Part shown: positions 1 through 64,000 of the stretch, piece after piece
Layout of the letters: each line of letters opens with the position of its first letter
How positions within the stretch are numbered: the stretch's first letter is position 1
DNA from: an uncultured Acidobacteriaceae bacterium
Lineage (GTDB): Bacteria; Acidobacteriota; Terriglobia; Terriglobales; Acidobacteriaceae
DNA length: 64,000 nucleotides
NCBI GenBank assembly: GCA_903842065.1
Contig: CAIMKZ010000077.1
Coordinates: 100,872 to 164,871 of the forward strand
Direction of reading: 5' to 3'
Translations under genes and position numbers: made by a program
Notes under the pieces: model-generated
What the model was told of the DNA's origin: nothing
The model's input: the letters and a program-made list of their open reading frames with translations, nothing else
The model's database searches: none

Positions 1-717
1 TATGCGAACTACGGCGTGCTGCTCTCGCTTGGACCGCAGGCGCCATGGTGGGTGGATAACGGCAGCGAGTATCTTGCGCCCTTTCACACGCGGCAGTTTG
101 AGGCAGGCGCAAAGTTTCAGCAGTCGGAGGCGTTGCTCGTAAGCGGAAATTACTTCCGTATGAGAGCGCCGAACTTCTACCCGCGAACTGTTGCCGGGCC
201 GGATAACTTTTGCCCTGCGGCTGCCGCGGGTGACGTGTGCTTTGAACAGAAAGGCCGGGAGACGCACGACGGTGTTGAGCTGAACGCCAACGGCCGCGCG
301 GCAAGCTGGCTTCGGCTGTCGGCTTCGGCGGCGGCGATCCGCGCGCAAGCCGCGGGAACAGGCACGCCCGCCTACGACGGTCGGCAGGTGATCAATGTGC
401 CGCGCTTCCGCTCCACGGTCTTTGCCGATCTTCGGATGCCACACTGGAAGGGCCTGTATTTGATGCCCGGCTGGAGCTACACCGCGAGCAAAGAGGCCAC
501 GCGCGATAATTCGATCAGCGTGCCGGCAGTCAATCTGTTCAATCTCGGGCTGCGCTACACGCCCGGTGGAGAGCTGGGGCACATGACCTTCCGCCTCTAT
601 GCGTCGAATGTCGGGAACAAGAAGTACTGGTCTGACACGGGGGCCAATGGCGGCGACTCGTATCTCTGGCTTGGTGCGCCGGCGTGGGTAAGGGCCTCGG
701 TGCATTACACGTTCTGA
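1..717 (+). CDS. TonB-dependent receptor, C-terminal part (5' end outside window)
   Basis: Open frame enters from the left edge; beta-barrel style C-terminus ending ...WVRASVHYTF with terminal Phe typical of outer-membrane barrels. Confidence 0.8.
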   Translation, partial: YANYGVLLSLGPQAPWWVDNGSEYLAPFHTRQFEAGAKFQQSEALLVSGNYFRMRAPNFYPRTVAGPDNFCPAAAAGDVCFEQKGRETHDGVELNANGRAASWLRLSASAAAIRAQAAGTGTPAYDGRQVINVPRFRSTVFADLRMPHWKGLYLMPGWSYTASKEATRDNSISVPAVNLFNLGLRYTPGGELGHMTFRLYASNVGNKKYWSDTGANGGDSYLWLGAPAWVRASVHYTF

Positions 718-745
718 GGGACCAGGCACTACTAACCGCTATCGG

Positions 746-1936
746 ATGAGAGCAGGCAGCAGAATCATGAGCGAAGAGGTCAAAGCGCACGGACTCGACG
801 GCAAGCTTGTCTCGCCAGACTGGCCTCCGCTCACGCTGGATGAGATGCGCCCGCTGCTTGAGGAATACTGGCAGCTTGGCGCGCCGCTCGGGATTAGCTT
901 TCACAGCCCACGGCCTCTGTCGGCGGCGGCGGTAGTCGATACAACTTGCGGCCCGGTGTTCGTCAAACGCCATGCGCGCACGGTGCGCGACCGGGCCGGA
1001 CTGATGGAGGAGCACGCGTTCCTGGCGCATTTGTATATTGCGGGTGCGCCGGTTGCCGGCGTGCTGCGCAACTCCCACGGAGAGTCAGCGATCGAGATAG
1101 GCGAGTGGACGTACGAGGTTCACGATCACGGACAAGGCGCCGACCTTTATGCCGATGCGATCTCGTGGACGCCGTACTTCTGCGTCGATCATGCGCGCGA
1201 GGCAGGCAGCACACTGGCGCGATTGCACAATGCGGCGGAAAAGTTCGATGCGCCGGAGCGTAAGCCGAGGCCGCTTGTCGCAAGTTTCAACATCTTCGCG
1301 GCCAGCGATTCGGCGGAGGCGTTGAACGCGTATCTCGACTCCCGGCCCGCGCTGAAGAACCACTCTGGTGTGCGGTCCGCGGCGCAACAGGCGCTTGAGC
1401 TGCTCGCACCGTTTCACGCGGAGTTGCTTCCGCTGCTGCCGCATCTCAAGCCGCTGTGGACGCATAACGACCTGCACGGCTCGAATCTTCTCTGGGACGG
1501 AATAGGAGAAGAGGCAAGCGCCTCGGCGATCATTGACTTCGGACTTGCCGATCGCACTAATGCCGTGCACGATCTGGCTCATGCCATCGAGCGCAGCATG
1601 GTGGAGTGGCTCACACTGGTGGAGCAGCCCGGCAAGCCAGACGATGTGCGCGTCCACTTCGATCACATTGAGGCGATGCTGGACGGCTACGAGTCGGTTC
1701 GCAGACTGTGCCGCGAGGAAGCTGCTGCACTGGCGCCTATGACCGCGCTCTGCCACGCGGAGTTTGCATTGACTGAGGCGGATTACTATCTTGCCTCGCT
1801 CGGCTCGGAGGAGAGCGCAAGGGTGTGCTACGAAGGGTATCTTGTGGGACACGCGCGGTGGTTCTCGTCAAAGCAGGGCGCGCGGCTGGTCGATGCGCTG
1901 CGCCGGTGGCCTGATACGCGCAAGGTGACTCCATGA
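746..1936 (+). CDS. Aminoglycoside phosphotransferase/thiamine-kinase-like family protein
   Basis: Kinase-like motifs WTHNDLHGSNLLWDG and AIIDFGLADRTNAVHDLAHAIE; start may be internal (MSEEVKAHG). Confidence 0.8.
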   Translation: MRAGSRIMSEEVKAHGLDGKLVSPDWPPLTLDEMRPLLEEYWQLGAPLGISFHSPRPLSAAAVVDTTCGPVFVKRHARTVRDRAGLMEEHAFLAHLYIAGAPVAGVLRNSHGESAIEIGEWTYEVHDHGQGADLYADAISWTPYFCVDHAREAGSTLARLHNAAEKFDAPERKPRPLVASFNIFAASDSAEALNAYLDSRPALKNHSGVRSAAQQALELLAPFHAELLPLLPHLKPLWTHNDLHGSNLLWDGIGEEASASAIIDFGLADRTNAVHDLAHAIERSMVEWLTLVEQPGKPDDVRVHFDHIEAMLDGYESVRRLCREEAAALAPMTALCHAEFALTEADYYLASLGSEESARVCYEGYLVGHARWFSSKQGARLVDALRRWPDTRKVTP

Positions 1937-2526
1937 CCTTTGTACTCGCGTATGTTACTTCGCACGGGCTGGAGTTAGCAGGCCTGATCGCGACCGTGCT
2001 CGGCATCTGGCTGGCAACGCGGAGGCTGCTCATCTGCTGGCCGGTGACGCTTGCGGCAGACATTCTCTACCTGATTGTTTTCTATCGGGCGCGGTTGTAC
2101 TCCGACAGTATTCTGCAACTGTTCTTTGTCGCATTTACTATCTATGGATTCTGGCACTGGTGGCGTGGAATCGTAACTGAAGGCGATGTGCGCATTGAGA
2201 GATTGAGTCCGCGCGGCTGTTTCAAGGGCTTAGCCGCCGGGGCGGTGGGAGCGGTTCTGCTGGGCGCCTTGATGGTGCGCATCGGAGCCGCCCTGCCGCA
2301 TTTGGATGCCGCGCTGGCCAGCTATTCACTGCTCGGAAGCTGGTGGGGCGCGCGCAAGTACATCGCGAGTTGGTGGCTGTGGATCGTGGTGGACCTGATA
2401 TATATCGGCGAGTACGTCTATAAAGATTTATGGCTGACCGCGCTGCTCTATGCGGGACTAGTTGTCTTAGCGGTGCTGGGCCTGCGCGACTGGAGCCGCG
2501 CGGCGCGCGCTCAGGCCGCAGCCTGA
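1933..2526 (+). CDS. pnuC: PnuC-family nicotinamide/thiamine-type transporter
   Basis: Polytopic membrane protein with PnuC-like ATRRLLICWPVTLAADILYLIVFYRARLYSDSILQLFFVAFTIYGFWHW; overlaps upstream kinase by 4 nt. Confidence 0.85.
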   Translation: MTFVLAYVTSHGLELAGLIATVLGIWLATRRLLICWPVTLAADILYLIVFYRARLYSDSILQLFFVAFTIYGFWHWWRGIVTEGDVRIERLSPRGCFKGLAAGAVGAVLLGALMVRIGAALPHLDAALASYSLLGSWWGARKYIASWWLWIVVDLIYIGEYVYKDLWLTALLYAGLVVLAVLGLRDWSRAARAQAAA

Positions 2527-2583
2527 GCGCTACATTACGACTAGGTCTTTGACCGTTTGATTTTGCACCATTTATCGGTGCCT

Positions 2584-2619
2584 CACCCTCGGCGCGCTTT
2601 TGTTTTTGCGCCTAGGGTG
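2584..2619. terminator. Hairpin between convergent pnuC and hisA
   Basis: CACCCTCGGCGC / GCGCCTAGGGTG arms (12 bp, one mismatch) around a T-rich loop. Confidence 0.45.
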
Positions 2620-2647
2620 GGAGGCGCGAATTTATGCGGTCAAAGCT

Positions 2648-3325
2648 CTACACCGCAAGCAGATTTGTATAGACAGCCATTCCCGCAACGCAATCGACGT
2701 TGAGGGCGTGGAGCTGATCGATCTCTTCCTGGCTCTTGATTCCGCCGGCGACGATGAGCTGACGATCGGTAAGTTTGCGCAGGCGCGCGGCGACGTCGAT
2801 CGGGAAGCCCTGCATCATGCCTTCGCCATCGACGTGCGTGTAGAGGAATGCGCCCGAGTAGGGGTTGAGCTCGGGGATAGCGTCGTCGGGCGTGAGGTCA
2901 ACTTCTGCCTTCCAGCCTTTGACGGCGATGCGTCCGTTCTTGGTGTCGATGCCGGCAACTACTTTGTCAGCGCCGATGGCTGCGGCAAGCGTTGAAGCAA
3001 ACTCTGTGTTGACTTTGCCCTTGGCTGTGAAGAGAGCCGAGCCGATGATGACGCGATGAGCGCCAGAGGCGAGAACTTGCTGGGCGCGCTCGACGGAATG
3101 AATGCCGCCGCCGACCTGCACGGGGAGGCGCTTCGAGATCTGTTCGACGAGAGAAGTGTTGTCGCCCTGGCGCATGGCGGCGTCGAGGTCGATGAGCTGG
3201 ACCATGGGATACTTCGAGAACTTCTCGATCCAGAAATCGAAATCATCAAAAGCGAGTTTTAGTTTCTGGCCTTGCACAAGCTGGACGATACGTCCGCCCA
3301 ATAAATCGATCGAAGGAATCAGCAT
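2648..3325 (-). CDS. hisA: 1-(5-phosphoribosyl)-5-[(5-phosphoribosylamino)methylideneamino]imidazole-4-carboxamide isomerase
   Basis: [16 protein letters not shown]... start and [18 protein letters not shown] motifs; start moved inside the 322 aa ORF. Confidence 0.95.
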
Positions 3326-4098
3326 GGAAGCCTCACAGGAACGCCGGATTTGGCTAGCTCTTCTTTGAGAGAACGCGATGTGGATACGCCGAAGTGGAAG
3401 ATGCTTGCGGCGAGAGCTGCGTGGGCCTTGCCGCGACCGAAGACATCGGCGAAGTGCGCGACGGTGCCTGCGCCGCCGGAGGCGATGACGGGTATGCCGA
3501 CGGCTTCGCTGACTGCTGCTGTGAGCTCGCAGTCGAAGCCGGCGCGGGTACCGTCTGAGTCCATTGACGTGAGCAGTATCTCGCCTGCACCGCGATCTTC
3601 GGCCTCGCGTGCCCACTCAACAACTGTTCGACCGATGGGGCGGCGGCCTCCCTGTACGTAGACCTGCGCGTCGCGGACGGGGTCGGCGGCGTTGGGGTCG
3701 CGGCGGGCGTCGATGGCGACGACAACCGCCTGCGAGCCGAAGCTTGCGCCGATTGCGCCGATGAGAGAGGGGTCGGCGAGTGCGGCGGAGTTGATGGAGA
3801 CCTTGTCTGCTCCTGCCTCGAAGACCTGCTCTGCATCGCGCGCGGAGCGGATGCCGCCGCCGACGCAGAAGGGAACGAAGAGCGCCTTGGCGGTGCGGCT
3901 AACGGTGTCGAGCAGCGTGGCGCGGCCTTCGTGGGTGGCGGTGATGTCGAGCAGCACGATCTCGTCGGCGCCTTCGCGGGCGTGGCGAGCGGCCTGCGTG
4001 GCCGGATCGCCGGCGTCGATGAGATCGACGAATTGAACGCCTTTGACGACACGGCCGGCGTGCACGTCAAGACAGGCGATGATGCGTTTGGTCAGCAT
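3319..4098 (-). CDS. hisF: Imidazole glycerol phosphate synthase subunit HisF
   Basis: [44 protein letters not shown]. Confidence 0.97.
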
Positions 4099-4102
4099 TC
4101 TT

Positions 4103-4711
4103 CTATTGCTCTTTCCAGTTGAGAAAGTTGGTGAGAATCTTCAAGCCGGTTTCGCCGGATTTCTCCGGGTGGAACTGTACGCCCATGACATTGCCGCGCT
4201 CGATGGCGGCGGCGAAGGGTTCGATGTAGTGCGTGATGGCGGCGGTGTCCGCAGTGACTGGGCCGTGGAAGGAGTGAGTGAAGTAAACGAACTCGCCGGC
4301 GTGGATGTTGGCGAGGAGGCGCGAGTGGGGCTGCACTTCGAGCGAGTTCCATCCGACGTGTGGGACTTTTTCAAAGCCGTCAGGGAAGCGTGTGCAGGAC
4401 TCGGGAAAAGCACCGAGGCCGGGCTGGTCGGGGGCTTCCGACGAACCCGCATAGAGCCACTGCATGCCGACGCAGATGCCGAGGAAGGGGATGCCGCGGG
4501 CGATGGCGGCCTTGATGGCTGCGGTCAGGCCCGTGTTATCGAGTCGCTCGGTTGCGGCGAAGTGGCCGACGCCGGGAAGCACAATGCGCTCGGCAGATTC
4601 AACGAGCGAGAGATCGCCGTCGGAGACGATAGGCTCCGCGCCGAGGTGGCGCAAGGTCTTGATCACCGAGGTGAGGTTGCCGGCTTTGTAGTCGATGACC
4701 GTAACGCGCAT
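4103..4711 (-). CDS. hisH: Imidazole glycerol phosphate synthase subunit HisH
   Basis: [50 protein letters not shown]. Confidence 0.97.
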
Positions 4712-5340
4712 TAGAGCAATCCCTTGGTTGAAGGCAGCATCTTGCCGAGTTGTTTATCGCGAGAGCAGGCTACACGCATGGCCCGTGCGAAGGCTTTGAA
4801 GATGGCTTCGATCTTGTGGTGGTTGGAGCGGCCGTACATGGTTTTGACGTGGACGTTGGCGCGCGCGCCACGGGCGAAGCCTTCAAAGAAGTCGGTTACG
4901 AGTTCAGATTGGAGGTCTCCGACGAGGCGGGTGCGCACCTTTGCGTCGACGGCGAAGGCGGCGCGGCCGCTGAGATCGATGGCGGCGATGGCGAGGGTCT
5001 CATCCATGGGCATGACAAAGTAACCCGCGCGAAGAATGCCGCGCTTGTCGCCGAGGGCGGTGTTGAATGCCTCGCCCAAGGCAATGCCGACGTCTTCGAC
5101 GGTGTGGTGCTGATCGACATCGAGATCGCCGGTGCACTTGAGTTCGAGATCGAATGCGCCGTGGCGGGTGAAGAGTTCAAGCATGTGGTCGAAGAAGCGG
5201 ATGCCTGTAGAGATTATGTACCTGCCGCCTCCTTCGATGGTGAGGCGGATCGCGATTTGGGTCTCGGTTGTGTTGCGCTCGAAGGCGGCCGTGCGGGCTT
5301 TGCTATTGATGCGCGCCGGAGATGTTGTATTCGCTGGCAT
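4711..5340 (-). CDS. hisB: Imidazoleglycerol-phosphate dehydratase
   Basis: [55 protein letters not shown]-type motif. Confidence 0.96.
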
Positions 5341-5386
5341 GGTTTCAATCCTGTGCTGGTTCGATATTTGCTAGTTCCGATTCCCT

Positions 5387-5441
5387 CAGGGGCTAAAGCC
5401 CTGTATTAAGTAGTGGCCAGAACGTACGGGCTAAAGCCCGC
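5387..5441. repeat. Two GGGCTAAAGCCC-type palindromes in the hisC-hisB gap
   Basis: CAGGGGCTAAAGCCCTG and ACGGGCTAAAGCCCGC read directly. Confidence 0.75.
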
Positions 5442-5460
5442 ACCCTTCATTCCATCGCCT

Positions 5461-6552
5461 TCAGGGATGTTCCTGCCGTAGTGCGGCCATGGTGTTGTTG
5501 AGGGCTATGATTGCCGACTTCATCTGGACGCGGGTGCCGATGGTGATGCGGACGCGGCCATCGCAGCCGGGGTCGGCGGAGCGGTCGCGGACGAGGACGC
5601 CGGCCTCACGCATGAGGTGGACGAACTCCTTGTGCTGTGCGCCGATATCGACGAGGACGAAGTTGGCGCTGCTGGGCCAGCGGCGGACGTTGAGCGCGTC
5701 GAGCGCGGCTTCGAACTCCGTGCGGGCGGCGAGTATGTCGTCGATGTACCAGCGCAGGTAAGTTTCGTCATCGATGGCGGCGGGCAGGCAAGCGAGCGCG
5801 ACCGAGTTGACGCTGTAGGGCGAGAGAACACGGCGCATCCACTTCATGAGTTCGACTGGCGCGGCGAGCAGACCGATGCGCAGGCCGGCGAGTCCGTAGG
5901 CTTTAGAGAACGTACGGGCGACGATGAGGTTGGGAATTACGCCGACGAGGTCGATCACCGTTTCGCCGTGGAAGTGGTAGTAGGCCTCGTCAACGAGGAC
6001 GATGGCCTGCGGAGCGCGCAGAGCGATGGCGGTGAGCAGCTCGCGTGTGGTGGCCTTGCCCGAAGGGCTGTTGGGGTTGGCTATTGCGATCACTTTGGTT
6101 CGCGGAGTGATGGCGGCCATGAGCTTTTCAAATGGGAAATCGAGGCTATCGTCCGCTTGCACCGCGATGGCCTGCGCGTCGGTAGAAGATGCGTAGACCT
6201 CGTACATGGTGTATGTCGGCACGGGGAGAAGCAGTTCGTCGCCTGCGTCGAGGAAGGTCTCGAAGAGGACGTGAATGGCTTCGTCTACTCCGTTGGTGAG
6301 CGCTAGCTGCTCTGGCTGGAGCTTGAGGTATGCGGCGACCTTTGCTTCAACAGGCGCGCGCTCTGGATAGCGAGTGAGCGAGCCGGCGGAGATAGCCCCA
6401 AGCACCTCGCGCACGCGCGGCGAGCAGGCCAGAGTGTTCTCGTTGAAGTCGAGGCGGAGCGAGTCGCGGCAACCGAGCGGAGGGTGATACTCCATCATGG
6501 CGCTGACGCGCTTGCGGGGCGACGGGAATTTGACTTTAAGGGCTTCAGCCAC
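5461..6552 (-). CDS. hisC: Histidinol-phosphate aminotransferase
   Basis: LDFNENTLACSP, NPNSPSGKATT, RTFSKAYGLAGLRIG; GTG start at 6552 overlaps hisD end. Confidence 0.93.
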   Translation of the reverse strand: MAEALKVKFPSPRKRVSAMMEYHPPLGCRDSLRLDFNENTLACSPRVREVLGAISAGSLTRYPERAPVEAKVAAYLKLQPEQLALTNGVDEAIHVLFETFLDAGDELLLPVPTYTMYEVYASSTDAQAIAVQADDSLDFPFEKLMAAITPRTKVIAIANPNSPSGKATTRELLTAIALRAPQAIVLVDEAYYHFHGETVIDLVGVIPNLIVARTFSKAYGLAGLRIGLLAAPVELMKWMRRVLSPYSVNSVALACLPAAIDDETYLRWYIDDILAARTEFEAALDALNVRRWPSSANFVLVDIGAQHKEFVHLMREAGVLVRDRSADPGCDGRVRITIGTRVQMKSAIIALNNTMAALRQEHP

Positions 6553-7822
6553 GGGGCCTCCCTGATTGGATTCTTGCGCGAATGGCTGCGGAGTGACCGG
6601 TGAGCCCTTCGGCGTCTGCAAGCAGCGCTGCTTTGGGGCCGAGTGTGCGGAGGGCTTGCGCGTCGTACTCCTGCACGGTGATGAGCTTGATGAAGTCGTT
6701 GACACTGAGGCCGCCGCGCACGCGGGCCATGCCGCCGGTGGGCAGCGTGTGGTTGGGCCCGGAGATGTAGTCGCCCATGGGCTGTGGCGACCAGGGGCCG
6801 ACGAAGACCGAGCCGGCGCTCGAGACCCAATCGAGGTCAGCGGCAGCATCGACGGTGAGGTGCTCTGGCGCGATGCGGTTGGTGAGATCGCGGGCTTCGG
6901 CTAAGTTGGCGGCGACGATGGCGAGGCCGTACTTCATGAGCGAATGGCACGCTACGGGATTCGACTTCGATTGAAGTTTTGCTTCAGCGATGACGGCCCG
7001 GGCCAGATCGATGCTCGTGGTGATGAAGATGGACATCGCTTCGGGGTCGTGCTCGGCCTGGGCTACGAGATCGGCGGCGATTGCTGCGGCGTTGCCGGTC
7101 TCACTGGTGACGACTGCTTCCGTGGGGCCGGCGAGCATGTCGATGGCGCAGTCGAATGCGACCATGCGCTTGGCGGCAGTGACGAAGAGGTTGCCGGGGC
7201 CTACGATTTTTTGGACGCGCTGGATGGATTGCGTGCCATAGGCAAGGGCGGCGACAGCGTGCGCTCCGCCGAGGCGATAGAACTCGGGGATGCCGAGCAG
7301 GTGCGCGGCTGCGAGCGTCTCAGGCGCGGGCTTGGGCGAGACGACTACGATGCGCGGCACTCCGGCGGCCTGCGCGGGGATTGCCGTCATGAGCAGCGTG
7401 GAGGGCAGCGGGTGACGGCCGCTGGGAACGTAACAGCCTACTGCGTCGAGGGGGCGGACGAGCTGGCCGGTGGTGAGGCCGGGGACGGGCTGGGCGCTCC
7501 ACGATTTTGGAAGCTGACGCTTGGCGAAGGCGCGGATCTGCTTTGCCGCGACTGTGAGCGCATCGCGCATGGCGGGCGGGATCGAGTTCCATGCGGCGGC
7601 CATCTCAGCGGGCGAGATACGGATTGCATCGGGCGAGGAGAGGCCGTCGAATTGTGCGGCGTAGGCGAGCAAGGCGCGGTCGCCGCGCTTGCGCACGTCG
7701 GTGACGATCTTGCGGACGGTGGGCAGCACGGCGTCGAGGGCAGCAGTGCCGCGGCCCTCGAGTTGGCCGATGATTTGCGCGGTTTGTTCGGCGTTGCGGC
7801 CGGTGGTGCGAAGGAGTTTCAT
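6545..7822 (-). CDS. hisD: Histidinol dehydrogenase
   Basis: PGRHPLPSTLLMTAIPAQAAGV, IDMLAGPTEAVV, AEHDPEAMS. Confidence 0.97.
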   Translation of the reverse strand: MKLLRTTGRNAEQTAQIIGQLEGRGTAALDAVLPTVRKIVTDVRKRGDRALLAYAAQFDGLSSPDAIRISPAEMAAAWNSIPPAMRDALTVAAKQIRAFAKRQLPKSWSAQPVPGLTTGQLVRPLDAVGCYVPSGRHPLPSTLLMTAIPAQAAGVPRIVVVSPKPAPETLAAAHLLGIPEFYRLGGAHAVAALAYGTQSIQRVQKIVGPGNLFVTAAKRMVAFDCAIDMLAGPTEAVVTSETGNAAAIAADLVAQAEHDPEAMSIFITTSIDLARAVIAEAKLQSKSNPVACHSLMKYGLAIVAANLAEARDLTNRIAPEHLTVDAAADLDWVSSAGSVFVGPWSPQPMGDYISGPNHTLPTGGMARVRGGLSVNDFIKLITVQEYDAQALRTLGPKAALLADAEGLTGHSAAIRARIQSGRPRG

Positions 7823-7827
7823 AAGTA

Positions 7828-7856
7828 GTGGTCAGTGATCAGTTGTCAGTGGTCAG
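7828..7856. repeat. Heptamer short tandem repeat (GTGGTCA/GTGATCA/GTTGTCA/GTGGTCA)
   Basis: Four consecutive 7-nt units between hisG and hisD. Confidence 0.85.
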
Positions 7857-7860
7857 GCCG

Positions 7861-7916
7861 TGGCTGGTTGAGGTTTGTGCTTTCCCGGGTCTCAGAATCG
7901 AGACCCGGGGCATCCA
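7861..7916. repeat. Dispersed hairpin element copy A
   Basis: CCCGGGTCTC-agaatc-GAGACCCGGG 10-bp perfect stem followed by GGCATCC; shares TGGCTGGTTGAG with copy C. Confidence 0.8.
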
Positions 7917-7930
7917 TTTCATTGGGAAAA

Positions 7931-8806
7931 CTACAGTACGACTTTGTTGAGCGGGTACTCTACTATGCCGGTTGCGCCAGCGGCTTTGAGGCGCGGGATG
8001 ACGTCGCGGGCTACGCGCTCTTCCATGATGGTGTTGACGGCAACCCACTCGGAGTTCGAGAGATGGGAGACGGTGGGCGAGTTGAGCGCGGGCAGCTCCT
8101 TGAGCACGGCGCCGAGGTTCTTCTGCTCGACGTTGAGCATGAGGCCGACCAGCGACTGCGCGTCGATTGCGCCGCGGAGCATAGTGGCGATCTGGTCGAT
8201 CTTCTGTTTCTTCCAGGGATCGGCGATGGCGTTCTTCGATGCGATGAGATGGGTCTCGCTCTCCATCACCGTGTCGATGATGCGCAGGTGATTGGCCTTG
8301 AGCGAAGAGCCGGTCTCAGTGACTTCAACGATGGCGTCGGCGAGCATGGGCGGCTTGACTTCGGTTGCGCCCCAGCTGAACTCGACCTTGACGTTGACGC
8401 CTTTCGCGGCGAAGTAGCGCTTGCTGACTTCGACCAGCTCGGTGGCGATGATCTTGCCTTCGAGGTCTTCGGCCTTCTGGAAGCTGCTGGCTTCGGGAAC
8501 CGCGAGCACCCAGCGCACCTTGCGGCGGCTGGTCTTGGCGTAGGTGAGCGTGGTGACGCTGGCAACATCGAGTCCGCTCTCGACGACCCAGTCGATGCCG
8601 GTGAGGCCGGCGTCGAGGACGCCGTGATCGACGTAGCGGGCCATCTCCTGGGCGCGGATCAACATGCACTCGATCTCAGTGTCGTCGACGGAGGGAAAGT
8701 AGGAGCGTCCGTCGGCGTAGATGTTCCAGCCTGCGCGTTTGAAGAGGGCGATGGTTGCGTCCTGCAAGCTGCCCTTGGGAATTCCGAGACGAAGTTTATT
8801 TGCCAT
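7931..8806 (-). CDS. hisG: ATP phosphoribosyltransferase
   Basis: [45 protein letters not shown]. Confidence 0.96.
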
Positions 8807-9140
8807 TGGCGGCCTCCACTGGGATTGTGCGGGTGAAGCAGCTTACGGTGCCTTCGTGGCAGACGAGGCCGTCGCCCTCGACTTCAACTTTGAACAACAG
8901 CGTGTCGTTGTCGCAGTCGGTGGAGGCGGAGACGATCTTGAGGCGGTTGCCGCTGGTCTCGCCCTTCATCCAGAGCTTTTGCCGAGTGCGGCTCCAGAAG
9001 GTGACGAAGCCGGACTCGAGGGTTTTCTGGTAGCTGGTGGGGTTGAGGAAGCCGAGCATGAGCACCTCACCGGTGCGGGCGTCCTGTACGATTCCGGGCA
9101 CCAGCCCGTCCATCTTTTCAAAGTCGATCTGCTGTTCCAC
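8796..9140 (-). CDS. hisI: Phosphoribosyl-AMP cyclohydrolase (HisI only, no fused HisE)
   Basis: [50 protein letters not shown]. Confidence 0.96.
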
Positions 9141-9170
9141 GGTTCCATTCCTTGGTTGAGATTGGTGGCA

Positions 9171-9202
9171 ATAAAAAACCCGCTGGCTGGGATGCCGGCG
9201 GG
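9171..9202 (-). terminator. Candidate his attenuator terminator
   Basis: Minus strand CCCGCCGGC-atccca-GCCAGCGGG followed by TTTTTTAT, directly upstream of hisI. Confidence 0.88.
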
Positions 9203-9230
9203 CCTGGTGTTTCCTGATCTCTCTGGCCGA

Positions 9231-9308
9231 TTACTTCAGGCCATAGCAGTCCGCCGGCATGGGGGTCCCATGATGATGGTGGTGACCGAGATGGCGGAGC
9301 GTCTGCAT
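9231..9308 (-). CDS. hisL: Histidine leader peptide (25 aa)
   Basis: ATG CAG ACG CTC CGC CAT CTC GGT CAC CAC CAT CAT CAT GGG ... AAG TAA; 6 His of 25 residues, 5 consecutive; followed by mutually exclusive hairpins. Confidence 0.88.
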   Translation of the reverse strand: MQTLRHLGHHHHHGTPMPADCYGLK

Positions 9309-9316
9309 CTATATTT

Positions 9317-9346
9317 AAGCTACGAGAGCATGCGCGGCGCTGTCAA
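9317..9346 (-). promoter_or_regulatory. Candidate promoter for the his leader
   Basis: TTGACA (9341-9346), 18-nt spacer, TAGCTT (9317-9322); the mscS TGA stop lies within TTGACA. Confidence 0.5.
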
Positions 9347-11184
9347 ATGGATTTTTGCGTCTCCTCGCCTGGTTGCGGCGGCGCATCGGAATGATGCAGA
9401 ATTTCGATCGCGCGGTGGTACAGGCGATTGCGGAGTTCGAAGCGGTCTGCTGCGGAAGTGACGTAGCGAAGTTGGAGATCGATTCCGTCACCGGAGGGAC
9501 GAAGGTTCACGACCGGCGCAGCGCTGTAGCGTTCGGGATTGTCGCTGCGCGCCGATTGCTGCCACTCTTCCTCGGCGCAGCGGACACCTTCAAGGGTTTC
9601 GTCCGTGGCCAGGGTTTCGATCTGTCGCGCCAGGGCGTGGATGTCGACCGCGGCCGGAACGCTCAGCACAATCTCGTCCCACATCCACTGTCCGGCGCTG
9701 GAGAAGTTGAAGAACTGCCCGCGGATCGCATACCCGTTCATGAGCGTGATGCGGCGTCCGGTGAAGTGGCCCGGATTGGCAAGATGGCCGGTTTCGAGCA
9801 GAGTCGTTGTCATCAGTGTGAATTCGACAACTTTGCCGCTGACGCTGTTGATCTCAACCCAGTCGCCGACATGGATGCCGTTTTTGCCCATCAGCGCGAA
9901 CCAGCCGAGGAAAGCAAGAATGTAGTCCTGCAACGCAATGGTGAGAGCCGCGGTTGCCAGGCCAAGAATGGTAGGAGTCTGGGACGGCACGCCGAAGATG
10001 ACCAGCAGAATCACCACGAAACCCACTGCCTGAACGCCCACATCGAGGACGCTGCGCAACGTGTTCATCTGCCAGCGATTGAACGAAGGCCGGGCCATCA
10101 GGCGCCTCACGAACAAGTCTGAGAGCAGCATGGCGGCCAGGATGAGAAGAATAACAAGCAGCGAGCTGAGGATGAGATGGAGTGCGATGCGATGCTGCCG
10201 CTTCAACTGCGCAGACCAGTTGGCGTAAACACTCGCGAGTTGCTGCTCGGTCTGAATGCGGTCGTCGTCGATGCTCAAGATCTCGCGCTCGGTGCTGCGA
10301 TCTGTCAGGTTGGCGAGTTGGGTGGATTGGCCGGGAGCCGCGGCGGCGTTGGCCTTGGCCTGTAGTGCGTTGCGCTGCGCGGTGATGGCATTCGCATCGT
10401 CCAGCCCCTGCGAGCGCGCCTGCTCGATCAGATCTTCGCGCTGGATCTGGTTGAGCCATGCCTGAATTCGCGAGGCAAGAGTACGATTCTGGGCGACCGA
10501 GATCACGGCGATCTGCCCGCTTGAGACCTGAGTGTCGTAGGCGAGCATCGATTGCTCATGCGCGGCGAGCTCGTCATGAATGCGAAGACTATCGTTGCCG
10601 GATGCGCGGTCCAGATTGCGCTGGGCATCGGCAAGCTCGTCGGTATCGAGGCCGAGCTGCGCCTTGGCCACCTGGAGCTCGTCGCTCTCGTCAGAATCCA
10701 CGCCGGCCTTGGAGGGAGGGTTCATGGCGCTCAGTTTGTCCACCAGAGCCTGGTCCCTGCGGCGGAGTTGCTCCAGCGTGACGATCTTCTGTTGGAGCGC
10801 ATGCGCATCGCCGGCAAGGGTGCGGTTTCGGGCATCGAGGCCTGCCTGGCGCAGTGCGGCGGCAAAGGCCTGATCGACCAGATGATCGGCCAGATGCTCG
10901 GCCTCGCGGGCAATCTCGTACTCTTCCGTGCTCTTGGCGAGCGGCACCAGATCCAGCACGGTTTTCCAGGGGCTTAGATCGACGAGCTGCGATTCGGCGT
11001 GGGAACCCGACACGTTGCTGTTGAAAGAGGAGTGACGACCCAATGTGGCGCGCGTGGTCCAAAACAGGACGAAGCACAGCACCAGCAGCGCGAGCAGCAC
11101 AACGAGCGTTACTAGCCTGGCAGAGCCGAGTAAGCGGGCGGCAGGGGGAGTGTGGGGCGGAGGAGCGGCTGGTGAATCGGCCAT
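9343..11184 (-). CDS. Mechanosensitive ion channel (MscS) family protein with long N-terminal region
   Basis: ILGLATAALTIALQDYILAFLGWFALMGKNGIHVGDWVEINSVSGKVVEFTLMTT is MscS-like. Confidence 0.88.
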   Translation of the reverse strand: MADSPAAPPPHTPPAARLLGSARLVTLVVLLALLVLCFVLFWTTRATLGRHSSFNSNVSGSHAESQLVDLSPWKTVLDLVPLAKSTEEYEIAREAEHLADHLVDQAFAAALRQAGLDARNRTLAGDAHALQQKIVTLEQLRRRDQALVDKLSAMNPPSKAGVDSDESDELQVAKAQLGLDTDELADAQRNLDRASGNDSLRIHDELAAHEQSMLAYDTQVSSGQIAVISVAQNRTLASRIQAWLNQIQREDLIEQARSQGLDDANAITAQRNALQAKANAAAAPGQSTQLANLTDRSTEREILSIDDDRIQTEQQLASVYANWSAQLKRQHRIALHLILSSLLVILLILAAMLLSDLFVRRLMARPSFNRWQMNTLRSVLDVGVQAVGFVVILLVIFGVPSQTPTILGLATAALTIALQDYILAFLGWFALMGKNGIHVGDWVEINSVSGKVVEFTLMTTTLLETGHLANPGHFTGRRITLMNGYAIRGQFFNFSSAGQWMWDEIVLSVPAAVDIHALARQIETLATDETLEGVRCAEEEWQQSARSDNPERYSAAPVVNLRPSGDGIDLQLRYVTSAADRFELRNRLYHRAIEILHHSDAPPQPGEETQKSI

Positions 11185-11569
11185 GGTCTATTGTTACAGG
11201 TTGGAAGAGAACTTGCCGAACTGGCGGACGGGCGCAGAGAATGATGCTGTGCGGATCGAAACGAGATGGACGGCGGTTGCGATACTGACACTCTGCGTTG
11301 GGCTCATGGGCCATGCGCAGTATCAGGATCGCGATCGCTCCGGCGTGCCGCCCACTTCGGCCAAAGCCCCTGCCCCCGAGGCGCGCATCGACATCAACCA
11401 CTCGAGCGTTGAGGAGCTGATGAAAGTTTCGGGGCTAACGCGGCCTTGGGCAGAGCGGATTGTGCGCTACCGGCCCTACCGCAGCAAGCAGGAACTGCTC
11501 GACAAGGGCATTGTGACGCCGGAGGTCTATGAGCGGATCAAGGATTTTGTGATTGCGCGGCGGAAGTAG
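11183..11569 (+). CDS. Secreted/anchored helix-hairpin-helix (ComEA-like) protein
   Basis: INHSSVEELMKVSGLTRPWAERIVRYRPYRSKQELLDKGIVTPEVYERIKDFV; start uncertain. Confidence 0.7.
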   Translation: MVYCYRLEENLPNWRTGAENDAVRIETRWTAVAILTLCVGLMGHAQYQDRDRSGVPPTSAKAPAPEARIDINHSSVEELMKVSGLTRPWAERIVRYRPYRSKQELLDKGIVTPEVYERIKDFVIARRK

Positions 11570-11619
11570 AGTACCGTGTTCTGTGGTTGATTCAGAGTCG
11601 GTTTTTCCCAAGCACAAAT

Positions 11620-11652
11620 AAAAAAGGCACGGCTGAGAGCCGTGCCTTTTTT
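11620..11652. terminator. Bidirectional intrinsic terminator
   Basis: AAAAAAGGCACGGCTGAGAGCCGTGCCTTTTTT between convergent genes. Confidence 0.92.
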
Positions 11653-11666
11653 AGGATGGAACCAAT

Positions 11667-14600
11667 CTATGCTTCGGTGTGAGTTTCTTCCGGGTCCGCG
11701 CCGATGTTGGCTACGCCGCGCTTGAGCACTTTGCTGACAATCACGTAGAGCACGGGGATGAAGATCAGGTTCAGGATGGTTGAGAGCAACATGCCGCCGA
11801 CGATGGTGGTACCGACGGAGCGCCTTCCCAACGAGCCGGAGCCGGTGGCGAAGACCAGTGGGAGCACGCCGAGGATGAAGGCGAACGAAGTCATCAGGAT
11901 CGGACGCAGTCGCAGCTCGGCGGCTTCGATGGCTGCATCGGCGATGGAGCGGCCCTTGCGGCGGAGCTGCTCGGCGAATTCGACGATCAGAATGGCGTTT
12001 TTGGCCGAGAGGCCGATGAGCATGACCAGGCCGATCTGGCAGTAGACGTCGTTTGCAAAGCCGCGGAACATGACGAGGCCGAGCGCGCCCAGCACCGCCA
12101 TGGGAACGGCGAGCAGGATGATGAAGGGCAGCGCGAAGCTCTCGTACTGTGCCGAGAGGGTGAGATAGACGACCAGCAGTCCGAGGCCGAAGATGATGAG
12201 GGCCTTGCCGGCGGACTCGATTTCGTCGAGGGTGATGCCGGTCCACTGGCTGGTCATGCCGGGGAGCATCTGCTGTTTGGCCAGCTCTTCCATGGCGGCG
12301 AGTCCCTGTCCGGAGCTGTAACCCTTGGCCGGCGAGCCGTCTATCTCGACCGAGCGGAAGAGGTTGTAGTGGTTGATGACCGGCGCGCTGGCGCTCTCTT
12401 TTACCACGATCAGGTTGTCGAGAGGGACCATCTTTCCGGTATCGGAGCGCACGTAGAAGTTGTGCAGGTCGTCGGCGGTCATGCGATAGGCCTGGTCGGC
12501 CTGCACGTAGACGCGGTAGGTGCGGTTGTTGTAGTTGAAGTCGTTGACGTACTGCGAACCCATGAAGACGCCGAGGGTGCTGGCGATCTGGGTGATGGAG
12601 ACGCCCATCGACTTGGCCTTTTCACGATCGATGACAACCAGTTCCTGTGGGTTGTTGGCCGAAAAGGTGGTCATGAGGCCGGTGAGACTCTTGCTGCCTC
12701 GGCTGGCGTTGACGATGCGGTGGGCCACGTTGTCGAGATCGGTGAGCGTGTTTGCGCCCTGGTCCTGGAGGACGAACTGGAAGCCGCCGTAGGTGCCCAC
12801 GCCCTGCACGGCAGGAGGCTGGAAGGCTGCAACGAGGCCGCCGCCTGGCATGAACATGAGGCGCTGGAGTTTGGGCGAGATATCGGCGAGGACATCGGGG
12901 GTTCCATGGCCCTTGGCTTCGGACCGTTCGTGGGGGCGCAGGCCGATGAACATCATGCCGGAGTTCGCGGCGGCTCCGTTGAAGTTGAATCCGGTGACGG
13001 AGAACAGGCCGCCCACGTCGGGGTTCTTGGCGATGATGGCGGCGGCCTTTTCACCGAGGGCGGTTGTGTAGGAGAGCGACGATCCCGGCGGGGCCTGGAC
13101 GAGGACCATGAAGTAGCCCTGGTCCTCCTGGGGAAGGAAGCCGGTGGGCACGGTGCGGTATATCCAGACAGTGGCTCCGAGGCCGACAAAGAAGAGCAGC
13201 AGCAGCGCGTAGCGAATCTTGAGCGCGACGTGGATGACGCTGGCGTAGGTGCTTGCCATCCACTCGATGAAGCGGTCCGCGCCGTGGATGAATGCGGCGA
13301 AGATGCGCGAGACGAATCCGATGTGGAGCCAGTCGAGCTGGCGGGGCCGCTGTTCTTCGCCGCGCAGGAACATGGCGGAGAGGGCCGGCGAGAGGGTGAG
13401 TGCGTTGAAGGCCGAGATGGCGATGGAGAACGCGATGGTGAGCGAGAACTGGCGGTAGAGGATGCCGGTGGTGCCGGGGAAGAAGGAGACCGGCACGAAG
13501 ACGGCGATGAGCACGAGCGAGGTGGCGATGACGGCGCTGGTGACCTCGCCCATGGCGCGCGAGGTGGCCAGGTGCGGGTCGGAGTGCTCCATGTGGATGT
13601 GGCGCTGCACGTTCTCAATGACGACGATGGCGTCGTCGACCACCAGGCCGGTGGCCAGGGTGATGCCGAAGAGGGTGAGCGAGTTGATCGAGAAACCGAA
13701 CAACTTGATGAACATGAAGGTGCCGATGAGCGAGACCGGGATGGTGACGGCGGGGATGATGGTGGCTCGCCAGTCGAGTAGGAAAAGGAAGATGACGGTG
13801 ATGACGATGACGATGGCTTCAGCCAGCGTGATGAGCACTTCCTGAATGGACTGCCGGACGGCTGTTGTGGAGTCGAAGGCGATGGCGTACTCGAGGCCGG
13901 GCGGGAAGTTCTTGGAAAGCTGTTTGAGGGCGGCGAGCGCGTTGGTTTCGACCTCGAGGGCGTTGGCGTTGGACAACTGCTGCACGCCGATGCCGGAGGC
14001 CTCATTGCCGAGAAACTCGAGTTTCATGCCGTAGGTTTCCGCGCCCACTTCGGCGCGGCCCACGTCGCTCAGTTGCACCAGGCCGCCGGGCGAACTCTTG
14101 ATGATGAGCCGGTTGAACTCCTCGGGGCTGGTGAGGCGTCCGCCAACGCGCACGGGGATCTGAAAGGCCTGCTTGGGATCGGCGGGAGGCTGGCCGAGCT
14201 GGCCAGCCGGGATCTCAATGTTCTGCTCCTGGAGCGCGCTGACCACGTCGGAGGCGGTGAGGCTGCGGGCCGCCAGCTTAACGGGATCGAGCCAGATGCG
14301 CATGGCGTACTTGCGCTCGCCGAAGATCATTACGTCTGCCACGCCGGGAACGCGCTTGAGGGCGTCCTTGACGTAGACGTCGAGGTAGTTGGAGATGTAC
14401 TCGGAGGAGTAGCGGTTGTCGCGGGTGAAGAAACCCGCACCGAAGATGAAGCTGCCACTGGTCTTGTTGACGCTGATGCCGTTCGAGTTGACGGCACCGG
14501 GCAGGCGGCCCTGCACCTGGGCCACGCGGTTCTGCACGTCGATGGCGGCCACATTGAGGTCGTATCCAGAGGTGAAGGTGGCGGTCACGGAGCTGGTGCC

Positions 14601-14858
14601 GGCGTTGGTGCTGGTGGAGGTGATGTAGCGCAGACCCTCGACGCCATTGATGGCGCCCTCGAGGGGAATGGTGACGGCCTTCTCGACGGTCTCAGCGTCC
14701 GCGCCGATGTAGGCGGTGCTGACGCTCACTACGGGCGGTGCCAGCGTGGGATACATGGCGATGGGCAGGTTCGGAATACAGACCGCGCCGGCGAGAATGA
14801 TGAGCAGCGCGCAGACGGTGGCGAAGACAGGCCTGCGAATAAAGAAATCGACGAACAC
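11667..14858 (-). CDS. RND (HAE1/AcrB-type) efflux transporter permease
   Basis: 1063 aa, MFVDFFIRRPVFATVCALLIILAGAVCIPNLPIAMYPTLAPPVVSVSTAYIGADAETVEKAVTIPLE. Confidence 0.96.
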   Translation of the reverse strand: MFVDFFIRRPVFATVCALLIILAGAVCIPNLPIAMYPTLAPPVVSVSTAYIGADAETVEKAVTIPLEGAINGVEGLRYITSTSTNAGTSSVTATFTSGYDLNVAAIDVQNRVAQVQGRLPGAVNSNGISVNKTSGSFIFGAGFFTRDNRYSSEYISNYLDVYVKDALKRVPGVADVMIFGERKYAMRIWLDPVKLAARSLTASDVVSALQEQNIEIPAGQLGQPPADPKQAFQIPVRVGGRLTSPEEFNRLIIKSSPGGLVQLSDVGRAEVGAETYGMKLEFLGNEASGIGVQQLSNANALEVETNALAALKQLSKNFPPGLEYAIAFDSTTAVRQSIQEVLITLAEAIVIVITVIFLFLLDWRATIIPAVTIPVSLIGTFMFIKLFGFSINSLTLFGITLATGLVVDDAIVVIENVQRHIHMEHSDPHLATSRAMGEVTSAVIATSLVLIAVFVPVSFFPGTTGILYRQFSLTIAFSIAISAFNALTLSPALSAMFLRGEEQRPRQLDWLHIGFVSRIFAAFIHGADRFIEWMASTYASVIHVALKIRYALLLLFFVGLGATVWIYRTVPTGFLPQEDQGYFMVLVQAPPGSSLSYTTALGEKAAAIIAKNPDVGGLFSVTGFNFNGAAANSGMMFIGLRPHERSEAKGHGTPDVLADISPKLQRLMFMPGGGLVAAFQPPAVQGVGTYGGFQFVLQDQGANTLTDLDNVAHRIVNASRGSKSLTGLMTTFSANNPQELVVIDREKAKSMGVSITQIASTLGVFMGSQYVNDFNYNNRTYRVYVQADQAYRMTADDLHNFYVRSDTGKMVPLDNLIVVKESASAPVINHYNLFRSVEIDGSPAKGYSSGQGLAAMEELAKQQMLPGMTSQWTGITLDEIESAGKALIIFGLGLLVVYLTLSAQYESFALPFIILLAVPMAVLGALGLVMFRGFANDVYCQIGLVMLIGLSAKNAILIVEFAEQLRRKGRSIADAAIEAAELRLRPILMTSFAFILGVLPLVFATGSGSLGRRSVGTTIVGGMLLSTILNLIFIPVLYVIVSKVLKRGVANIGADPEETHTEA

Positions 14859-14925
14859 GGCAAACTCCCTTGTTCCTTGTGGCGCGGGGCGCGCGGCCGA
14901 TGGGCCGTGCAGGGCTATCGAGCTG

Positions 14926-16023
14926 CTAGCCGCCCATCGGAATCACTGGCATGTTGTTTACCAGGAACTGCGTGGCGGAGACGATGACTTTGTCTCCGGC
15001 GTTGAGTCCCGAGCGAATCGAGTACATGTTGCCCACCGTATCGCCCAGGGTCACTGGAACCTGCTGGGCGAGGGTCATGGGGCCCTGCTTGCGGGCGACG
15101 AAGACAAAGGCCTGGCCGCCCTGGCGGATAACCGCAAGCACGGGAACCACAGGCATGGGCTTGATGGCCCACACAACCTTCGCCTTGACCAACTGGGCGT
15201 TGCGCAGCACATCGGGCGCGGAGCGCACGGGAGCCTTGACCAGCACGCCCTGGAGCGAGCTGTCGACCTGCGGAGAGATGAAGTAGATTTTGGACTGCTC
15301 GATCAGCTTGCCTTCGTTGTCGGCAAGGTCGATGCCCAGACCCATGCGGATATCGGCGGAACGCTCGGCGGGGATGTAGATGTATGCTTCGAGGTCGCTG
15401 CCGCTGTCGAGCGTGGTGAGCGCCGTGGATTGAGTGACGTAGTCGCCCTGATGCACCGGAATGTCGCCGATGACGCCGTCCGAGGACGCGCGTACTGTGT
15501 AGTAGTCGAGCAACTGCTGCGACGCCTTGAGCGTATCGCCGGAGGCCTCGTAGTCGGCCTTGGAGTTCTGGTAGGCCTGCTCCTCCTGCTGCATGACGTC
15601 GCGGCTGGTGATGCCGGCGGCGAACAGCTTCTTCTGGCGGTCGAACTGGAGGGAGTGATAGTCGAAGAGGGCCTTCTTCTGGCGCTCGGTCGCGGTCTGC
15701 GACGCCACGGTGGCCTGCTGCTGGCGGCGGTCGATCTCCATCAGCGGCTGGCCGGCCTTCACGCGGTCACCGGAGTGGATCAGAATGGCGGTCAGCGTTC
15801 CGCTCACCTGCGGCTGAATCGTGGACGAGCGCCGGGACTTAATGGTCGCGACGTACTCGCTTGTGTCGGGGACCGGAGCCGTGGCCACAGCCGCCGTCTG
15901 CACAGGCATGCCCTGCATTCCGCCGCCTTGCGCCGGGGGCGCCGCCTTCTTCTGGCAGCCCAGGGCGGCAAAGCCCGCGATCAACACTCCAATTGTGAAT
16001 AAACGCCGAATATCGCTATACAT
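14926..16023 (-). CDS. Efflux RND transporter periplasmic adaptor subunit (lipoprotein)
   Basis: GCQKKAAPP lipobox region, VQTAAVATAPVPDTSEYVATIKSRRSSTIQPQVSGTLTAILIHSGDRVKAGQPLMEID. Confidence 0.93.
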   Translation of the reverse strand: MYSDIRRLFTIGVLIAGFAALGCQKKAAPPAQGGGMQGMPVQTAAVATAPVPDTSEYVATIKSRRSSTIQPQVSGTLTAILIHSGDRVKAGQPLMEIDRRQQQATVASQTATERQKKALFDYHSLQFDRQKKLFAAGITSRDVMQQEEQAYQNSKADYEASGDTLKASQQLLDYYTVRASSDGVIGDIPVHQGDYVTQSTALTTLDSGSDLEAYIYIPAERSADIRMGLGIDLADNEGKLIEQSKIYFISPQVDSSLQGVLVKAPVRSAPDVLRNAQLVKAKVVWAIKPMPVVPVLAVIRQGGQAFVFVARKQGPMTLAQQVPVTLGDTVGNMYSIRSGLNAGDKVIVSATQFLVNNMPVIPMGG

Positions 16024-16837
16024 TGCAGCATCTTCCTTCGTGAGGTGAGCCCCGGCCAGAATCGCCAGCCGCGGGCCTGAAGAGAAATTTGTAGAAATGG
16101 CGTGCCCGGCGCTAGTGCCGGGGAATGAAAAACCGCGTTGCCGGGCAGATCGAGCCTGGACGCGCCGCCGTGTCCAACCAAATGCCAGACCCCAGTCTAA
16201 ACCAATCCGCAAGAAAACTTTGTAACAGCAGACAGTGGATGGGGCTATGCGTGGATGGGTTACTTTGTGTGCGAGCACGGTGGCGCCTGGCATTGTGTCG
16301 GGTGTATCTGATTCCGGTTGCACGTGCTTGCTGTCTCTATCGTTTGACCGCGATTTGCTTCAAAAAGTAATGAGATCGAGCAGCGAAATCTGGCGAAAAA
16401 GCCCGGTTTGCTCTTTTTTCTCTGGCTTCGAACCCCCTTGTCAAGGTTTCCGCACCACAACTGCCATCGCAAGTAATTGATTTAGCAGGTCCTACGCGCG
16501 ACTTGCGCGCTTGCCGGTTATTTCCTAAAAACCGCTACGCTGAAAATTAGCCGGATCAGGGGACTCCATTGCGCTTGCTCTCCGATTGGGGTCATGGTGG
16601 CGGAGCCGCTGTCGCGAGATCTCCACTGGTCCGGCTCTATCGCTCTCCGCCGGAACGCCGGACCGCCTCGGGCGGCAGCCTCCGGGCTTGAGAGCCCCGG
16701 TTCAAAAAAACAACCGGATCCCCGGCTCGCTCACATTTGCATGGGGTTTGCCGGGCATTACTGGCCGCAAGGCCGGCTCATCGCGGGCCGGACTTGCGGC
16801 CATAACTTATTGCACACAATTCAAGGAGCCAATAGCT

Positions 16838-17704
16838 ATGAATCCGTTTTCGAACATCTGGCAGCACCCGCGCACGTCGGCGGCAGGAGTACTCATCTCC
16901 GTCACCGCCCTAACCGGAGTACTTGCTCAGCAAGGCGTCTCACTCGGGCATGTGGGCAGCGGCACGGTCGTTTCGCTGGCCAGCGCGCTCGCAACCGCGC
17001 TTCTCGGCCTGATGGCTCGCGATCCCGGTCAGCCGGAATTGGCGCAGCCTGCGGCATGTACCGGAAGCTGCTCGTCCGCTTCCTCATCCACGGCCAAACT
17101 CAGCGCATGGCTGCTCATCGCGCTGCTGGTGCCGATGCCCTGGCTTCAGGGCTGCTCCGGAACGCGCGTCGCGCAGGACATCGTCAACTGGGCCCCGACG
17201 CTCCAGAGCGCCGTGGCTACCGTCGATTCAACGGCCTCGCTTCTCGATCCGGCCAACGCTCCGGCATTTGCTGCGGCTACGGCCAGCTTCGACGCAGCCT
17301 CCAACCTGCTTGTAGCGCAGGCAAAGGCTTATTTGGCCGATCCGTCGGCTGGTACGCTCGCCAAGCTTCAGGCTCAGGTCGTCGCCTTCCAGCAGCAGGT
17401 CAACGGGTCGCTGCTCTCGGTGGTGCACATCAGCAATCCCGACAGCCAGCAGCGCGCCATCACCGCCATCCAGGCCGTCGCCACCATCGTGAACACGATG
17501 TTGTCGCTGGTCCAGTCGATCTCTTCGAATACCGCCGTGGCGCAGATGGCCTCGGCTTCCACCATCAAGCTGGCCAGCGTCGATTCGTATCTCGATAAAG
17601 CGGAATCGGCAAGAATCGTCGCCGCTCACTACAACGAGCCGCTCGAAGTGGCCGTCCAGCAGGTCGACACTGGTGAGGAGATGGCCGTTCGCGCCGGCTT
17701 CTAG
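16838..17704 (+). CDS. Hypothetical protein: hydrophobic holin-like N-terminus plus lipoprotein-like LLVPMPWLQGCSG segment
   Basis: ATG at 16838 preceded by AAGGAG; alanine-rich helical C-terminal half. Confidence 0.65.
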   Translation: MNPFSNIWQHPRTSAAGVLISVTALTGVLAQQGVSLGHVGSGTVVSLASALATALLGLMARDPGQPELAQPAACTGSCSSASSSTAKLSAWLLIALLVPMPWLQGCSGTRVAQDIVNWAPTLQSAVATVDSTASLLDPANAPAFAAATASFDAASNLLVAQAKAYLADPSAGTLAKLQAQVVAFQQQVNGSLLSVVHISNPDSQQRAITAIQAVATIVNTMLSLVQSISSNTAVAQMASASTIKLASVDSYLDKAESARIVAAHYNEPLEVAVQQVDTGEEMAVRAGF

Positions 17705-17823
17705 AGGTTCAGGCGGGAGTAAGTTCTTTGTTTTCTTGATCGGAGATCGCAAGTTCTTGAAAACAAGATGCTTGGTCTCGATATCGACCACGTAAACCGT
17801 TGAAAACATTGGATCGATGATTC

Positions 17824-17872
17824 ACATATACCCCCCTCCCCCCCCCCCCCGGGGGGGGAGTACAGTATATGC
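17824..17872. repeat. Imperfect inverted repeat with long C/G homopolymer core
   Basis: CATATAC...CT-C13-G8-AG...GTATATG read directly. Confidence 0.8.
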
Positions 17873-17874
17873 CT

Positions 17875-17914
17875 GCTCCCTTGGAGGTACCCTCATGAGG
17901 TCCTCCGAGGAAGC
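17875..17914. repeat. Extended imperfect hairpin
   Basis: GCTCCCTTGGAGGTACCCTCAT / ATGAGGTCCTCCGAGGAAGC arms around a CCTCATGAGG palindrome. Confidence 0.7.
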
Positions 17915-18200
17915 AACAGGTAAGATGAATCATGGAGATCACATCCATTCCGATTCGGGACCTGCTCCCTATGGTCGACCTACTGCGGTAGATGTGTGCG
18001 CGATTTGCTTGCCAGATTAACCGGGTATGCGTTAAAAAGGTTGTTCGGAACTCGTTTCAGGTTGAAACTCGTAATCTTCTCATGCATCTATATTTCTGGT
18101 CGATGAACTGACAAATGGGACGATGAGAGTCCGAATAGTTCCGAGATGCAAGACATTTTGAAGTCTGATGGTGCACAACAAGAACACGGAGAAGGAGGAT

Positions 18201-18554
18201 ATGACAAACACCGGCCATGCAAATAGTGTCGATTACCTGACTGCTCATGAGGTTCAGCCGGGTTGTTTCCTCGCTCGGATTCACGTGTTCGAGGAACAAT
18301 ATCGAACTGAATATCCTGGAGGCTGGAGAGAGTTTCAGGTAGCGTACTCGCTCGACCTAGCAGATCAGGAAAACTTGGATTTTGACGAATGGGCATTTCT
18401 GTGCGAGCATTTCGCTCAGGAGTTGACTCAGCCTAGTCCGCCAGGTGTCTTTACTGACGTTCAAGAAAAGCCCGAGTTCAACTCGGGCTTTTCTTTTGGA
18501 GGTATGGTCCGTTGTTCGACCCGGCAGATTACTTCCAAAGCGTGGAGCGCGTGA
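18201..18554 (+). CDS. Hypothetical protein (cassette ORF1)
   Basis: ATG preceded by AAGGAGGAT Shine-Dalgarno; frame overlaps ORF2 by 43 nt; no recognised family. Confidence 0.55.
   Translation: MTNTGHANSVDYLTAHEVQPGCFLARIHVFEEQYRTEYPGGWREFQVAYSLDLADQENLDFDEWAFLCEHFAQELTQPSPPGVFTDVQEKPEFNSGFSFGGMVRCSTRQITSKAWSA
18463..18495. terminator. Perfect 16-bp palindrome with T-rich tail, lying inside ORF1
   Basis: AAGAAAAGCCCGAGTT-C-AACTCGGGCTTTTCTT TTGG. Confidence 0.7.
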
Positions 18555-18979
18555 TCGACTCTTGCGAAAAGTGGGTCGAAATTGAACGGCCTGGTCACGA
18601 CTCCCCGAAGATTGTATTGGACAATTTCCGGCGGTGGAAAGAAATAGACTGGCGCTTTCAAGGGACGTTTCCTAACAAAACAAAAATTTTAGCCTTTGAG
18701 GGGCACTATCGAGGTCCGAAGGGCAAACACCTGCGAAATATCAATTACAAACTCTTTGATGGTCGCGGGAAACTCATCTTTCGGATTTGTACCCATGGAA
18801 ACTCAATTCCGTTTGCAGATTGCCCGCATCTCCACACAGGCCCCAAAGGGGATGAAAGAATTGAGGAGGGCGACCCACGGCTAGGGGCCAATTCATTGCG
18901 CAATTTCGATTTCCTGAAGTTTTGGTCTTGGGTGCATGAATATCTAAAAGATAACGGGAGGCTTCCATGGCGCCAATGA
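18512..18979 (+). CDS. TumE/DUF6516-like protein (tentative), cassette ORF2
   Basis: TTG start 9 nt after GGAGG; HLRNINYKLFDGRGKLIFRICTHGNSIPFADCPHLHTG resembles the Y-x-l-x-d-G-x-l-x-R ... H-x-H layout of TumE-like toxins; remote only. Confidence 0.5.
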   Translation: MFDPADYFQSVERVIDSCEKWVEIERPGHDSPKIVLDNFRRWKEIDWRFQGTFPNKTKILAFEGHYRGPKGKHLRNINYKLFDGRGKLIFRICTHGNSIPFADCPHLHTGPKGDERIEEGDPRLGANSLRNFDFLKFWSWVHEYLKDNGRLPWRQ

Positions 18980-19659
18980 CAGCAAAGACTAATGCCTCCA
19001 TTGTGTATTTTGAATCAGAGGGAAGGCAAAATCTGCACGAGGTTGTGCGTGTAATCAGACGCGCGCTTAGAAAGCGCCCTGAATTGCGCACATTGAAGAT
19101 GGTCATTTTTACGGCTGAGGGGCAAGGCCCAGCTATTGCATATAACATGCTTCGCGAGCACCGGCCTAAGATGATCGCGGTTACATTTCCGCTTGATTTT
19201 TCGGTAAAGCTCCCAGACAGTGAAGATCGCTACTTCCCTCGCATATCAGAAGAGGTTCGTAGATTCTTCAAAGTTTATGAGATAGATGTAATCGTGCCTC
19301 CGGACTTGCCATTCGACTGTATTGAAGGGCTCGACGGCCACAACCAGCAGGTGGATTTAATTAAGAAAACAATAGCCATGTTCGGATCTGGCTTCAGTCT
19401 TTGCATTCAAGCCATTTTGAGGGCGTGTGACGTTGGGGCTCTCGATGAAGGAGAGTTGGTCATTGGAATGAGTGGCGATATCGCAGGCCTCTTCATTGCG
19501 AGCAATACAAAGCATTTCTTGAACAAGGCTAATGGACTACAGGTCGTTGAGATCCTGTGCAAGCCACGCTGCTTAACGATTTCGCGCAGAGCACCAGCAC
19601 AATCCAACCCTATCTCTACGGCGAAGATATTGGAGGGAGAAGCACCTCCTTCTCAATGA
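18967..19659 (+). CDS. Pyruvate-kinase C-terminal-like (PK_C alpha/beta) domain protein, cassette ORF3
   Basis: VIFTAEGQGPAIAYNMLREHRPKMIAVTFP ... FGSGFSLCIQAILRACDVGALDEGELVIGMSGDIAGLFIASNTKHFLNKANGLQVVEILCKPR matches the layout of stand-alone PK_C-like proteins; overlaps ORF2 by 13 nt. Confidence 0.65.
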   Translation: MAPMTAKTNASIVYFESEGRQNLHEVVRVIRRALRKRPELRTLKMVIFTAEGQGPAIAYNMLREHRPKMIAVTFPLDFSVKLPDSEDRYFPRISEEVRRFFKVYEIDVIVPPDLPFDCIEGLDGHNQQVDLIKKTIAMFGSGFSLCIQAILRACDVGALDEGELVIGMSGDIAGLFIASNTKHFLNKANGLQVVEILCKPRCLTISRRAPAQSNPISTAKILEGEAPPSQ

Positions 19660-19676
19660 AATAACGAATCAACCAG

Positions 19677-20846
19677 CTAGTTGGAATCCCGCGCCTCGCC
19701 CAACGTCAGCTTGTAGGTCATCTGCCGCTGTCCGCGAACCACGGTCACCGCTACCGTATCTCCGGCCTGATGCTTGTCCATGATCGCGCTGATGTCCTGC
19801 GGATCGCTGACACGCTGGCTGTCGATGGCCACAATCAGGTCGCCGCCCAGCATAATCGGAGTGTTGCCCACATAGGCCTGCTGGTTGCCGCCGTGCAGTC
19901 CGGCCTTTTCAGCCGCGCCGCCCGGAACCACCCGCTGGATCAGAACGCCTTCGTCGGCCGCAAGGCCCATCTGCGAGGCCAAGTCCGGACCGATCCCGTA
20001 CGAAACGATACCCAGCGAAGGACGCTTCACCTTGCCGAACTTGATCAGGTCGGCAAGCACACTCTTGGCCGTGTCGATCGGAATCGCGAAGCCGATTCCC
20101 GAGCTCTGGTCGGCGCCGTTGGAGGCAATCATGGTGTTGATCCCGATCACGTCGCCGCTCGAGTTCAGCAGCGGACCGCCCGAGTTACCCGGATTGATCG
20201 CCGCATCCGTCTGGATCGCGTCCTCGATCGATCCTTCCTCCGATCCCTTTGCGCGGGGCAGCGTGCGAATCGAGCTGATGATGCCGCGCGTCATGGTACC
20301 GCTCAACCCGAAGGGATTGCCGATCGCGTATACCTTCTGCCCCACCGAAAGCCCCGACGAACTGGCCAGCGTAACCGGCTGAAGATCGGGCGCGTCGATC
20401 TGAAGCAGCGCCAGGTCGTGCATCTTGTCTGTGCCGACGACCTTCGCCGCGTAGCGCCGCTTGTTCGAAAGCTGCACCTCGATGCCGCGATTGGCGCCCT
20501 GAACCACGTGATTGTTGGTCAGAATGTGGCCGGCCTTATCGAGAATGAATCCCGAACCCTGACCCTGCTGCGGAACCGTGCCGTAGAAGAAGTCGAAGAC
20601 CAGCGTCGTCGAGGTGATGTTGACCACCGAAGGCAGAACCTTCTTGTAGACGGCGATATTGTTCTGCTCCTCGGCGTCGTAAGCCGGAGCCGCGTGAGCC
20701 TCGGTCAACTCCAGCGGCGAGCCGGAACCGCCGCCACGCAGCGTGATGCGGTCCAGCCACGGGAACGTCCCCCGCTGAAGGTGCGTAGTGATAAACCAGA
20801 ATCCGCTGACTAGCAGTACGACAATGACAATTTGACGCAGTTTCAT
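19677..20846 (-). CDS. degP: HtrA/DegP-family trypsin-like serine protease with PDZ domain
   Basis: GSGFILDKAGHILTNNHVV, HDLALLQID, QTDAAINPGNSGGPLLNSSGDVIGINT. Confidence 0.95.
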   Translation of the reverse strand: MKLRQIVIVVLLVSGFWFITTHLQRGTFPWLDRITLRGGGSGSPLELTEAHAAPAYDAEEQNNIAVYKKVLPSVVNITSTTLVFDFFYGTVPQQGQGSGFILDKAGHILTNNHVVQGANRGIEVQLSNKRRYAAKVVGTDKMHDLALLQIDAPDLQPVTLASSSGLSVGQKVYAIGNPFGLSGTMTRGIISSIRTLPRAKGSEEGSIEDAIQTDAAINPGNSGGPLLNSSGDVIGINTMIASNGADQSSGIGFAIPIDTAKSVLADLIKFGKVKRPSLGIVSYGIGPDLASQMGLAADEGVLIQRVVPGGAAEKAGLHGGNQQAYVGNTPIMLGGDLIVAIDSQRVSDPQDISAIMDKHQAGDTVAVTVVRGQRQMTYKLTLGEARDSN

Positions 20847-20937
20847 CGTTATCCTGATCCCGAAAATTGCCTTCCTGTTCGAGATACGAGTTTGGTCGCG
20901 GCATGGTTCTCGGGAACCGTTTGCTTGCCGCCTCTTC

Positions 20938-21633
20938 CTATTGTAATAACGCGGAATTCGCCGGTTTGTTGCTCTCGGCAAGAAGCTGAATCCAAACAGC
21001 CTCGACCCGCGTCCGCAACTCCTCGCGACTTCCAGCATTCTCGATCGTGAAGTCTGCCTGCGCGGCCTTCACGGCATCGGGAATCTGGCAGCTCAACCGA
21101 TTGCGTCCGTCAGCCTCGGCGAGCGTTCTGTCTTTGCCGTCCACGCAGACTCGCGAGACGAACCGCGCTAACTTCACCTCGTCTGGAGCCGTAACCACGA
21201 TCAGCCTGTCCATCTGTTCGCGCCAGTTTGCCAGCGGGCCTTCGGCCTCGCCGCGCAGCCTCGCGTCGCGCTCCACCTCGAAGATCAGCGCCGACTCGAC
21301 GACCGCAACCGAATTCGGCTCGCGCGCGAAGATCTCTTTCATCCAGCGCCGCTCGGCTTCGATCACCGCCGGATGAATGATCGCATTCAACTCCTGCACG
21401 CGGCCTTCACTAAAGGCGATCTCAGCCAGCTTGGCGCGGTTGAGCCTTCCATCGGAGCTCACAACCGCAGGCCCGAAGGCGCGCACAATCTGTTCGTATA
21501 CGGTTTGGCGCGGTTCCATCAGCGCGCGCCCCAGTTCATCGGCCTCAATCACATGCGCGCCGAGCGAGCGCAGCATCGCCGCAACCGTGCTCTTCCCGCT
21601 GCCGAGACCGCCTGTAAGCCCAACCCTCAACAT
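20938..21633 (-). CDS. coaE: Dephospho-CoA kinase
   Basis: MLRVGLTGGLGSGKSTVAAMLRSLGAHVIEADELGRALMEP. Confidence 0.95.
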   Translation of the reverse strand: MLRVGLTGGLGSGKSTVAAMLRSLGAHVIEADELGRALMEPRQTVYEQIVRAFGPAVVSSDGRLNRAKLAEIAFSEGRVQELNAIIHPAVIEAERRWMKEIFAREPNSVAVVESALIFEVERDARLRGEAEGPLANWREQMDRLIVVTAPDEVKLARFVSRVCVDGKDRTLAEADGRNRLSCQIPDAVKAAQADFTIENAGSREELRTRVEAVWIQLLAESNKPANSALLQ

Positions 21634-21713
21634 GATGGAACCATTTACCTCTTGCGATCGATTCTAGTTCGAGCCTGCATGGCAGCAAGGGCCGCTCCAA
21701 AGAGCGGCCCTTC

Positions 21714-21743
21714 TGATCACTGATCACTGACAACTGACCACTG
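21714..21743. repeat. Heptamer short tandem repeat (TGATCAC/TGATCAC/TGACAAC/TGACCAC)
   Basis: Four consecutive 7-nt units between coaE and ftsH; reverse-complement relative of the repeat at 7828. Confidence 0.85.
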
Positions 21744-21746
21744 CAT

Positions 21747-23666
<1,920 letters not shown>

Positions 23667-23912
23667 CAGGACTCCTCTTTCCCGGCGAGGGGAAACTAAC
23701 TGCCTCCGCCATCGCAATTACTACTCTGTTAGACGCCCCAGCGTTCCCATGGGTTCCAGAAACGCCGGAACAGCCCTGAGACGGCACACAAATATTGTTC
23801 CGCTCTTTGAAGCGGTAGACCATATTTTACCCCCAACGCATCGGGCGCAACGGAAATCATGGGGAGGAATCATAACCATCAGCCCCTTTTTGAACCACTT
23901 AGGGTGAAACAC

Positions 23913-25307
23913 TTAGCTGCCAGCGCCTGCGGTCTTGACCCTGAAAACGAGTCCCGGCGTATCTTCCACCTCGACTCCCCGCATCCAGGCGATCTGTCCG
24001 CCGACCTCGATGACCGGCCAGACCTGCCGCTCGGAACCAGAAATCCGCATCCTCTCGAGCACCTCTTTTACTTTTTTGGGCCCGCTAGAGTGCTTTATCG
24101 TCACTCGGTCGCCAGGTCTCCAGTTGCGAAGCGTGGCTTTGTGGGAGTGCGGGGCTGCACACTCCCTAAGTTCGATCCGGACCCGCAGGCCGAACGCCGG
24201 TGCCAGAATCTCTCCCGGAACGGGAATCGCGAATTCGGCCGGAGCATCCACTCCAGTCGCCGGTCCCACATCGAGCCGCAGTTCCCGGGCGGTACGTTCC
24301 GCTCTCAGCCCCTCGACCTGGCATCGCTGGCCGGCCCGGCCGCTCACAGCCAGATTCAGCAGAGCCTCGGTCGCATCGAAATCCGGGGCCGCACCCAACT
24401 GTCCTGCGGCGTACCGTAGCATCCGGCGCTGCATCGCGGTTGCCAGAGCAGTAAATTTGGCCAGGTCGATCGCGAGTCCTGCGGCAACGGCCCGTCCGCC
24501 GCCGCGCACCGGCCTGCCCGACAACATCAACTGCGGCGCCAGCCGGGCAACTTCAGCCTCCCACCACGACTCCTCGTCGCGGGCCAGTTCGGCCATCTGC
24601 ACCAGGTGCCTGCGCAGCTTCGGGTTCCAGCCATCAAGCAGCGGCAGCAACTCGTGGCGGATCCGGTTGCGGGTGTAGGCTGGATCGCGGTTGGTCGAGT
24701 CTTCGCGCCAACTTTGCCCGATTGCCTTCAGATAACTCTCGATCTTGGCGCGCGAAGTTCCGAGCAGCGGCCGAACGAACCGGCCTTCTGGAAACTCAAC
24801 GACCGGCGAGATTCCCCCCAGCCCCTCTGTCCATGCACCTCGCAAGAACTTGGCCAACACCGTTTCTGCCTGATCGTCGAGCGTGTGCGCCGTCGCGACT
24901 GCGTCGAGTGGAGCTTTGGATAGGAGTTCTCGGAACCAGGAGTAACGCAAGCGCCGCGCCGCCTCTTCGATCGACTCGGCCGATTTGCCGGCGAGCGGAT
25001 TTGCCCGCGATTCGGCGGCTACATCCACCCTTGCCTCGTGAAACTCGACCCCCAGCTTTGCAGCCAACTCCCGGCAGAAGGCCAGATCGCCGTCCGCCTC
25101 TACTCCGCGCAGTCCGTGGTGCAGATGCGCCGCATGAACCACCAGGCCCAGCTCGCTGCTGCGCGCCGCAAGGGCGCAGAGCAGCGCGACCGAGTCGGCC
25201 CCGCCCGAGAGGCCCACCGCGATCCGCATCCCCGGGCGAAGGTGGGTCAAGTCCATTGGGAGTTCTACGCGCACGAATGGATGATATCCTGCGCCGCCGC
25301 TTGTCAC
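23913..25307 (-). CDS. tilS: tRNA(Ile)-lysidine synthase
   Basis: RIAVGLSGGADSVALLCAL, HAAHLHHGLRG, ATAHTLDDQAETVLAKFLRGAWTEGLGGI; start may be near MDLTHLRPG. Confidence 0.93.
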   Translation of the reverse strand: MTSGGAGYHPFVRVELPMDLTHLRPGMRIAVGLSGGADSVALLCALAARSSELGLVVHAAHLHHGLRGVEADGDLAFCRELAAKLGVEFHEARVDVAAESRANPLAGKSAESIEEAARRLRYSWFRELLSKAPLDAVATAHTLDDQAETVLAKFLRGAWTEGLGGISPVVEFPEGRFVRPLLGTSRAKIESYLKAIGQSWREDSTNRDPAYTRNRIRHELLPLLDGWNPKLRRHLVQMAELARDEESWWEAEVARLAPQLMLSGRPVRGGGRAVAAGLAIDLAKFTALATAMQRRMLRYAAGQLGAAPDFDATEALLNLAVSGRAGQRCQVEGLRAERTARELRLDVGPATGVDAPAEFAIPVPGEILAPAFGLRVRIELRECAAPHSHKATLRNWRPGDRVTIKHSSGPKKVKEVLERMRISGSERQVWPVIEVGGQIAWMRGVEVEDTPGLVFRVKTAGAGS

Positions 25308-25466
25308 ACCCGCAGACCTGCCGCACTCTGTAGACTGAATTCACCGCAGAGAGTGGTCGGACTCCTGCTCCGAATCCGCCGTTGTTGCCTGTCGCCTGTC
25401 TGGAAGTTCCACGCGCGATCGGCGCAGGTTCGCCTGCTGACGGCGCAACACGATCTGGAGATAGTT

Positions 25467-26000
25467 ATGACCCTCGAATCCATCCGACTTTTCCGTGCCG
25501 CGCGCCTCGCCGGCCTCGCCCTATTGCTCTCAGCTTCCATCGCAGCGGTTGCGCAAGACGCCGCTACCGCCCCCGCTCCCGACGGCGCGAAAGCCCGCGC
25601 CGTTCTCGGCCTACAGATGAACCACGCCTCTATCTCGGTGGCCGACATTCAGAAAGAAGCCGCCTGGTACATCAACACCCTCGGCTACAGCTTCCGCGAT
25701 GAAAAGAAGATCGCCCACATCGGCCCTGTAATGCAGGGAACGCAACTGGTGATCCCCGGATTCCAGCTCGACCTGATTCAGTACACGGGCTCGAAACGGC
25801 CCGAGGCTCCCAAACCTGTCTTCATGCAGCAGGGATACTTTCATCTGGCCATGACCGTGGCCGACATCGATGCTGCGTACGAGTTTCTGAAGGCCGCCGG
25901 CGTCGAGATGGAAGCCAATCGCAACCGGCAGACGAGCAAGCTGAATGGCATCGTGCTGCACGATCCCGAGGGCAACGAGATTGAGCTGAACGGCCGCTAG
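25467..26000 (+). CDS. Secreted VOC/glyoxalase-superfamily protein
   Basis: Signal peptide then MNHASISVADIQKEAAWYINTLGYSFRDE ... GIVLHDPEGNEIELN. Confidence 0.85.
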   Translation: MTLESIRLFRAARLAGLALLLSASIAAVAQDAATAPAPDGAKARAVLGLQMNHASISVADIQKEAAWYINTLGYSFRDEKKIAHIGPVMQGTQLVIPGFQLDLIQYTGSKRPEAPKPVFMQQGYFHLAMTVADIDAAYEFLKAAGVEMEANRNRQTSKLNGIVLHDPEGNEIELNGR

Positions 26001-26120
26001 CAGGGCTTCCCGCAGCTTCGATTGGAGCTCAACGCCGTGACTCTTTCGCCGAACCCGGCGAGAGGGAAGCGGCGTTTACTCTGTCTTTTGAAGCATTTGC
26101 GGTGCTATACTCGCCACGTT

Positions 26121-26828
26121 ATGCAAGTATTTGCCATCCTTCCCGCGGCCGGACTCGGAACTCGTATGGCCGGTCCGCAGCCCAAGCAATTCCTCGCCCT
26201 CGAAGGCGTTCCTATTCTCATCCACTCACTGCGTGCCTTTGCCGCGGTTGAGCGGGTTACCGCCATCTATGTGGCCGTGCGCAAGAACGAGATGGAGCGC
26301 GTGGAGGCTCAGGTGGCCGAGTACGGCTTCACCGGACGCGTTCACGTGGTCGAAGGCGGAGAGAAGCGCCAGGAGTCGGTCGAACACGCTCTTGCCGCTC
26401 TGCCCGCCGAGCCCGACGATATCGTCCTCGTGCACGATGCCGTGCGTCCGCTCATCGACGCCGCCACCATTGCGCGCACCATCGACGCCGTCGCCAAGCA
26501 CGGCGCGGCCATCGTCGGCATGCCCGCCATCGACACCATCAAGCAGGTGGAACGCACCGCCAGCGGCGCCATCATTACAGCGACCATTCCGCGCGAGTTC
26601 ATCGTGCTGGCACAGACACCCCAGGGCTTCCGCTACGAACTGCTGAAGAGCGCCTTTGCCGAGGCCGCCGCCGATGGCTTTGTCGGCACCGACGAAGCCT
26701 CGCTGGTGGAGCGCGCCGGTCATCCCGTGCATGTGGTTCCGGGTACTGCCGTGAATCTGAAGATTACCCAGCCGGGCGACCTGGAACTGGCGGAGTTTTA
26801 TCTGAAGCAGCGGAGTTCGCGGAGTTAG
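26121..26828 (+). CDS. ispD: 2-C-methyl-D-erythritol 4-phosphate cytidylyltransferase
   Basis: AILPAAGLGTRMAGPQPKQFLALEGVPILIHSL, VHDAVRPLI. Confidence 0.96.
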   Translation: MQVFAILPAAGLGTRMAGPQPKQFLALEGVPILIHSLRAFAAVERVTAIYVAVRKNEMERVEAQVAEYGFTGRVHVVEGGEKRQESVEHALAALPAEPDDIVLVHDAVRPLIDAATIARTIDAVAKHGAAIVGMPAIDTIKQVERTASGAIITATIPREFIVLAQTPQGFRYELLKSAFAEAAADGFVGTDEASLVERAGHPVHVVPGTAVNLKITQPGDLELAEFYLKQRSSRS

Positions 26829-26885
26829 CGAAGATGCTGTAACCCCGCGGGCAGCTCAACTTAAATTTTGGAAATGCGCTTAAGT

Positions 26886-27500
26886 ATGGATACACGTATC
26901 GGATTCGGTTACGACTCGCACGTCTTCTCCCCCGGTGTGCCGCTGATCATCGGCGGACTCTCGCTCGATCACCCTGAAGGCCTGGCCGGCCACTCCGACG
27001 GCGACGTGCTGCTGCACGCCGTCACCGACGCACTGCTCGGCGCAGTAGCCGCGGGCGATATCGGCACCTTCTATCCGCCCAACGACGCCCGTTGGAAGAA
27101 CGCCGACTCGGCTATCTTCCTCGACACCGCGCTCGAGGAGATTCACAACGCCGGCTACCGGATCGCCAACATCGACGTGACCCTGATTCTGGCCAAGCCC
27201 AAGATCTCGCCCATCGCCGCCGACATGCGCGCGCGCGTGGCCGACCTGCTCAGAGTCAATATCAACCAGGTCAGCATCAAGGCCAAGACCCCCGAGGGCC
27301 TCAACCTCGACCATGTAGCCCAGTGCCACGCCGTTGCTCTGCTCCGGCAGATCAGCGAAGAGGAAGGCCTGAAGGCCATGGAAGCCGTCATCGAGAACCA
27401 GCGTCAGCTTGAGGATGTGGTGGACGATCTGCTTTCGAGCGTGCATGGCGTGCCCAAGCGGCGGGTCGATCCGGTCTACGATACGGACGACATTACGTAG
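26886..27500 (+). CDS. ispF: 2-C-methyl-D-erythritol 2,4-cyclodiphosphate synthase (with C-terminal extension)
   Basis: RIGFGYDSHVF, GHSDGDVLLHAVTDALLGAVAAGDIGTFYP. Confidence 0.95.
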   Translation: MDTRIGFGYDSHVFSPGVPLIIGGLSLDHPEGLAGHSDGDVLLHAVTDALLGAVAAGDIGTFYPPNDARWKNADSAIFLDTALEEIHNAGYRIANIDVTLILAKPKISPIAADMRARVADLLRVNINQVSIKAKTPEGLNLDHVAQCHAVALLRQISEEEGLKAMEAVIENQRQLEDVVDDLLSSVHGVPKRRVDPVYDTDDIT

Positions 27501-27579
27501 GCCGGGGCAGGGACTCTTTCAAGAGGCGACGATTCTTCGCTTTGTATTCGCTCGTCGGGCGCGCTAAGCTTTCTAAAGC

Positions 27580-30500
27580 ATGACCGTGCGCCCGCCCGTG
27601 ACCGATTCCGCAGTGAACCCCTTCGCCGGATTTCATCCGGTCACCGAGGCGTGGTTCCGCGCGGTCTTCGACGAACCTACCCCGCCGCAACGGTTTGGCT
27701 GGCCGGCCATCTCGCGGGGCGAGAGTACGCTCATCCTTGCTCCTACCGGAACCGGCAAGACGTTGGCGGCCTTTCTGTGGTGCCTGGACCGGCTGATGCT
27801 GCAAAGCAGGGATCAGGTTTCAGGGATCAGGGATCAGAAAGACGGGCGCGGCTGCCGGGTCGTCTACGTCTCTCCGCTGAAAGCACTGGCGGTCGATGTG
27901 GAGCGCAACCTGCGCTCGCCGCTCGCCGGCATGGCCAACATGGCCCGGCGCATGGGCGTGGAGTTTCACGAACCGACCATCAGCGTCCGCACCGGAGACA
28001 CGCCGCAGCGCGAGCGCGCCCGCTTCTCACGCCACCCGGCCGACATCCTCATCACCACGCCCGAGTCGCTCTACCTGATCCTCACTTCGCAGGCCGCCGA
28101 GGCGCTGCGCACGGTAGATACCGTCATCATCGATGAGATTCACGCGCTGGTTCCAACCAAACGCGGAGCGCATCTGGCTCTCTCGCTCGAACGGTTGCAG
28201 GCGCTTACCGCGAAGCCACTTCAGCGCATCGGCCTGAGTGCGACGCAACGACCGCTCGAAGAGGTAGCGCGGTTTCTGGGGGGAGTGGAAATTCAGGGAC
28301 TAGGGACTAGGGATGAGGGACTAGAAAACAATCGTGCTACAGAAGCGCTATTGGCAACACCGGATGTGAGCGATCCTGCAAGCGCGTTAACCGCTACAGC
28401 GCATGAGTCCCTAGTCCCTAGTCCCTATGTCCCTGAAGCGGCGGAGCCGCTTCATTACCGCCCCGTCACCATCGTCAACGCATCGGCGCCCAAGCAGCTT
28501 AAGCTGCGCATCGAAGTACCAGTCGAAGACATGGCGCATCTCACCGCGCTCGAAGAAATTCCCTCAGGGCCCGCCTCGCAGACTCCGCGCCGCGTCTCCA
28601 TCTGGAATGCGATTCATCCACGTCTGCTTGAGATTTTGCGCGAGCGCAATTCGACCATCCTGTTTGTAAACTCGCGCCAGGTGGCTGAGCGGCTGGCCGG
28701 CGCGCTGAATGAGCTGGCAGGCGAGCCGATCGCCCGCGCGCATCACGGCTCGCTCGCGGCGGCGCAGCGCACGGTCATTGAAGAGCAACTCAAGGCCGGG
28801 CAGATCAAGGCGCTCTGCGCCACATCGACGCTTGAACTTGGCATCGACATGGGCGCGGTCGATCTCGTCATTCAGATAGAAGCTCCGCCCTCGGTGGCGA
28901 GCGGCATGCAGCGCATTGGCCGCGCCGGACACCATGTGGATGCGGTCAGCGAAGGCGTGCTCTTTCCCAAGTACCGCGCCGATCTGGTGGCCTGCGCCGC
29001 AGTTACGCGAGCCATGCACGAGGGGCACATTGAGTCCACGCGCTTTCCGCGCAACCCCCTCGACGTGCTGGCCCAGCAACTGGTGGCGATTGTGGCGCAC
29101 CCACCCGCAAAGGCAGGGACCAGAAAAGCAGTAACCAGGGGACAGAGGGACAAAGAGACAGCGGTTCAGGCGCAGTTCTTCACCAGCTCCGCTAACACCG
29201 CTGACTCCGCTAGCCCCGCTATTCCCGAAGTTTCCGTTGATTTCCTCTACGACCTGGTTCGCCGCGCGGCGCCCTTCGGCGCGCTGACGCGATCGGCCTT
29301 CGAGGGCGTTCTCGATCTGCTCAGCGGCCGCTATCCATCGGACGAGTTCGCCGAGCTGCGGCCACGCCTCACTTGGGACCGCATTCGCAAGGTCGTCACC
29401 GCACGCGATGGCGCGGCACGTCTGGCGATTCTCAACGCGGGCACGATTCCCGACCGCGGACTTTACGGAGTCTTCCTCGCCTACACCGAGGGCAAGGCCG
29501 TGCGCGTGGGCGAGCTCGACGAAGAGATGGTCTTCGAGTCTCATCCGGGGGAGACATTTATCCTCGGCGCATCGACGTGGCGCATCGTCGATATTACGCA
29601 CGACCGTGTTACGGTGACGCCGGCTCCGGGTGAGCCGGGCAAGATGCCGTTCTGGAAGGGAGACGGGCCGGGCCGTCCGCTCGAGTTTGGCCGCCGCATC
29701 GGCGCACTGGTGCGAGAGTTGCGCGCGCTGCCAACTCCGGCGGCGCTAACGCGGCTCGTCGCCGAACACGATCTCGATCCGGGCGCTGCGGAGAACCTGC
29801 TGCAATTCCTCACCGATCAGGCTGAGGCAACCGTGCAGGTTCCCGACGACCGGACCATTGTGATTGAACGAACCCGCGACGAACTGGGCGACTGGCGGGT
29901 CTGCGTGCTGACTCCCTTCGGAAGCCGGATTCACATTCCCTGGGCGATGGCGGTGAGCGCGCGCATTCGCGCCACAGGCGGCCCTGAAGTGGAAACGCTC
30001 TGGGGCGACGACGGATTCGTGCTGCGCTTTCCCGACACCGACGAGCCGCCGGACTCGGACTGGATTCTGGTTGAGTCCGCCGAAGCCATGCAGTTGGTAC
30101 TGCGCCAGCTTGGGTCCACAGCACTGTTTGCGGGGCGCTTCCGGGAGGCTGCGGGACGCGCGCTGCTGCTGCCCCGCCGCCGCGCCGCTCAGCGCTCACC
30201 GTTGTGGCAGTTGCGCAAGCGTTCTTACGACCTGCTCAGTGTGGCATCGCGTTATCCTTCGTTTCCGCTGCTGCTCGAGGCGTATCGCGAGTGCCTGCGC
30301 GATGTTTTCGACATGCCTGCATTGATCGAGATTTTGCAGGAGATCGAACAGCGCAAGCTCCGCGTGCATGTCGTCGATACACGCAAGCCCTCGCCCTTCG
30401 CTTCGTCGCTGCTGTTCAGCTACGTTGCCAACTTTCTCTACGATGGCGACGCGCCTTTGGCGGAGCGGCGCGCGCAGGCGCTCACCATCGATCAGGACCA

Positions 30501-32469
30501 GTTGCGCGAACTGCTCGGCGAGGCAGACCTGCGCGAGCTGCTCGATCCGGAAGCGATTGGGGAAGTGGAAGAGAACGCGCAGTGCCTGAGAGAGAACATG
30601 CGCGCCCGCTCGGCCGATGGCATTCACGATCTCTGCCTGCGGCTCGGCGATCTTACGCGCGAGGAGATCGGCCGCCGCGCTGCCGATGCGGAACTTCTTT
30701 CTCACATAGATCGACTGATTCGTTCGCGCCGGCTGGTTGAACTGCGCATCGGCGGAGAAAAGCGGCTCATCGCAGCCGAAGACGCCGCGCGCTATCGCGA
30801 TGGGCTTGGCGTTCCGCTGCCTCCGGGGCTTGCAACCGCGCTACTGGAGCCGGTCGCGCATCCGGTTTTCGAACTGATACGCCGTTATGCACGCACGCAT
30901 GGACCTTTCACAACGCGCGATGCCGCTGAACGATTCGCACTCGGCAATGAAGCTGTGGAAGCAGCGCTCCACCAGCTTGCGCATGAGGGTCGTGTGCTGG
31001 AAGGCGGTTTCCGGCCCGGCGGAGTTCATAGGGAGTGGTGCGACGCCGAGATACTGCGCCAGATTCGCCGCAAGTCACTGGCAAGGCTGCGCCGCGAGGT
31101 CGAGCCCGTCGAACAGCACACGCTGGCCCGCTTTCTTACGCGCTGGCAGGGATTAGTTGCTCCGCGGCGCGCGGGCTCCAAGCATCTTGACGCGCTGCTG
31201 GACACGATTGAGAACCTGCAAGGCGCGCCACTGACCGCATCGCTGCTTGAGACTGCGATTCTGCCGGCGCGGCTTCAGGAGTATTCGTCCGCCGGACTCG
31301 ACACGCTGATTGCGGCGGGAGAAGTAGCGTGGGCGGGCGTTGAACCGATCGGCGAGCGCGACGGACGCATCGCGCTCTTCCTCGCCGATAAGTTGCCTCT
31401 GCTTGCGCATGCGCGCCCGCTTACAGAGCCGCTCAACGAACGCGAAGAGAAACTGCTCGATGTTCTCACCGCTACCGGCGCAAGTTTCTTCGATTCGCTG
31501 CATCAGTCTGTGGGCGGAGGCTATCCGGGCGAGACCATTGAAGCGTTGTGGAGCCTGGTCTGGCGCGGGCTCATTTCGAATGACTCGCTGCACGCGCTGC
31601 GCGCCTATACGGCGAGGCCCGAGACCTCGCGAACTCCGCGGCGGATGCAGACGGGCGTTGCCTTCCGATCACGACGAACGACTCCGCCAACCGCGCAGGG
31701 GCGTTGGTCGGCATTGCAAATACGAGGTGCGGGTCGGGAGACCGGCGGTACAGATGCGCCTTCAACAACCGAGCGCAGTCACGCCCTCGCTCTGCAACTG
31801 CTCAACCGCTACGGGGTGCTGATGCGCGAGAACGTTGGGGCAGAGAACATTCCGGGCGGATTCAGCGCCGTCTACGATGTGCTGAAGGCTCTGGAAGAGA
31901 GCGGTCGCATCCGTCGCGGATATTTTGTAGCGGGTCTCGGAGCGACTCAGTTCGCGCTGCCTGCGGCCGTCGATCTGCTGCGGCAGTTACGCACCGCGCC
32001 TCCGGTGGAGAAGCCCGAGTTTGTGCAACTGGCCGCGACCGACCCGGCGAATCCATACGGCTCTGTCTTGCGCTGGCCCGATCTGCCGGTGATGGACGAA
32101 GACACTGAGAGTGCACCGCGCATTCTTACTCGCGCTACGTATGCGGAAGTAATTCTGCGCAACGGCCAGCTTGTCGCGTGGCTGCGCCGCGCCAATCCCA
32201 ATCTGCTAGTTTTCTTGCCCGCCGAGGAGCCGGAGCGCTCGCAAGTTGCATCCGGGCTCGCGCACTTTATCTGCGCGCGCGGACAGGAACGGATGCGCGT
32301 GCACCATCACGAGGGCGCGCTCATCACCACCATCAACGGCCAGTCCGTAGCGGCGCACTTCATGGCGCGGTTCCTCATGGATGCGGGCTTCCACGCAGGG
32401 CCGCTGGGGATGCACCTGCGGCGGATTCCGCTCTCCGTCGCCCGCGCACAAGCGCCCGAGGTCCAGTAG
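27580..32469 (+). CDS. lhr: Lhr-family large ATP-dependent helicase
   Basis: [64 protein letters not shown]; 1629 aa. Confidence 0.93.
   Translation: [1629 protein letters not shown]
27807..27837. repeat. Intragenic heptamer repeat CAGGGAT/CAGGTTT/CAGGGAT/CAGGGAT
   Basis: Read directly within lhr. Confidence 0.85.
28295..28434. repeat. Intragenic inverted pair of heptamer arrays (AGGGACT)n and (AGTCCCT)n
   Basis: 28295-28324 AGGGACTAGGGACTAGGGATGAGGGACTAG; 28406-28434 AGTCCCTAGTCCCTAGTCCCTATGTCCCT. Confidence 0.88.
29186..29220. repeat. Intragenic nonamer repeat (CCGCTAACA/CCGCTGACT/CCGCTAGCC)
   Basis: GCTCCGCTAACACCGCTGACTCCGCTAGCCCCGCT within lhr; reverse complement of the family at 40311. 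Confidence 0.8.
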
Positions 32470-32472
32470 AAG

Positions 32473-33330
32473 ATGCCTGAAGGCGATACCATCTTCCGCA
32501 CCGCGCGTACGCTGGGCCGCGCACTCGGCGGCCAGGTTGTCACCGTCTTCCGATCAACGTATCCGCTTCTGACGCGCTTCCACGACGACGCGTCCATCAC
32601 TGGCCGCACCGTTGAGCGTGTCGAGTCACGTGGCAAGTGGCTGCTGATCCACTTTTCAGGCGATGCAACTCTCGTGACGCACATGCTGATGAATGGAAGC
32701 TGGCACATCTACCGCCACGGCGAACGCTGGCAGCAGCTGCGCGCCAACATGCGCGTCGTTATTGAGAACGAGAAGTTCATCGCCGTCGGCTTCAGTGTGC
32801 CAGTGGCCGAGATGCACACGGCTGCATCTCTTGCGCGGCACAGACGCATCCCCGCCGCGGAGACCGATGTGCTGAGCACAACCTTCGACAGCGCCGAAGT
32901 TACTCAACGGCTGCTGGCGCGCGGCAGCGAGGCAATCGCCGACGCGCTTCTCGATCAATCGGTGCTGGCCGGCGTGGGCAACGTCTTCAAGTCAGAGGTC
33001 TGCTTCGTTACAGGCATTCATCCATATTGCGCGGTTTCGATGCTCAGCGCCGCGCAGATCGAGGCTGTCATCGCGACGTCTCGAAAACTGGTTCGCGCCA
33101 ATGTGCTTGAAGATTCGCCAGACAGCATTGTCACCTATCAGGGACTTGGCCGGCGGACGACGCACAACTCCGATCCGACGGCGAGCCTATGGGTATATGG
33201 ACGCGCGGGTGAACCATGCCGGCGCTGCGGCGAGCGGATTCGCAAACGCATTCAGGGCAGCGACGCGCGGGTCACCTTCTGGTGCCCGCGCTGTCAGCCG
33301 ATGCCGGATGGCTCGGATGTGGATGGTTAG
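32473..33330 (+). CDS. Fpg/Nei-family DNA glycosylase (Nei2-like)
   Basis: MPEGDTIFRTARTLGRALGG, LLDQSVLAGVGNVFKSEVCF, C-terminal zinc finger CRRCGERIRKRIQGSDARVTFWCPRCQ. Confidence 0.92.
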   Translation: MPEGDTIFRTARTLGRALGGQVVTVFRSTYPLLTRFHDDASITGRTVERVESRGKWLLIHFSGDATLVTHMLMNGSWHIYRHGERWQQLRANMRVVIENEKFIAVGFSVPVAEMHTAASLARHRRIPAAETDVLSTTFDSAEVTQRLLARGSEAIADALLDQSVLAGVGNVFKSEVCFVTGIHPYCAVSMLSAAQIEAVIATSRKLVRANVLEDSPDSIVTYQGLGRRTTHNSDPTASLWVYGRAGEPCRRCGERIRKRIQGSDARVTFWCPRCQPMPDGSDVDG

Positions 33331-33336
33331 CTGAAA

Positions 33337-35679
33337 TTAGTGCGCTGCCGAGCCAGCATGGCAGTACTCGGTTGGCGCCGTGCCGGGCACGAACGCGGCC
33401 GTGTATGCATCCGGGCAGCTCGCGTTGCTGAGCAGGTTGCTCACTGAGTCGATCGACTGAATCTCGACGCCCTCGGGCACCTCGAATTCGCGCGTGTCGG
33501 AGTACTGGGGCAGTGCCGTGGCGGACTTCATGAACGCGGCCCAGATGGGCGCCGCCGCGTGCGCGCCTTCGATCTTCACGTCGGTGTAGTCGTCGTTGCC
33601 CACCCACACCACGCAGAGCAGGTTCGATGTGAAGCCGGCGAACCATGCGTCGTGGCTGGTGCCGGTCTTGCCTGCCGCGGGAGCGGTGAAGCCCATTCCG
33701 CGTACGCCTGCGCCGGTGCCGTTGCCGCGCAGCACATTCTCCATAAGACTTGTCGTGAGATATGCCGCACGGGGATCGAGTACAGCGCTCGACTTCGGCG
33801 AGTAGTCGGCAACGATATCGCCAGTCGATGTTCGCACGCTGGCCAGCATCCAGGGATCGAGATGCACGCCGCCGTTAGAGAACAGTGTGTAAGCGCCGGC
33901 CATTTGCAGCGGCGTCGCGTCGTAGGAGCCGATGGCGACCGCCGGAGTTCCGCGCGCGTTTACGATGCCCGAGTCGCGTGCCAGCGAGGCAACCTGATCG
34001 AAGCCCACCATCGCGGCCAGGCTGATGGTCGCATTGTTGAGCGAGCGCATGAGCGCGGTGCGCACCGTGACTTCGCCGTGATACTCGTCTTCAAAGTTGT
34101 GCGGAGTGTAGGTCTGGCCGTTACCCAGATCGTAGGTGGTCGCTTCGTCGTTCAAAATCGTAACCGGCGAAAAGAGTTTTGTCTGGCCGGGGAGCATGGT
34201 GCCTTCAACCGCAGTGCGGAATGCCGATGCGTAGACAAACGGCTTGAAAATGGAGCCGGTAGGCCGCTGCGCGACCACGTGATTCAACTGCGAGGCGCCG
34301 TAGCTGCGTCCTCCGACGAGCGCCAGCACCTGCCCGGTGTGCGGATCGAGCGCAACCAGCGCCACCTGCGGATAAATGTAAGTCTGGCCCAGCTTCTTCT
34401 GCTTGGCGTGAAGCTTGTCTACCTGCGCATCGATCAGGTGCATGGTGGAGTCGATGGCGGCGGTGGCCGCCTGTTGCAGTTCGGGATCGAGCGAGGTGTA
34501 GATGCGCAGCCCTTCGCGGTTGAAGTCGCGATCGCCCAGCTTCTGCGTCAACTGGTCGTGCACCAGATCGACAAAGTAAGGCGCTTCGCTCGCGTCCACA
34601 CTGCCCGGAACGAGATGCAGTTGTTCCTTCTTGGCGGTCTCGGCTTTTTCTTTCGTAATCGCGCCGGTCTCAACCATCGCGTCCAGAACCAGGTTGCGCC
34701 GCTCGATGGCACGCTCGGGATGCCGGAAGGGATTGAGCCGGTTGGGACTCTGAATCATGCCGGCGAGCAGCGCGCACTCGGCCAGATCGATCTGGCGCAC
34801 GTCTTTTCCAAAGAAGGCCTGTGCCGCCTCGCCCACTCCGTTGATGGAGAAGCTGCCGCGCTGGCCGAGGTTGATCTGGTTGGCGTACATCTGGAAGATC
34901 TGCTGCTTGCTGAAGCGATGTTCCAGCTGGAAGGTGATGACGATCTCAATGATCTTGCGCTTGAGCTTGCGCTCCGGCGTAAGGAAGAAGCCGCGCGCCA
35001 GCTGCATGGTGAGCGTGGAGCCGCCTTCGGTGAGCCGGTGGCCGGGCGTGAGGTCGTTGCGCAGCGCGCCGAGGATGCGGATGTAATCGACGCCGTTGTG
35101 CTCGAAGAAGCGCCTGTCTTCGATGGCGACGATGGCGCTGACCATGTTGGGCGGAATCTCTTCGTAGTTGATCAGCCGGCGCTTGATGCGGTTTTCGCTC
35201 TCGCTCAAGCCGGTGATGAGCAGCGGCTCGAGCGCGTAGCTCTCAAGCTGCTGGCCCTTGGCATCGACGATAGAGTCCACCATGCCGCCGCTCAGGTGGA
35301 TGATGGCCGAGTCGGGCGCATGGTAAGACTGCGGCCCGGGGCGCACGGTAATCTGCTGCACGCCCTCGTTATAGGTGCCGAGCTGCGAGGTCTGCGTTGC
35401 TCCGTCGGGTGAGTAGCCGGCCTGGTGCAGTTCGTTGGCTATGAGTTTGACGGAGAGCTTTTGCCCGGGGCGCACCTCGCGCGCCGCTGCGTAGATCTGC
35501 GCCGTATCGGCAAAGATGGGCTGGCCGAGGCGCTGATCGACGATGCCTTTATAGGAAAAGTAAAAGTAAGTGAAGACAGACGCGGCCGAGAGAATACACA
35601 GCGCTACCACGGCGCCTGCCGTAAGCAGCGCCAGCCTGCGTATGCCCGTGGGCCGCGCGAATCTGATCCTTACCACCAT
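33337..35679 (-). CDS. Class A penicillin-binding protein (transglycosylase/transpeptidase)
   Basis: AIVAIEDRRFFEHNGVDYIRILGALRNDL, GGSTLTMQLARGFFL, RPTGSIFKPFVYASAF, GKTGTSHDAWFAGFTSNLLCVVWVGND. Confidence 0.95.
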   Translation of the reverse strand: MVVRIRFARPTGIRRLALLTAGAVVALCILSAASVFTYFYFSYKGIVDQRLGQPIFADTAQIYAAAREVRPGQKLSVKLIANELHQAGYSPDGATQTSQLGTYNEGVQQITVRPGPQSYHAPDSAIIHLSGGMVDSIVDAKGQQLESYALEPLLITGLSESENRIKRRLINYEEIPPNMVSAIVAIEDRRFFEHNGVDYIRILGALRNDLTPGHRLTEGGSTLTMQLARGFFLTPERKLKRKIIEIVITFQLEHRFSKQQIFQMYANQINLGQRGSFSINGVGEAAQAFFGKDVRQIDLAECALLAGMIQSPNRLNPFRHPERAIERRNLVLDAMVETGAITKEKAETAKKEQLHLVPGSVDASEAPYFVDLVHDQLTQKLGDRDFNREGLRIYTSLDPELQQAATAAIDSTMHLIDAQVDKLHAKQKKLGQTYIYPQVALVALDPHTGQVLALVGGRSYGASQLNHVVAQRPTGSIFKPFVYASAFRTAVEGTMLPGQTKLFSPVTILNDEATTYDLGNGQTYTPHNFEDEYHGEVTVRTALMRSLNNATISLAAMVGFDQVASLARDSGIVNARGTPAVAIGSYDATPLQMAGAYTLFSNGGVHLDPWMLASVRTSTGDIVADYSPKSSAVLDPRAAYLTTSLMENVLRGNGTGAGVRGMGFTAPAAGKTGTSHDAWFAGFTSNLLCVVWVGNDDYTDVKIEGAHAAAPIWAAFMKSATALPQYSDTREFEVPEGVEIQSIDSVSNLLSNASCPDAYTAAFVPGTAPTEYCHAGSAAH

Positions 35680-37460
35680 CAGCAGCTAGCCTCCAGTAGC
35701 TTCTCTTCTTCCACCTTGGCTTTGACCGCCGCAACCACGTCGGCGATGGCCACGTCCACGCTCGACGACGAGGCGCGGGTTACCAGTTCGACCAGGCCGG
35801 AGGCAGCCTTTTTGCCAACATTGATACGGAATGGAATGCCGACCAGATCCGCATCTTTGAATTTGACGCCGGCGCGCTCGTCTCTGTCATCAAGCAGCAC
35901 GTCGAGACCGGCGGCTTCAAGATCGGCGGCCAGCTTCTCGCCAGCCTCGCGCAGCGCCTGATCGGCGATGTTGGTAACGGTTACGACGACGGTGAAGGGC
36001 GCGATTGAGGCCGGCAGCCAGAAGCCGTTTTGGTCGTTGGACTGCTCGATGGCCGAAGTGAGAATGCGTTCGATGCCGATACCGTAGCTGCCCATGATGG
36101 GCGTAACTTCCTTGCCGTTGGGGTCAAGCACGCGCGCGCCCATGGCTTCGGAGTACTTGTAGCCGAGCTTGAAGATGTGGCCGATTTCGACTGCCTTGCC
36201 GACGACGAGCTTGCCCGCGCAACCATCCTTGGGGCAGGCATCGCCTTCGTTCACCGTGCGGATGTCGGCGGCCAGCGTCCACTTGAAGTCGCGGCCCGGC
36301 GTGACGTTGCGCAGGTGGAAGTCGAGCTTGTTTGCGCCGCAGACGAGATTCTTGCGGCCTTCGAGAGCGTGATCGACGACGACGGTGAGGCCTTTGCCGA
36401 GCTTCTCGGTATCAGGCGTGAGGCCGATGGGGCCAAGGTAGCCGGCAGGAGCGTGGAAGTACTGCTCGAGCTCCTCGGCGACCATGGGACGGAGTTCGGC
36501 AGCGCCGACGGCGCCCATGAGCTTGGTCTCGTTCACCTGGTGGTCGCCGCGCAGGAAGGCCGAGACGCCGTGCCACGAGTCCTTTTCACCGCGCTTGAGA
36601 GCCATGTAGGCCACGCACTTGATGTCGGAGGCTTCGGAGATATTGAAGAAGGCCGCCACGTCGGCGATGGCCGCGCAGTTGGGAGTTGAGACCAGTTCGG
36701 GCTTGCCGTCGCCGGTGGGCTCCATCTCAGTGACGGGGTCGAGGCGGGAGTTGGCCTTCTCGGTGTTGGCCGCATAGGAGCAGACCGGGCAACTGGCGAT
36801 GAGGTCTTCGCCGGCGTCGGTGTAGACCATGAACTCCTGGGACTGCGAGCCGCCCATGGAGCCCGAGTCGGCTTCGACGGCTACGAACTTGAGACCGCAG
36901 CGGGAGAAGATCTTGCGGTAGACCGAGTCGTGCAGGTCGAAGCTCTTGTCCAGGCCGGCCTTGTCGATATCAAACGAGTAGGCATCCTTCATGGTGAACT
37001 GGCGCACGCGGAGCAGGCCGGACTTGGGCCGCGGCTCGTCGCGGAACTTGGTCTGGATCTGGTACCAGATCTGCGGCAACTGCTTGTAGCTGCGCAGCTC
37101 GTTGCGCGCGATGACGGTCATGATCTCTTCATGGGTCATGCCCAGGCAGAGTTCTGCGCCCTTGCGGTCCTTGAGGCGAAACATGTTCTCGCCCATGCCG
37201 GTCCAGCGGCCGGATTCAACCCACGGCTCTTTAGGCAAAAGGCTGGGCAGGAAGAACTCCTGCGCGATCTTGTCCATCTCTTCGCGGACGATGCCGACGA
37301 TCTTGTTGATCGAGCGCTGGCCGAGGAAGAGGTAGTTGTAGATGCCCGCGCCGAGCTGGCGGACGTAGCCGGAGCGGACGAGGAACTTGTGGCTGGCCAC
37401 TTCGGCGTCTGCCGGGGCCTCGCGCAGGGTGGGGATGAAGAGCTTTGACCAGCGTTGCAT
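35679..37460 (-). CDS. proS: Prolyl-tRNA synthetase
   Basis: [75 protein letters not shown]. Confidence 0.96.
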
Positions 37461-37568
37461 ATGAGGACGCATGAACCTTCCCGTCCGCAATTGCGGACGC
37501 ACGAACAAATTGGGGCTGGTTTTATTCTAAATGTTCTGCGAAGCGGCTGGAGTGCCACTACATAGACG

Positions 37569-37766
37569 CTAATGCTTGGGTACGTCTCGTCCGGGAATCT
37601 GATCGTCAATTTCCGCGCCAATCGCGCTCTTTGATATCTGAGGTCTACCTGCGTCATCCAAGTTCCACTCAACTAGGTCGCCTGCTGACAATGACATCTG
37701 TGCAGCGATTTCCTCCGGGATTTCAACCCTGAGCGCATTCCCGAAACGAATAATCCTTGGGTTCAT
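37569..37766 (-). CDS. AbrB/MazE-type antitoxin-like DNA-binding protein
   Basis: RIIRFGNALRVEIPEEIAAQMSLSAGDLVEWNLDDAGRPQISK swapped-hairpin style. Confidence 0.65.
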   Translation of the reverse strand: MNPRIIRFGNALRVEIPEEIAAQMSLSAGDLVEWNLDDAGRPQISKSAIGAEIDDQIPGRDVPKH

Positions 37767-37780
37767 GCAAGCGCCTCTTG

Positions 37781-38047
37781 TTACTTAGCTATGCGTATTC
37801 TCTCTGCCAACTTATTTAGCACGATGCGCAAATAGTCGTTATGTGCGATTTCAATTAAGAGAAAGGCGCTCGATAGCCCAAGAAACACCAATAGGTTCGG
37901 TGGAGGTAGAATCTTCAGGCCAGTCAGAACGACGTAAGCGATGTACACCATTTTGGTCGGTGAAAATAATGTGGCGGGTAAATCACCAATGCTTGCCATT
38001 CCACACACCTCAGGGACAGTTTTTAGTTTGCGGCACATGCCGATCAA
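37781..38047 (-). CDS. Small membrane protein of unknown function (start uncertain)
   Basis: Two hydrophobic segments MVYIAYVVLTGLKIL and LLVFLGLSSAFLLIEIA; 15 nt upstream of the AbrB-like ORF. Confidence 0.4.
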   Translation of the reverse strand: MIGMCRKLKTVPEVCGMASIGDLPATLFSPTKMVYIAYVVLTGLKILPPPNLLVFLGLSSAFLLIEIAHNDYLRIVLNKLAERIRIAK

Positions 38048-38072
38048 AAAGCCAGTCAGATTTCATAAAATT

Positions 38073-39074
38073 TCAGATCAGCTCCACGCCCCACAGGTCG
38101 TGCAGGTGCACGACGCCTACTACGCGGAGGTCTGCGTCGGCTACTACCAGCGAGGTGATCTTGCGCTCCTCGAGGATCGACAGGGCTTTGGCGGCGAGTT
38201 CGGTCGAGGGGATGGTGCGGGGAGTGGGGTTCATGGCTTCGCCGGCGGTTTTGGCTAACGCCGCGCCGCCTTCGCGCTCGAGCAGGCGGCGCAGGTCGCC
38301 GTCGGAGATCACGCCGAGGAGACGGCCTGCCTGCTGCACCGTTGTCATGCCGAGTTTCTTGGACGACATCTCGTAGATGACGTCGGTCATGGGAGTCGTA
38401 GGCGTGACGGTGGGGATGTCGTCGCCGGAGTGCATGAGGTCGCGGACGCGGGCCAAGCGCTTGCCTAGCTTGCCGCCGGGGTGGAGTTCGGCGAAGTCTT
38501 CGGCGCGGAAGCCCTTGCGGACGCTGACCGCGACGGCGAGCGCGTCGCCTAAGGCGAGCATGGTGGTGGTGGAGGCCGTGGGGGCAAGGTTGAGGCCGCA
38601 GGCCTCGCGCTCGACCGAGCAGTCCAGGGCCACGTCGCTGGATTGGGCGAGGGTCGAGTTTAGGTTGCAGCAGAGGCCGATGAGGGCGTCGCCCTTGCGC
38701 TTGAGGGTGGCTAGGAGGCGGAGGATCTCCTCGGTTTCGCCGGAAGCTGAGAGGGCGATGACGACGTCGCCGGGCATCAGCACGCCCAGGTCGCCGTGGA
38801 CGGCTTCGGCGGGATGCAGAAACAGGGCCGGGGAGCCGGTGGAGGAGAGGGTGGCGGCGATCTTCTGGGCGATGAGTCCGCTCTTGCCCATGCCGGTGAC
38901 GACGACCCGGCCGTTGGCGGCAGCGCAGCCGAGGATGAGCTCGACGGCGCAGTCGAAGTCGGCGGCCATGGGTCCGTCGAGACGGGCGGCCAAGGCCAGG
39001 AGGGCGGCGGCCTCGGTGCGGACGAGGTCGGCGGGGCTGAGGGTTCCCGGGTCGATTGGGGTGGGCTGGCTCAT
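38073..39074 (-). CDS. KpsF/GutQ-family sugar-phosphate isomerase (arabinose-5-phosphate isomerase type) with CBS domains
   Basis: GRVVVTGMGKSGLIAQKIAATLSSTGSPALFLHPAEAVHGDLGVL. Confidence 0.93.
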   Translation of the reverse strand: MSQPTPIDPGTLSPADLVRTEAAALLALAARLDGPMAADFDCAVELILGCAAANGRVVVTGMGKSGLIAQKIAATLSSTGSPALFLHPAEAVHGDLGVLMPGDVVIALSASGETEEILRLLATLKRKGDALIGLCCNLNSTLAQSSDVALDCSVEREACGLNLAPTASTTTMLALGDALAVAVSVRKGFRAEDFAELHPGGKLGKRLARVRDLMHSGDDIPTVTPTTPMTDVIYEMSSKKLGMTTVQQAGRLLGVISDGDLRRLLEREGGAALAKTAGEAMNPTPRTIPSTELAAKALSILEERKITSLVVADADLRVVGVVHLHDLWGVELI

Positions 39075-39397
39075 CGGTTTCTGATGGTAACACCATGGGG
39101 GCTGGGGTGCGAGGGGGGTGGCAGCAAGGCGAACAAGAGAAGAAAGTAAGCGCGGCGAGGTGAAATTTAAGTGTATGAAAAATAAGCAGGTTAGAGGACG
39201 ATTTTCAGCGCTATTGAATTATATACGTAAGTGCAGATTCTAAAGGGTTTACCTATTTTGACTTGTAAGTGCAGAAAATAATGAACTTACGGATCATGAT
39301 GAATTGGAAAACTAGCCAGCCGCGTTTTCGAGGTTGCTGGATTTAGATTACCGGTTTTAGGGTAATTTTCGGCAAAGGCGAGAAGCGGTATTTGAGT

Positions 39398-39580
39398 GGA
39401 TCGGGAGTGGGGCCCTCAGTGGCTGAAGCCCCGCGCCTTCTGGTAGCTTCATCGGCACGGCGAAAGCCATGCCTGATACAAGGCAGGGAACTGCATTTTC
39501 AACATGCGCCGCCCTTACGGTGCTTCGTCTCTCAATTGCTTTCGTTACCCCACGCTGAAGCGTGGGGCTAACAAGTCGCC
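39398..39580. repeat. Cluster of degenerate palindromes
   Basis: e.g. CCCCACGCTGAAGCGTGGGGCTAA, GGCACGGCGAAAGCCATGCC. Confidence 0.65.
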
Positions 39581-39668
39581 GCGGCGACCGCCTACGGCGC
39601 GCGTCAGGGCATGAAGAGATTGGACTGGTGGAAGGGCCAGGGGCTCGGGTTTCCGTACAATAGGAGCT

Positions 39669-40304
39669 ATGAGTGGCTTCCCCTTGCGGCGCAATGCGCT
39701 GGTGCTTTTGTCTGTTCTGGTTCTGCTCGCGGTGTTTGTGTGGGCAGGTTGGTTCCGGTGGCGCGCGGAGAGCGCGAGGCGGACGGCGGCGGCCGAGTCG
39801 GAGGCCGCGCTGGCGGCGCTGAGCGCGGGCCCGATCGTGGAGTCTCCGCTGGTGGGCAAGGCTGCGCCCGGTTTCACGCTCGAAGACCTGAAGGGCAAGA
39901 AGGTGTCGCTGGCCGGCTACAAGGGCAAGGTTGTTCTGATCAACTTCTGGGCAACGTGGTGCGGGCCATGCAAGCTGGAGACGCCGTGGATTATCGAACT
40001 GCGCAACAAGTACGGCGCGCAGGGCTTTGAGGTGCTGGGCGTGGATTCCGAGGCCAACGACGCCAAACAGGGCAGCGAACAGTGGAAGAAGGACCTGGCG
40101 GCTATCGAGAAGTTTGCCGTGCAGATGAAGGTTCCCTACCCGGTGCTGCTGAACGGAGACAGTCTGGCCAAGGCGTATGGCGGGCTTGAGGATTTGCCGG
40201 CTTCGTTCTATGTGGACCGCAAGGGTGTGGTTGTGGCGGCTCAGGTGGGGATCGACAGCAAAGAGTCGATCGAGGCGAATATCCGGAAGGCGCTGGGAGA
40301 GTAA
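39669..40304 (+). CDS. TlpA/ResA-like thiol-disulfide oxidoreductase
   Basis: VVLINFWATWCGPCKLETPWIIELRNKYGAQGFEVLGVD. Confidence 0.92.
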   Translation: MSGFPLRRNALVLLSVLVLLAVFVWAGWFRWRAESARRTAAAESEAALAALSAGPIVESPLVGKAAPGFTLEDLKGKKVSLAGYKGKVVLINFWATWCGPCKLETPWIIELRNKYGAQGFEVLGVDSEANDAKQGSEQWKKDLAAIEKFAVQMKVPYPVLLNGDSLAKAYGGLEDLPASFYVDRKGVVVAAQVGIDSKESIEANIRKALGE

Positions 40305-40310
40305 GGCAGC

Positions 40311-40346
40311 GGAGCTAGCGGTGCTAGCGGAGTTAGCGGGGCTAGT
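40311..40346. repeat. Nonamer short tandem repeat (GGAGCTAGC/GGTGCTAGC/GGAGTTAGC/GGGGCTAGT)
   Basis: Four 9-nt units between the tlpA-like and DsbD-N-like genes. Confidence 0.85.
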
Positions 40347-40347
40347 G

Positions 40348-40842
40348 ATGAAGCAGGCGATTGCGGTTGTTGGATTGATTCTGGCGGCGACTGTTGCGCG
40401 GGGGCAGTTTGTGTCGAACGCGCGCTCCGCGCAGGCTGCGGTGAAGGGTGAGGCGGTTACGTATCTGTTTCCCGAGCAGGTGACGCTGCCTGCGGGTAAG
40501 GTGAGCGTTGTGTCGATGCACTTCAGGGTGGCAGCGGGGCTGCATGTGAACTCGCATACGCCGAGCGACGAGTTTCTGATTCCTACGGTGTTTTCGATTC
40601 CCGAGGGGGCAGGGGTGAAGCTAGTCGGGGCGAAGTATCCGGCGGGCGTGGACATTACGCTGCCGGCCGATCCGAAGACGAAGCTGAATGTGTATTCGGG
40701 CGAGTTTGCGATCGAGGCGCGGATGGTGGCGCAGGCGGGAAATCATCTGGTTGAGGCGAGGTTGAAGTATCAGGCCTGCGACCAGACGCAGTGTCTGCCG
40801 CCGAAGACGATCACGGTGCCGATCGATGTGATTGGGAGATAA
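40348..40842 (+). CDS. Stand-alone DsbD N-terminal (DsbD-alpha)-like secreted protein
   Basis: Signal peptide; LHVNSHTPSDEFLIPTVFSIPEGAGVKLVGAKYPAG ... LKYQACDQTQCLPPKTITVPI. Confidence 0.8.
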   Translation: MKQAIAVVGLILAATVARGQFVSNARSAQAAVKGEAVTYLFPEQVTLPAGKVSVVSMHFRVAAGLHVNSHTPSDEFLIPTVFSIPEGAGVKLVGAKYPAGVDITLPADPKTKLNVYSGEFAIEARMVAQAGNHLVEARLKYQACDQTQCLPPKTITVPIDVIGR

Positions 40843-40917
40843 AGACAGCTTCTAGCTATTAGCTTGTTTGTTCAGCGTTCCAGCAGCGGTGGTTTTGAAT
40901 TGTCTGGTGTGTGTCAT

Positions 40918-41005
40918 GCCGTCCTTACAGGACGGCGGTGTTTTTATAGGCTTCTTACCCCGGGTTTCACCCGGGGCTATTATCATTCGCTCCCGACGGG
41001 AGCGG
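40918..41005. repeat. Three consecutive palindromes (one terminator-like)
   Basis: GCCGTCCTTACAGGACGGC+ggtgttttt; ACCCCGGGTTTCACCCGGGGCT; CGCTCCCGACGGGAGCG. Confidence 0.75.
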
Positions 41006-41130
41006 GTGTTGTGGCGGGTTTGAGTGTTGTGGTTTCCAGATTGTTCTAATCGACTTTCACTGACAACTGACCACAACCCTTGCCCCCTGAAACCTGACAC
41101 CTAGTCCCTTAGTCCCTATTCCCTGTCTTT

Positions 41131-42294
41131 TCACTTCCGTTTTTTCTTCTTTGCTGCGTCGGCTTTGTTGCCGGGCGGCTCTTCGTGGAAGGTGGGGATG
41201 GGGCCGGTGTCCGCGCCGGCGCGCTTGACTCTTGTATCAATGAGTTCGAACTCGATGGTGCGGGGTGTGGCTGGGCGGATTGCGCCGGTCTTGGCGTCGG
41301 TGACTACGTTTGCGCCGGAGGGGATGAGGAAGCTGAAGGCGGGCACCTTTCCGCCGGGCGTGTCTTCAGTGAAGATCTTGACGGGCAGGAAGCCCTGGAT
41401 GGGGTGAAGGCGGAAGCCGGTCTCGTAGCGGTGGTGGGCGCGGTTCCATGTAAAGACGCGAATCTGATCGAAGTCGAAGGGCAGGCCGGCTCTGGGCGGA
41501 GCCATCAGGGCGAGGTACTCGGGAACCTGATGGTCGGGCAGGTCGGACTTCAAATCTTCGACGGTAGCGATCGTCCATGCGCCGATAAAGCGCTGGCCCT
41601 CGCCATACTCCGAGATCTCGCGGGGGACATCGACGTCGACGCGGTTGCCGAGGACCCAGCCGGTGTGGCCCTGATCGTCGCGGGCCAGCCACCAGTCCTG
41701 GTAGACGATAGGCGGGGGCGGCGTGGGAGGCACGGGAGCGGCGGGAGTTTTGCCGGGAGCTGCGGCCTTGGGCTGAGCCAGCGCGGCGAGAGCCTGTGTG
41801 GGCGTCGCCGACTTTGCCACCGAGGCGCGGATGAGCAACTGCACCTTGCTTTTGGCGGGGAGCAGATAGAAGCGCTCGGCGTTGACTCCCGGGGTGACGT
41901 GCATATAGAGGTCGTCGCCGATCGAGGCCGTGCCGGCGGGCGAATCGTTCTTGTGGTCGGTGGCGAGCTGTTCGAAGGCCGCATGGGTCTTGGCGTTGAT
42001 GACGCCGTGCTCTTCAATCCAGCCGATCTCGTTGTTGGCGGTTTGGACGCGCAGGAAGCGCTTGCCGTGTTCGAGCACGGTGAGAGGCTGGCCGTTGGTG
42101 ACCTGCGCGGTGCGGTTGGCGACGGCTGCGACGCGATCGCGCAGACTGGTCTGCTTGGTCGAGACCCAGACGGTCTCAGTCTTCTTGTTACGGAAGCGGG
42201 CGCATCCAGCCAGAACACACAGGCACAGAGCCAGAGACAGCAATACCTGGAGTGACCGGATTGTGAAGGAAGAGATTGGGCGAAGATGCTGCAC
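41131..42294 (-). CDS. SH3-like lipoprotein, unknown function
   Basis: LLSLALCLCVLAGCARF lipobox; SH3-like RVAAVANRTAQVTNGQPLTVLEHGKRFLRVQTANNEIGWIEEHGV; GTG start preferred because the longer ORF is encoded by repeat DNA. Confidence 0.65.
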   Translation of the reverse strand: MQHLRPISSFTIRSLQVLLSLALCLCVLAGCARFRNKKTETVWVSTKQTSLRDRVAAVANRTAQVTNGQPLTVLEHGKRFLRVQTANNEIGWIEEHGVINAKTHAAFEQLATDHKNDSPAGTASIGDDLYMHVTPGVNAERFYLLPAKSKVQLLIRASVAKSATPTQALAALAQPKAAAPGKTPAAPVPPTPPPPIVYQDWWLARDDQGHTGWVLGNRVDVDVPREISEYGEGQRFIGAWTIATVEDLKSDLPDHQVPEYLALMAPPRAGLPFDFDQIRVFTWNRAHHRYETGFRLHPIQGFLPVKIFTEDTPGGKVPAFSFLIPSGANVVTDAKTGAIRPATPRTIEFELIDTRVKRAGADTGPIPTFHEEPPGNKADAAKKKKRK

Positions 42295-42423
42295 GATTGC
42301 CTGTTGATTTCTTCTTGAGGATAGCACTGAAGGCAGTTGCCAGTTGTCAGTTATCAATGGCCGGGAATCCAGTTCTGCCGCTCTCTGTCAGAACGAGTCG
42401 GATCAGGGCACCAGCCACGATCC

Positions 42424-42449
42424 ATGACAACTGACAACTGATAACTGTC
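42424..42449. repeat. Heptamer short tandem repeat (ATGACAACTGACAACTGATAACTG)
   Basis: Read directly; a related copy in opposite orientation at about 42334-42356. Confidence 0.75.
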
Positions 42450-42450
42450 T

Positions 42451-43635
42451 CTACGGTGCGGGGACGATGGCCATGGGCGAGGTGACGGTGCTGGAGACGA
42501 CCTGGATGTCGAGCTTGCCGGCGGTGGAGGAGTTGAAGGTGTACGAGTCGAAGTAGGGGCTGCCGGAGGCGTTGACGTCGAGCAGGAAGATGCCGGTGGA
42601 GTCGATGGCGAGCGAGGAGGGCAGGATTCCGGCGGTTGCTGTACTGCCTGAAGCTATGGTGTTGCTGGAGCCGCTTCCGGAGACGGAGAAGCTGGCTATG
42701 TTGCCGCTGGACGAGGTGCCGGAGCCGTTGGCGACGTAGACGAAAGTACCTGCGCCGTTGGGCTTGATGGCGCGGGGCGCGAGTCCGCCGGCGGCGATGG
42801 GAGAGCCGGAGGCCTGGGTGAGGGTTCCGCCGAGCGTGGTGTAGTTAAAGGCGCGCAGCCCGCCGGAGTTGCCGGCGGAGTTGGCCAGGGTTTCGCCGAC
42901 GTAGAAGAGGCGGCCCGCGGGATCGACGGCCACGGAGAGAGCCGATCCGCCGGAGTTGATAACCGGAATGACAGTGGCGGCTGCGCCGAAGGGGTTTGAG
43001 CCCGAGGAGGCGGTTGCGTCAAAGGGCACGGCGATTGCGCCGCCGGAGCCGAGCGCGACGAACAGGTACATGTTGTCGGGCGAGATGGCGATGGCGCCGT
43101 TCTGTACGGCGGCGTTCGAGACCGTGTAGGTGGCGGTGAGTTCGGTGCCGCTGCTCAAGCCGGTGGAGGAGCTGAGCGGGACGGCGGCCATGGTTACACC
43201 GCCCGAGGCCTGAATGGCTTCGATGAGCCAGACGCCGGTGTTGTCAGGGCGGATGGCGAGTGCGGCGGCGTCCTGCGAGACCTGAGCGTAGCTGCCGAGC
43301 GCGCCGCTGGAGACGGGGTAAAGGTAGACGCCGGCGGTTGTGGAGACGTAGAGGTACTTGCCGCTGGGGGCGATGGCCATGGAGTAGGGCGTGGCGGGAG
43401 CGGTCCACGGGCTGCCGGAGATGGACTTGAGCGCGCCGGAGGAGAAGTACTGGCCGGCGATCTGTGGCGTGGTGGCGTTGGAGAGGATGTAGAAGCTGCC
43501 GCTGGAGGCGGTGGTGCAGTTGGAAGTGCATCCGCTGTTGGAGTTGGAGGAGTTTGGGTTCTGCCAGAAGCCGTCGCAACCGGTGAGGAGGGGCAGTGCG
43601 GCGAGGGCGATCGAGATCCACCGTTTGAAGTTCAT
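42451..43635 (-). CDS. Secreted lipoprotein with lactonase/YVTN-type beta-propeller
   Basis: LAALPLLTGCDGF lipobox; repeated S-G-x-x-A-I-x-P-D/S-G-x-x-L-Y-V/F blades. Confidence 0.75.
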   Translation of the reverse strand: MNFKRWISIALAALPLLTGCDGFWQNPNSSNSNSGCTSNCTTASSGSFYILSNATTPQIAGQYFSSGALKSISGSPWTAPATPYSMAIAPSGKYLYVSTTAGVYLYPVSSGALGSYAQVSQDAAALAIRPDNTGVWLIEAIQASGGVTMAAVPLSSSTGLSSGTELTATYTVSNAAVQNGAIAISPDNMYLFVALGSGGAIAVPFDATASSGSNPFGAAATVIPVINSGGSALSVAVDPAGRLFYVGETLANSAGNSGGLRAFNYTTLGGTLTQASGSPIAAGGLAPRAIKPNGAGTFVYVANGSGTSSSGNIASFSVSGSGSSNTIASGSTATAGILPSSLAIDSTGIFLLDVNASGSPYFDSYTFNSSTAGKLDIQVVSSTVTSPMAIVPAP

Positions 43636-43761
43636 TGCCGCTCTCCTTGAGTGCCGGGCCGCGCTGGGCCGGGAGTACCTCACGACCCAAGAGAACATCG
43701 GGCGGAGGCGTGGGTGCTGTAAGGAAGACGCGCGCGGGGGCGGCATCGCTCCGAATCGGAA

Positions 43762-44640
43762 CTAAATCTGAGGTTGGCGGAAGTTGTACTCGGGCAGGAC
43801 GCCGGTTTCCGCACCCATGCGGAAGAAGCCTTCGATGCCTGCGAGGCACTCTTCGTCGAGGACGTAGTGGATGTTGTCTGTCAGGTAGGAGCGGATGGCG
43901 TCTTCGGTGAGGGGCAGGCGGCGGGTCCACTCTCGGGCGAGGATGTCGATGTTGGCGAGGCCGTGGTCGCGGGAGGCGATTAGGTCTTCTGCGACTTTGG
44001 CTATGTGCTCTTCCAAAAGTCTGCCCCCCGCAGGGGCAGTGCCACACCAGAGGGCGGAGATGTAAGGGAGGCCGGTAAGCGAGCGCCACTCCTGGGCGAG
44101 GTCGTGGTAGACGAGCTCTTCGCCGGTGCGCTCGAAGCGGTTGGCTTGTTCCTCGATGGCGAGCAAGGCCGGGTCGCCGATGACGACGGCGGCGTCGGCA
44201 GCGGCCAACATGCGGTCGAGGTCGGCGGCGAGGGGGAGGAATTCTGCCGCGGGGTTGCCCCACTTGTGGAAGAGGATGCGGGAGTAGGCGATGGTGGTGC
44301 GGCTGGCGGTGTCTGCGGCGACGGTGCGGATCTGGGCGATGGATTGGGCGGCGCGGCGGACGAGCAGCAGCGAACGAACGCGGCCCTTGGAGGCGATGGT
44401 GCAGCCGGGCAGGATGCGCAGCGTGGGGTTTGCGGCGAGCGCGGCGATGGGGATGAGGCCAAGGTCGGACGCGCCGGAGATGAGACGGGCGGCGCATTCC
44501 GAGGGCGTCATGCGGTCGATGCGATAGCGGAGGGCGAGCGCGGAGTCGAGTGGGGCGTGTTCGAAGTCCCACATGAGGGGCGCGGGATTGAGGAAGTCGA
44601 TGGCGGCGATGCGAAGCCGTGAATCGTTGGGGACGGTCAC
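43762..44640 (-). CDS. mqnA: Chorismate dehydratase (futalosine menaquinone pathway)
   Basis: IAAIDFLNPAPLMWDFE, MTPSECAARLISGASDLGLIPIAALA, GDPAL. Confidence 0.87.
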   Translation of the reverse strand: MTVPNDSRLRIAAIDFLNPAPLMWDFEHAPLDSALALRYRIDRMTPSECAARLISGASDLGLIPIAALAANPTLRILPGCTIASKGRVRSLLLVRRAAQSIAQIRTVAADTASRTTIAYSRILFHKWGNPAAEFLPLAADLDRMLAAADAAVVIGDPALLAIEEQANRFERTGEELVYHDLAQEWRSLTGLPYISALWCGTAPAGGRLLEEHIAKVAEDLIASRDHGLANIDILAREWTRRLPLTEDAIRSYLTDNIHYVLDEECLAGIEGFFRMGAETGVLPEYNFRQPQI

Positions 44641-44757
44641 GCCTAACAGAGTATCAAGAGGGGTTGGGTTGGGTATTGTTTCCGTGGGAACGAGGTGTCA
44701 GGAAACGGGTGATTGTGCCGCCATCAGCAGATTGAAAGGAGACGGGCATTTTGCGTT

Positions 44758-44786
44758 CCCAGGTCCCCAAATGCGAGGGACCTGGG
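44758..44786. repeat. Dispersed hairpin element copy B
   Basis: CCCAGGTCCC-caaatgcga-GGGACCTGGG followed by GGCACCC. Confidence 0.8.
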
Positions 44787-44948
44787 GCACCCGCAGTTTG
44801 TGGAATGTTGGCAACGGTCTTTCGTTACTTGACACCAAAAGCGAAACGAAGGTAACTTGGGCGAGAATTCCATGGCACAAGTGTTCGCGGTCCGCCGGTT
44901 GGGCGGTGGGGGATCTGCGGGCGCGGGCGGCGCGAAGGGAATCGCGGG

Positions 44949-46130
44949 ATGAAGGCACAGGAACAGCAGAGTTTAGCGGCGATTGCGCCGAGGCTCGACG
45001 AGGAGCGCGCGGCGTGGCTGGCGCTGGCGATGACTCCGGGCCTGGGTCCGAAGCGAATTCTGGACGCGGTGGAGGCGACGGGGTCGGCGGGCCGGGTTCT
45101 GGCGCTTTCGCTTACCGAGCTTGAGGGGCTGCGGTTTCCAGCAGCGGTGGCGCAGTACATCTTTGAGGGCAAGGCGCGGGCGGCGGCTGAGGCCGAGTGG
45201 CAGCGCACGGCGGCGCTGGGGGCCACGATTGTGAGCTTCGGTTGCCCGGAGTATCCGGAGCGGCTGAAAGAGATATATGACCCGCCGCCGGTGCTTTGGG
45301 TGCGGGGCGCGGTTGGGCTGCTCGGGCGGCCGTCGATTGCGATTGTGGGCACAAGGCATCCGACGCCGTATGGGTCGGGCATGGCGGAGTTGCTGGCGCG
45401 GGACCTGGCGGCGCGGCGTCTGCTGGTGGTGAGCGGCATGGCGCGGGGCATCGACAGCTTTGCACACAAAGGCGCGCTGGCCGCGCGGATGCCGACGCTG
45501 GCGGTGTGGGGCACGGGCGTGGATGTGGTCTACCCGAAGGAGAACAAGAAGCTGGCCGAGGAGATTCTCGCCCTCGGCGGGGCGATTGTGAGCGAGATGC
45601 CGATGGGGACCTTTCCCGCGCCGCAGAACTTTCCGAGGCGGAACCGGATTTTGAGCGGGGTGAGCGTGGCGGTGCTGGTGGTGGAGGCGAGCGAGAACTC
45701 CGGGACGCGGGTGACGGCGCGGTGCGCCGAGGACCAGAACCGCGACCTGTTCGCCGTGCCGGGCAACGTGACCAACAAGGGGGCGTGGACTCCGAATCTG
45801 CTTATTAAACAGGGGGCGAAGCTGGTGGCGACCTGGGAGGATGTCTGGGAGGATCTGCCCTCGCAGATCCGGCTGGAACTGGAGTCCGAGACGGGGCCGG
45901 CGGCGACGCCGGAGACGCAGTCCTCGCTGTTGCCGGAGCCTGTTCTGCGGGCCGAAGAGGCGATGGTTCTTGAGGTTCTGCGGGCAGACGAAAGCCGGCA
46001 AATCGACGAGCTTCTGGAGCTGCTGGAGACGCAACTGACCTCTTCCGAAGTGTTTACGGCACTGTTCGAGCTGGAGATGGCGGGCCGGATCCGCTGCCTG
46101 CCGGGTAAGCACTACGTCAGGACCATGTAG
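44949..46130 (+). CDS. dprA: DNA-processing protein DprA
   Basis: IAIVGTRHPTPYGSGMAELLARDLAARRLLVVSGMARGIDSFAHKGAL, FPRRNRILSG. Confidence 0.95.
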   Translation: MKAQEQQSLAAIAPRLDEERAAWLALAMTPGLGPKRILDAVEATGSAGRVLALSLTELEGLRFPAAVAQYIFEGKARAAAEAEWQRTAALGATIVSFGCPEYPERLKEIYDPPPVLWVRGAVGLLGRPSIAIVGTRHPTPYGSGMAELLARDLAARRLLVVSGMARGIDSFAHKGALAARMPTLAVWGTGVDVVYPKENKKLAEEILALGGAIVSEMPMGTFPAPQNFPRRNRILSGVSVAVLVVEASENSGTRVTARCAEDQNRDLFAVPGNVTNKGAWTPNLLIKQGAKLVATWEDVWEDLPSQIRLELESETGPAATPETQSSLLPEPVLRAEEAMVLEVLRADESRQIDELLELLETQLTSSEVFTALFELEMAGRIRCLPGKHYVRTM

Positions 46131-46172
46131 GATACTGTCCGGGAACAAAAATATTCCCTAAGCGGAACCGGA

Positions 46173-46206
46173 CGGCGGGCTATCGCCCGCCGCAGCGGGT
46201 TTTTGT
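46173..46206 (+). terminator. Hairpin downstream of dprA
   Basis: GGCGGGCTATCGCCCGCC then gcagcgggTTTTTG. Confidence 0.55.
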
Positions 46207-46481
46207 CGCTATATCAATATGTTACGGTTGGGATGCGTACGGCCTTCGAAGACCCGAGCAAGGCGGAATTTCCGGTCCGGGAGCTTGCGAAAGTTCGCAG
46301 GCGAGTGGAAATCGGGCGGGGTTTCGTGGTAGGGTCCAACATTTGCAGGGTGTTTTTCCCCGGGGTCCCGGAGAGCGGCTCCTGGATCGATGTGAAATGA
46401 GCGCCTGAGAGGGCCATATAACGAAAGAGCCGGACCAAGAGTCAAAGCAGGAACCGGACAGGCGAGAGGAAGTTGTAATAG

Positions 46482-49148
46482 ATGGCAACGAGCAGATCAC
46501 TGGTGATTGTCGAGTCCCCGGCCAAGGCCAAGACGATTGAGAAGTACCTGGGCAAGGGTTTTGACGTCCGCGCCTCGGTGGGCCACATTATGGACCTGCC
46601 CAAGAACGAGATCGGCGTGGAGCTGGAGAAGCGCACCTTTGAGCCTTCGCTGGTGGTATCGCCGGGCAAGGAGAAGGTGGTTGAGCAGCTCAAAAAGCTG
46701 GCCGCCAAGAGCGACGAGATCTTTCTGGCGCCCGATCCTGACCGCGAGGGCGAGGCGATTGCGTACCACCTGGCTTTGCAGCTGGGCAAGACGGCCGCGG
46801 ACCGCAAGAAGATCCGCCGGGTAACGTTCAACGAGATCACGAAGAAGGCCGTGCAGGAGGCCTTCGCTCATGCGCGGGACATCGACCAGAATTTAGTGGA
46901 CGCGCAGCAGACCCGCCGTGTGCTTGACCGGCTGGTGGGCTACCAGATTTCTCCGCTGCTGTGGGATAAGGTGCGGCGAGGCCTGTCGGCTGGCCGTGTG
47001 CAGACCGTGGCACTGCGGCTGGTTGTGGAGCGCGAGCGGGAGATCGCTGCGTTTCAGCCGGTGGAGTACTGGACGCTCGATGCATTGCTCCACCCGGAGA
47101 AGCAGAGCGGCAAACAGTTCAAGGCGAAGTTTGTCGGCATCGATGGCGAGCCTTGCCGGGTGTCTACGGGCAAGGACAAGGACGGCAAGGAGCAGTTTGT
47201 CGCCAACTCGCTGCCCAACAAACAGTCGATGGACGCGGTGGTTGCGGCGCTGAGCAGTGCCGCGTGGCGGTTGGCGTCCATACAAGCCAGGGAGCAGCAG
47301 CGTCGTCCGTTGCCTCCGTTTATTACCAGCCAGTTGCAGCGCGACGCAGCCAACAAGCTTGGCTTCAACGTGCGCCGGACTATGGGCGTGGCGCAGCGGT
47401 TGTATGAGGGCGTGGAGATTGGCGCCGAGGGCACGACCGGCCTTATCACTTATATGCGTACCGATTCGCCGCGCGTTGCGCCGGAGGCGATCGCCGGAGC
47501 GCGGGAGTGGGTCGCGAAGGAGCTGGGCCGCGAGTATCTGCCCGCCGAGCCGAACACCTACAAGGGCAAGAAGGCCGCGCAGGACGCGCACGAAGCCATT
47601 CGACCGACGGATGCCTCGCGGACGCCGGACTCGATTGCGCGCTATCTGACCGACGAGCAGTTGAAGCTCTACACGCTGGTGTGGCGCAGGTTTGTGGCCA
47701 GCCAGATGGTTCCGGCGGTCTTTGACGTGACGACGGCTAACATCGAGGCGGTATCGGCGGCAACGAAGAAGACGTATAACTTCCGCGCCAGCGGTTCGGT
47801 GCTGCGCTTCGACGGCTTCCTGAAGGTGTACGAGGTTACCGAAGACAAGAAGGACGACGACGAGAGCTCGAACAAGCTGCCCGTCCTGGACGGCGTGAAG
47901 ACGCTGGAGCTGGACGAGCTGGATCACGAGGCGCACGCCACCCAGCCGCCACCGCGCTACAACGAGTCGTCGCTGGTGAAGGAGCTGGAAGAGCGGGGCA
48001 TCGGAAGGCCTTCGACTTACGCCTCGATCATTACCACCATCCAGGACCGCGAATACGTGGTGAAGCATGGCGGCTCGCGCGGACGTTTTTATCCGACCGA
48101 GATCGGCATGGTGGTCTGCGACCTGCTGGTGAAGAACTTCCCGTACATCTTCGACACGGCCTATACGGCCAAGCTCGAGGAGGAACTCGACGATATCGAA
48201 GACGGCAAGGAGAAGTGGACCGATCTGCTGAGCGGCTTCTACAACTACTTTGAAGACGAGCTCAAAGTGGCCGGCAAGAACATGGAAAACATCAAGCGGA
48301 TGGAGGAGAAGACCGGCGAGAAGTGCGAGGTCTGCGGCTCACCGCTGCTGTTGAAGTGGGGCAAGTTCGGCACCTTCTTCGCCTGCTCGGCCTACAACAA
48401 GAAGGACCCGACAAGCTGCACGTTTACCAAAGAGAACATCGCGGCCAAGCCCGACCTGAACACGCCCGAGGCGCAGGAGGCCGGCGACACCGAGGAGTAC
48501 TGCGAGAACTGCGGCAAGGTGATGGTGATGCGTCGCGGGCTGTTCGGGCCGTTCATGGCCTGCCCGGACTACAACGCCGATCCGCCGTGCAAGACCTTCC
48601 GCAAGCTGAGCCAGAAGCAGCAGCAGAAGCCGCCGGAGCCGACGGGCGAGGCCTGCCCGGAGTGCGGCAAGCCGCTGGTGCTGAGGCAGGGTCAGTACGG
48701 GGAGTTCGTGTCTTGCTCAGGGTACCCGAAGTGCAAGTACATCAAGCAGAACTTGATTGAAGGGCTGAAGTGCCCGAAGTGCGGCGTGGGCAACGTGGCC
48801 GAACGCAAGGCGCGGCGCGGGAACCTGTTCTGGGGCTGCACGAATTACCCGAAGTGCGACTTTACGTCGAATCTGAAGCCGGTAGCCAAGCCCTGCCCGC
48901 AGTGCGGCAGCGTGTACCTGGTGGAAAAGGTTCTGAAGAGCGGCGTATTCCTCGAATGCCCGAACAAGAAGAAGGCGGCCGAGGAAGAGGCTGCGCCAAA
49001 GAAGCGGGGCCGGAAGCCTGCCAAGGCGGCGGTTGAGGAGACGGGCGCGGTGGTTTGCGGCTACTCGAAGCGGATCGGAGACGCGCCTCCGCCACCGACG
49101 GCGGAGACGCACGGGCCTGTGGTGGAGAAGGAGCTGCAGAAGGCGTAA
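46482..49148 (+). CDS. topA: DNA topoisomerase I with C-terminal zinc ribbons
   Basis: SLVIVESPAKAKTIEKYLGKGFDVRASVGHIMDLPKNEIGVELEKR, GLITYMRTDSPRV, multiple CxxC...CxxC. Confidence 0.97.
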   Translation: MATSRSLVIVESPAKAKTIEKYLGKGFDVRASVGHIMDLPKNEIGVELEKRTFEPSLVVSPGKEKVVEQLKKLAAKSDEIFLAPDPDREGEAIAYHLALQLGKTAADRKKIRRVTFNEITKKAVQEAFAHARDIDQNLVDAQQTRRVLDRLVGYQISPLLWDKVRRGLSAGRVQTVALRLVVEREREIAAFQPVEYWTLDALLHPEKQSGKQFKAKFVGIDGEPCRVSTGKDKDGKEQFVANSLPNKQSMDAVVAALSSAAWRLASIQAREQQRRPLPPFITSQLQRDAANKLGFNVRRTMGVAQRLYEGVEIGAEGTTGLITYMRTDSPRVAPEAIAGAREWVAKELGREYLPAEPNTYKGKKAAQDAHEAIRPTDASRTPDSIARYLTDEQLKLYTLVWRRFVASQMVPAVFDVTTANIEAVSAATKKTYNFRASGSVLRFDGFLKVYEVTEDKKDDDESSNKLPVLDGVKTLELDELDHEAHATQPPPRYNESSLVKELEERGIGRPSTYASIITTIQDREYVVKHGGSRGRFYPTEIGMVVCDLLVKNFPYIFDTAYTAKLEEELDDIEDGKEKWTDLLSGFYNYFEDELKVAGKNMENIKRMEEKTGEKCEVCGSPLLLKWGKFGTFFACSAYNKKDPTSCTFTKENIAAKPDLNTPEAQEAGDTEEYCENCGKVMVMRRGLFGPFMACPDYNADPPCKTFRKLSQKQQQKPPEPTGEACPECGKPLVLRQGQYGEFVSCSGYPKCKYIKQNLIEGLKCPKCGVGNVAERKARRGNLFWGCTNYPKCDFTSNLKPVAKPCPQCGSVYLVEKVLKSGVFLECPNKKKAAEEEAAPKKRGRKPAKAAVEETGAVVCGYSKRIGDAPPPPTAETHGPVVEKELQKA

Positions 49149-49198
49149 GGGCAGCGAGTTAGCAAGTCAGCGGGCAGGCGCGGTTTGGCGTCTGCCCC

Positions 49199-49933
49199 TT
49201 ACTTTTGCGGCTGGTAGGGCTCGGCGCGCAGCAAGTTGGTTAGGATGTTGCGCTCTTCCTGAGTGAACTGGCCCTGATACCGGCCGGAGTTGAGCACCGT
49301 GGCGCGCTGATCGACTGGCACGGCGCGCAGATCCTGAAAGGCGCGCTTGACGAGAGTCTGGCGATCCGCGGCAAGGGCCGTGAGCTGGCGGCTGGACTGG
49401 TTGAGCGCAGTGCGCTCCTGTGGGGTCATGCGCTCGATGATCTCGGCGCGGGCCATGCGTCGCTCGCGCTGCGGGTCGGGGAGCTGTTTTACCTGTTCGA
49501 GCTGCCGCACGACGCGCTGCTGGTCTGCCGGGGGAAGTTGCTTGAAGCTGGGCTGGCTGCGCAGCAACTGCTCCTGGGTCTGGACGGGCAGGGTGCTGTG
49601 CTGTGTGAGCCATGAGCCAAGACGGCTGGGCGAAGCCGCAGTCGAAGGAGTTGCGGGCTGCGAGGGCGCGGCGGGAGCAGGGCTTCCGCCCGTATAGGGG
49701 GGGCGAACGGGAGCTGTGGCGGGGGGCCGAGGCGCGATCTGCTGCGCGACCGGCGGCTGAGTGGCTGGGTTGGGCCGTGCGGGAGCAGCTGTGCGGGGTT
49801 GCTGTGCGCGCTGGGGTTCGTTGCTCTGCGCGGCCGCGAGACCGGCAAGCAGGCATAAGAGGACGAGCGCGGCCGTGGCTTCGATAGCCCGCCGGCGCCC
49901 TGCCATCCAACCCGAGTTTGTCTTCGCCGTCAC
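49199..49933 (-). CDS. DUF3106-like protein
   Basis: LLRSQPSFKQLPPADQQRVVRQLEQVKQLPDPQRERRMARAEIIERMTPQERTALNQ. Confidence 0.7.
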   Translation of the reverse strand: MTAKTNSGWMAGRRRAIEATAALVLLCLLAGLAAAQSNEPQRAQQPRTAAPARPNPATQPPVAQQIAPRPPATAPVRPPYTGGSPAPAAPSQPATPSTAASPSRLGSWLTQHSTLPVQTQEQLLRSQPSFKQLPPADQQRVVRQLEQVKQLPDPQRERRMARAEIIERMTPQERTALNQSSRQLTALAADRQTLVKRAFQDLRAVPVDQRATVLNSGRYQGQFTQEERNILTNLLRAEPYQPQK

Positions 49934-50056
49934 AATCTATGCCTCAATTCGCTTACTGATCCGGCCCGAAAGATTGAGATTTTACCTTCCTATCCAAATC
50001 GCAAAAAGCGCGGTTTGGATGGGGCACCCCAAGTCGTGCTCTTTCAGGCCCGATCA

Positions 50057-50554
50057 TTAATACGCTCCATCGCCGTCGTCGTTGTTATTGTCTGAGAGGC
50101 TCTCGAGAACGTCCAGCACCTGGGCGTTGTTGTCGAGGGTTTGCAGGTCGTCGACCACCGCTTCGTCCACCGAATGCTGCGCCGGCTGCATCCAGTTGCT
50201 CAGGCCCAGATAAGCGCCGCCGCCGATGAGAAGCGCGACCGAAAGAGCCATAGTGGCGAAGGGCCGCCTGTGGGGACGCATGCCGTAGACAAAGCTCGTG
50301 CGGAGGCGCGCAAACCAGCCGAGCGGCGGAGCCTCGCCGAGGCGCTCTCTCAGCCGGGTCATGAAGTAAGGGTTGGGCTCGGGTGCGGCCCAGGTGTCCA
50401 TGAGGCCCATGGTGGCGCGCAGCGACTCAAGCTCTTGCCGGCAGCCCGGGCACGCGTCCACGTGGCTGCGAATTTCAGCCGTGGCGCTTTCAGGCTCGAG
50501 AAGGAGTCCGGCCAGCTCCGCTTCTTTCGTTCGGCAATGTCTTAGCTCCGTCAT
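50057..50554 (-). CDS. Anti-sigma factor-like protein (zf-HC2 type) with one TM segment
   Basis: SHVDACPGCRQELESLRA; hydrophobic PFATMALSVALLIGGGAYLGL. Confidence 0.75.
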   Translation of the reverse strand: MTELRHCRTKEAELAGLLLEPESATAEIRSHVDACPGCRQELESLRATMGLMDTWAAPEPNPYFMTRLRERLGEAPPLGWFARLRTSFVYGMRPHRRPFATMALSVALLIGGGAYLGLSNWMQPAQHSVDEAVVDDLQTLDNNAQVLDVLESLSDNNNDDGDGAY

Positions 50555-50603
50555 GGCAGCTACCTGCTCTCCGCCGGTCAGGTCCGGCTAGTCATCTGGC
50601 GAG

Positions 50604-51269
50604 TTACACAAAGTCCTTCAGCGTGGTTCTCAGCGTCTGGTAAGCGCGGAAGAGCAGCGACTTGGTCGCCGACTCGCTCAACTTCAGCACTTCTCCGATC
50701 TGTTTGTAGTCCATGCCCTGATACTTGTGCATCAGGACAGCCATCCGCTGCCGTTCGGGCAGCGCGTCCACATGGGCTCGGATAGCCTTCGTTCTTTCGT
50801 TGCGCAGAATCAGCTCCTCGGCGTCCGGTGAGGTATCGGCCACGTCGGGCTTGGCGCCGGTCTCCTCGTCGGGCGCATCCAGATAGACGGTCTGCGCGGA
50901 GCGTTCGTTCTTGTTGTCGCGGGCATAATTTACGCCCAGGTTGGTGGCGATGCGGTAGAGCCAGGTGCTGAACCGCGCCTCGGCCCGGTAGCTCTCCCGC
51001 GCCCGGTACACGCGCAGGAATACATCCTGCGCCAGCTCTTCTGCTACGGCCTGGTTGTGGACCATGCGGAAGAGGAAGCTGATGATCGGCCGGTGGTACT
51101 TGCCGGCGAGGTAGTTGAAAGCGGCCTCGTCGCCCTGTGCCGCGCGGAGCATGACCGCGGCGTCGCCTTCGGGATCGGTGACATTGCGTCCGAAAGCTGC
51201 CGGGAGCGGTACCGCCAGGCTGGCCGCTCCGCCTCCCAGAGACGGTTTGTCGAGTACCATCGTGGCCAT
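50604..51269 (-). CDS. RNA polymerase ECF-type sigma factor
   Basis: ELAQDVFLRVYRARESYRAEARFSTWLYRIATNLGVNYARDNK, LPERQRMAVLMHKYQGMDYKQIGEVLKLSESATKSLLFRAYQTLR; longer start up to 51449 possible. Confidence 0.93.
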   Translation of the reverse strand: MATMVLDKPSLGGGAASLAVPLPAAFGRNVTDPEGDAAVMLRAAQGDEAAFNYLAGKYHRPIISFLFRMVHNQAVAEELAQDVFLRVYRARESYRAEARFSTWLYRIATNLGVNYARDNKNERSAQTVYLDAPDEETGAKPDVADTSPDAEELILRNERTKAIRAHVDALPERQRMAVLMHKYQGMDYKQIGEVLKLSESATKSLLFRAYQTLRTTLKDFV

Positions 51270-51587
51270 ATCCTCTGGAACCCCGTCCGGGGCCAAAGGT
51301 TGCGCTTCCTCATCATTTTGCAGGGCGGGGGCGCAGTTGCGCGCTGGTTCGCGGCCCCCCTCGCGGCGGGCGTAGAGCAGCGGTCCCTGAGCAGGTGGTT
51401 CGGCAGGGGCGGCCGTCCGCGATCGAAATGGAAGGAAACGGAGATCCATCTGGCGAATGCGCGCGCCGGGCGAGGGAAAACCGCCGAGCGGTTTGGCCCC
51501 GGGCTGGCGCTGGTGTTACTCTAACCCAAGGGACGGCTGAATGGCTTGTTCCGCCACCCTACGCGATGCCGCTCCGGCGTCGAGCAA

Positions 51588-51664
<77 letters not shown>

Positions 51665-51854
51665 TAAACCCATTACAAATGAATAACCTGAAAGCAGCCC
51701 CTCTGCTTTTCTCTCCCCAAGCTCCGACATTCGGAAGGCTGTCGAGTGTCGCCTCGTAAATCATCATGGTGACTACGGATCGGGTTCGAGTCGGGATGTA
51801 TGAGGGATTGCGAGTAAAATCGTTCTGACCTGATCGTGGATTGCCGGTGAACAA

Positions 51855-52892
51855 GTGATTCCTCCGTCGATACAAAGCGGCGATGCAATTCGATTTGCGA
51901 TCGCCTTGCTGCCGGTGCTTCTGTTTCTTGCCGCGCTTCGCGCTCTGGACAGCTACAAGCTGGTTACGTCGCGGGCGGTTTTGGCATCGCTGGGGAGCGG
52001 CGCGGCGGCGGCGGCGCTTTGCTTCCTCTTCAACACATTCGCATTTCAGGCCTTCCCCGGGCTTCAGGAAGAGTACGCGCGTTTTGGCGCTCCGGTGGTG
52101 GAGGAATGCGCCAAGGCCATCTACTGGATCTTTCTGATCGCGACAGCGAGAGTGGCCTTTATGGCCGACTCGGCCATCTGCGGGTTTGCGGTTGGCGCGG
52201 GATTCGCGGTGGCGGAGAACATCGCGTATCTTCACCTGCTGGGCGATCGCGGGCTGGGCGTATGGATACTGCGCGGGCTTGGAACGGCCATCATGCACGG
52301 CGGCGTGACGGCGCTCGGAGCCACGATCACGGTCTATCTGCTTGAGAGCCGCAAGTGGCGCGGCATTCGCCTCTACGCGCCGGGTCTGATTGCCGCAATG
52401 GCGCTGCACTCCCTCTACAACCAAAGCCTGCCGTTTCCTGCCTTGTCGCTGTTTGCGGCGGTGGCGGGGATTCCGCTGGTTCTGATCCTGGTGTTTTACT
52501 TCAGCGAGCGATCGCTGCGGCGCTGGCTCGGCGGCAAGATGGACCGCGACATCGAGATCCTTAACATGATTGGATCGGCGCAGTTCAAGCAGACTCGGGT
52601 TGGCATGTACCTGATGTCTCTGCGGGATGCGTTTCCGCCGGAGCTGCGCGGCGATATGTTGTCACTGCTTCAGTTGACCATCGAACTCAGCGCGCGCGCC
52701 AAGGGTACGCTCATGATTCGCGAAGCCGGCTTCGAAGTGCCCCCGGATCCGGAACTGGAAAATAAATTCACTGAGCTGGAGTACTTGCAGAAGAGCATCG
52801 GGCCCACGGGCATGATGGCCATTCGGCCTCTGCTCTCGCAGACGCCGCGCGATCTGTGGGAGCTGCACCGGCTGGAGCGGGGACTAGGCTGA
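51855..52892 (+). CDS. PrsW-family intramembrane metalloprotease
   Basis: APVVEECAKAIYWIFLIATARVAFMADSAICGFAVGAGFAVAENIAYL ... AIMHGGVTALGA; conserved EE..K, EN, H; GTG start. Confidence 0.85.
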   Translation: MIPPSIQSGDAIRFAIALLPVLLFLAALRALDSYKLVTSRAVLASLGSGAAAAALCFLFNTFAFQAFPGLQEEYARFGAPVVEECAKAIYWIFLIATARVAFMADSAICGFAVGAGFAVAENIAYLHLLGDRGLGVWILRGLGTAIMHGGVTALGATITVYLLESRKWRGIRLYAPGLIAAMALHSLYNQSLPFPALSLFAAVAGIPLVLILVFYFSERSLRRWLGGKMDRDIEILNMIGSAQFKQTRVGMYLMSLRDAFPPELRGDMLSLLQLTIELSARAKGTLMIREAGFEVPPDPELENKFTELEYLQKSIGPTGMMAIRPLLSQTPRDLWELHRLERGLG

Positions 52893-52905
52893 GAGCCTGC
52901 GGAAG

Positions 52906-55896
52906 TTAGTAGATCTTCAGCGAAAACATGTACTCGGTGGATGTGTGCCCGGCACTGTCGTGCGCGGCGGCAAAGCCTGCCGAGAAGGTAGACTTCATCT
53001 GCGAGAACCACACCAGGCGGAAGTCCACCTGCGCGCCGCCATCCACGTGACCGGTGCGCTGATCGCTGAATGGGTTTGCCCCTAGCGCCCCTGAAAACAA
53101 CGCAAGCCTGGCCCAGTTGCTGTACAGCTTGGTGGTTCCAAGATTGCGGAAGTGCAGCGGCGTCAGATCCCATTCCACGAGCGACTTGGCGAAGCTTTGT
53201 GCGCCGACCTGATTGATCTCGTAACCGGGAAAGCTCGAGTACTCGCGGTAACGGCTGAAGTCGCCTTTATCGACCCAGTTGTTTCCGAAAGCGCCGAAGT
53301 AGAAGTTGGCGAAGGGATCGTTCGCGTTGCCGAAGGCCTTGCCGGCCGAGGAGCGAATCCAGAGCGATGAGTTTTTGAGCGGCAGAAGAAATCCCTTTGA
53401 GTACTCGCCCCAGATACGGGGGAATGTCCGGGGGAACGTGTCGTCGAGCTGGGCCTTCGCGACCCAGTGCACGCCACTTTCTTCTTCGATGGCTCCCAGG
53501 GACTTGAGCATATTTGAGTAGGTGAGCCCCGCCGCCGCGCGAACAAACCGCGTGCGGACGGCCGTCACGTTCTGATAATCGGGTAGCTGGTCGAGGCCCG
53601 AGTATCCTGCCAGATTCATCGTCAGATCGAGCGTGCGCTCCGAATCGTAGACGAAGTTTTTTCTCTTCTCGCCGCGCAGTCCAAATCCGCGGCGGCCTAC
53701 TTTTGTGGGCCCGAAGAGGTCGTAGAAATCGGCGCGGTTGAAGTACGCCGACAAGCTCCAGTCCCAGTAACGGGCATCGATGCCCGCATGGAATCGATCG
53801 CGCATGGCCGCTGAATTGTTGGGCGAGTAGGAGACGGTGGTGGTGATGTGCGCGACTCCCAGAGTGTCGCCGAAGTCGGCGCGAATGCCCGCGGCCTTCG
53901 CGTCCCGGTAACCCTGCACGATGGGATAGATGGACTGAAGCCCGAGGTTGCGCAGCGGCCGGTAAAAGCCTGCATAAGTGCGCAGCTTCAGATCGTCGAT
54001 GTTGTTGCGCGACTGCAACGTCCACGACTTCAGTTGCGGGTACTTATCAACCACCGTTTGTCCGAGGTACTCGATCGCGTTGACATCTTCAATGACCTTG
54101 ACCGGCAGGTTCACTAAGCGGAATCCCCGCGAAGAGTATTCAAACGAAGCCAGCGTTCCGTCGGACAGTTGCAGCGGGCGAAAGAGTCCTGTCTCGGAGT
54201 TGCTCAACGCGTCGAGCTTCTTTGTGTCGAGATCGAGCCGGAAGAGGTTGGACGCGCCAGTCAGGTACGACGATCCGAAGAGATAACGGCCGTCGGGCGA
54301 GTAAACAAAGCTATCCGGCGAATTGAACTGGAAGTCGTAAAGCACCTCGTTATCGGTCTTGCCGGCGAGCAGATCGGCGGTCTGGTAGCGGACCAGCCGT
54401 TGCTTCCCGCTCTCATCGGTCAACGCGCCGATAAGCTGCGCGCCGTCGGGCGAAAGATCGAGGTTCGACAGATTCGATGCGTAGGGAAGAGTGATCGCAA
54501 TCTGAAGCGACTTGAACGGGGCTGCCATGCGCACGATGCCCGAAAGGCCGTTGTTGTGAATCACGCCCCACAGAGATGCGTCGTCGCGGCAGAAGGCCAG
54601 ATCGCCCACTCTCGCGTTGCGTGCGATGAGCGACGGCTTGCGGGTTTTGATGTCGAACACGTAGAGGCTGCGCAGGCCGCGGGTGTTGTTGGTTGTGTAG
54701 AAGAGGCGCTGCCCGTCGGGATCGAAGGCCAGCGATGCCACATCGTAAACCGCGCCGCCGCGAATGTTGGTGAGGCGATCCACCTTGCCGGAGTCGATGT
54801 GAATCGCTGCGAGATACGCCATTGCGCCGGTATGCCGGATGGCGGCGTAGATCGTGTTGCTCTTCGCGTCGTAGTAAGGTCGCGAGACCGAGCCCAGAAT
54901 CTTCGGCGAGAGGGGATTCACCGCTGTCACCGGATATTGCCGGATCGTCTTCAGGTTGCTTTGCTGCCAATCGCGCTCGCTGGCAAGCCACTTCTGCCAC
55001 TCCTGGCTGAGCGAGTCGCCATACAGCCTGCGGAACTGGCTCTCAAAATAGGCGCTGCTGGTATTGCCGCGAACCAGCCACGAGGTAAGCTTCTCGGGGC
55101 CATACTGGCGGGCCAGATAGTTCATGAAGCGCGTGCCATAGAGATAGGAGTTGGCGCCCACCTGAAAGTCGGCGGAGGTTCCTTCCGACTCGAGGCCCAC
55201 CACGTCGTACATATACCGCTTGTCGCGGGCCATTCCGCGGAAGACCATCTCGTCGTATCCGCCCAGGCCGCGCCCCAGCCCGCCGCCCATCCACGTCTCC
55301 ATAAACACCGCGCCCCCCTCATGAAACCAGCGCGGCGAGTAGACGCGCGGGTTGCCCAGATAACTCAAGGGGATGGAGATAGGATCGTCGGTGTTCGGCA
55401 GTATCTTTCCAGCAAATAACTTCCGGAAAAATCCGTCGTGCGTGGCGGTTTGGTCGCCCATCACGATGTGCATCATCTCGTGCTTGGCCATCAGGCCCAT
55501 GCGCTCTGCCGAGGGCAGGGTTTCAAAGACCTGACTCAGCGGCTCGATGCCGATTTGAATAAAGTCGACGGGCACGGTTCCCGCGCCGCCGTAGCCCGAG
55601 TCGTCGAAGTCCTGGATGAGGATGGTGATCTTGCCCTTCGGCTCGTAGCCGAACTTCTCGCGATAGAACTGCACAGCGTTTTCAAGCGAGCGGATGAGAA
55701 GCGGAGCCAGGTACTCGTGCGCGGGCGAGTAGTAGATGATGCGGAATTGTTTGGTCTCCTGTGTGTAAAGCCGCGGCTGCGCATGTGCCGGCAGGGCGAC
55801 GGCCAGCATACCCAAAAGCAGGAACAGATAAACGCCGAACGAGGAGATCAAACCTCGTGCGTGTCCGGCGCTGCACTTCGCTGAAGATTGTTCCAT
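52906..55896 (-). CDS. Secreted gluzincin-like metallopeptidase (MA clan) with TolB-like propeller and C-terminal barrel-like region
   Basis: KHEMMHIVMGD and WFHEGGAVFMETWMGGG; propeller blades such as FVYSPDGRYLFGSSY; C-terminal ...STEYMFSLKIY. Confidence 0.75.
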   Translation of the reverse strand: MEQSSAKCSAGHARGLISSFGVYLFLLLGMLAVALPAHAQPRLYTQETKQFRIIYYSPAHEYLAPLLIRSLENAVQFYREKFGYEPKGKITILIQDFDDSGYGGAGTVPVDFIQIGIEPLSQVFETLPSAERMGLMAKHEMMHIVMGDQTATHDGFFRKLFAGKILPNTDDPISIPLSYLGNPRVYSPRWFHEGGAVFMETWMGGGLGRGLGGYDEMVFRGMARDKRYMYDVVGLESEGTSADFQVGANSYLYGTRFMNYLARQYGPEKLTSWLVRGNTSSAYFESQFRRLYGDSLSQEWQKWLASERDWQQSNLKTIRQYPVTAVNPLSPKILGSVSRPYYDAKSNTIYAAIRHTGAMAYLAAIHIDSGKVDRLTNIRGGAVYDVASLAFDPDGQRLFYTTNNTRGLRSLYVFDIKTRKPSLIARNARVGDLAFCRDDASLWGVIHNNGLSGIVRMAAPFKSLQIAITLPYASNLSNLDLSPDGAQLIGALTDESGKQRLVRYQTADLLAGKTDNEVLYDFQFNSPDSFVYSPDGRYLFGSSYLTGASNLFRLDLDTKKLDALSNSETGLFRPLQLSDGTLASFEYSSRGFRLVNLPVKVIEDVNAIEYLGQTVVDKYPQLKSWTLQSRNNIDDLKLRTYAGFYRPLRNLGLQSIYPIVQGYRDAKAAGIRADFGDTLGVAHITTTVSYSPNNSAAMRDRFHAGIDARYWDWSLSAYFNRADFYDLFGPTKVGRRGFGLRGEKRKNFVYDSERTLDLTMNLAGYSGLDQLPDYQNVTAVRTRFVRAAAGLTYSNMLKSLGAIEEESGVHWVAKAQLDDTFPRTFPRIWGEYSKGFLLPLKNSSLWIRSSAGKAFGNANDPFANFYFGAFGNNWVDKGDFSRYREYSSFPGYEINQVGAQSFAKSLVEWDLTPLHFRNLGTTKLYSNWARLALFSGALGANPFSDQRTGHVDGGAQVDFRLVWFSQMKSTFSAGFAAAHDSAGHTSTEYMFSLKIY

Positions 55897-56012
55897 GAAC
55901 AGATCCTGAGCAACTGCAGAGCCAGGAGGGGCTTCATTGTGTCATGAAGCGGCGCCTGTCTCTTGAACGGCCGGCCCGGCAATCGGCGCGCGGTCCGGCC
56001 ACGTGATCCAAC

Positions 56013-56786
56013 TCAGTACATCTGGCCGTTCTTCATCTGGTTCAGTTGCCCGCTGCTCAACTGATTGAGCTGGCCGTTGTTCAACTGGTTGAGCTGTCCG
56101 TTGTTGAGCCCGTAGATCTGGCCGTTCTGTACCAGAAAGATCTGACCATTCTGCAAAGGAAAGATAAAGCCGTAGCTCAAGTTGCCATTCATCTGTCCGT
56201 TGTTCATGTTCGTGGCAACCTGGCCATTCTTCATGTTTCCCGTCATCTGTCCGTTGTTCATGTTGCCGTTCATCTGACCGTTGTTCATGGCTACAAACTG
56301 GCCGTTGTTGAGCTGTGTCATCTGTCCGTTGTTCATGGCTACAATCTGACCATTGTGCAACTGCGTCAACTGGCCGTTGTTCAAAAAGACCACCAGCCCG
56401 TTCTGCATGATGCCGAACTGGCCATTGTTCAACTGCGCCACCTGGCCGTTTTTCATGGCCGTCACCTGACCATTGCTGAGCTGTGTCAACTGGCCGTTGT
56501 TGAGCGAATACGACAAGCCATTATTCAAGGCGAAGATCTGGCCGTTCTGCATCTGCGGAATCTGGTGGTTCTGTATCTTTTCCAGAGTGGCCTGAAGCGC
56601 CACGGGAGCGGCGCCCGGCGTAACGGATGCATCTTCCGGCTGTTCGGCGCGGTACACCTGGCGGTTGCCGATTGCGCCCTGTCCGAAGTGGCTGAATCCC
56701 GGGGGAAAGAGTCCAAGCAGATACACCAGAGCTCCGGCCACCACTATCGCAGCGCCTCCAATAATCACCACTTTCTTCGTGTTCAT
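56013..56786 (-). CDS. Membrane-anchored Asn-Gly-Gln octapeptide-repeat protein
   Basis: MNTKKVVIIGGAAIVVAGALVYLLGLF anchor then about 20 units of x-x-L/M-x-N-G-Q-x; SD GAGGGG before ATG. Confidence 0.85.
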   Translation of the reverse strand: MNTKKVVIIGGAAIVVAGALVYLLGLFPPGFSHFGQGAIGNRQVYRAEQPEDASVTPGAAPVALQATLEKIQNHQIPQMQNGQIFALNNGLSYSLNNGQLTQLSNGQVTAMKNGQVAQLNNGQFGIMQNGLVVFLNNGQLTQLHNGQIVAMNNGQMTQLNNGQFVAMNNGQMNGNMNNGQMTGNMKNGQVATNMNNGQMNGNLSYGFIFPLQNGQIFLVQNGQIYGLNNGQLNQLNNGQLNQLSSGQLNQMKNGQMY

Positions 56787-57084
56787 GATGGTTTCCCCTC
56801 GACTTATTTCTGAGCAGCCATTGAGAAGTGCTCTGTTCCCGCTCCGGGAGCGTGTTCGAAATGCTCCCACTCCTGCCTTATCTGGTGCGCTTGCCCTCGG
56901 AAGCTAAGGCCCGGCGGTGCAAGGAAGGCCGTGTACGAGATGGTCCCGTACCCTTCATTGCGAACGCTTGACGCTAAGGCGGGATCATTATAGTGCTTCC
57001 TCTGGCGGGAGAAAAGAGTACTGAGGTTGAAGCGGGGCAAGCTGCCGGGGGGATTTCAGCGCCGGGCGTGGCGCATGGGCAGGA

Positions 57085-57297
57085 CTAGCGACGTTTGGCG
57101 GCCTGCTGGCGGCGCACGATCTGGTTGACGGCTCCCAGGTAGACCTCGGTGGAGCGGTAGCGGCGGAGCTCGCCACAGAGGGAGCAGAGCACGGTGACGG
57201 AGCCGGGCGGGAAAGCGGGGAGGCCTGCGGGGACGTCCCGCTGGCAGCGCTTGCAGCGGACGACGTAGACGCGGCTTGTTGAGATTGAGCCGAACAT
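57085..57297 (-). CDS. Small zinc-ribbon-like protein (70 aa)
   Basis: VVRCKRCQRDVPAGLPAFPPGSVTVLCSLCGELRRYRSTEVYLG with two CxxC. Confidence 0.6.
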   Translation of the reverse strand: MFGSISTSRVYVVRCKRCQRDVPAGLPAFPPGSVTVLCSLCGELRRYRSTEVYLGAVNQIVRRQQAAKRR

Positions 57298-57405
57298 GCA
57301 AGGGGAAGAATAGCGAAGAAAGAGCGAAAATACAAGGACGGAAAATCTGCGCCTGTGGAAACAAATTGCCGGGCCATTTGAGGTATTTTTCCGGCGAAAT
57401 GCAAA

Positions 57406-57430
57406 GGGGCGGCGCTCAAAGCGCCGCCCC
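57406..57430. repeat. Perfect 11-bp GC hairpin
   Basis: GGGGCGGCGCT-CAA-AGCGCCGCCCC. Confidence 0.75.
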
Positions 57431-57514
57431 GGACTCAACTCGGTGAGCTTCCCCGATGAAGGTAAGAAATCTCGTAAGACTGGATGCAGCTTAGCGATTT
57501 CTTACGCGCACTAC

Positions 57515-57530
57515 TGTGATCGGTATCACG
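57515..57530. promoter_or_regulatory. CRP/FNR-family-like operator
   Basis: TGTGA-TCGGTA-TCACG. Confidence 0.4.
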
Positions 57531-57688
57531 TTACCATGGTTATCTCCGGTCACGATGGCCTGGTTTGGATTCCGGAGTCTGAAGGCCCCGGCTCCTTCCG
57601 AGTGGCGGGTCGGGGTTGGCCTTTCCCACCCTTAAGACGAAGTACGTCGTTAGGATGGGGCGCCCAGAGTTGTGGTTGGTTCGGATGT

Positions 57689-57743
57689 GGCTGGTTGAGT
57701 GTATAGGTCTCCCAGGTCTCAAAATCGAGACCTGGGGCACCCG
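57689..57743. repeat. Dispersed hairpin element copy C
   Basis: TGGCTGGTTGAG...CCCAGGTCTC-aaaatc-GAGACCTGGG followed by GGCACCC. Confidence 0.8.
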
Positions 57744-57749
57744 CGCTGC

Positions 57750-60557
57750 TTATTTTGCTTTGGCGTTGAGCTCGGCTAGTACCTTTTTGAGGTCGTCGAG
57801 TTTCTGGCCGGCTTCTGAGAGTTTTCCTTCTGAAGTGAGGCGCTGGTAGTCGGAGAAGTCGTGGCCGGCCTGCTGGATAAGTTCATTCATATCAGGAGCT
57901 TTTGGCTGCGGCTGGCCGGCGACCTGGGGGCCGGGGGCAGGAGCCTGCTGTGGCGTAGTACCGGCGCTCATCGATGACTCTCCGGAGCCGAAGAGGGCTG
58001 CGGCGGCGGTGGCGAAGTCCGGTCCGTAGGCCAGGCGGTCCTGGAGAGCGAGAACGACGATACGCAGCTCGGGCATGGGGCTGTGGCTGGCCTGGAGGTA
58101 GATGGGTTCGGCGTAGAGCAGGGCCTTGCCGCAGGGGATGACGAGGAGGCTACCGCGGCGGACGCGCGAGCCCTGCTGGTTCCACAGGGTGAGCTGGCCG
58201 GAGAGCTGGGCGTTCTGGTCGATGCGGGCTTCGATCTGCTGGGGTCCGTCGACGAGGCGGGTCTTTGGGAAGTTGTAGACCGCTGCTGCGCCGTAGTGGT
58301 CGCCGTCAGAGCGGGCGGCGATCCATCCGATCAGGTTGTTGCGGTTGCGGGGAGTGAAGGGCAGCACCTCGACAAACTCGAGAGACTGCTCGCCGGGCAG
58401 CTTCATGAGGACGAAGTTGGGCTTCATCTCCGTGGGGCCCTGGTCGCCGGTGTTCTGGGTGGCGACGTTCCACTGGTCTTCGCGGTTGAAGAAGACCTCG
58501 GGTTCGGTCATGTGGTAGAGGCCGTAGACCTCGGCCTGAAGGCTGAGCAGCGCCTCGGGGTAGCGGACGTGCTCGCGCATTCCCGCGGGCATGGTGGAGG
58601 CGTCGGCGAAGAGCGCGGGGAAGAGGGAGCGCCACGCGGCGAGGATGGGGTCGGTGGTGTCGAAGACGTAGAAGGTGGTGGTGCCGTCGTAGGCGTCAAC
58701 AACCGCCTTGACCGAGTTGCGGGCGTAGTTGATCTCATTGCCGCCGAGCGCGGTGTGGGTGGCGTAGGGATAGGTGTTCGAAGAGGTGTATCCGTCGACG
58801 ATCCAGCGCAGGCGGCCGTCGGTGCCGACCACGATGTAGGGGTCGGAGTCGAAGTCGAGGAAGGGCGCCAGCGCGGCGATGCGTTCGCGGACGTTGCGGC
58901 GAATGAGCAGGCGGGTCTGCGGGCTGATGTCGTCGCTGAAGGGAACCTTGGTGAGGTCGCCGCGGTCGATGGCCAGGAAGATTCTGCGCAGGAAGGAGCC
59001 CATGGGGATGCCGTCCGCGCCAGAGTAGCTGGTCAGGTTGTTCGACTGGCCCTCGGGGTAGTTGAACTCCTTTTGGCGGGTGGGGACGTAGATGTCGGTG
59101 TTGGTGGCTTCGCCGAAGTAGATCTCAGGCCGTGTCACTTCGAGTCCGGGCACGCGGCTCTCAACCGGCATGTTGGCCAGGTAGAGCGAGGGCATGCCCT
59201 CAGGGGTGAATCCGTTTACCGGATTCATGGTGATGCCGTAACCGTGCGTGTAGATAAGCTTGTCGTTGATCCAGTTGCGCGAGCTCTCGGGCAGCTTGTC
59301 CACGTTGAGTTCACGTACGGCGAGCATAGTCTGGCGGAGCTGGCCGCCGATGCGGTAGCGATCGATGTCGATGTCGGGGAAGTCGTAGTAGGTGCGAATC
59401 TCCTGCACCTGGCGGAGGGTGTCTTGCAGCGCCTGCACGTCCCAGAGGCGGATGTTGTCGAGTGTGGCCTGGTTGGCTGCGGGGTCGGCGGCGGCAACGG
59501 TGGTCTCGGCGGGGAACTCCTTCAGGACGAAGCGGTCGAGGCCGTATGCGGCGCGGGTTCCGGCGATGTTGCTGACGATGTAAGGCTTCTCGCGGTTGAG
59601 GCGGTTGGGGTTGACGATGAAGGTGTCAACGTACCAGCCGGCTATGGACATGACGATGAAGCAGACGACGGCGGGCGCGAAGGCGACGGCCAGCCATGCG
59701 ATGCGGGGCTTGGTGGCGGCGGACCAGATGGCGAGCGCCGCGCCGAGCAGCAGCGCAAAGGTGACGATGAACATTCCGGTAAGCCGGACGTGGGCATCGG
59801 TGTAGGAGACGCCGTCGAAGATGGTGTGGTGTTCGAGGAGCATCTCGTAGCGGGCGAGCCAGGTGCGGGCGGCCAGAGCAACGAGCAGGAAAGCGGCGGC
59901 GAAGAGCATGCCGCGCCAGGGCAGGAAGTCGGAGCGCTTAATCTCGCCGGCGATGAGGCGTCCGCCGCCGGCGATGAGCAGGAAGATTACGGCGAGCACG
60001 CAGACGAGCACGGCGAGGGTCAGAATCCACCCGGCGACGGTCTGCCAGACGGGCAATGAGAAGAGATAGAAGTTGAGCGGCTTGCCGAAGATGGGGTCCG
60101 CTGCGCCGGCGGTCTGCGGGGAGTTCCACCAGAGGGCGAAGGTGGGCCAGTTCTGCTTCATGGCTGCGCCGGTGCCGAGGGCGATCAGGGCGGCGAGGGC
60201 GAGCACGATCCAGTCCAGAGCCTTGCCGACGGGCAGCTCGACGGGCATGCCATTGAAGACGAGGGTGTGCGTGGCGGGCAGATCGGGTCCGTGAGCGCGG
60301 CGCAGCATCAGGTAAGCGCCGTAGAGTACGGCGAATGTGGCCAGGGTAAAGGCGGCGAAGACGCTCCACTCGAGGCGCAGCGAGGTCCAGAAGACCTGCG
60401 TGTAGCCGAGGGAGGAGAACCAGAGCATATCGACCCAGTAAGAGAGGAAGGTGCGCGCGAAGAAGAGGACGAGGATGACGAGGACGGCGAGGAAGATGAG
60501 GCCGCGGCGTTGCGGGCGCGAGCCCTGGGTCGGCGGCAAAATGAAGGTTTCGTGCAT
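57750..60557 (-). CDS. UPF0182 family membrane protein
   Basis: Seven-TM-like N-terminus then YVDTFIVNPNRLNREKPYIVSNIAGTRAAYGLDRF and NYPEGQSNNLTSYSGADGIPMGSFLRR. Confidence 0.9.
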   Translation of the reverse strand: MHETFILPPTQGSRPQRRGLIFLAVLVILVLFFARTFLSYWVDMLWFSSLGYTQVFWTSLRLEWSVFAAFTLATFAVLYGAYLMLRRAHGPDLPATHTLVFNGMPVELPVGKALDWIVLALAALIALGTGAAMKQNWPTFALWWNSPQTAGAADPIFGKPLNFYLFSLPVWQTVAGWILTLAVLVCVLAVIFLLIAGGGRLIAGEIKRSDFLPWRGMLFAAAFLLVALAARTWLARYEMLLEHHTIFDGVSYTDAHVRLTGMFIVTFALLLGAALAIWSAATKPRIAWLAVAFAPAVVCFIVMSIAGWYVDTFIVNPNRLNREKPYIVSNIAGTRAAYGLDRFVLKEFPAETTVAAADPAANQATLDNIRLWDVQALQDTLRQVQEIRTYYDFPDIDIDRYRIGGQLRQTMLAVRELNVDKLPESSRNWINDKLIYTHGYGITMNPVNGFTPEGMPSLYLANMPVESRVPGLEVTRPEIYFGEATNTDIYVPTRQKEFNYPEGQSNNLTSYSGADGIPMGSFLRRIFLAIDRGDLTKVPFSDDISPQTRLLIRRNVRERIAALAPFLDFDSDPYIVVGTDGRLRWIVDGYTSSNTYPYATHTALGGNEINYARNSVKAVVDAYDGTTTFYVFDTTDPILAAWRSLFPALFADASTMPAGMREHVRYPEALLSLQAEVYGLYHMTEPEVFFNREDQWNVATQNTGDQGPTEMKPNFVLMKLPGEQSLEFVEVLPFTPRNRNNLIGWIAARSDGDHYGAAAVYNFPKTRLVDGPQQIEARIDQNAQLSGQLTLWNQQGSRVRRGSLLVIPCGKALLYAEPIYLQASHSPMPELRIVVLALQDRLAYGPDFATAAAALFGSGESSMSAGTTPQQAPAPGPQVAGQPQPKAPDMNELIQQAGHDFSDYQRLTSEGKLSEAGQKLDDLKKVLAELNAKAK

Positions 60558-60689
60558 AAAGTCTCCTGACTTGGGGACGAGCGGTTACGCGGGGAAGGTA
60601 CGCAACGATTGTACCGCCGGGGGGAGTTAAGGGAGGGTTATATCTAATTACGCGCGCCGGTGAGTTTTATTGAAGCAGATTGAAAAGCA

Positions 60690-60760
60690 ACCGCAGATCC
60701 TTCGACTTCGCAAGCCGCATACGATGCGGCTTGCTGCGCTCAGGATGACAAGCACTTTTT
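60690..60760. repeat. Dispersed CGCAGATCCTTCGAC...CTGCGCTCAGGATGACA-type repeat with inserted palindrome
   Basis: CGCAGATCCTTCGACTTCG-CAAGCCGCATACGATGCGGCTTG-CTGCGCTCAGGATGACA. Confidence 0.6.
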
Positions 60761-60784
60761 GTTGTGCTTGTTTGAAACACAACC

Positions 60785-61915
60785 CTAGATCAGCTCGTCC
60801 TTACCCATCTCTCTGAGTTCCTTCACGATCTTGCCCACGTCTTGCGAGTTGTCGCGGTGGGCGATGAGCAGGGCGTCTTCTGTGTCTACAATGACCAGGT
60901 TCTTGATGCCGACTAGTGCGACGAACTTCTTCGGGCTGTAGACGTAGTTGTCGCTGGCGTCGATTGCCATGTGGCCGCCGGTCTCGGTTACGTTGCCATC
61001 CGAGTCGCCTCTCATGCGGGTCGTCATCTGGTACTCGTAGAGCGAGGCCCAGGAGCCGAGGTCGTTCCAGTCAAAGTCGGCGCGCACACAATAGAGATGC
61101 GACAGGTGCTCGCCCTTGGCCGAGCGGGGCTCGAGCACCGCGTAGTCCACCGAGATGTTCTCGCACTTGGGGTAGAGGTCGCGGAAGACCTCGTCGAACT
61201 GCGGAGTTCCATAGGCGGCGGCGATGGCCTCTAGCAACGGGGCGGTTTCGGGCACATGCTCGCGGATGGCGTTGGCCAGGGTGCGGGCCGACCACAGAAA
61301 CATGCCGGAGTTCCAGAAGTAGTTGCCCTTGGCGACGAACTCCTCGGCCTTGTGCTGGTTGGGCTTCTCGGTAAAGCGGCGCACATGCAGGGCGGAGCCG
61401 TCGGGGATCAGGTCGCCGGTCTCGATGTATCCGTAGCCGGTCTCGGGCCGCTCGGGCTCGATGCCGAGAACGACGATGTTTTCACCGGCGGCGGCCAGAG
61501 CGACAGCCTTTTGCAAAGTGCGCAGAAAGCGTGGCTCGTCGCCGATGACGTGGTCGGAAGGGAAGACGCCAAGGATGGCGTCGGGGTTCTGCTTTTCGAT
61601 GAGGAAGGCGGCCAGTCCGCACGCGGGCGCGGTGTTGCGGGCCGCAGGCTCCTGCACGAGCTGCGCGGCGGGCAGGCCCGGGAGCTGGTCGGCGATCTCG
61701 CGCGATAGGTACTTGTTGGTGATGATCCAGGTGTTGTCGAGCGAGGTGAGCGGCTTGAGCCGCTCGATGGTCTGCTGGATCATGGAGCGCTCGCCATCGA
61801 GGGCCAGAACCTGCTTGGCGCGGGCGCGACGCGAGCGGGGCCAGAAGCGGGTTCCGCTGCCTCCGGCAAGGATCACCGGGCGAAAATCAATCGAGTTCAA
61901 AAGCGATTCCGACAT
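60785..61915 (-). CDS. Mannose-1-phosphate guanylyltransferase
   Basis: RPVILAGGSGTRFWPRSRRARAKQVLALDGERSMIQQTIERL, FPSDHVI, FTEKPN, WNSGMFLW. Confidence 0.94.
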   Translation of the reverse strand: MSESLLNSIDFRPVILAGGSGTRFWPRSRRARAKQVLALDGERSMIQQTIERLKPLTSLDNTWIITNKYLSREIADQLPGLPAAQLVQEPAARNTAPACGLAAFLIEKQNPDAILGVFPSDHVIGDEPRFLRTLQKAVALAAAGENIVVLGIEPERPETGYGYIETGDLIPDGSALHVRRFTEKPNQHKAEEFVAKGNYFWNSGMFLWSARTLANAIREHVPETAPLLEAIAAAYGTPQFDEVFRDLYPKCENISVDYAVLEPRSAKGEHLSHLYCVRADFDWNDLGSWASLYEYQMTTRMRGDSDGNVTETGGHMAIDASDNYVYSPKKFVALVGIKNLVIVDTEDALLIAHRDNSQDVGKIVKELREMGKDELI

Positions 61916-62035
61916 GGTTGAAACATCCTAACGGACCCATGCAGGGTTTGCACAGGGAGGAGAAATAAATAATCCGCTAAATGGACCGCCCGCACCAAAC
62001 AGGTGCGGGCGGCGGCGAGAGAGCCAAATTGCTGG

Positions 62036-63232
62036 TTACTTGAGCCCAGTGAGGAACTCGCCCATGCGGCGTACGCCCTCGTCGATGTTCTGTTTGGTGA
62101 CGGGGTAGGAGAGGCGGATGTGCTCTGCCGTTCCAAAGGCTTCGCCGGGAACGGTGACCACATGGCCCTCGTGCAGCAGGCGGGTGGCAAGCTCGGTGGC
62201 GTTTTTGGTGCCGCCCTTGCCGATGTACTTGCTCACATTCGGGTAGACGTAGAACGCGCCCTCGGGCTTGGTGCAGGTGACGCCGGGAATGGTGGCGAGG
62301 CGGGACAGCATGTGATCGCGCAGGTCAATAAACTCGCGGCGGAACTCGGCGACACAGTCTTGCGAGCTCGAAAGCGCGGCGACGGCGGCCTTCTGGACGA
62401 AGCTGGTGGCGTTTGAGGCCGACTGCGACTGGAGCTTGCTCAGGCTGGCCGCGATGGCCTTGGGCGCCAGCGCGTAGCCGGCGCGCCATCCGGTCATGGC
62501 ATAGGTCTTCGAGAGCGATCCGAGGACCACCATGTGGTCCTTGGCGAAGGTGTAGGACCCGCCGGAGACGCACTTGCCGGAATAGTTCAGATACACGTAG
62601 CACTCATCCAAGAGCAGGAAGATATTGCGCTCGTGGGCGAGGTGGACGATGCGCTCCAGATCGGACTCGGTGACGATGGAGCCGGCCGGGTTCGAGGGCG
62701 AGTTGAGAATGATGGCCTTGGTCTTGGGAGTAATGGCCTTCTCAATTGCGTCGGCGGTGATGCGGAAGCTCTCCGCCTCGCTGGTCTGAAGGAAGACGAC
62801 CTTGCCGCCGGCGTACTCGACGATGTCTTTGAAGCTGACCCAGTAGGGGACGGGCAGAATGACCTCGTCGCCGTGGTCGATGAGCACCTGAATGGTATTG
62901 AACAGAGCCATCTTGCCGCCGGGCGTGAAGACGCACTCGTCGATGGAGTAGCTGGAGCCGAAGTCGGTGGCGTGGCGATCGACGATGGCGGTGCGCACAT
63001 CGGGCGCGCCGGGGACCACGGTGTAACGGCTGTAGTTGGCCTGGATGGAGGCGATGGCCGCGTCCTTGATGTGCTGCGGCGTGTTGAAGTGCGGCTCGCC
63101 GGCGCCGAAGTCGACGAGGTTCACGCCCTGAGCGCGCAGCTTGGCGGCCTCTGCGGCTACGGCCATGGTTGCGGACACCTGAATGCGGCCGATGCGGTCG
63201 GTAAATACCTTCTGAGAAGCTTGTGCAGTCAT
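62036..63232 (-). CDS. Class I PLP-dependent aminotransferase (aspartate aminotransferase type)
   Basis: INSPSNPAGSIVTESDLE-type motif, GSLSKTYAMTGWRAGYALAP. Confidence 0.93.
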   Translation of the reverse strand: MTAQASQKVFTDRIGRIQVSATMAVAAEAAKLRAQGVNLVDFGAGEPHFNTPQHIKDAAIASIQANYSRYTVVPGAPDVRTAIVDRHATDFGSSYSIDECVFTPGGKMALFNTIQVLIDHGDEVILPVPYWVSFKDIVEYAGGKVVFLQTSEAESFRITADAIEKAITPKTKAIILNSPSNPAGSIVTESDLERIVHLAHERNIFLLLDECYVYLNYSGKCVSGGSYTFAKDHMVVLGSLSKTYAMTGWRAGYALAPKAIAASLSKLQSQSASNATSFVQKAAVAALSSSQDCVAEFRREFIDLRDHMLSRLATIPGVTCTKPEGAFYVYPNVSKYIGKGGTKNATELATRLLHEGHVVTVPGEAFGTAEHIRLSYPVTKQNIDEGVRRMGEFLTGLK

Positions 63233-63360
63233 ATCAGTTCTATTTTTACAGATTTCGGGGCTGAGGCAAAATAGAAGATTTCACGCGTGGATGCCGGGCA
63301 GGGCCGGTGGGCCAGGACGGGGAGTGGTGATTCCGACTATTTGAGGTGGCTGGGGTTCGG

Positions 63361-63849
63361 CTAGCCGATCTTGCTCTGGCGGTCGTGCAGTCTCTTCTGG
63401 ATGGTGGGAGGCAGCAGTCCGCTGACGTCGCCGCCTAGCTTCGAAACTTCCTTGAGCATGGCCGAACTGACGAAGGAGTAGCGTCCGGCGGGCTGGAGGA
63501 AGACCGTCTCGATCTCCGGCGCGATGCGGCGGTTCATCAGGGCCATCTGGAACTCGTACTCGTAGTCGCTGATGGCGCGGATGCCGCGCAGCACGGCAGT
63601 GCATCCCTGCTGGCGGGCGAAGTCGACCATGAGGCCGTTGAAGGTGGCTACCGAGACATTGGAGAACGGCGCCGTGACCTCGCGCAGCATGTCGAGGCGC
63701 TCTTCGAGCGTGAAGATCGGGGATTTGGCGGGATTGATCAGCACGGCTACGAGCAGATGGTCGAAGAGTCGGGAGCCACGCTCAATGAGGTCGATGTGGC
63801 CGTTGGTGGGCGGATCGAAGGTGCCGGGGTAGAGGGCTTTGACGGCCAT
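63361..63849 (-). CDS. coaD: Phosphopantetheine adenylyltransferase
   Basis: KALYPGTFDPPTNGHIDLIERGSRLFDHLLVAV, LRGIRAISDYEYEFQMALMNR, YSFVSSAMLKEV. Confidence 0.96.
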   Translation of the reverse strand: MAVKALYPGTFDPPTNGHIDLIERGSRLFDHLLVAVLINPAKSPIFTLEERLDMLREVTAPFSNVSVATFNGLMVDFARQQGCTAVLRGIRAISDYEYEFQMALMNRRIAPEIETVFLQPAGRYSFVSSAMLKEVSKLGGDVSGLLPPTIQKRLHDRQSKIG

Positions 63850-63892
63850 GGTTGACTCCCATTGGATTTTAGCAGCGCAGGGATAGCTTCTA

Positions 63893-63909
63893 GTCCCTAG
63901 TCCCTAGTT
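63893..63909. repeat. Heptamer repeat (CTAGTCC)n
   Basis: CTAGTCCCTAGTCCCTAG. Confidence 0.7.
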
Positions 63910-63988
63910 GTGATGTTTCAATAGATTGTCCATCTGATCGAGACCTGTAAAGCTGTGTTTGCGAAGACTCAGCGAAGCAGGAGACCAG

Positions 63989-64000
63989 ATGGACTATCAC
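63989..64000 (+). CDS. Start of a gene cut by the window edge, possibly an IS110-type transposase
   Basis: CAGGAGACCAG-ATG GAC TAT CAC (MDYH...); near a 13-nt inverted repeat with one mismatch (63924-63936 / 63986-63998). Confidence 0.3.

Follow-up and report, generated by a model that had tools for sequence, protein, structure and literature searches.

Control of histidine biosynthesis through a translated leader is known from the enterobacterial hisL element (Rfam RF00514), where a short leader ORF with a run of His codons precedes the his operon and the choice between a terminator and an antiterminator controls transcription. For Firmicutes, His attenuators of the his operon and of hisS/hisZ have been predicted by comparative genomics, also with a His-rich leader, a terminator and an antiterminator (PMC9413887, PMC2965389), so that the sequence-only reading of the DNA treated here, which knew such attenuation mainly from Proteobacteria, was too narrow on this point. 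Actinobacteria provide attenuators of another kind: leuL, trpL and ilvL of Streptomyces lividans have leaderless leader mRNAs with the regulatory codons near the 5’ end (PMC8079986), and the poly-Cys short ORFs of mycobacteria show leaderless leader translation with the same codon placement (Canestrari 2020, cited in PMC9031893). In a survey from 2010 almost none of the attenuators predicted for Acidobacteria had an associated function (PMC2965389), and leaderless genes were predicted to make up about 13% of the genes in three Acidobacteria (PMC3160421).

The window analysed here is a stretch of 64,000 nucleotides from an uncultured Acidobacteriaceae bacterium. On its minus strand we found a leader with a cluster of His codons directly before a his operon, an intervening terminator, and an antiterminator that uses the terminator 5’ arm, so that the two structures are mutually exclusive. 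We put the probability that a leaderless form of the classical ribosome-mediated transcription attenuator controls this operon at roughly 0.92, judged from the sequence and its relatives. For comparison, a HisI query of the GTDB genome set supplied 80 loci, from Acidobacteriaceae and their near relatives. The elements of the leader RNA are given below; the ORF, its His codons and the terminator were read from the sequence.

9308-9231, minus: leader peptide ORF of 25 codons, MQTLRHLGHHHHHGTPMPADCYGLK and a stop codon, conserved in 79 of 79 relatives
9293-9291, minus: sixth His codon of the leader ORF
9284-9270, minus: regulatory run of five consecutive His codons; the predicted folding switch lies past the last of them
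9272-9258, minus: small hairpin 1:2, CATGGG-ACC-CCCATG, which shares bases with the last His codon
9260-9251, minus: antiterminator arm, region 2, ATGCCGGCGG, pairing with 9192-9201
9201-9192, minus: region 3, CCGCCGGCAT, at once terminator 5’ arm and antiterminator partner, supported by covariation and by own-versus-permuted pairing
9202-9173, minus: intrinsic terminator with a T6 tract, composed of 5’ arm CCCGCCGGC (9202-9194), loop (9193-9188), 3’ arm GCCAGCGGG (9187-9179) and T6 (9178-9173)

Behind the terminator lies an eight-gene operon in the order hisIGDCBHFA.

9140-8796, minus: hisI, phosphoribosyl-AMP cyclohydrolase, first gene of the operon, GTG start at 9140
8806-7931, minus: hisG
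7822-6545, minus: hisD
6849-5461, minus: hisC, ORF as listed; the true start is internal, with the match beginning at residue 112
5340-4711, minus: hisB
4711-4103, minus: hisH
4098-3319, minus: hisF
3616-2648, minus: hisA, ORF as listed; the true start is internal, with the match beginning at residue 99

Most of the leader parts had been proposed by the sequence-only reading. Its His-rich ORF of 25 codons is correct to the base in all coordinates, the CATGGG-ACC-CCCATG hairpin lies where it was placed, and the 10-nt complementarity between antiterminator arm and terminator 5’ arm is exact, ATGCCGGCGG being the reverse complement of CCGCCGGCAT. The terminator is present as claimed, but its stem contains one C-A mismatch and thus 8/9 pairs. 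A further conserved sequence, a GGCCAGAGAGAT-like box soon after the leader stop (about 9230-9210, minus; alignment columns 104-118), is kept in 31 of the 80 loci, those of the window’s own clade; it belongs to none of hairpin, antiterminator and terminator.

Absent from the earlier account was the promoter, which adjoins the end of the preceding gene.

11184-9343, minus: gene of an MscS-like mechanosensitive channel, directly upstream
9346-9341, minus: -35 box TTGACA of the his promoter, overlapping the stop codon of the MscS-like gene; assigned by consensus
9322-9317, minus: -10 box TAGCTT (TAnnnT), ending 8 nt before the leader ATG; assigned by consensus and by spacing in relatives
9310-9309, minus: predicted transcription start, AG just before the AUG (A9310 or nearby), placed by the -10 spacing

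The two boxes are separated by 18 nt in the window, and this spacing is established among the relatives: all 80 loci carry the -35 box (TTGACA in 71, TTGACT in 9), the spacer measures 17-18 nt in 79/80, and the end of TAnnnT lies 8-9 nt before the leader ATG in 66/80 (86% of 77). The flank of the predicted start is likewise biased, with A at -2 in 61/80 loci and G at -1 in 66/80. Position +1 normally follows the last base of the -10 box by 7 nt, which would put the mRNA start on the leader AUG or no more than about 2 nt from it. Leaderless mRNAs are marked by a -10 box close to the start codon (at about 6-9 nt) and by the lack of a Shine-Dalgarno site; the leader agrees with both, SD-like tetramers preceding its ATG in only 5-10% of loci. 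From the closeness of the -10 box to the ATG and the lack of a Shine-Dalgarno site in most relatives we infer that the leader mRNA is leaderless, a predicted state, and is probably translated from the RNA 5’ end. Alternatively, the RNA could have an ordinary 5’ UTR, with transcription starting upstream, inside or before the MscS-like gene, an attenuator of the enterobacterial type and a fortuitous promoter spacing; the promoter is indeed recognised by consensus only, and the -10 box of the window is weak (TAGCTT, 3/6 to TATAAT) and went unreported by a generic promoter scan. However, chance spacing is hard to reconcile with the near-constant distance of TTGAC-N17/18-TAnnnT to the ATG in most of the 80 loci, where the flanks are unconserved, with the rarity of SD-like tetramers, or with the far families: TAnnnT ends 7-11 nt before the ATG in 95% of the family, 79% of the class and 84% of the distant set, compared with 1.7% of random window positions. 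We therefore regard an ordinary 5’ UTR as improbable, though the least so of the alternatives.

The attenuator is further supported by the peptide it encodes. A His-rich leader ORF was found in 79/79 loci with sufficient upstream sequence, so that the His run, whose retention in related genomes had been proposed as a check and whose loss would have counted as a refutation, is kept in every one of them. Two forms prevail in the family, M-Q-x-x-R-H-H-G-H-H-H-H-H-G-x-x-M-P-A-D-C-x-G-L and, in Edaphobacter, Granulicella and Terriglobus, M-S-x-x-x-H-H-G-H-H-H-H-H-A-x-S-V-L-A-A-V-S-G-V-A-K. The His codons of the family leaders exchange freely (361 CAT, 225 CAC) and gaps in the ORF alignment are mostly multiples of three, which points to selection on the His residues of the peptide. 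A run of five His codons occurs in the six frames of the window in the leader alone, and 30 Markov samples averaged 0.0 such runs; together with the arrangement conserved in all 79 relatives this puts the run beyond chance. Matches to four His codons number six in the whole window, compared with 0.4 expected from Markov samples, and two of them lie inside the leader run. Such a peptide might itself be the active product, acting in trans or binding metal, with the RNA pairings secondary: a run of His residues could bind metal, and Sinorhizobium has in peTrpL an attenuator leader peptide that acts in trans (PMC7298713). Outside the His cluster, however, the peptides of different families have nothing in common (MPADCHGL, VLAAVSGVAK, CPRRCG and CQWVLA are examples) and the non-His residues track the RNA pairing, which leaves a functional peptide very improbable.

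For the RNA itself, covariation in both alternative pairings, named as a check by the sequence-only reading, is established in 77 aligned loci. Pairing in the small hairpin holds for 97.1% of cells, with exchanges at column 55/61 (GC 43, CG 20, UG 6) and column 53/63 (UA 46, CG 16, UG 12). The nine pairs of the antiterminator are paired in 97.4% of cells, four of them with compensatory changes on both sides, and its score and fraction of paired cells exceed all 500 shuffles and all slid versions; the terminator stem is paired in 87.6% of cells. Without constraints RNAalifold picks the small hairpin and the antiterminator. In 21 loci with A in region 3 one terminator pair is broken (A-C, columns 152/164), whereas the same region-3 base forms a U-A pair of the antiterminator in 23 loci, which argues for selection on the antiterminator itself and not for a by-product of the terminator sequence. 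We further compared the duplex of each locus’ own leader and terminator arms with permuted combinations, using loci chosen independently of pairing and found with models (R1 and R2, see below) that contain no antiterminator pairs. Own arms gave -22.4 kcal/mol compared with -19.8 kcal/mol in 39 class loci (0/20000 permutations), with p=5e-5 in 12 dereplicated loci and p=5e-4 in 19 loci of distant families, all of these values being approximate only, given the shared descent of the sequences. The family relatives, too, have a terminator after the leader stop, at a distance of 48-63 nt in nearly all; a few were missed by the T-run pattern and are visible by eye in the sequence. Conservation of the His run, covarying alternative pairings and own-versus-permuted pairing together support translation-coupled attenuation, as had been suggested from the window alone.

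According to this mechanism, transcription would begin 0-2 nt before the leader AUG and a ribosome would load at the 5’ end without a Shine-Dalgarno site, as the promoter spacing suggests. When charged His-tRNA is scarce, the ribosome would stall on the His codons and cover region 1, leaving region 2 (ATGCCGGCGG) free to pair with the emerging region 3 (CCGCCGGCAT), so that the terminator would be blocked and hisIGDCBHFA transcribed; this step from stall to antitermination is inferred, with conservation and folding as its backing. When His is plentiful, the ribosome would cover or pass region 2, region 3 would pair with region 4 and transcription would stop before hisI. In the folding analysis a ribosome footprint was placed on each codon and the transcript ended just past region 3. 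As long as the A site had not passed the last His codon, the antiterminator had a probability of about 0.8; a few codons later this had dropped to about 0.2 (family and distant sets) or about 0.4 (class set). Averaged over the 135 loci folded, the His cluster thus sits just ahead of the switching point. For the complete RNA at equilibrium, the window gives the antiterminator at 1.0, 0.99 and 0.89 when the ribosome stalls on the first, second and third His codon of the run, and the terminator at 1.0 with the ribosome at the stop codon; a ribosome near the leader stop codon comes close to region 2. In most relatives the terminator is favoured at equilibrium at every ribosome position, so the switch would have to be a kinetic competition; this result is expected if the first-formed pairing decides antitermination. 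The ribosome-free RNA is predicted to be partly antiterminated (0.58-0.70) before region 4 exists, and shut-off without translation is thus not explained by the model.

One part of the earlier scheme needs revision, namely that a ribosome masking the pause hairpin frees the antiterminator arm. Attenuation as such is supported, but the small hairpin shares only the three bases ATG with the 10-nt arm and does not by itself sequester the antiterminator core. Sequestering region 2 probably falls to the ribosome through its position, helped in some members of the clade, the window included, by a second pairing of region 2 with the 5’ CCGCC.

The Rfam His_leader model (RF00514), also proposed as a check, found no match at gathering or permissive thresholds (to E=10), which fits a lineage-specific form. 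The Trp_leader model gave a weak alignment that follows the terminator (18.7 bits, cut-off 41) and was rejected. The T-box covariance model had no match in the region, nor had any other Rfam riboswitch, at the gathering threshold or up to E=10. This bears on the possibility that another factor (riboswitch, T-box or repressor) acts on the same terminator, for which there is precedent in Firmicutes, where T-box and HisR control his genes (PMC9413887); since conservation falls on the His codons and the alternative arms, we consider it more improbable still than a functional peptide. That the terminator merely serves the MscS-like gene constitutively, with the His-rich ORF arising by chance, is scarcely credible: this gene ends at 9343 on the same strand and readthrough from it would meet the terminator, but frame, His run and both pairings are retained across numerous genera and families, the window contains no second run of five His codons, and the pairings covary.

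The predicted attenuator is not confined to the window’s close relatives. In the order, 240/298 genomes gave a match to a covariance model built from the family (R1), nearly always a single one each; in G198 and G261, the two Acidobacteriaceae genomes that had no hisI match, the element was not found either. In the class R1 matched in 103/200 genomes, including families f2, f89, f90, f91 and f97, and the gene context is established there: forty class loci outside the family were read, and the leader ORF is followed by hisI in 40/40 (HisI identity 48-65%). At one class locus, L181, the terminator was missed by the search pattern. A class-wide model (R2) gave further matches in the phylum, of which 20 were fetched. 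Seventeen of the 20 checked lie directly before a his gene, 16 before hisI-hisG and one (L197, family f67) before a distant hisG with 33% identity, and the device thus occurs with two operon layouts. At two loci of family f21 (L202, L204) a His-rich leader and terminator lie 1.2-1.3 kb before a divergent hisG. L201, a match outside the class with no leader and no his gene, was discarded as a false positive. Many further families of the phylum (L126-L143) have hisI after hisF at the operon end and a HisG of a distant type (28-35% identity); we found no His leader before hisI in these hisI-last operons. Across its range the leader peptide diverges in sequence, while the His cluster, the terminator and the pairing of the leader 3’ half with the terminator 5’ arm persist with compensatory changes. 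We lean slightly towards the view that the leaderless His attenuator is the ancestral, phylum-wide his control in Acidobacteriota, that it predates the rearrangements placing hisI or hisG first, and that transcription is coupled to translation by 70S ribosomes loading on the 5’ AUG, with no Shine-Dalgarno site involved.

In the window’s own genome an attenuator of this type may be restricted to his. TTGAC-TAnnnT-ATG arrangements of the leaderless kind were found at 14 sites in this genome, with an amino-acid-rich leader only at the his site, and a simple scan for Trp, Ile/Leu/Val and Leu leader peptides near trpE, ilvB and leuA (L205-L208) yielded none that was convincing.

In the searchable literature, subscription papers lying outside it, we found neither a His attenuator reported from Acidobacteria nor a leaderless one for histidine from any organism. 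The phylum would thereby gain a well-defined, ancient attenuator with a known signal, and the consensus from dozens of sequences offers the basis for a possible Rfam family. It would also show leaderless translation at work in amino-acid attenuation outside Actinobacteria, and this in a phylum for which leaderless genes had so far only been predicted (PMC3160421). Cultured carriers of the element include Terriglobus roseus, Edaphobacter and Granulicella.

The acidobacterial element shares with hisL a short leader ORF with a His run before the his operon and transcription control by terminator versus antiterminator. It differs in having hisI as the first gene, no Shine-Dalgarno site, an apparently leaderless mRNA and no match to the Rfam model; hisL has an A-F layout, and the acidobacterial layout is shorter. 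Its resemblance to the Firmicutes His attenuators lies in the His-rich leader, terminator and antiterminator, whereas phylum, sequence and gene context are different and a leaderless start is not reported in the accessible portions of PMC9413887 and PMC2965389. With the Actinobacteria attenuators it has in common the predicted leaderless leader mRNA and regulatory codons near the 5’ end. Those belong to another phylum and respond to other amino acids, with no His case among them, and several lack a clear terminator; in the acidobacterial element, by contrast, terminator and antiterminator are both conserved and covary.
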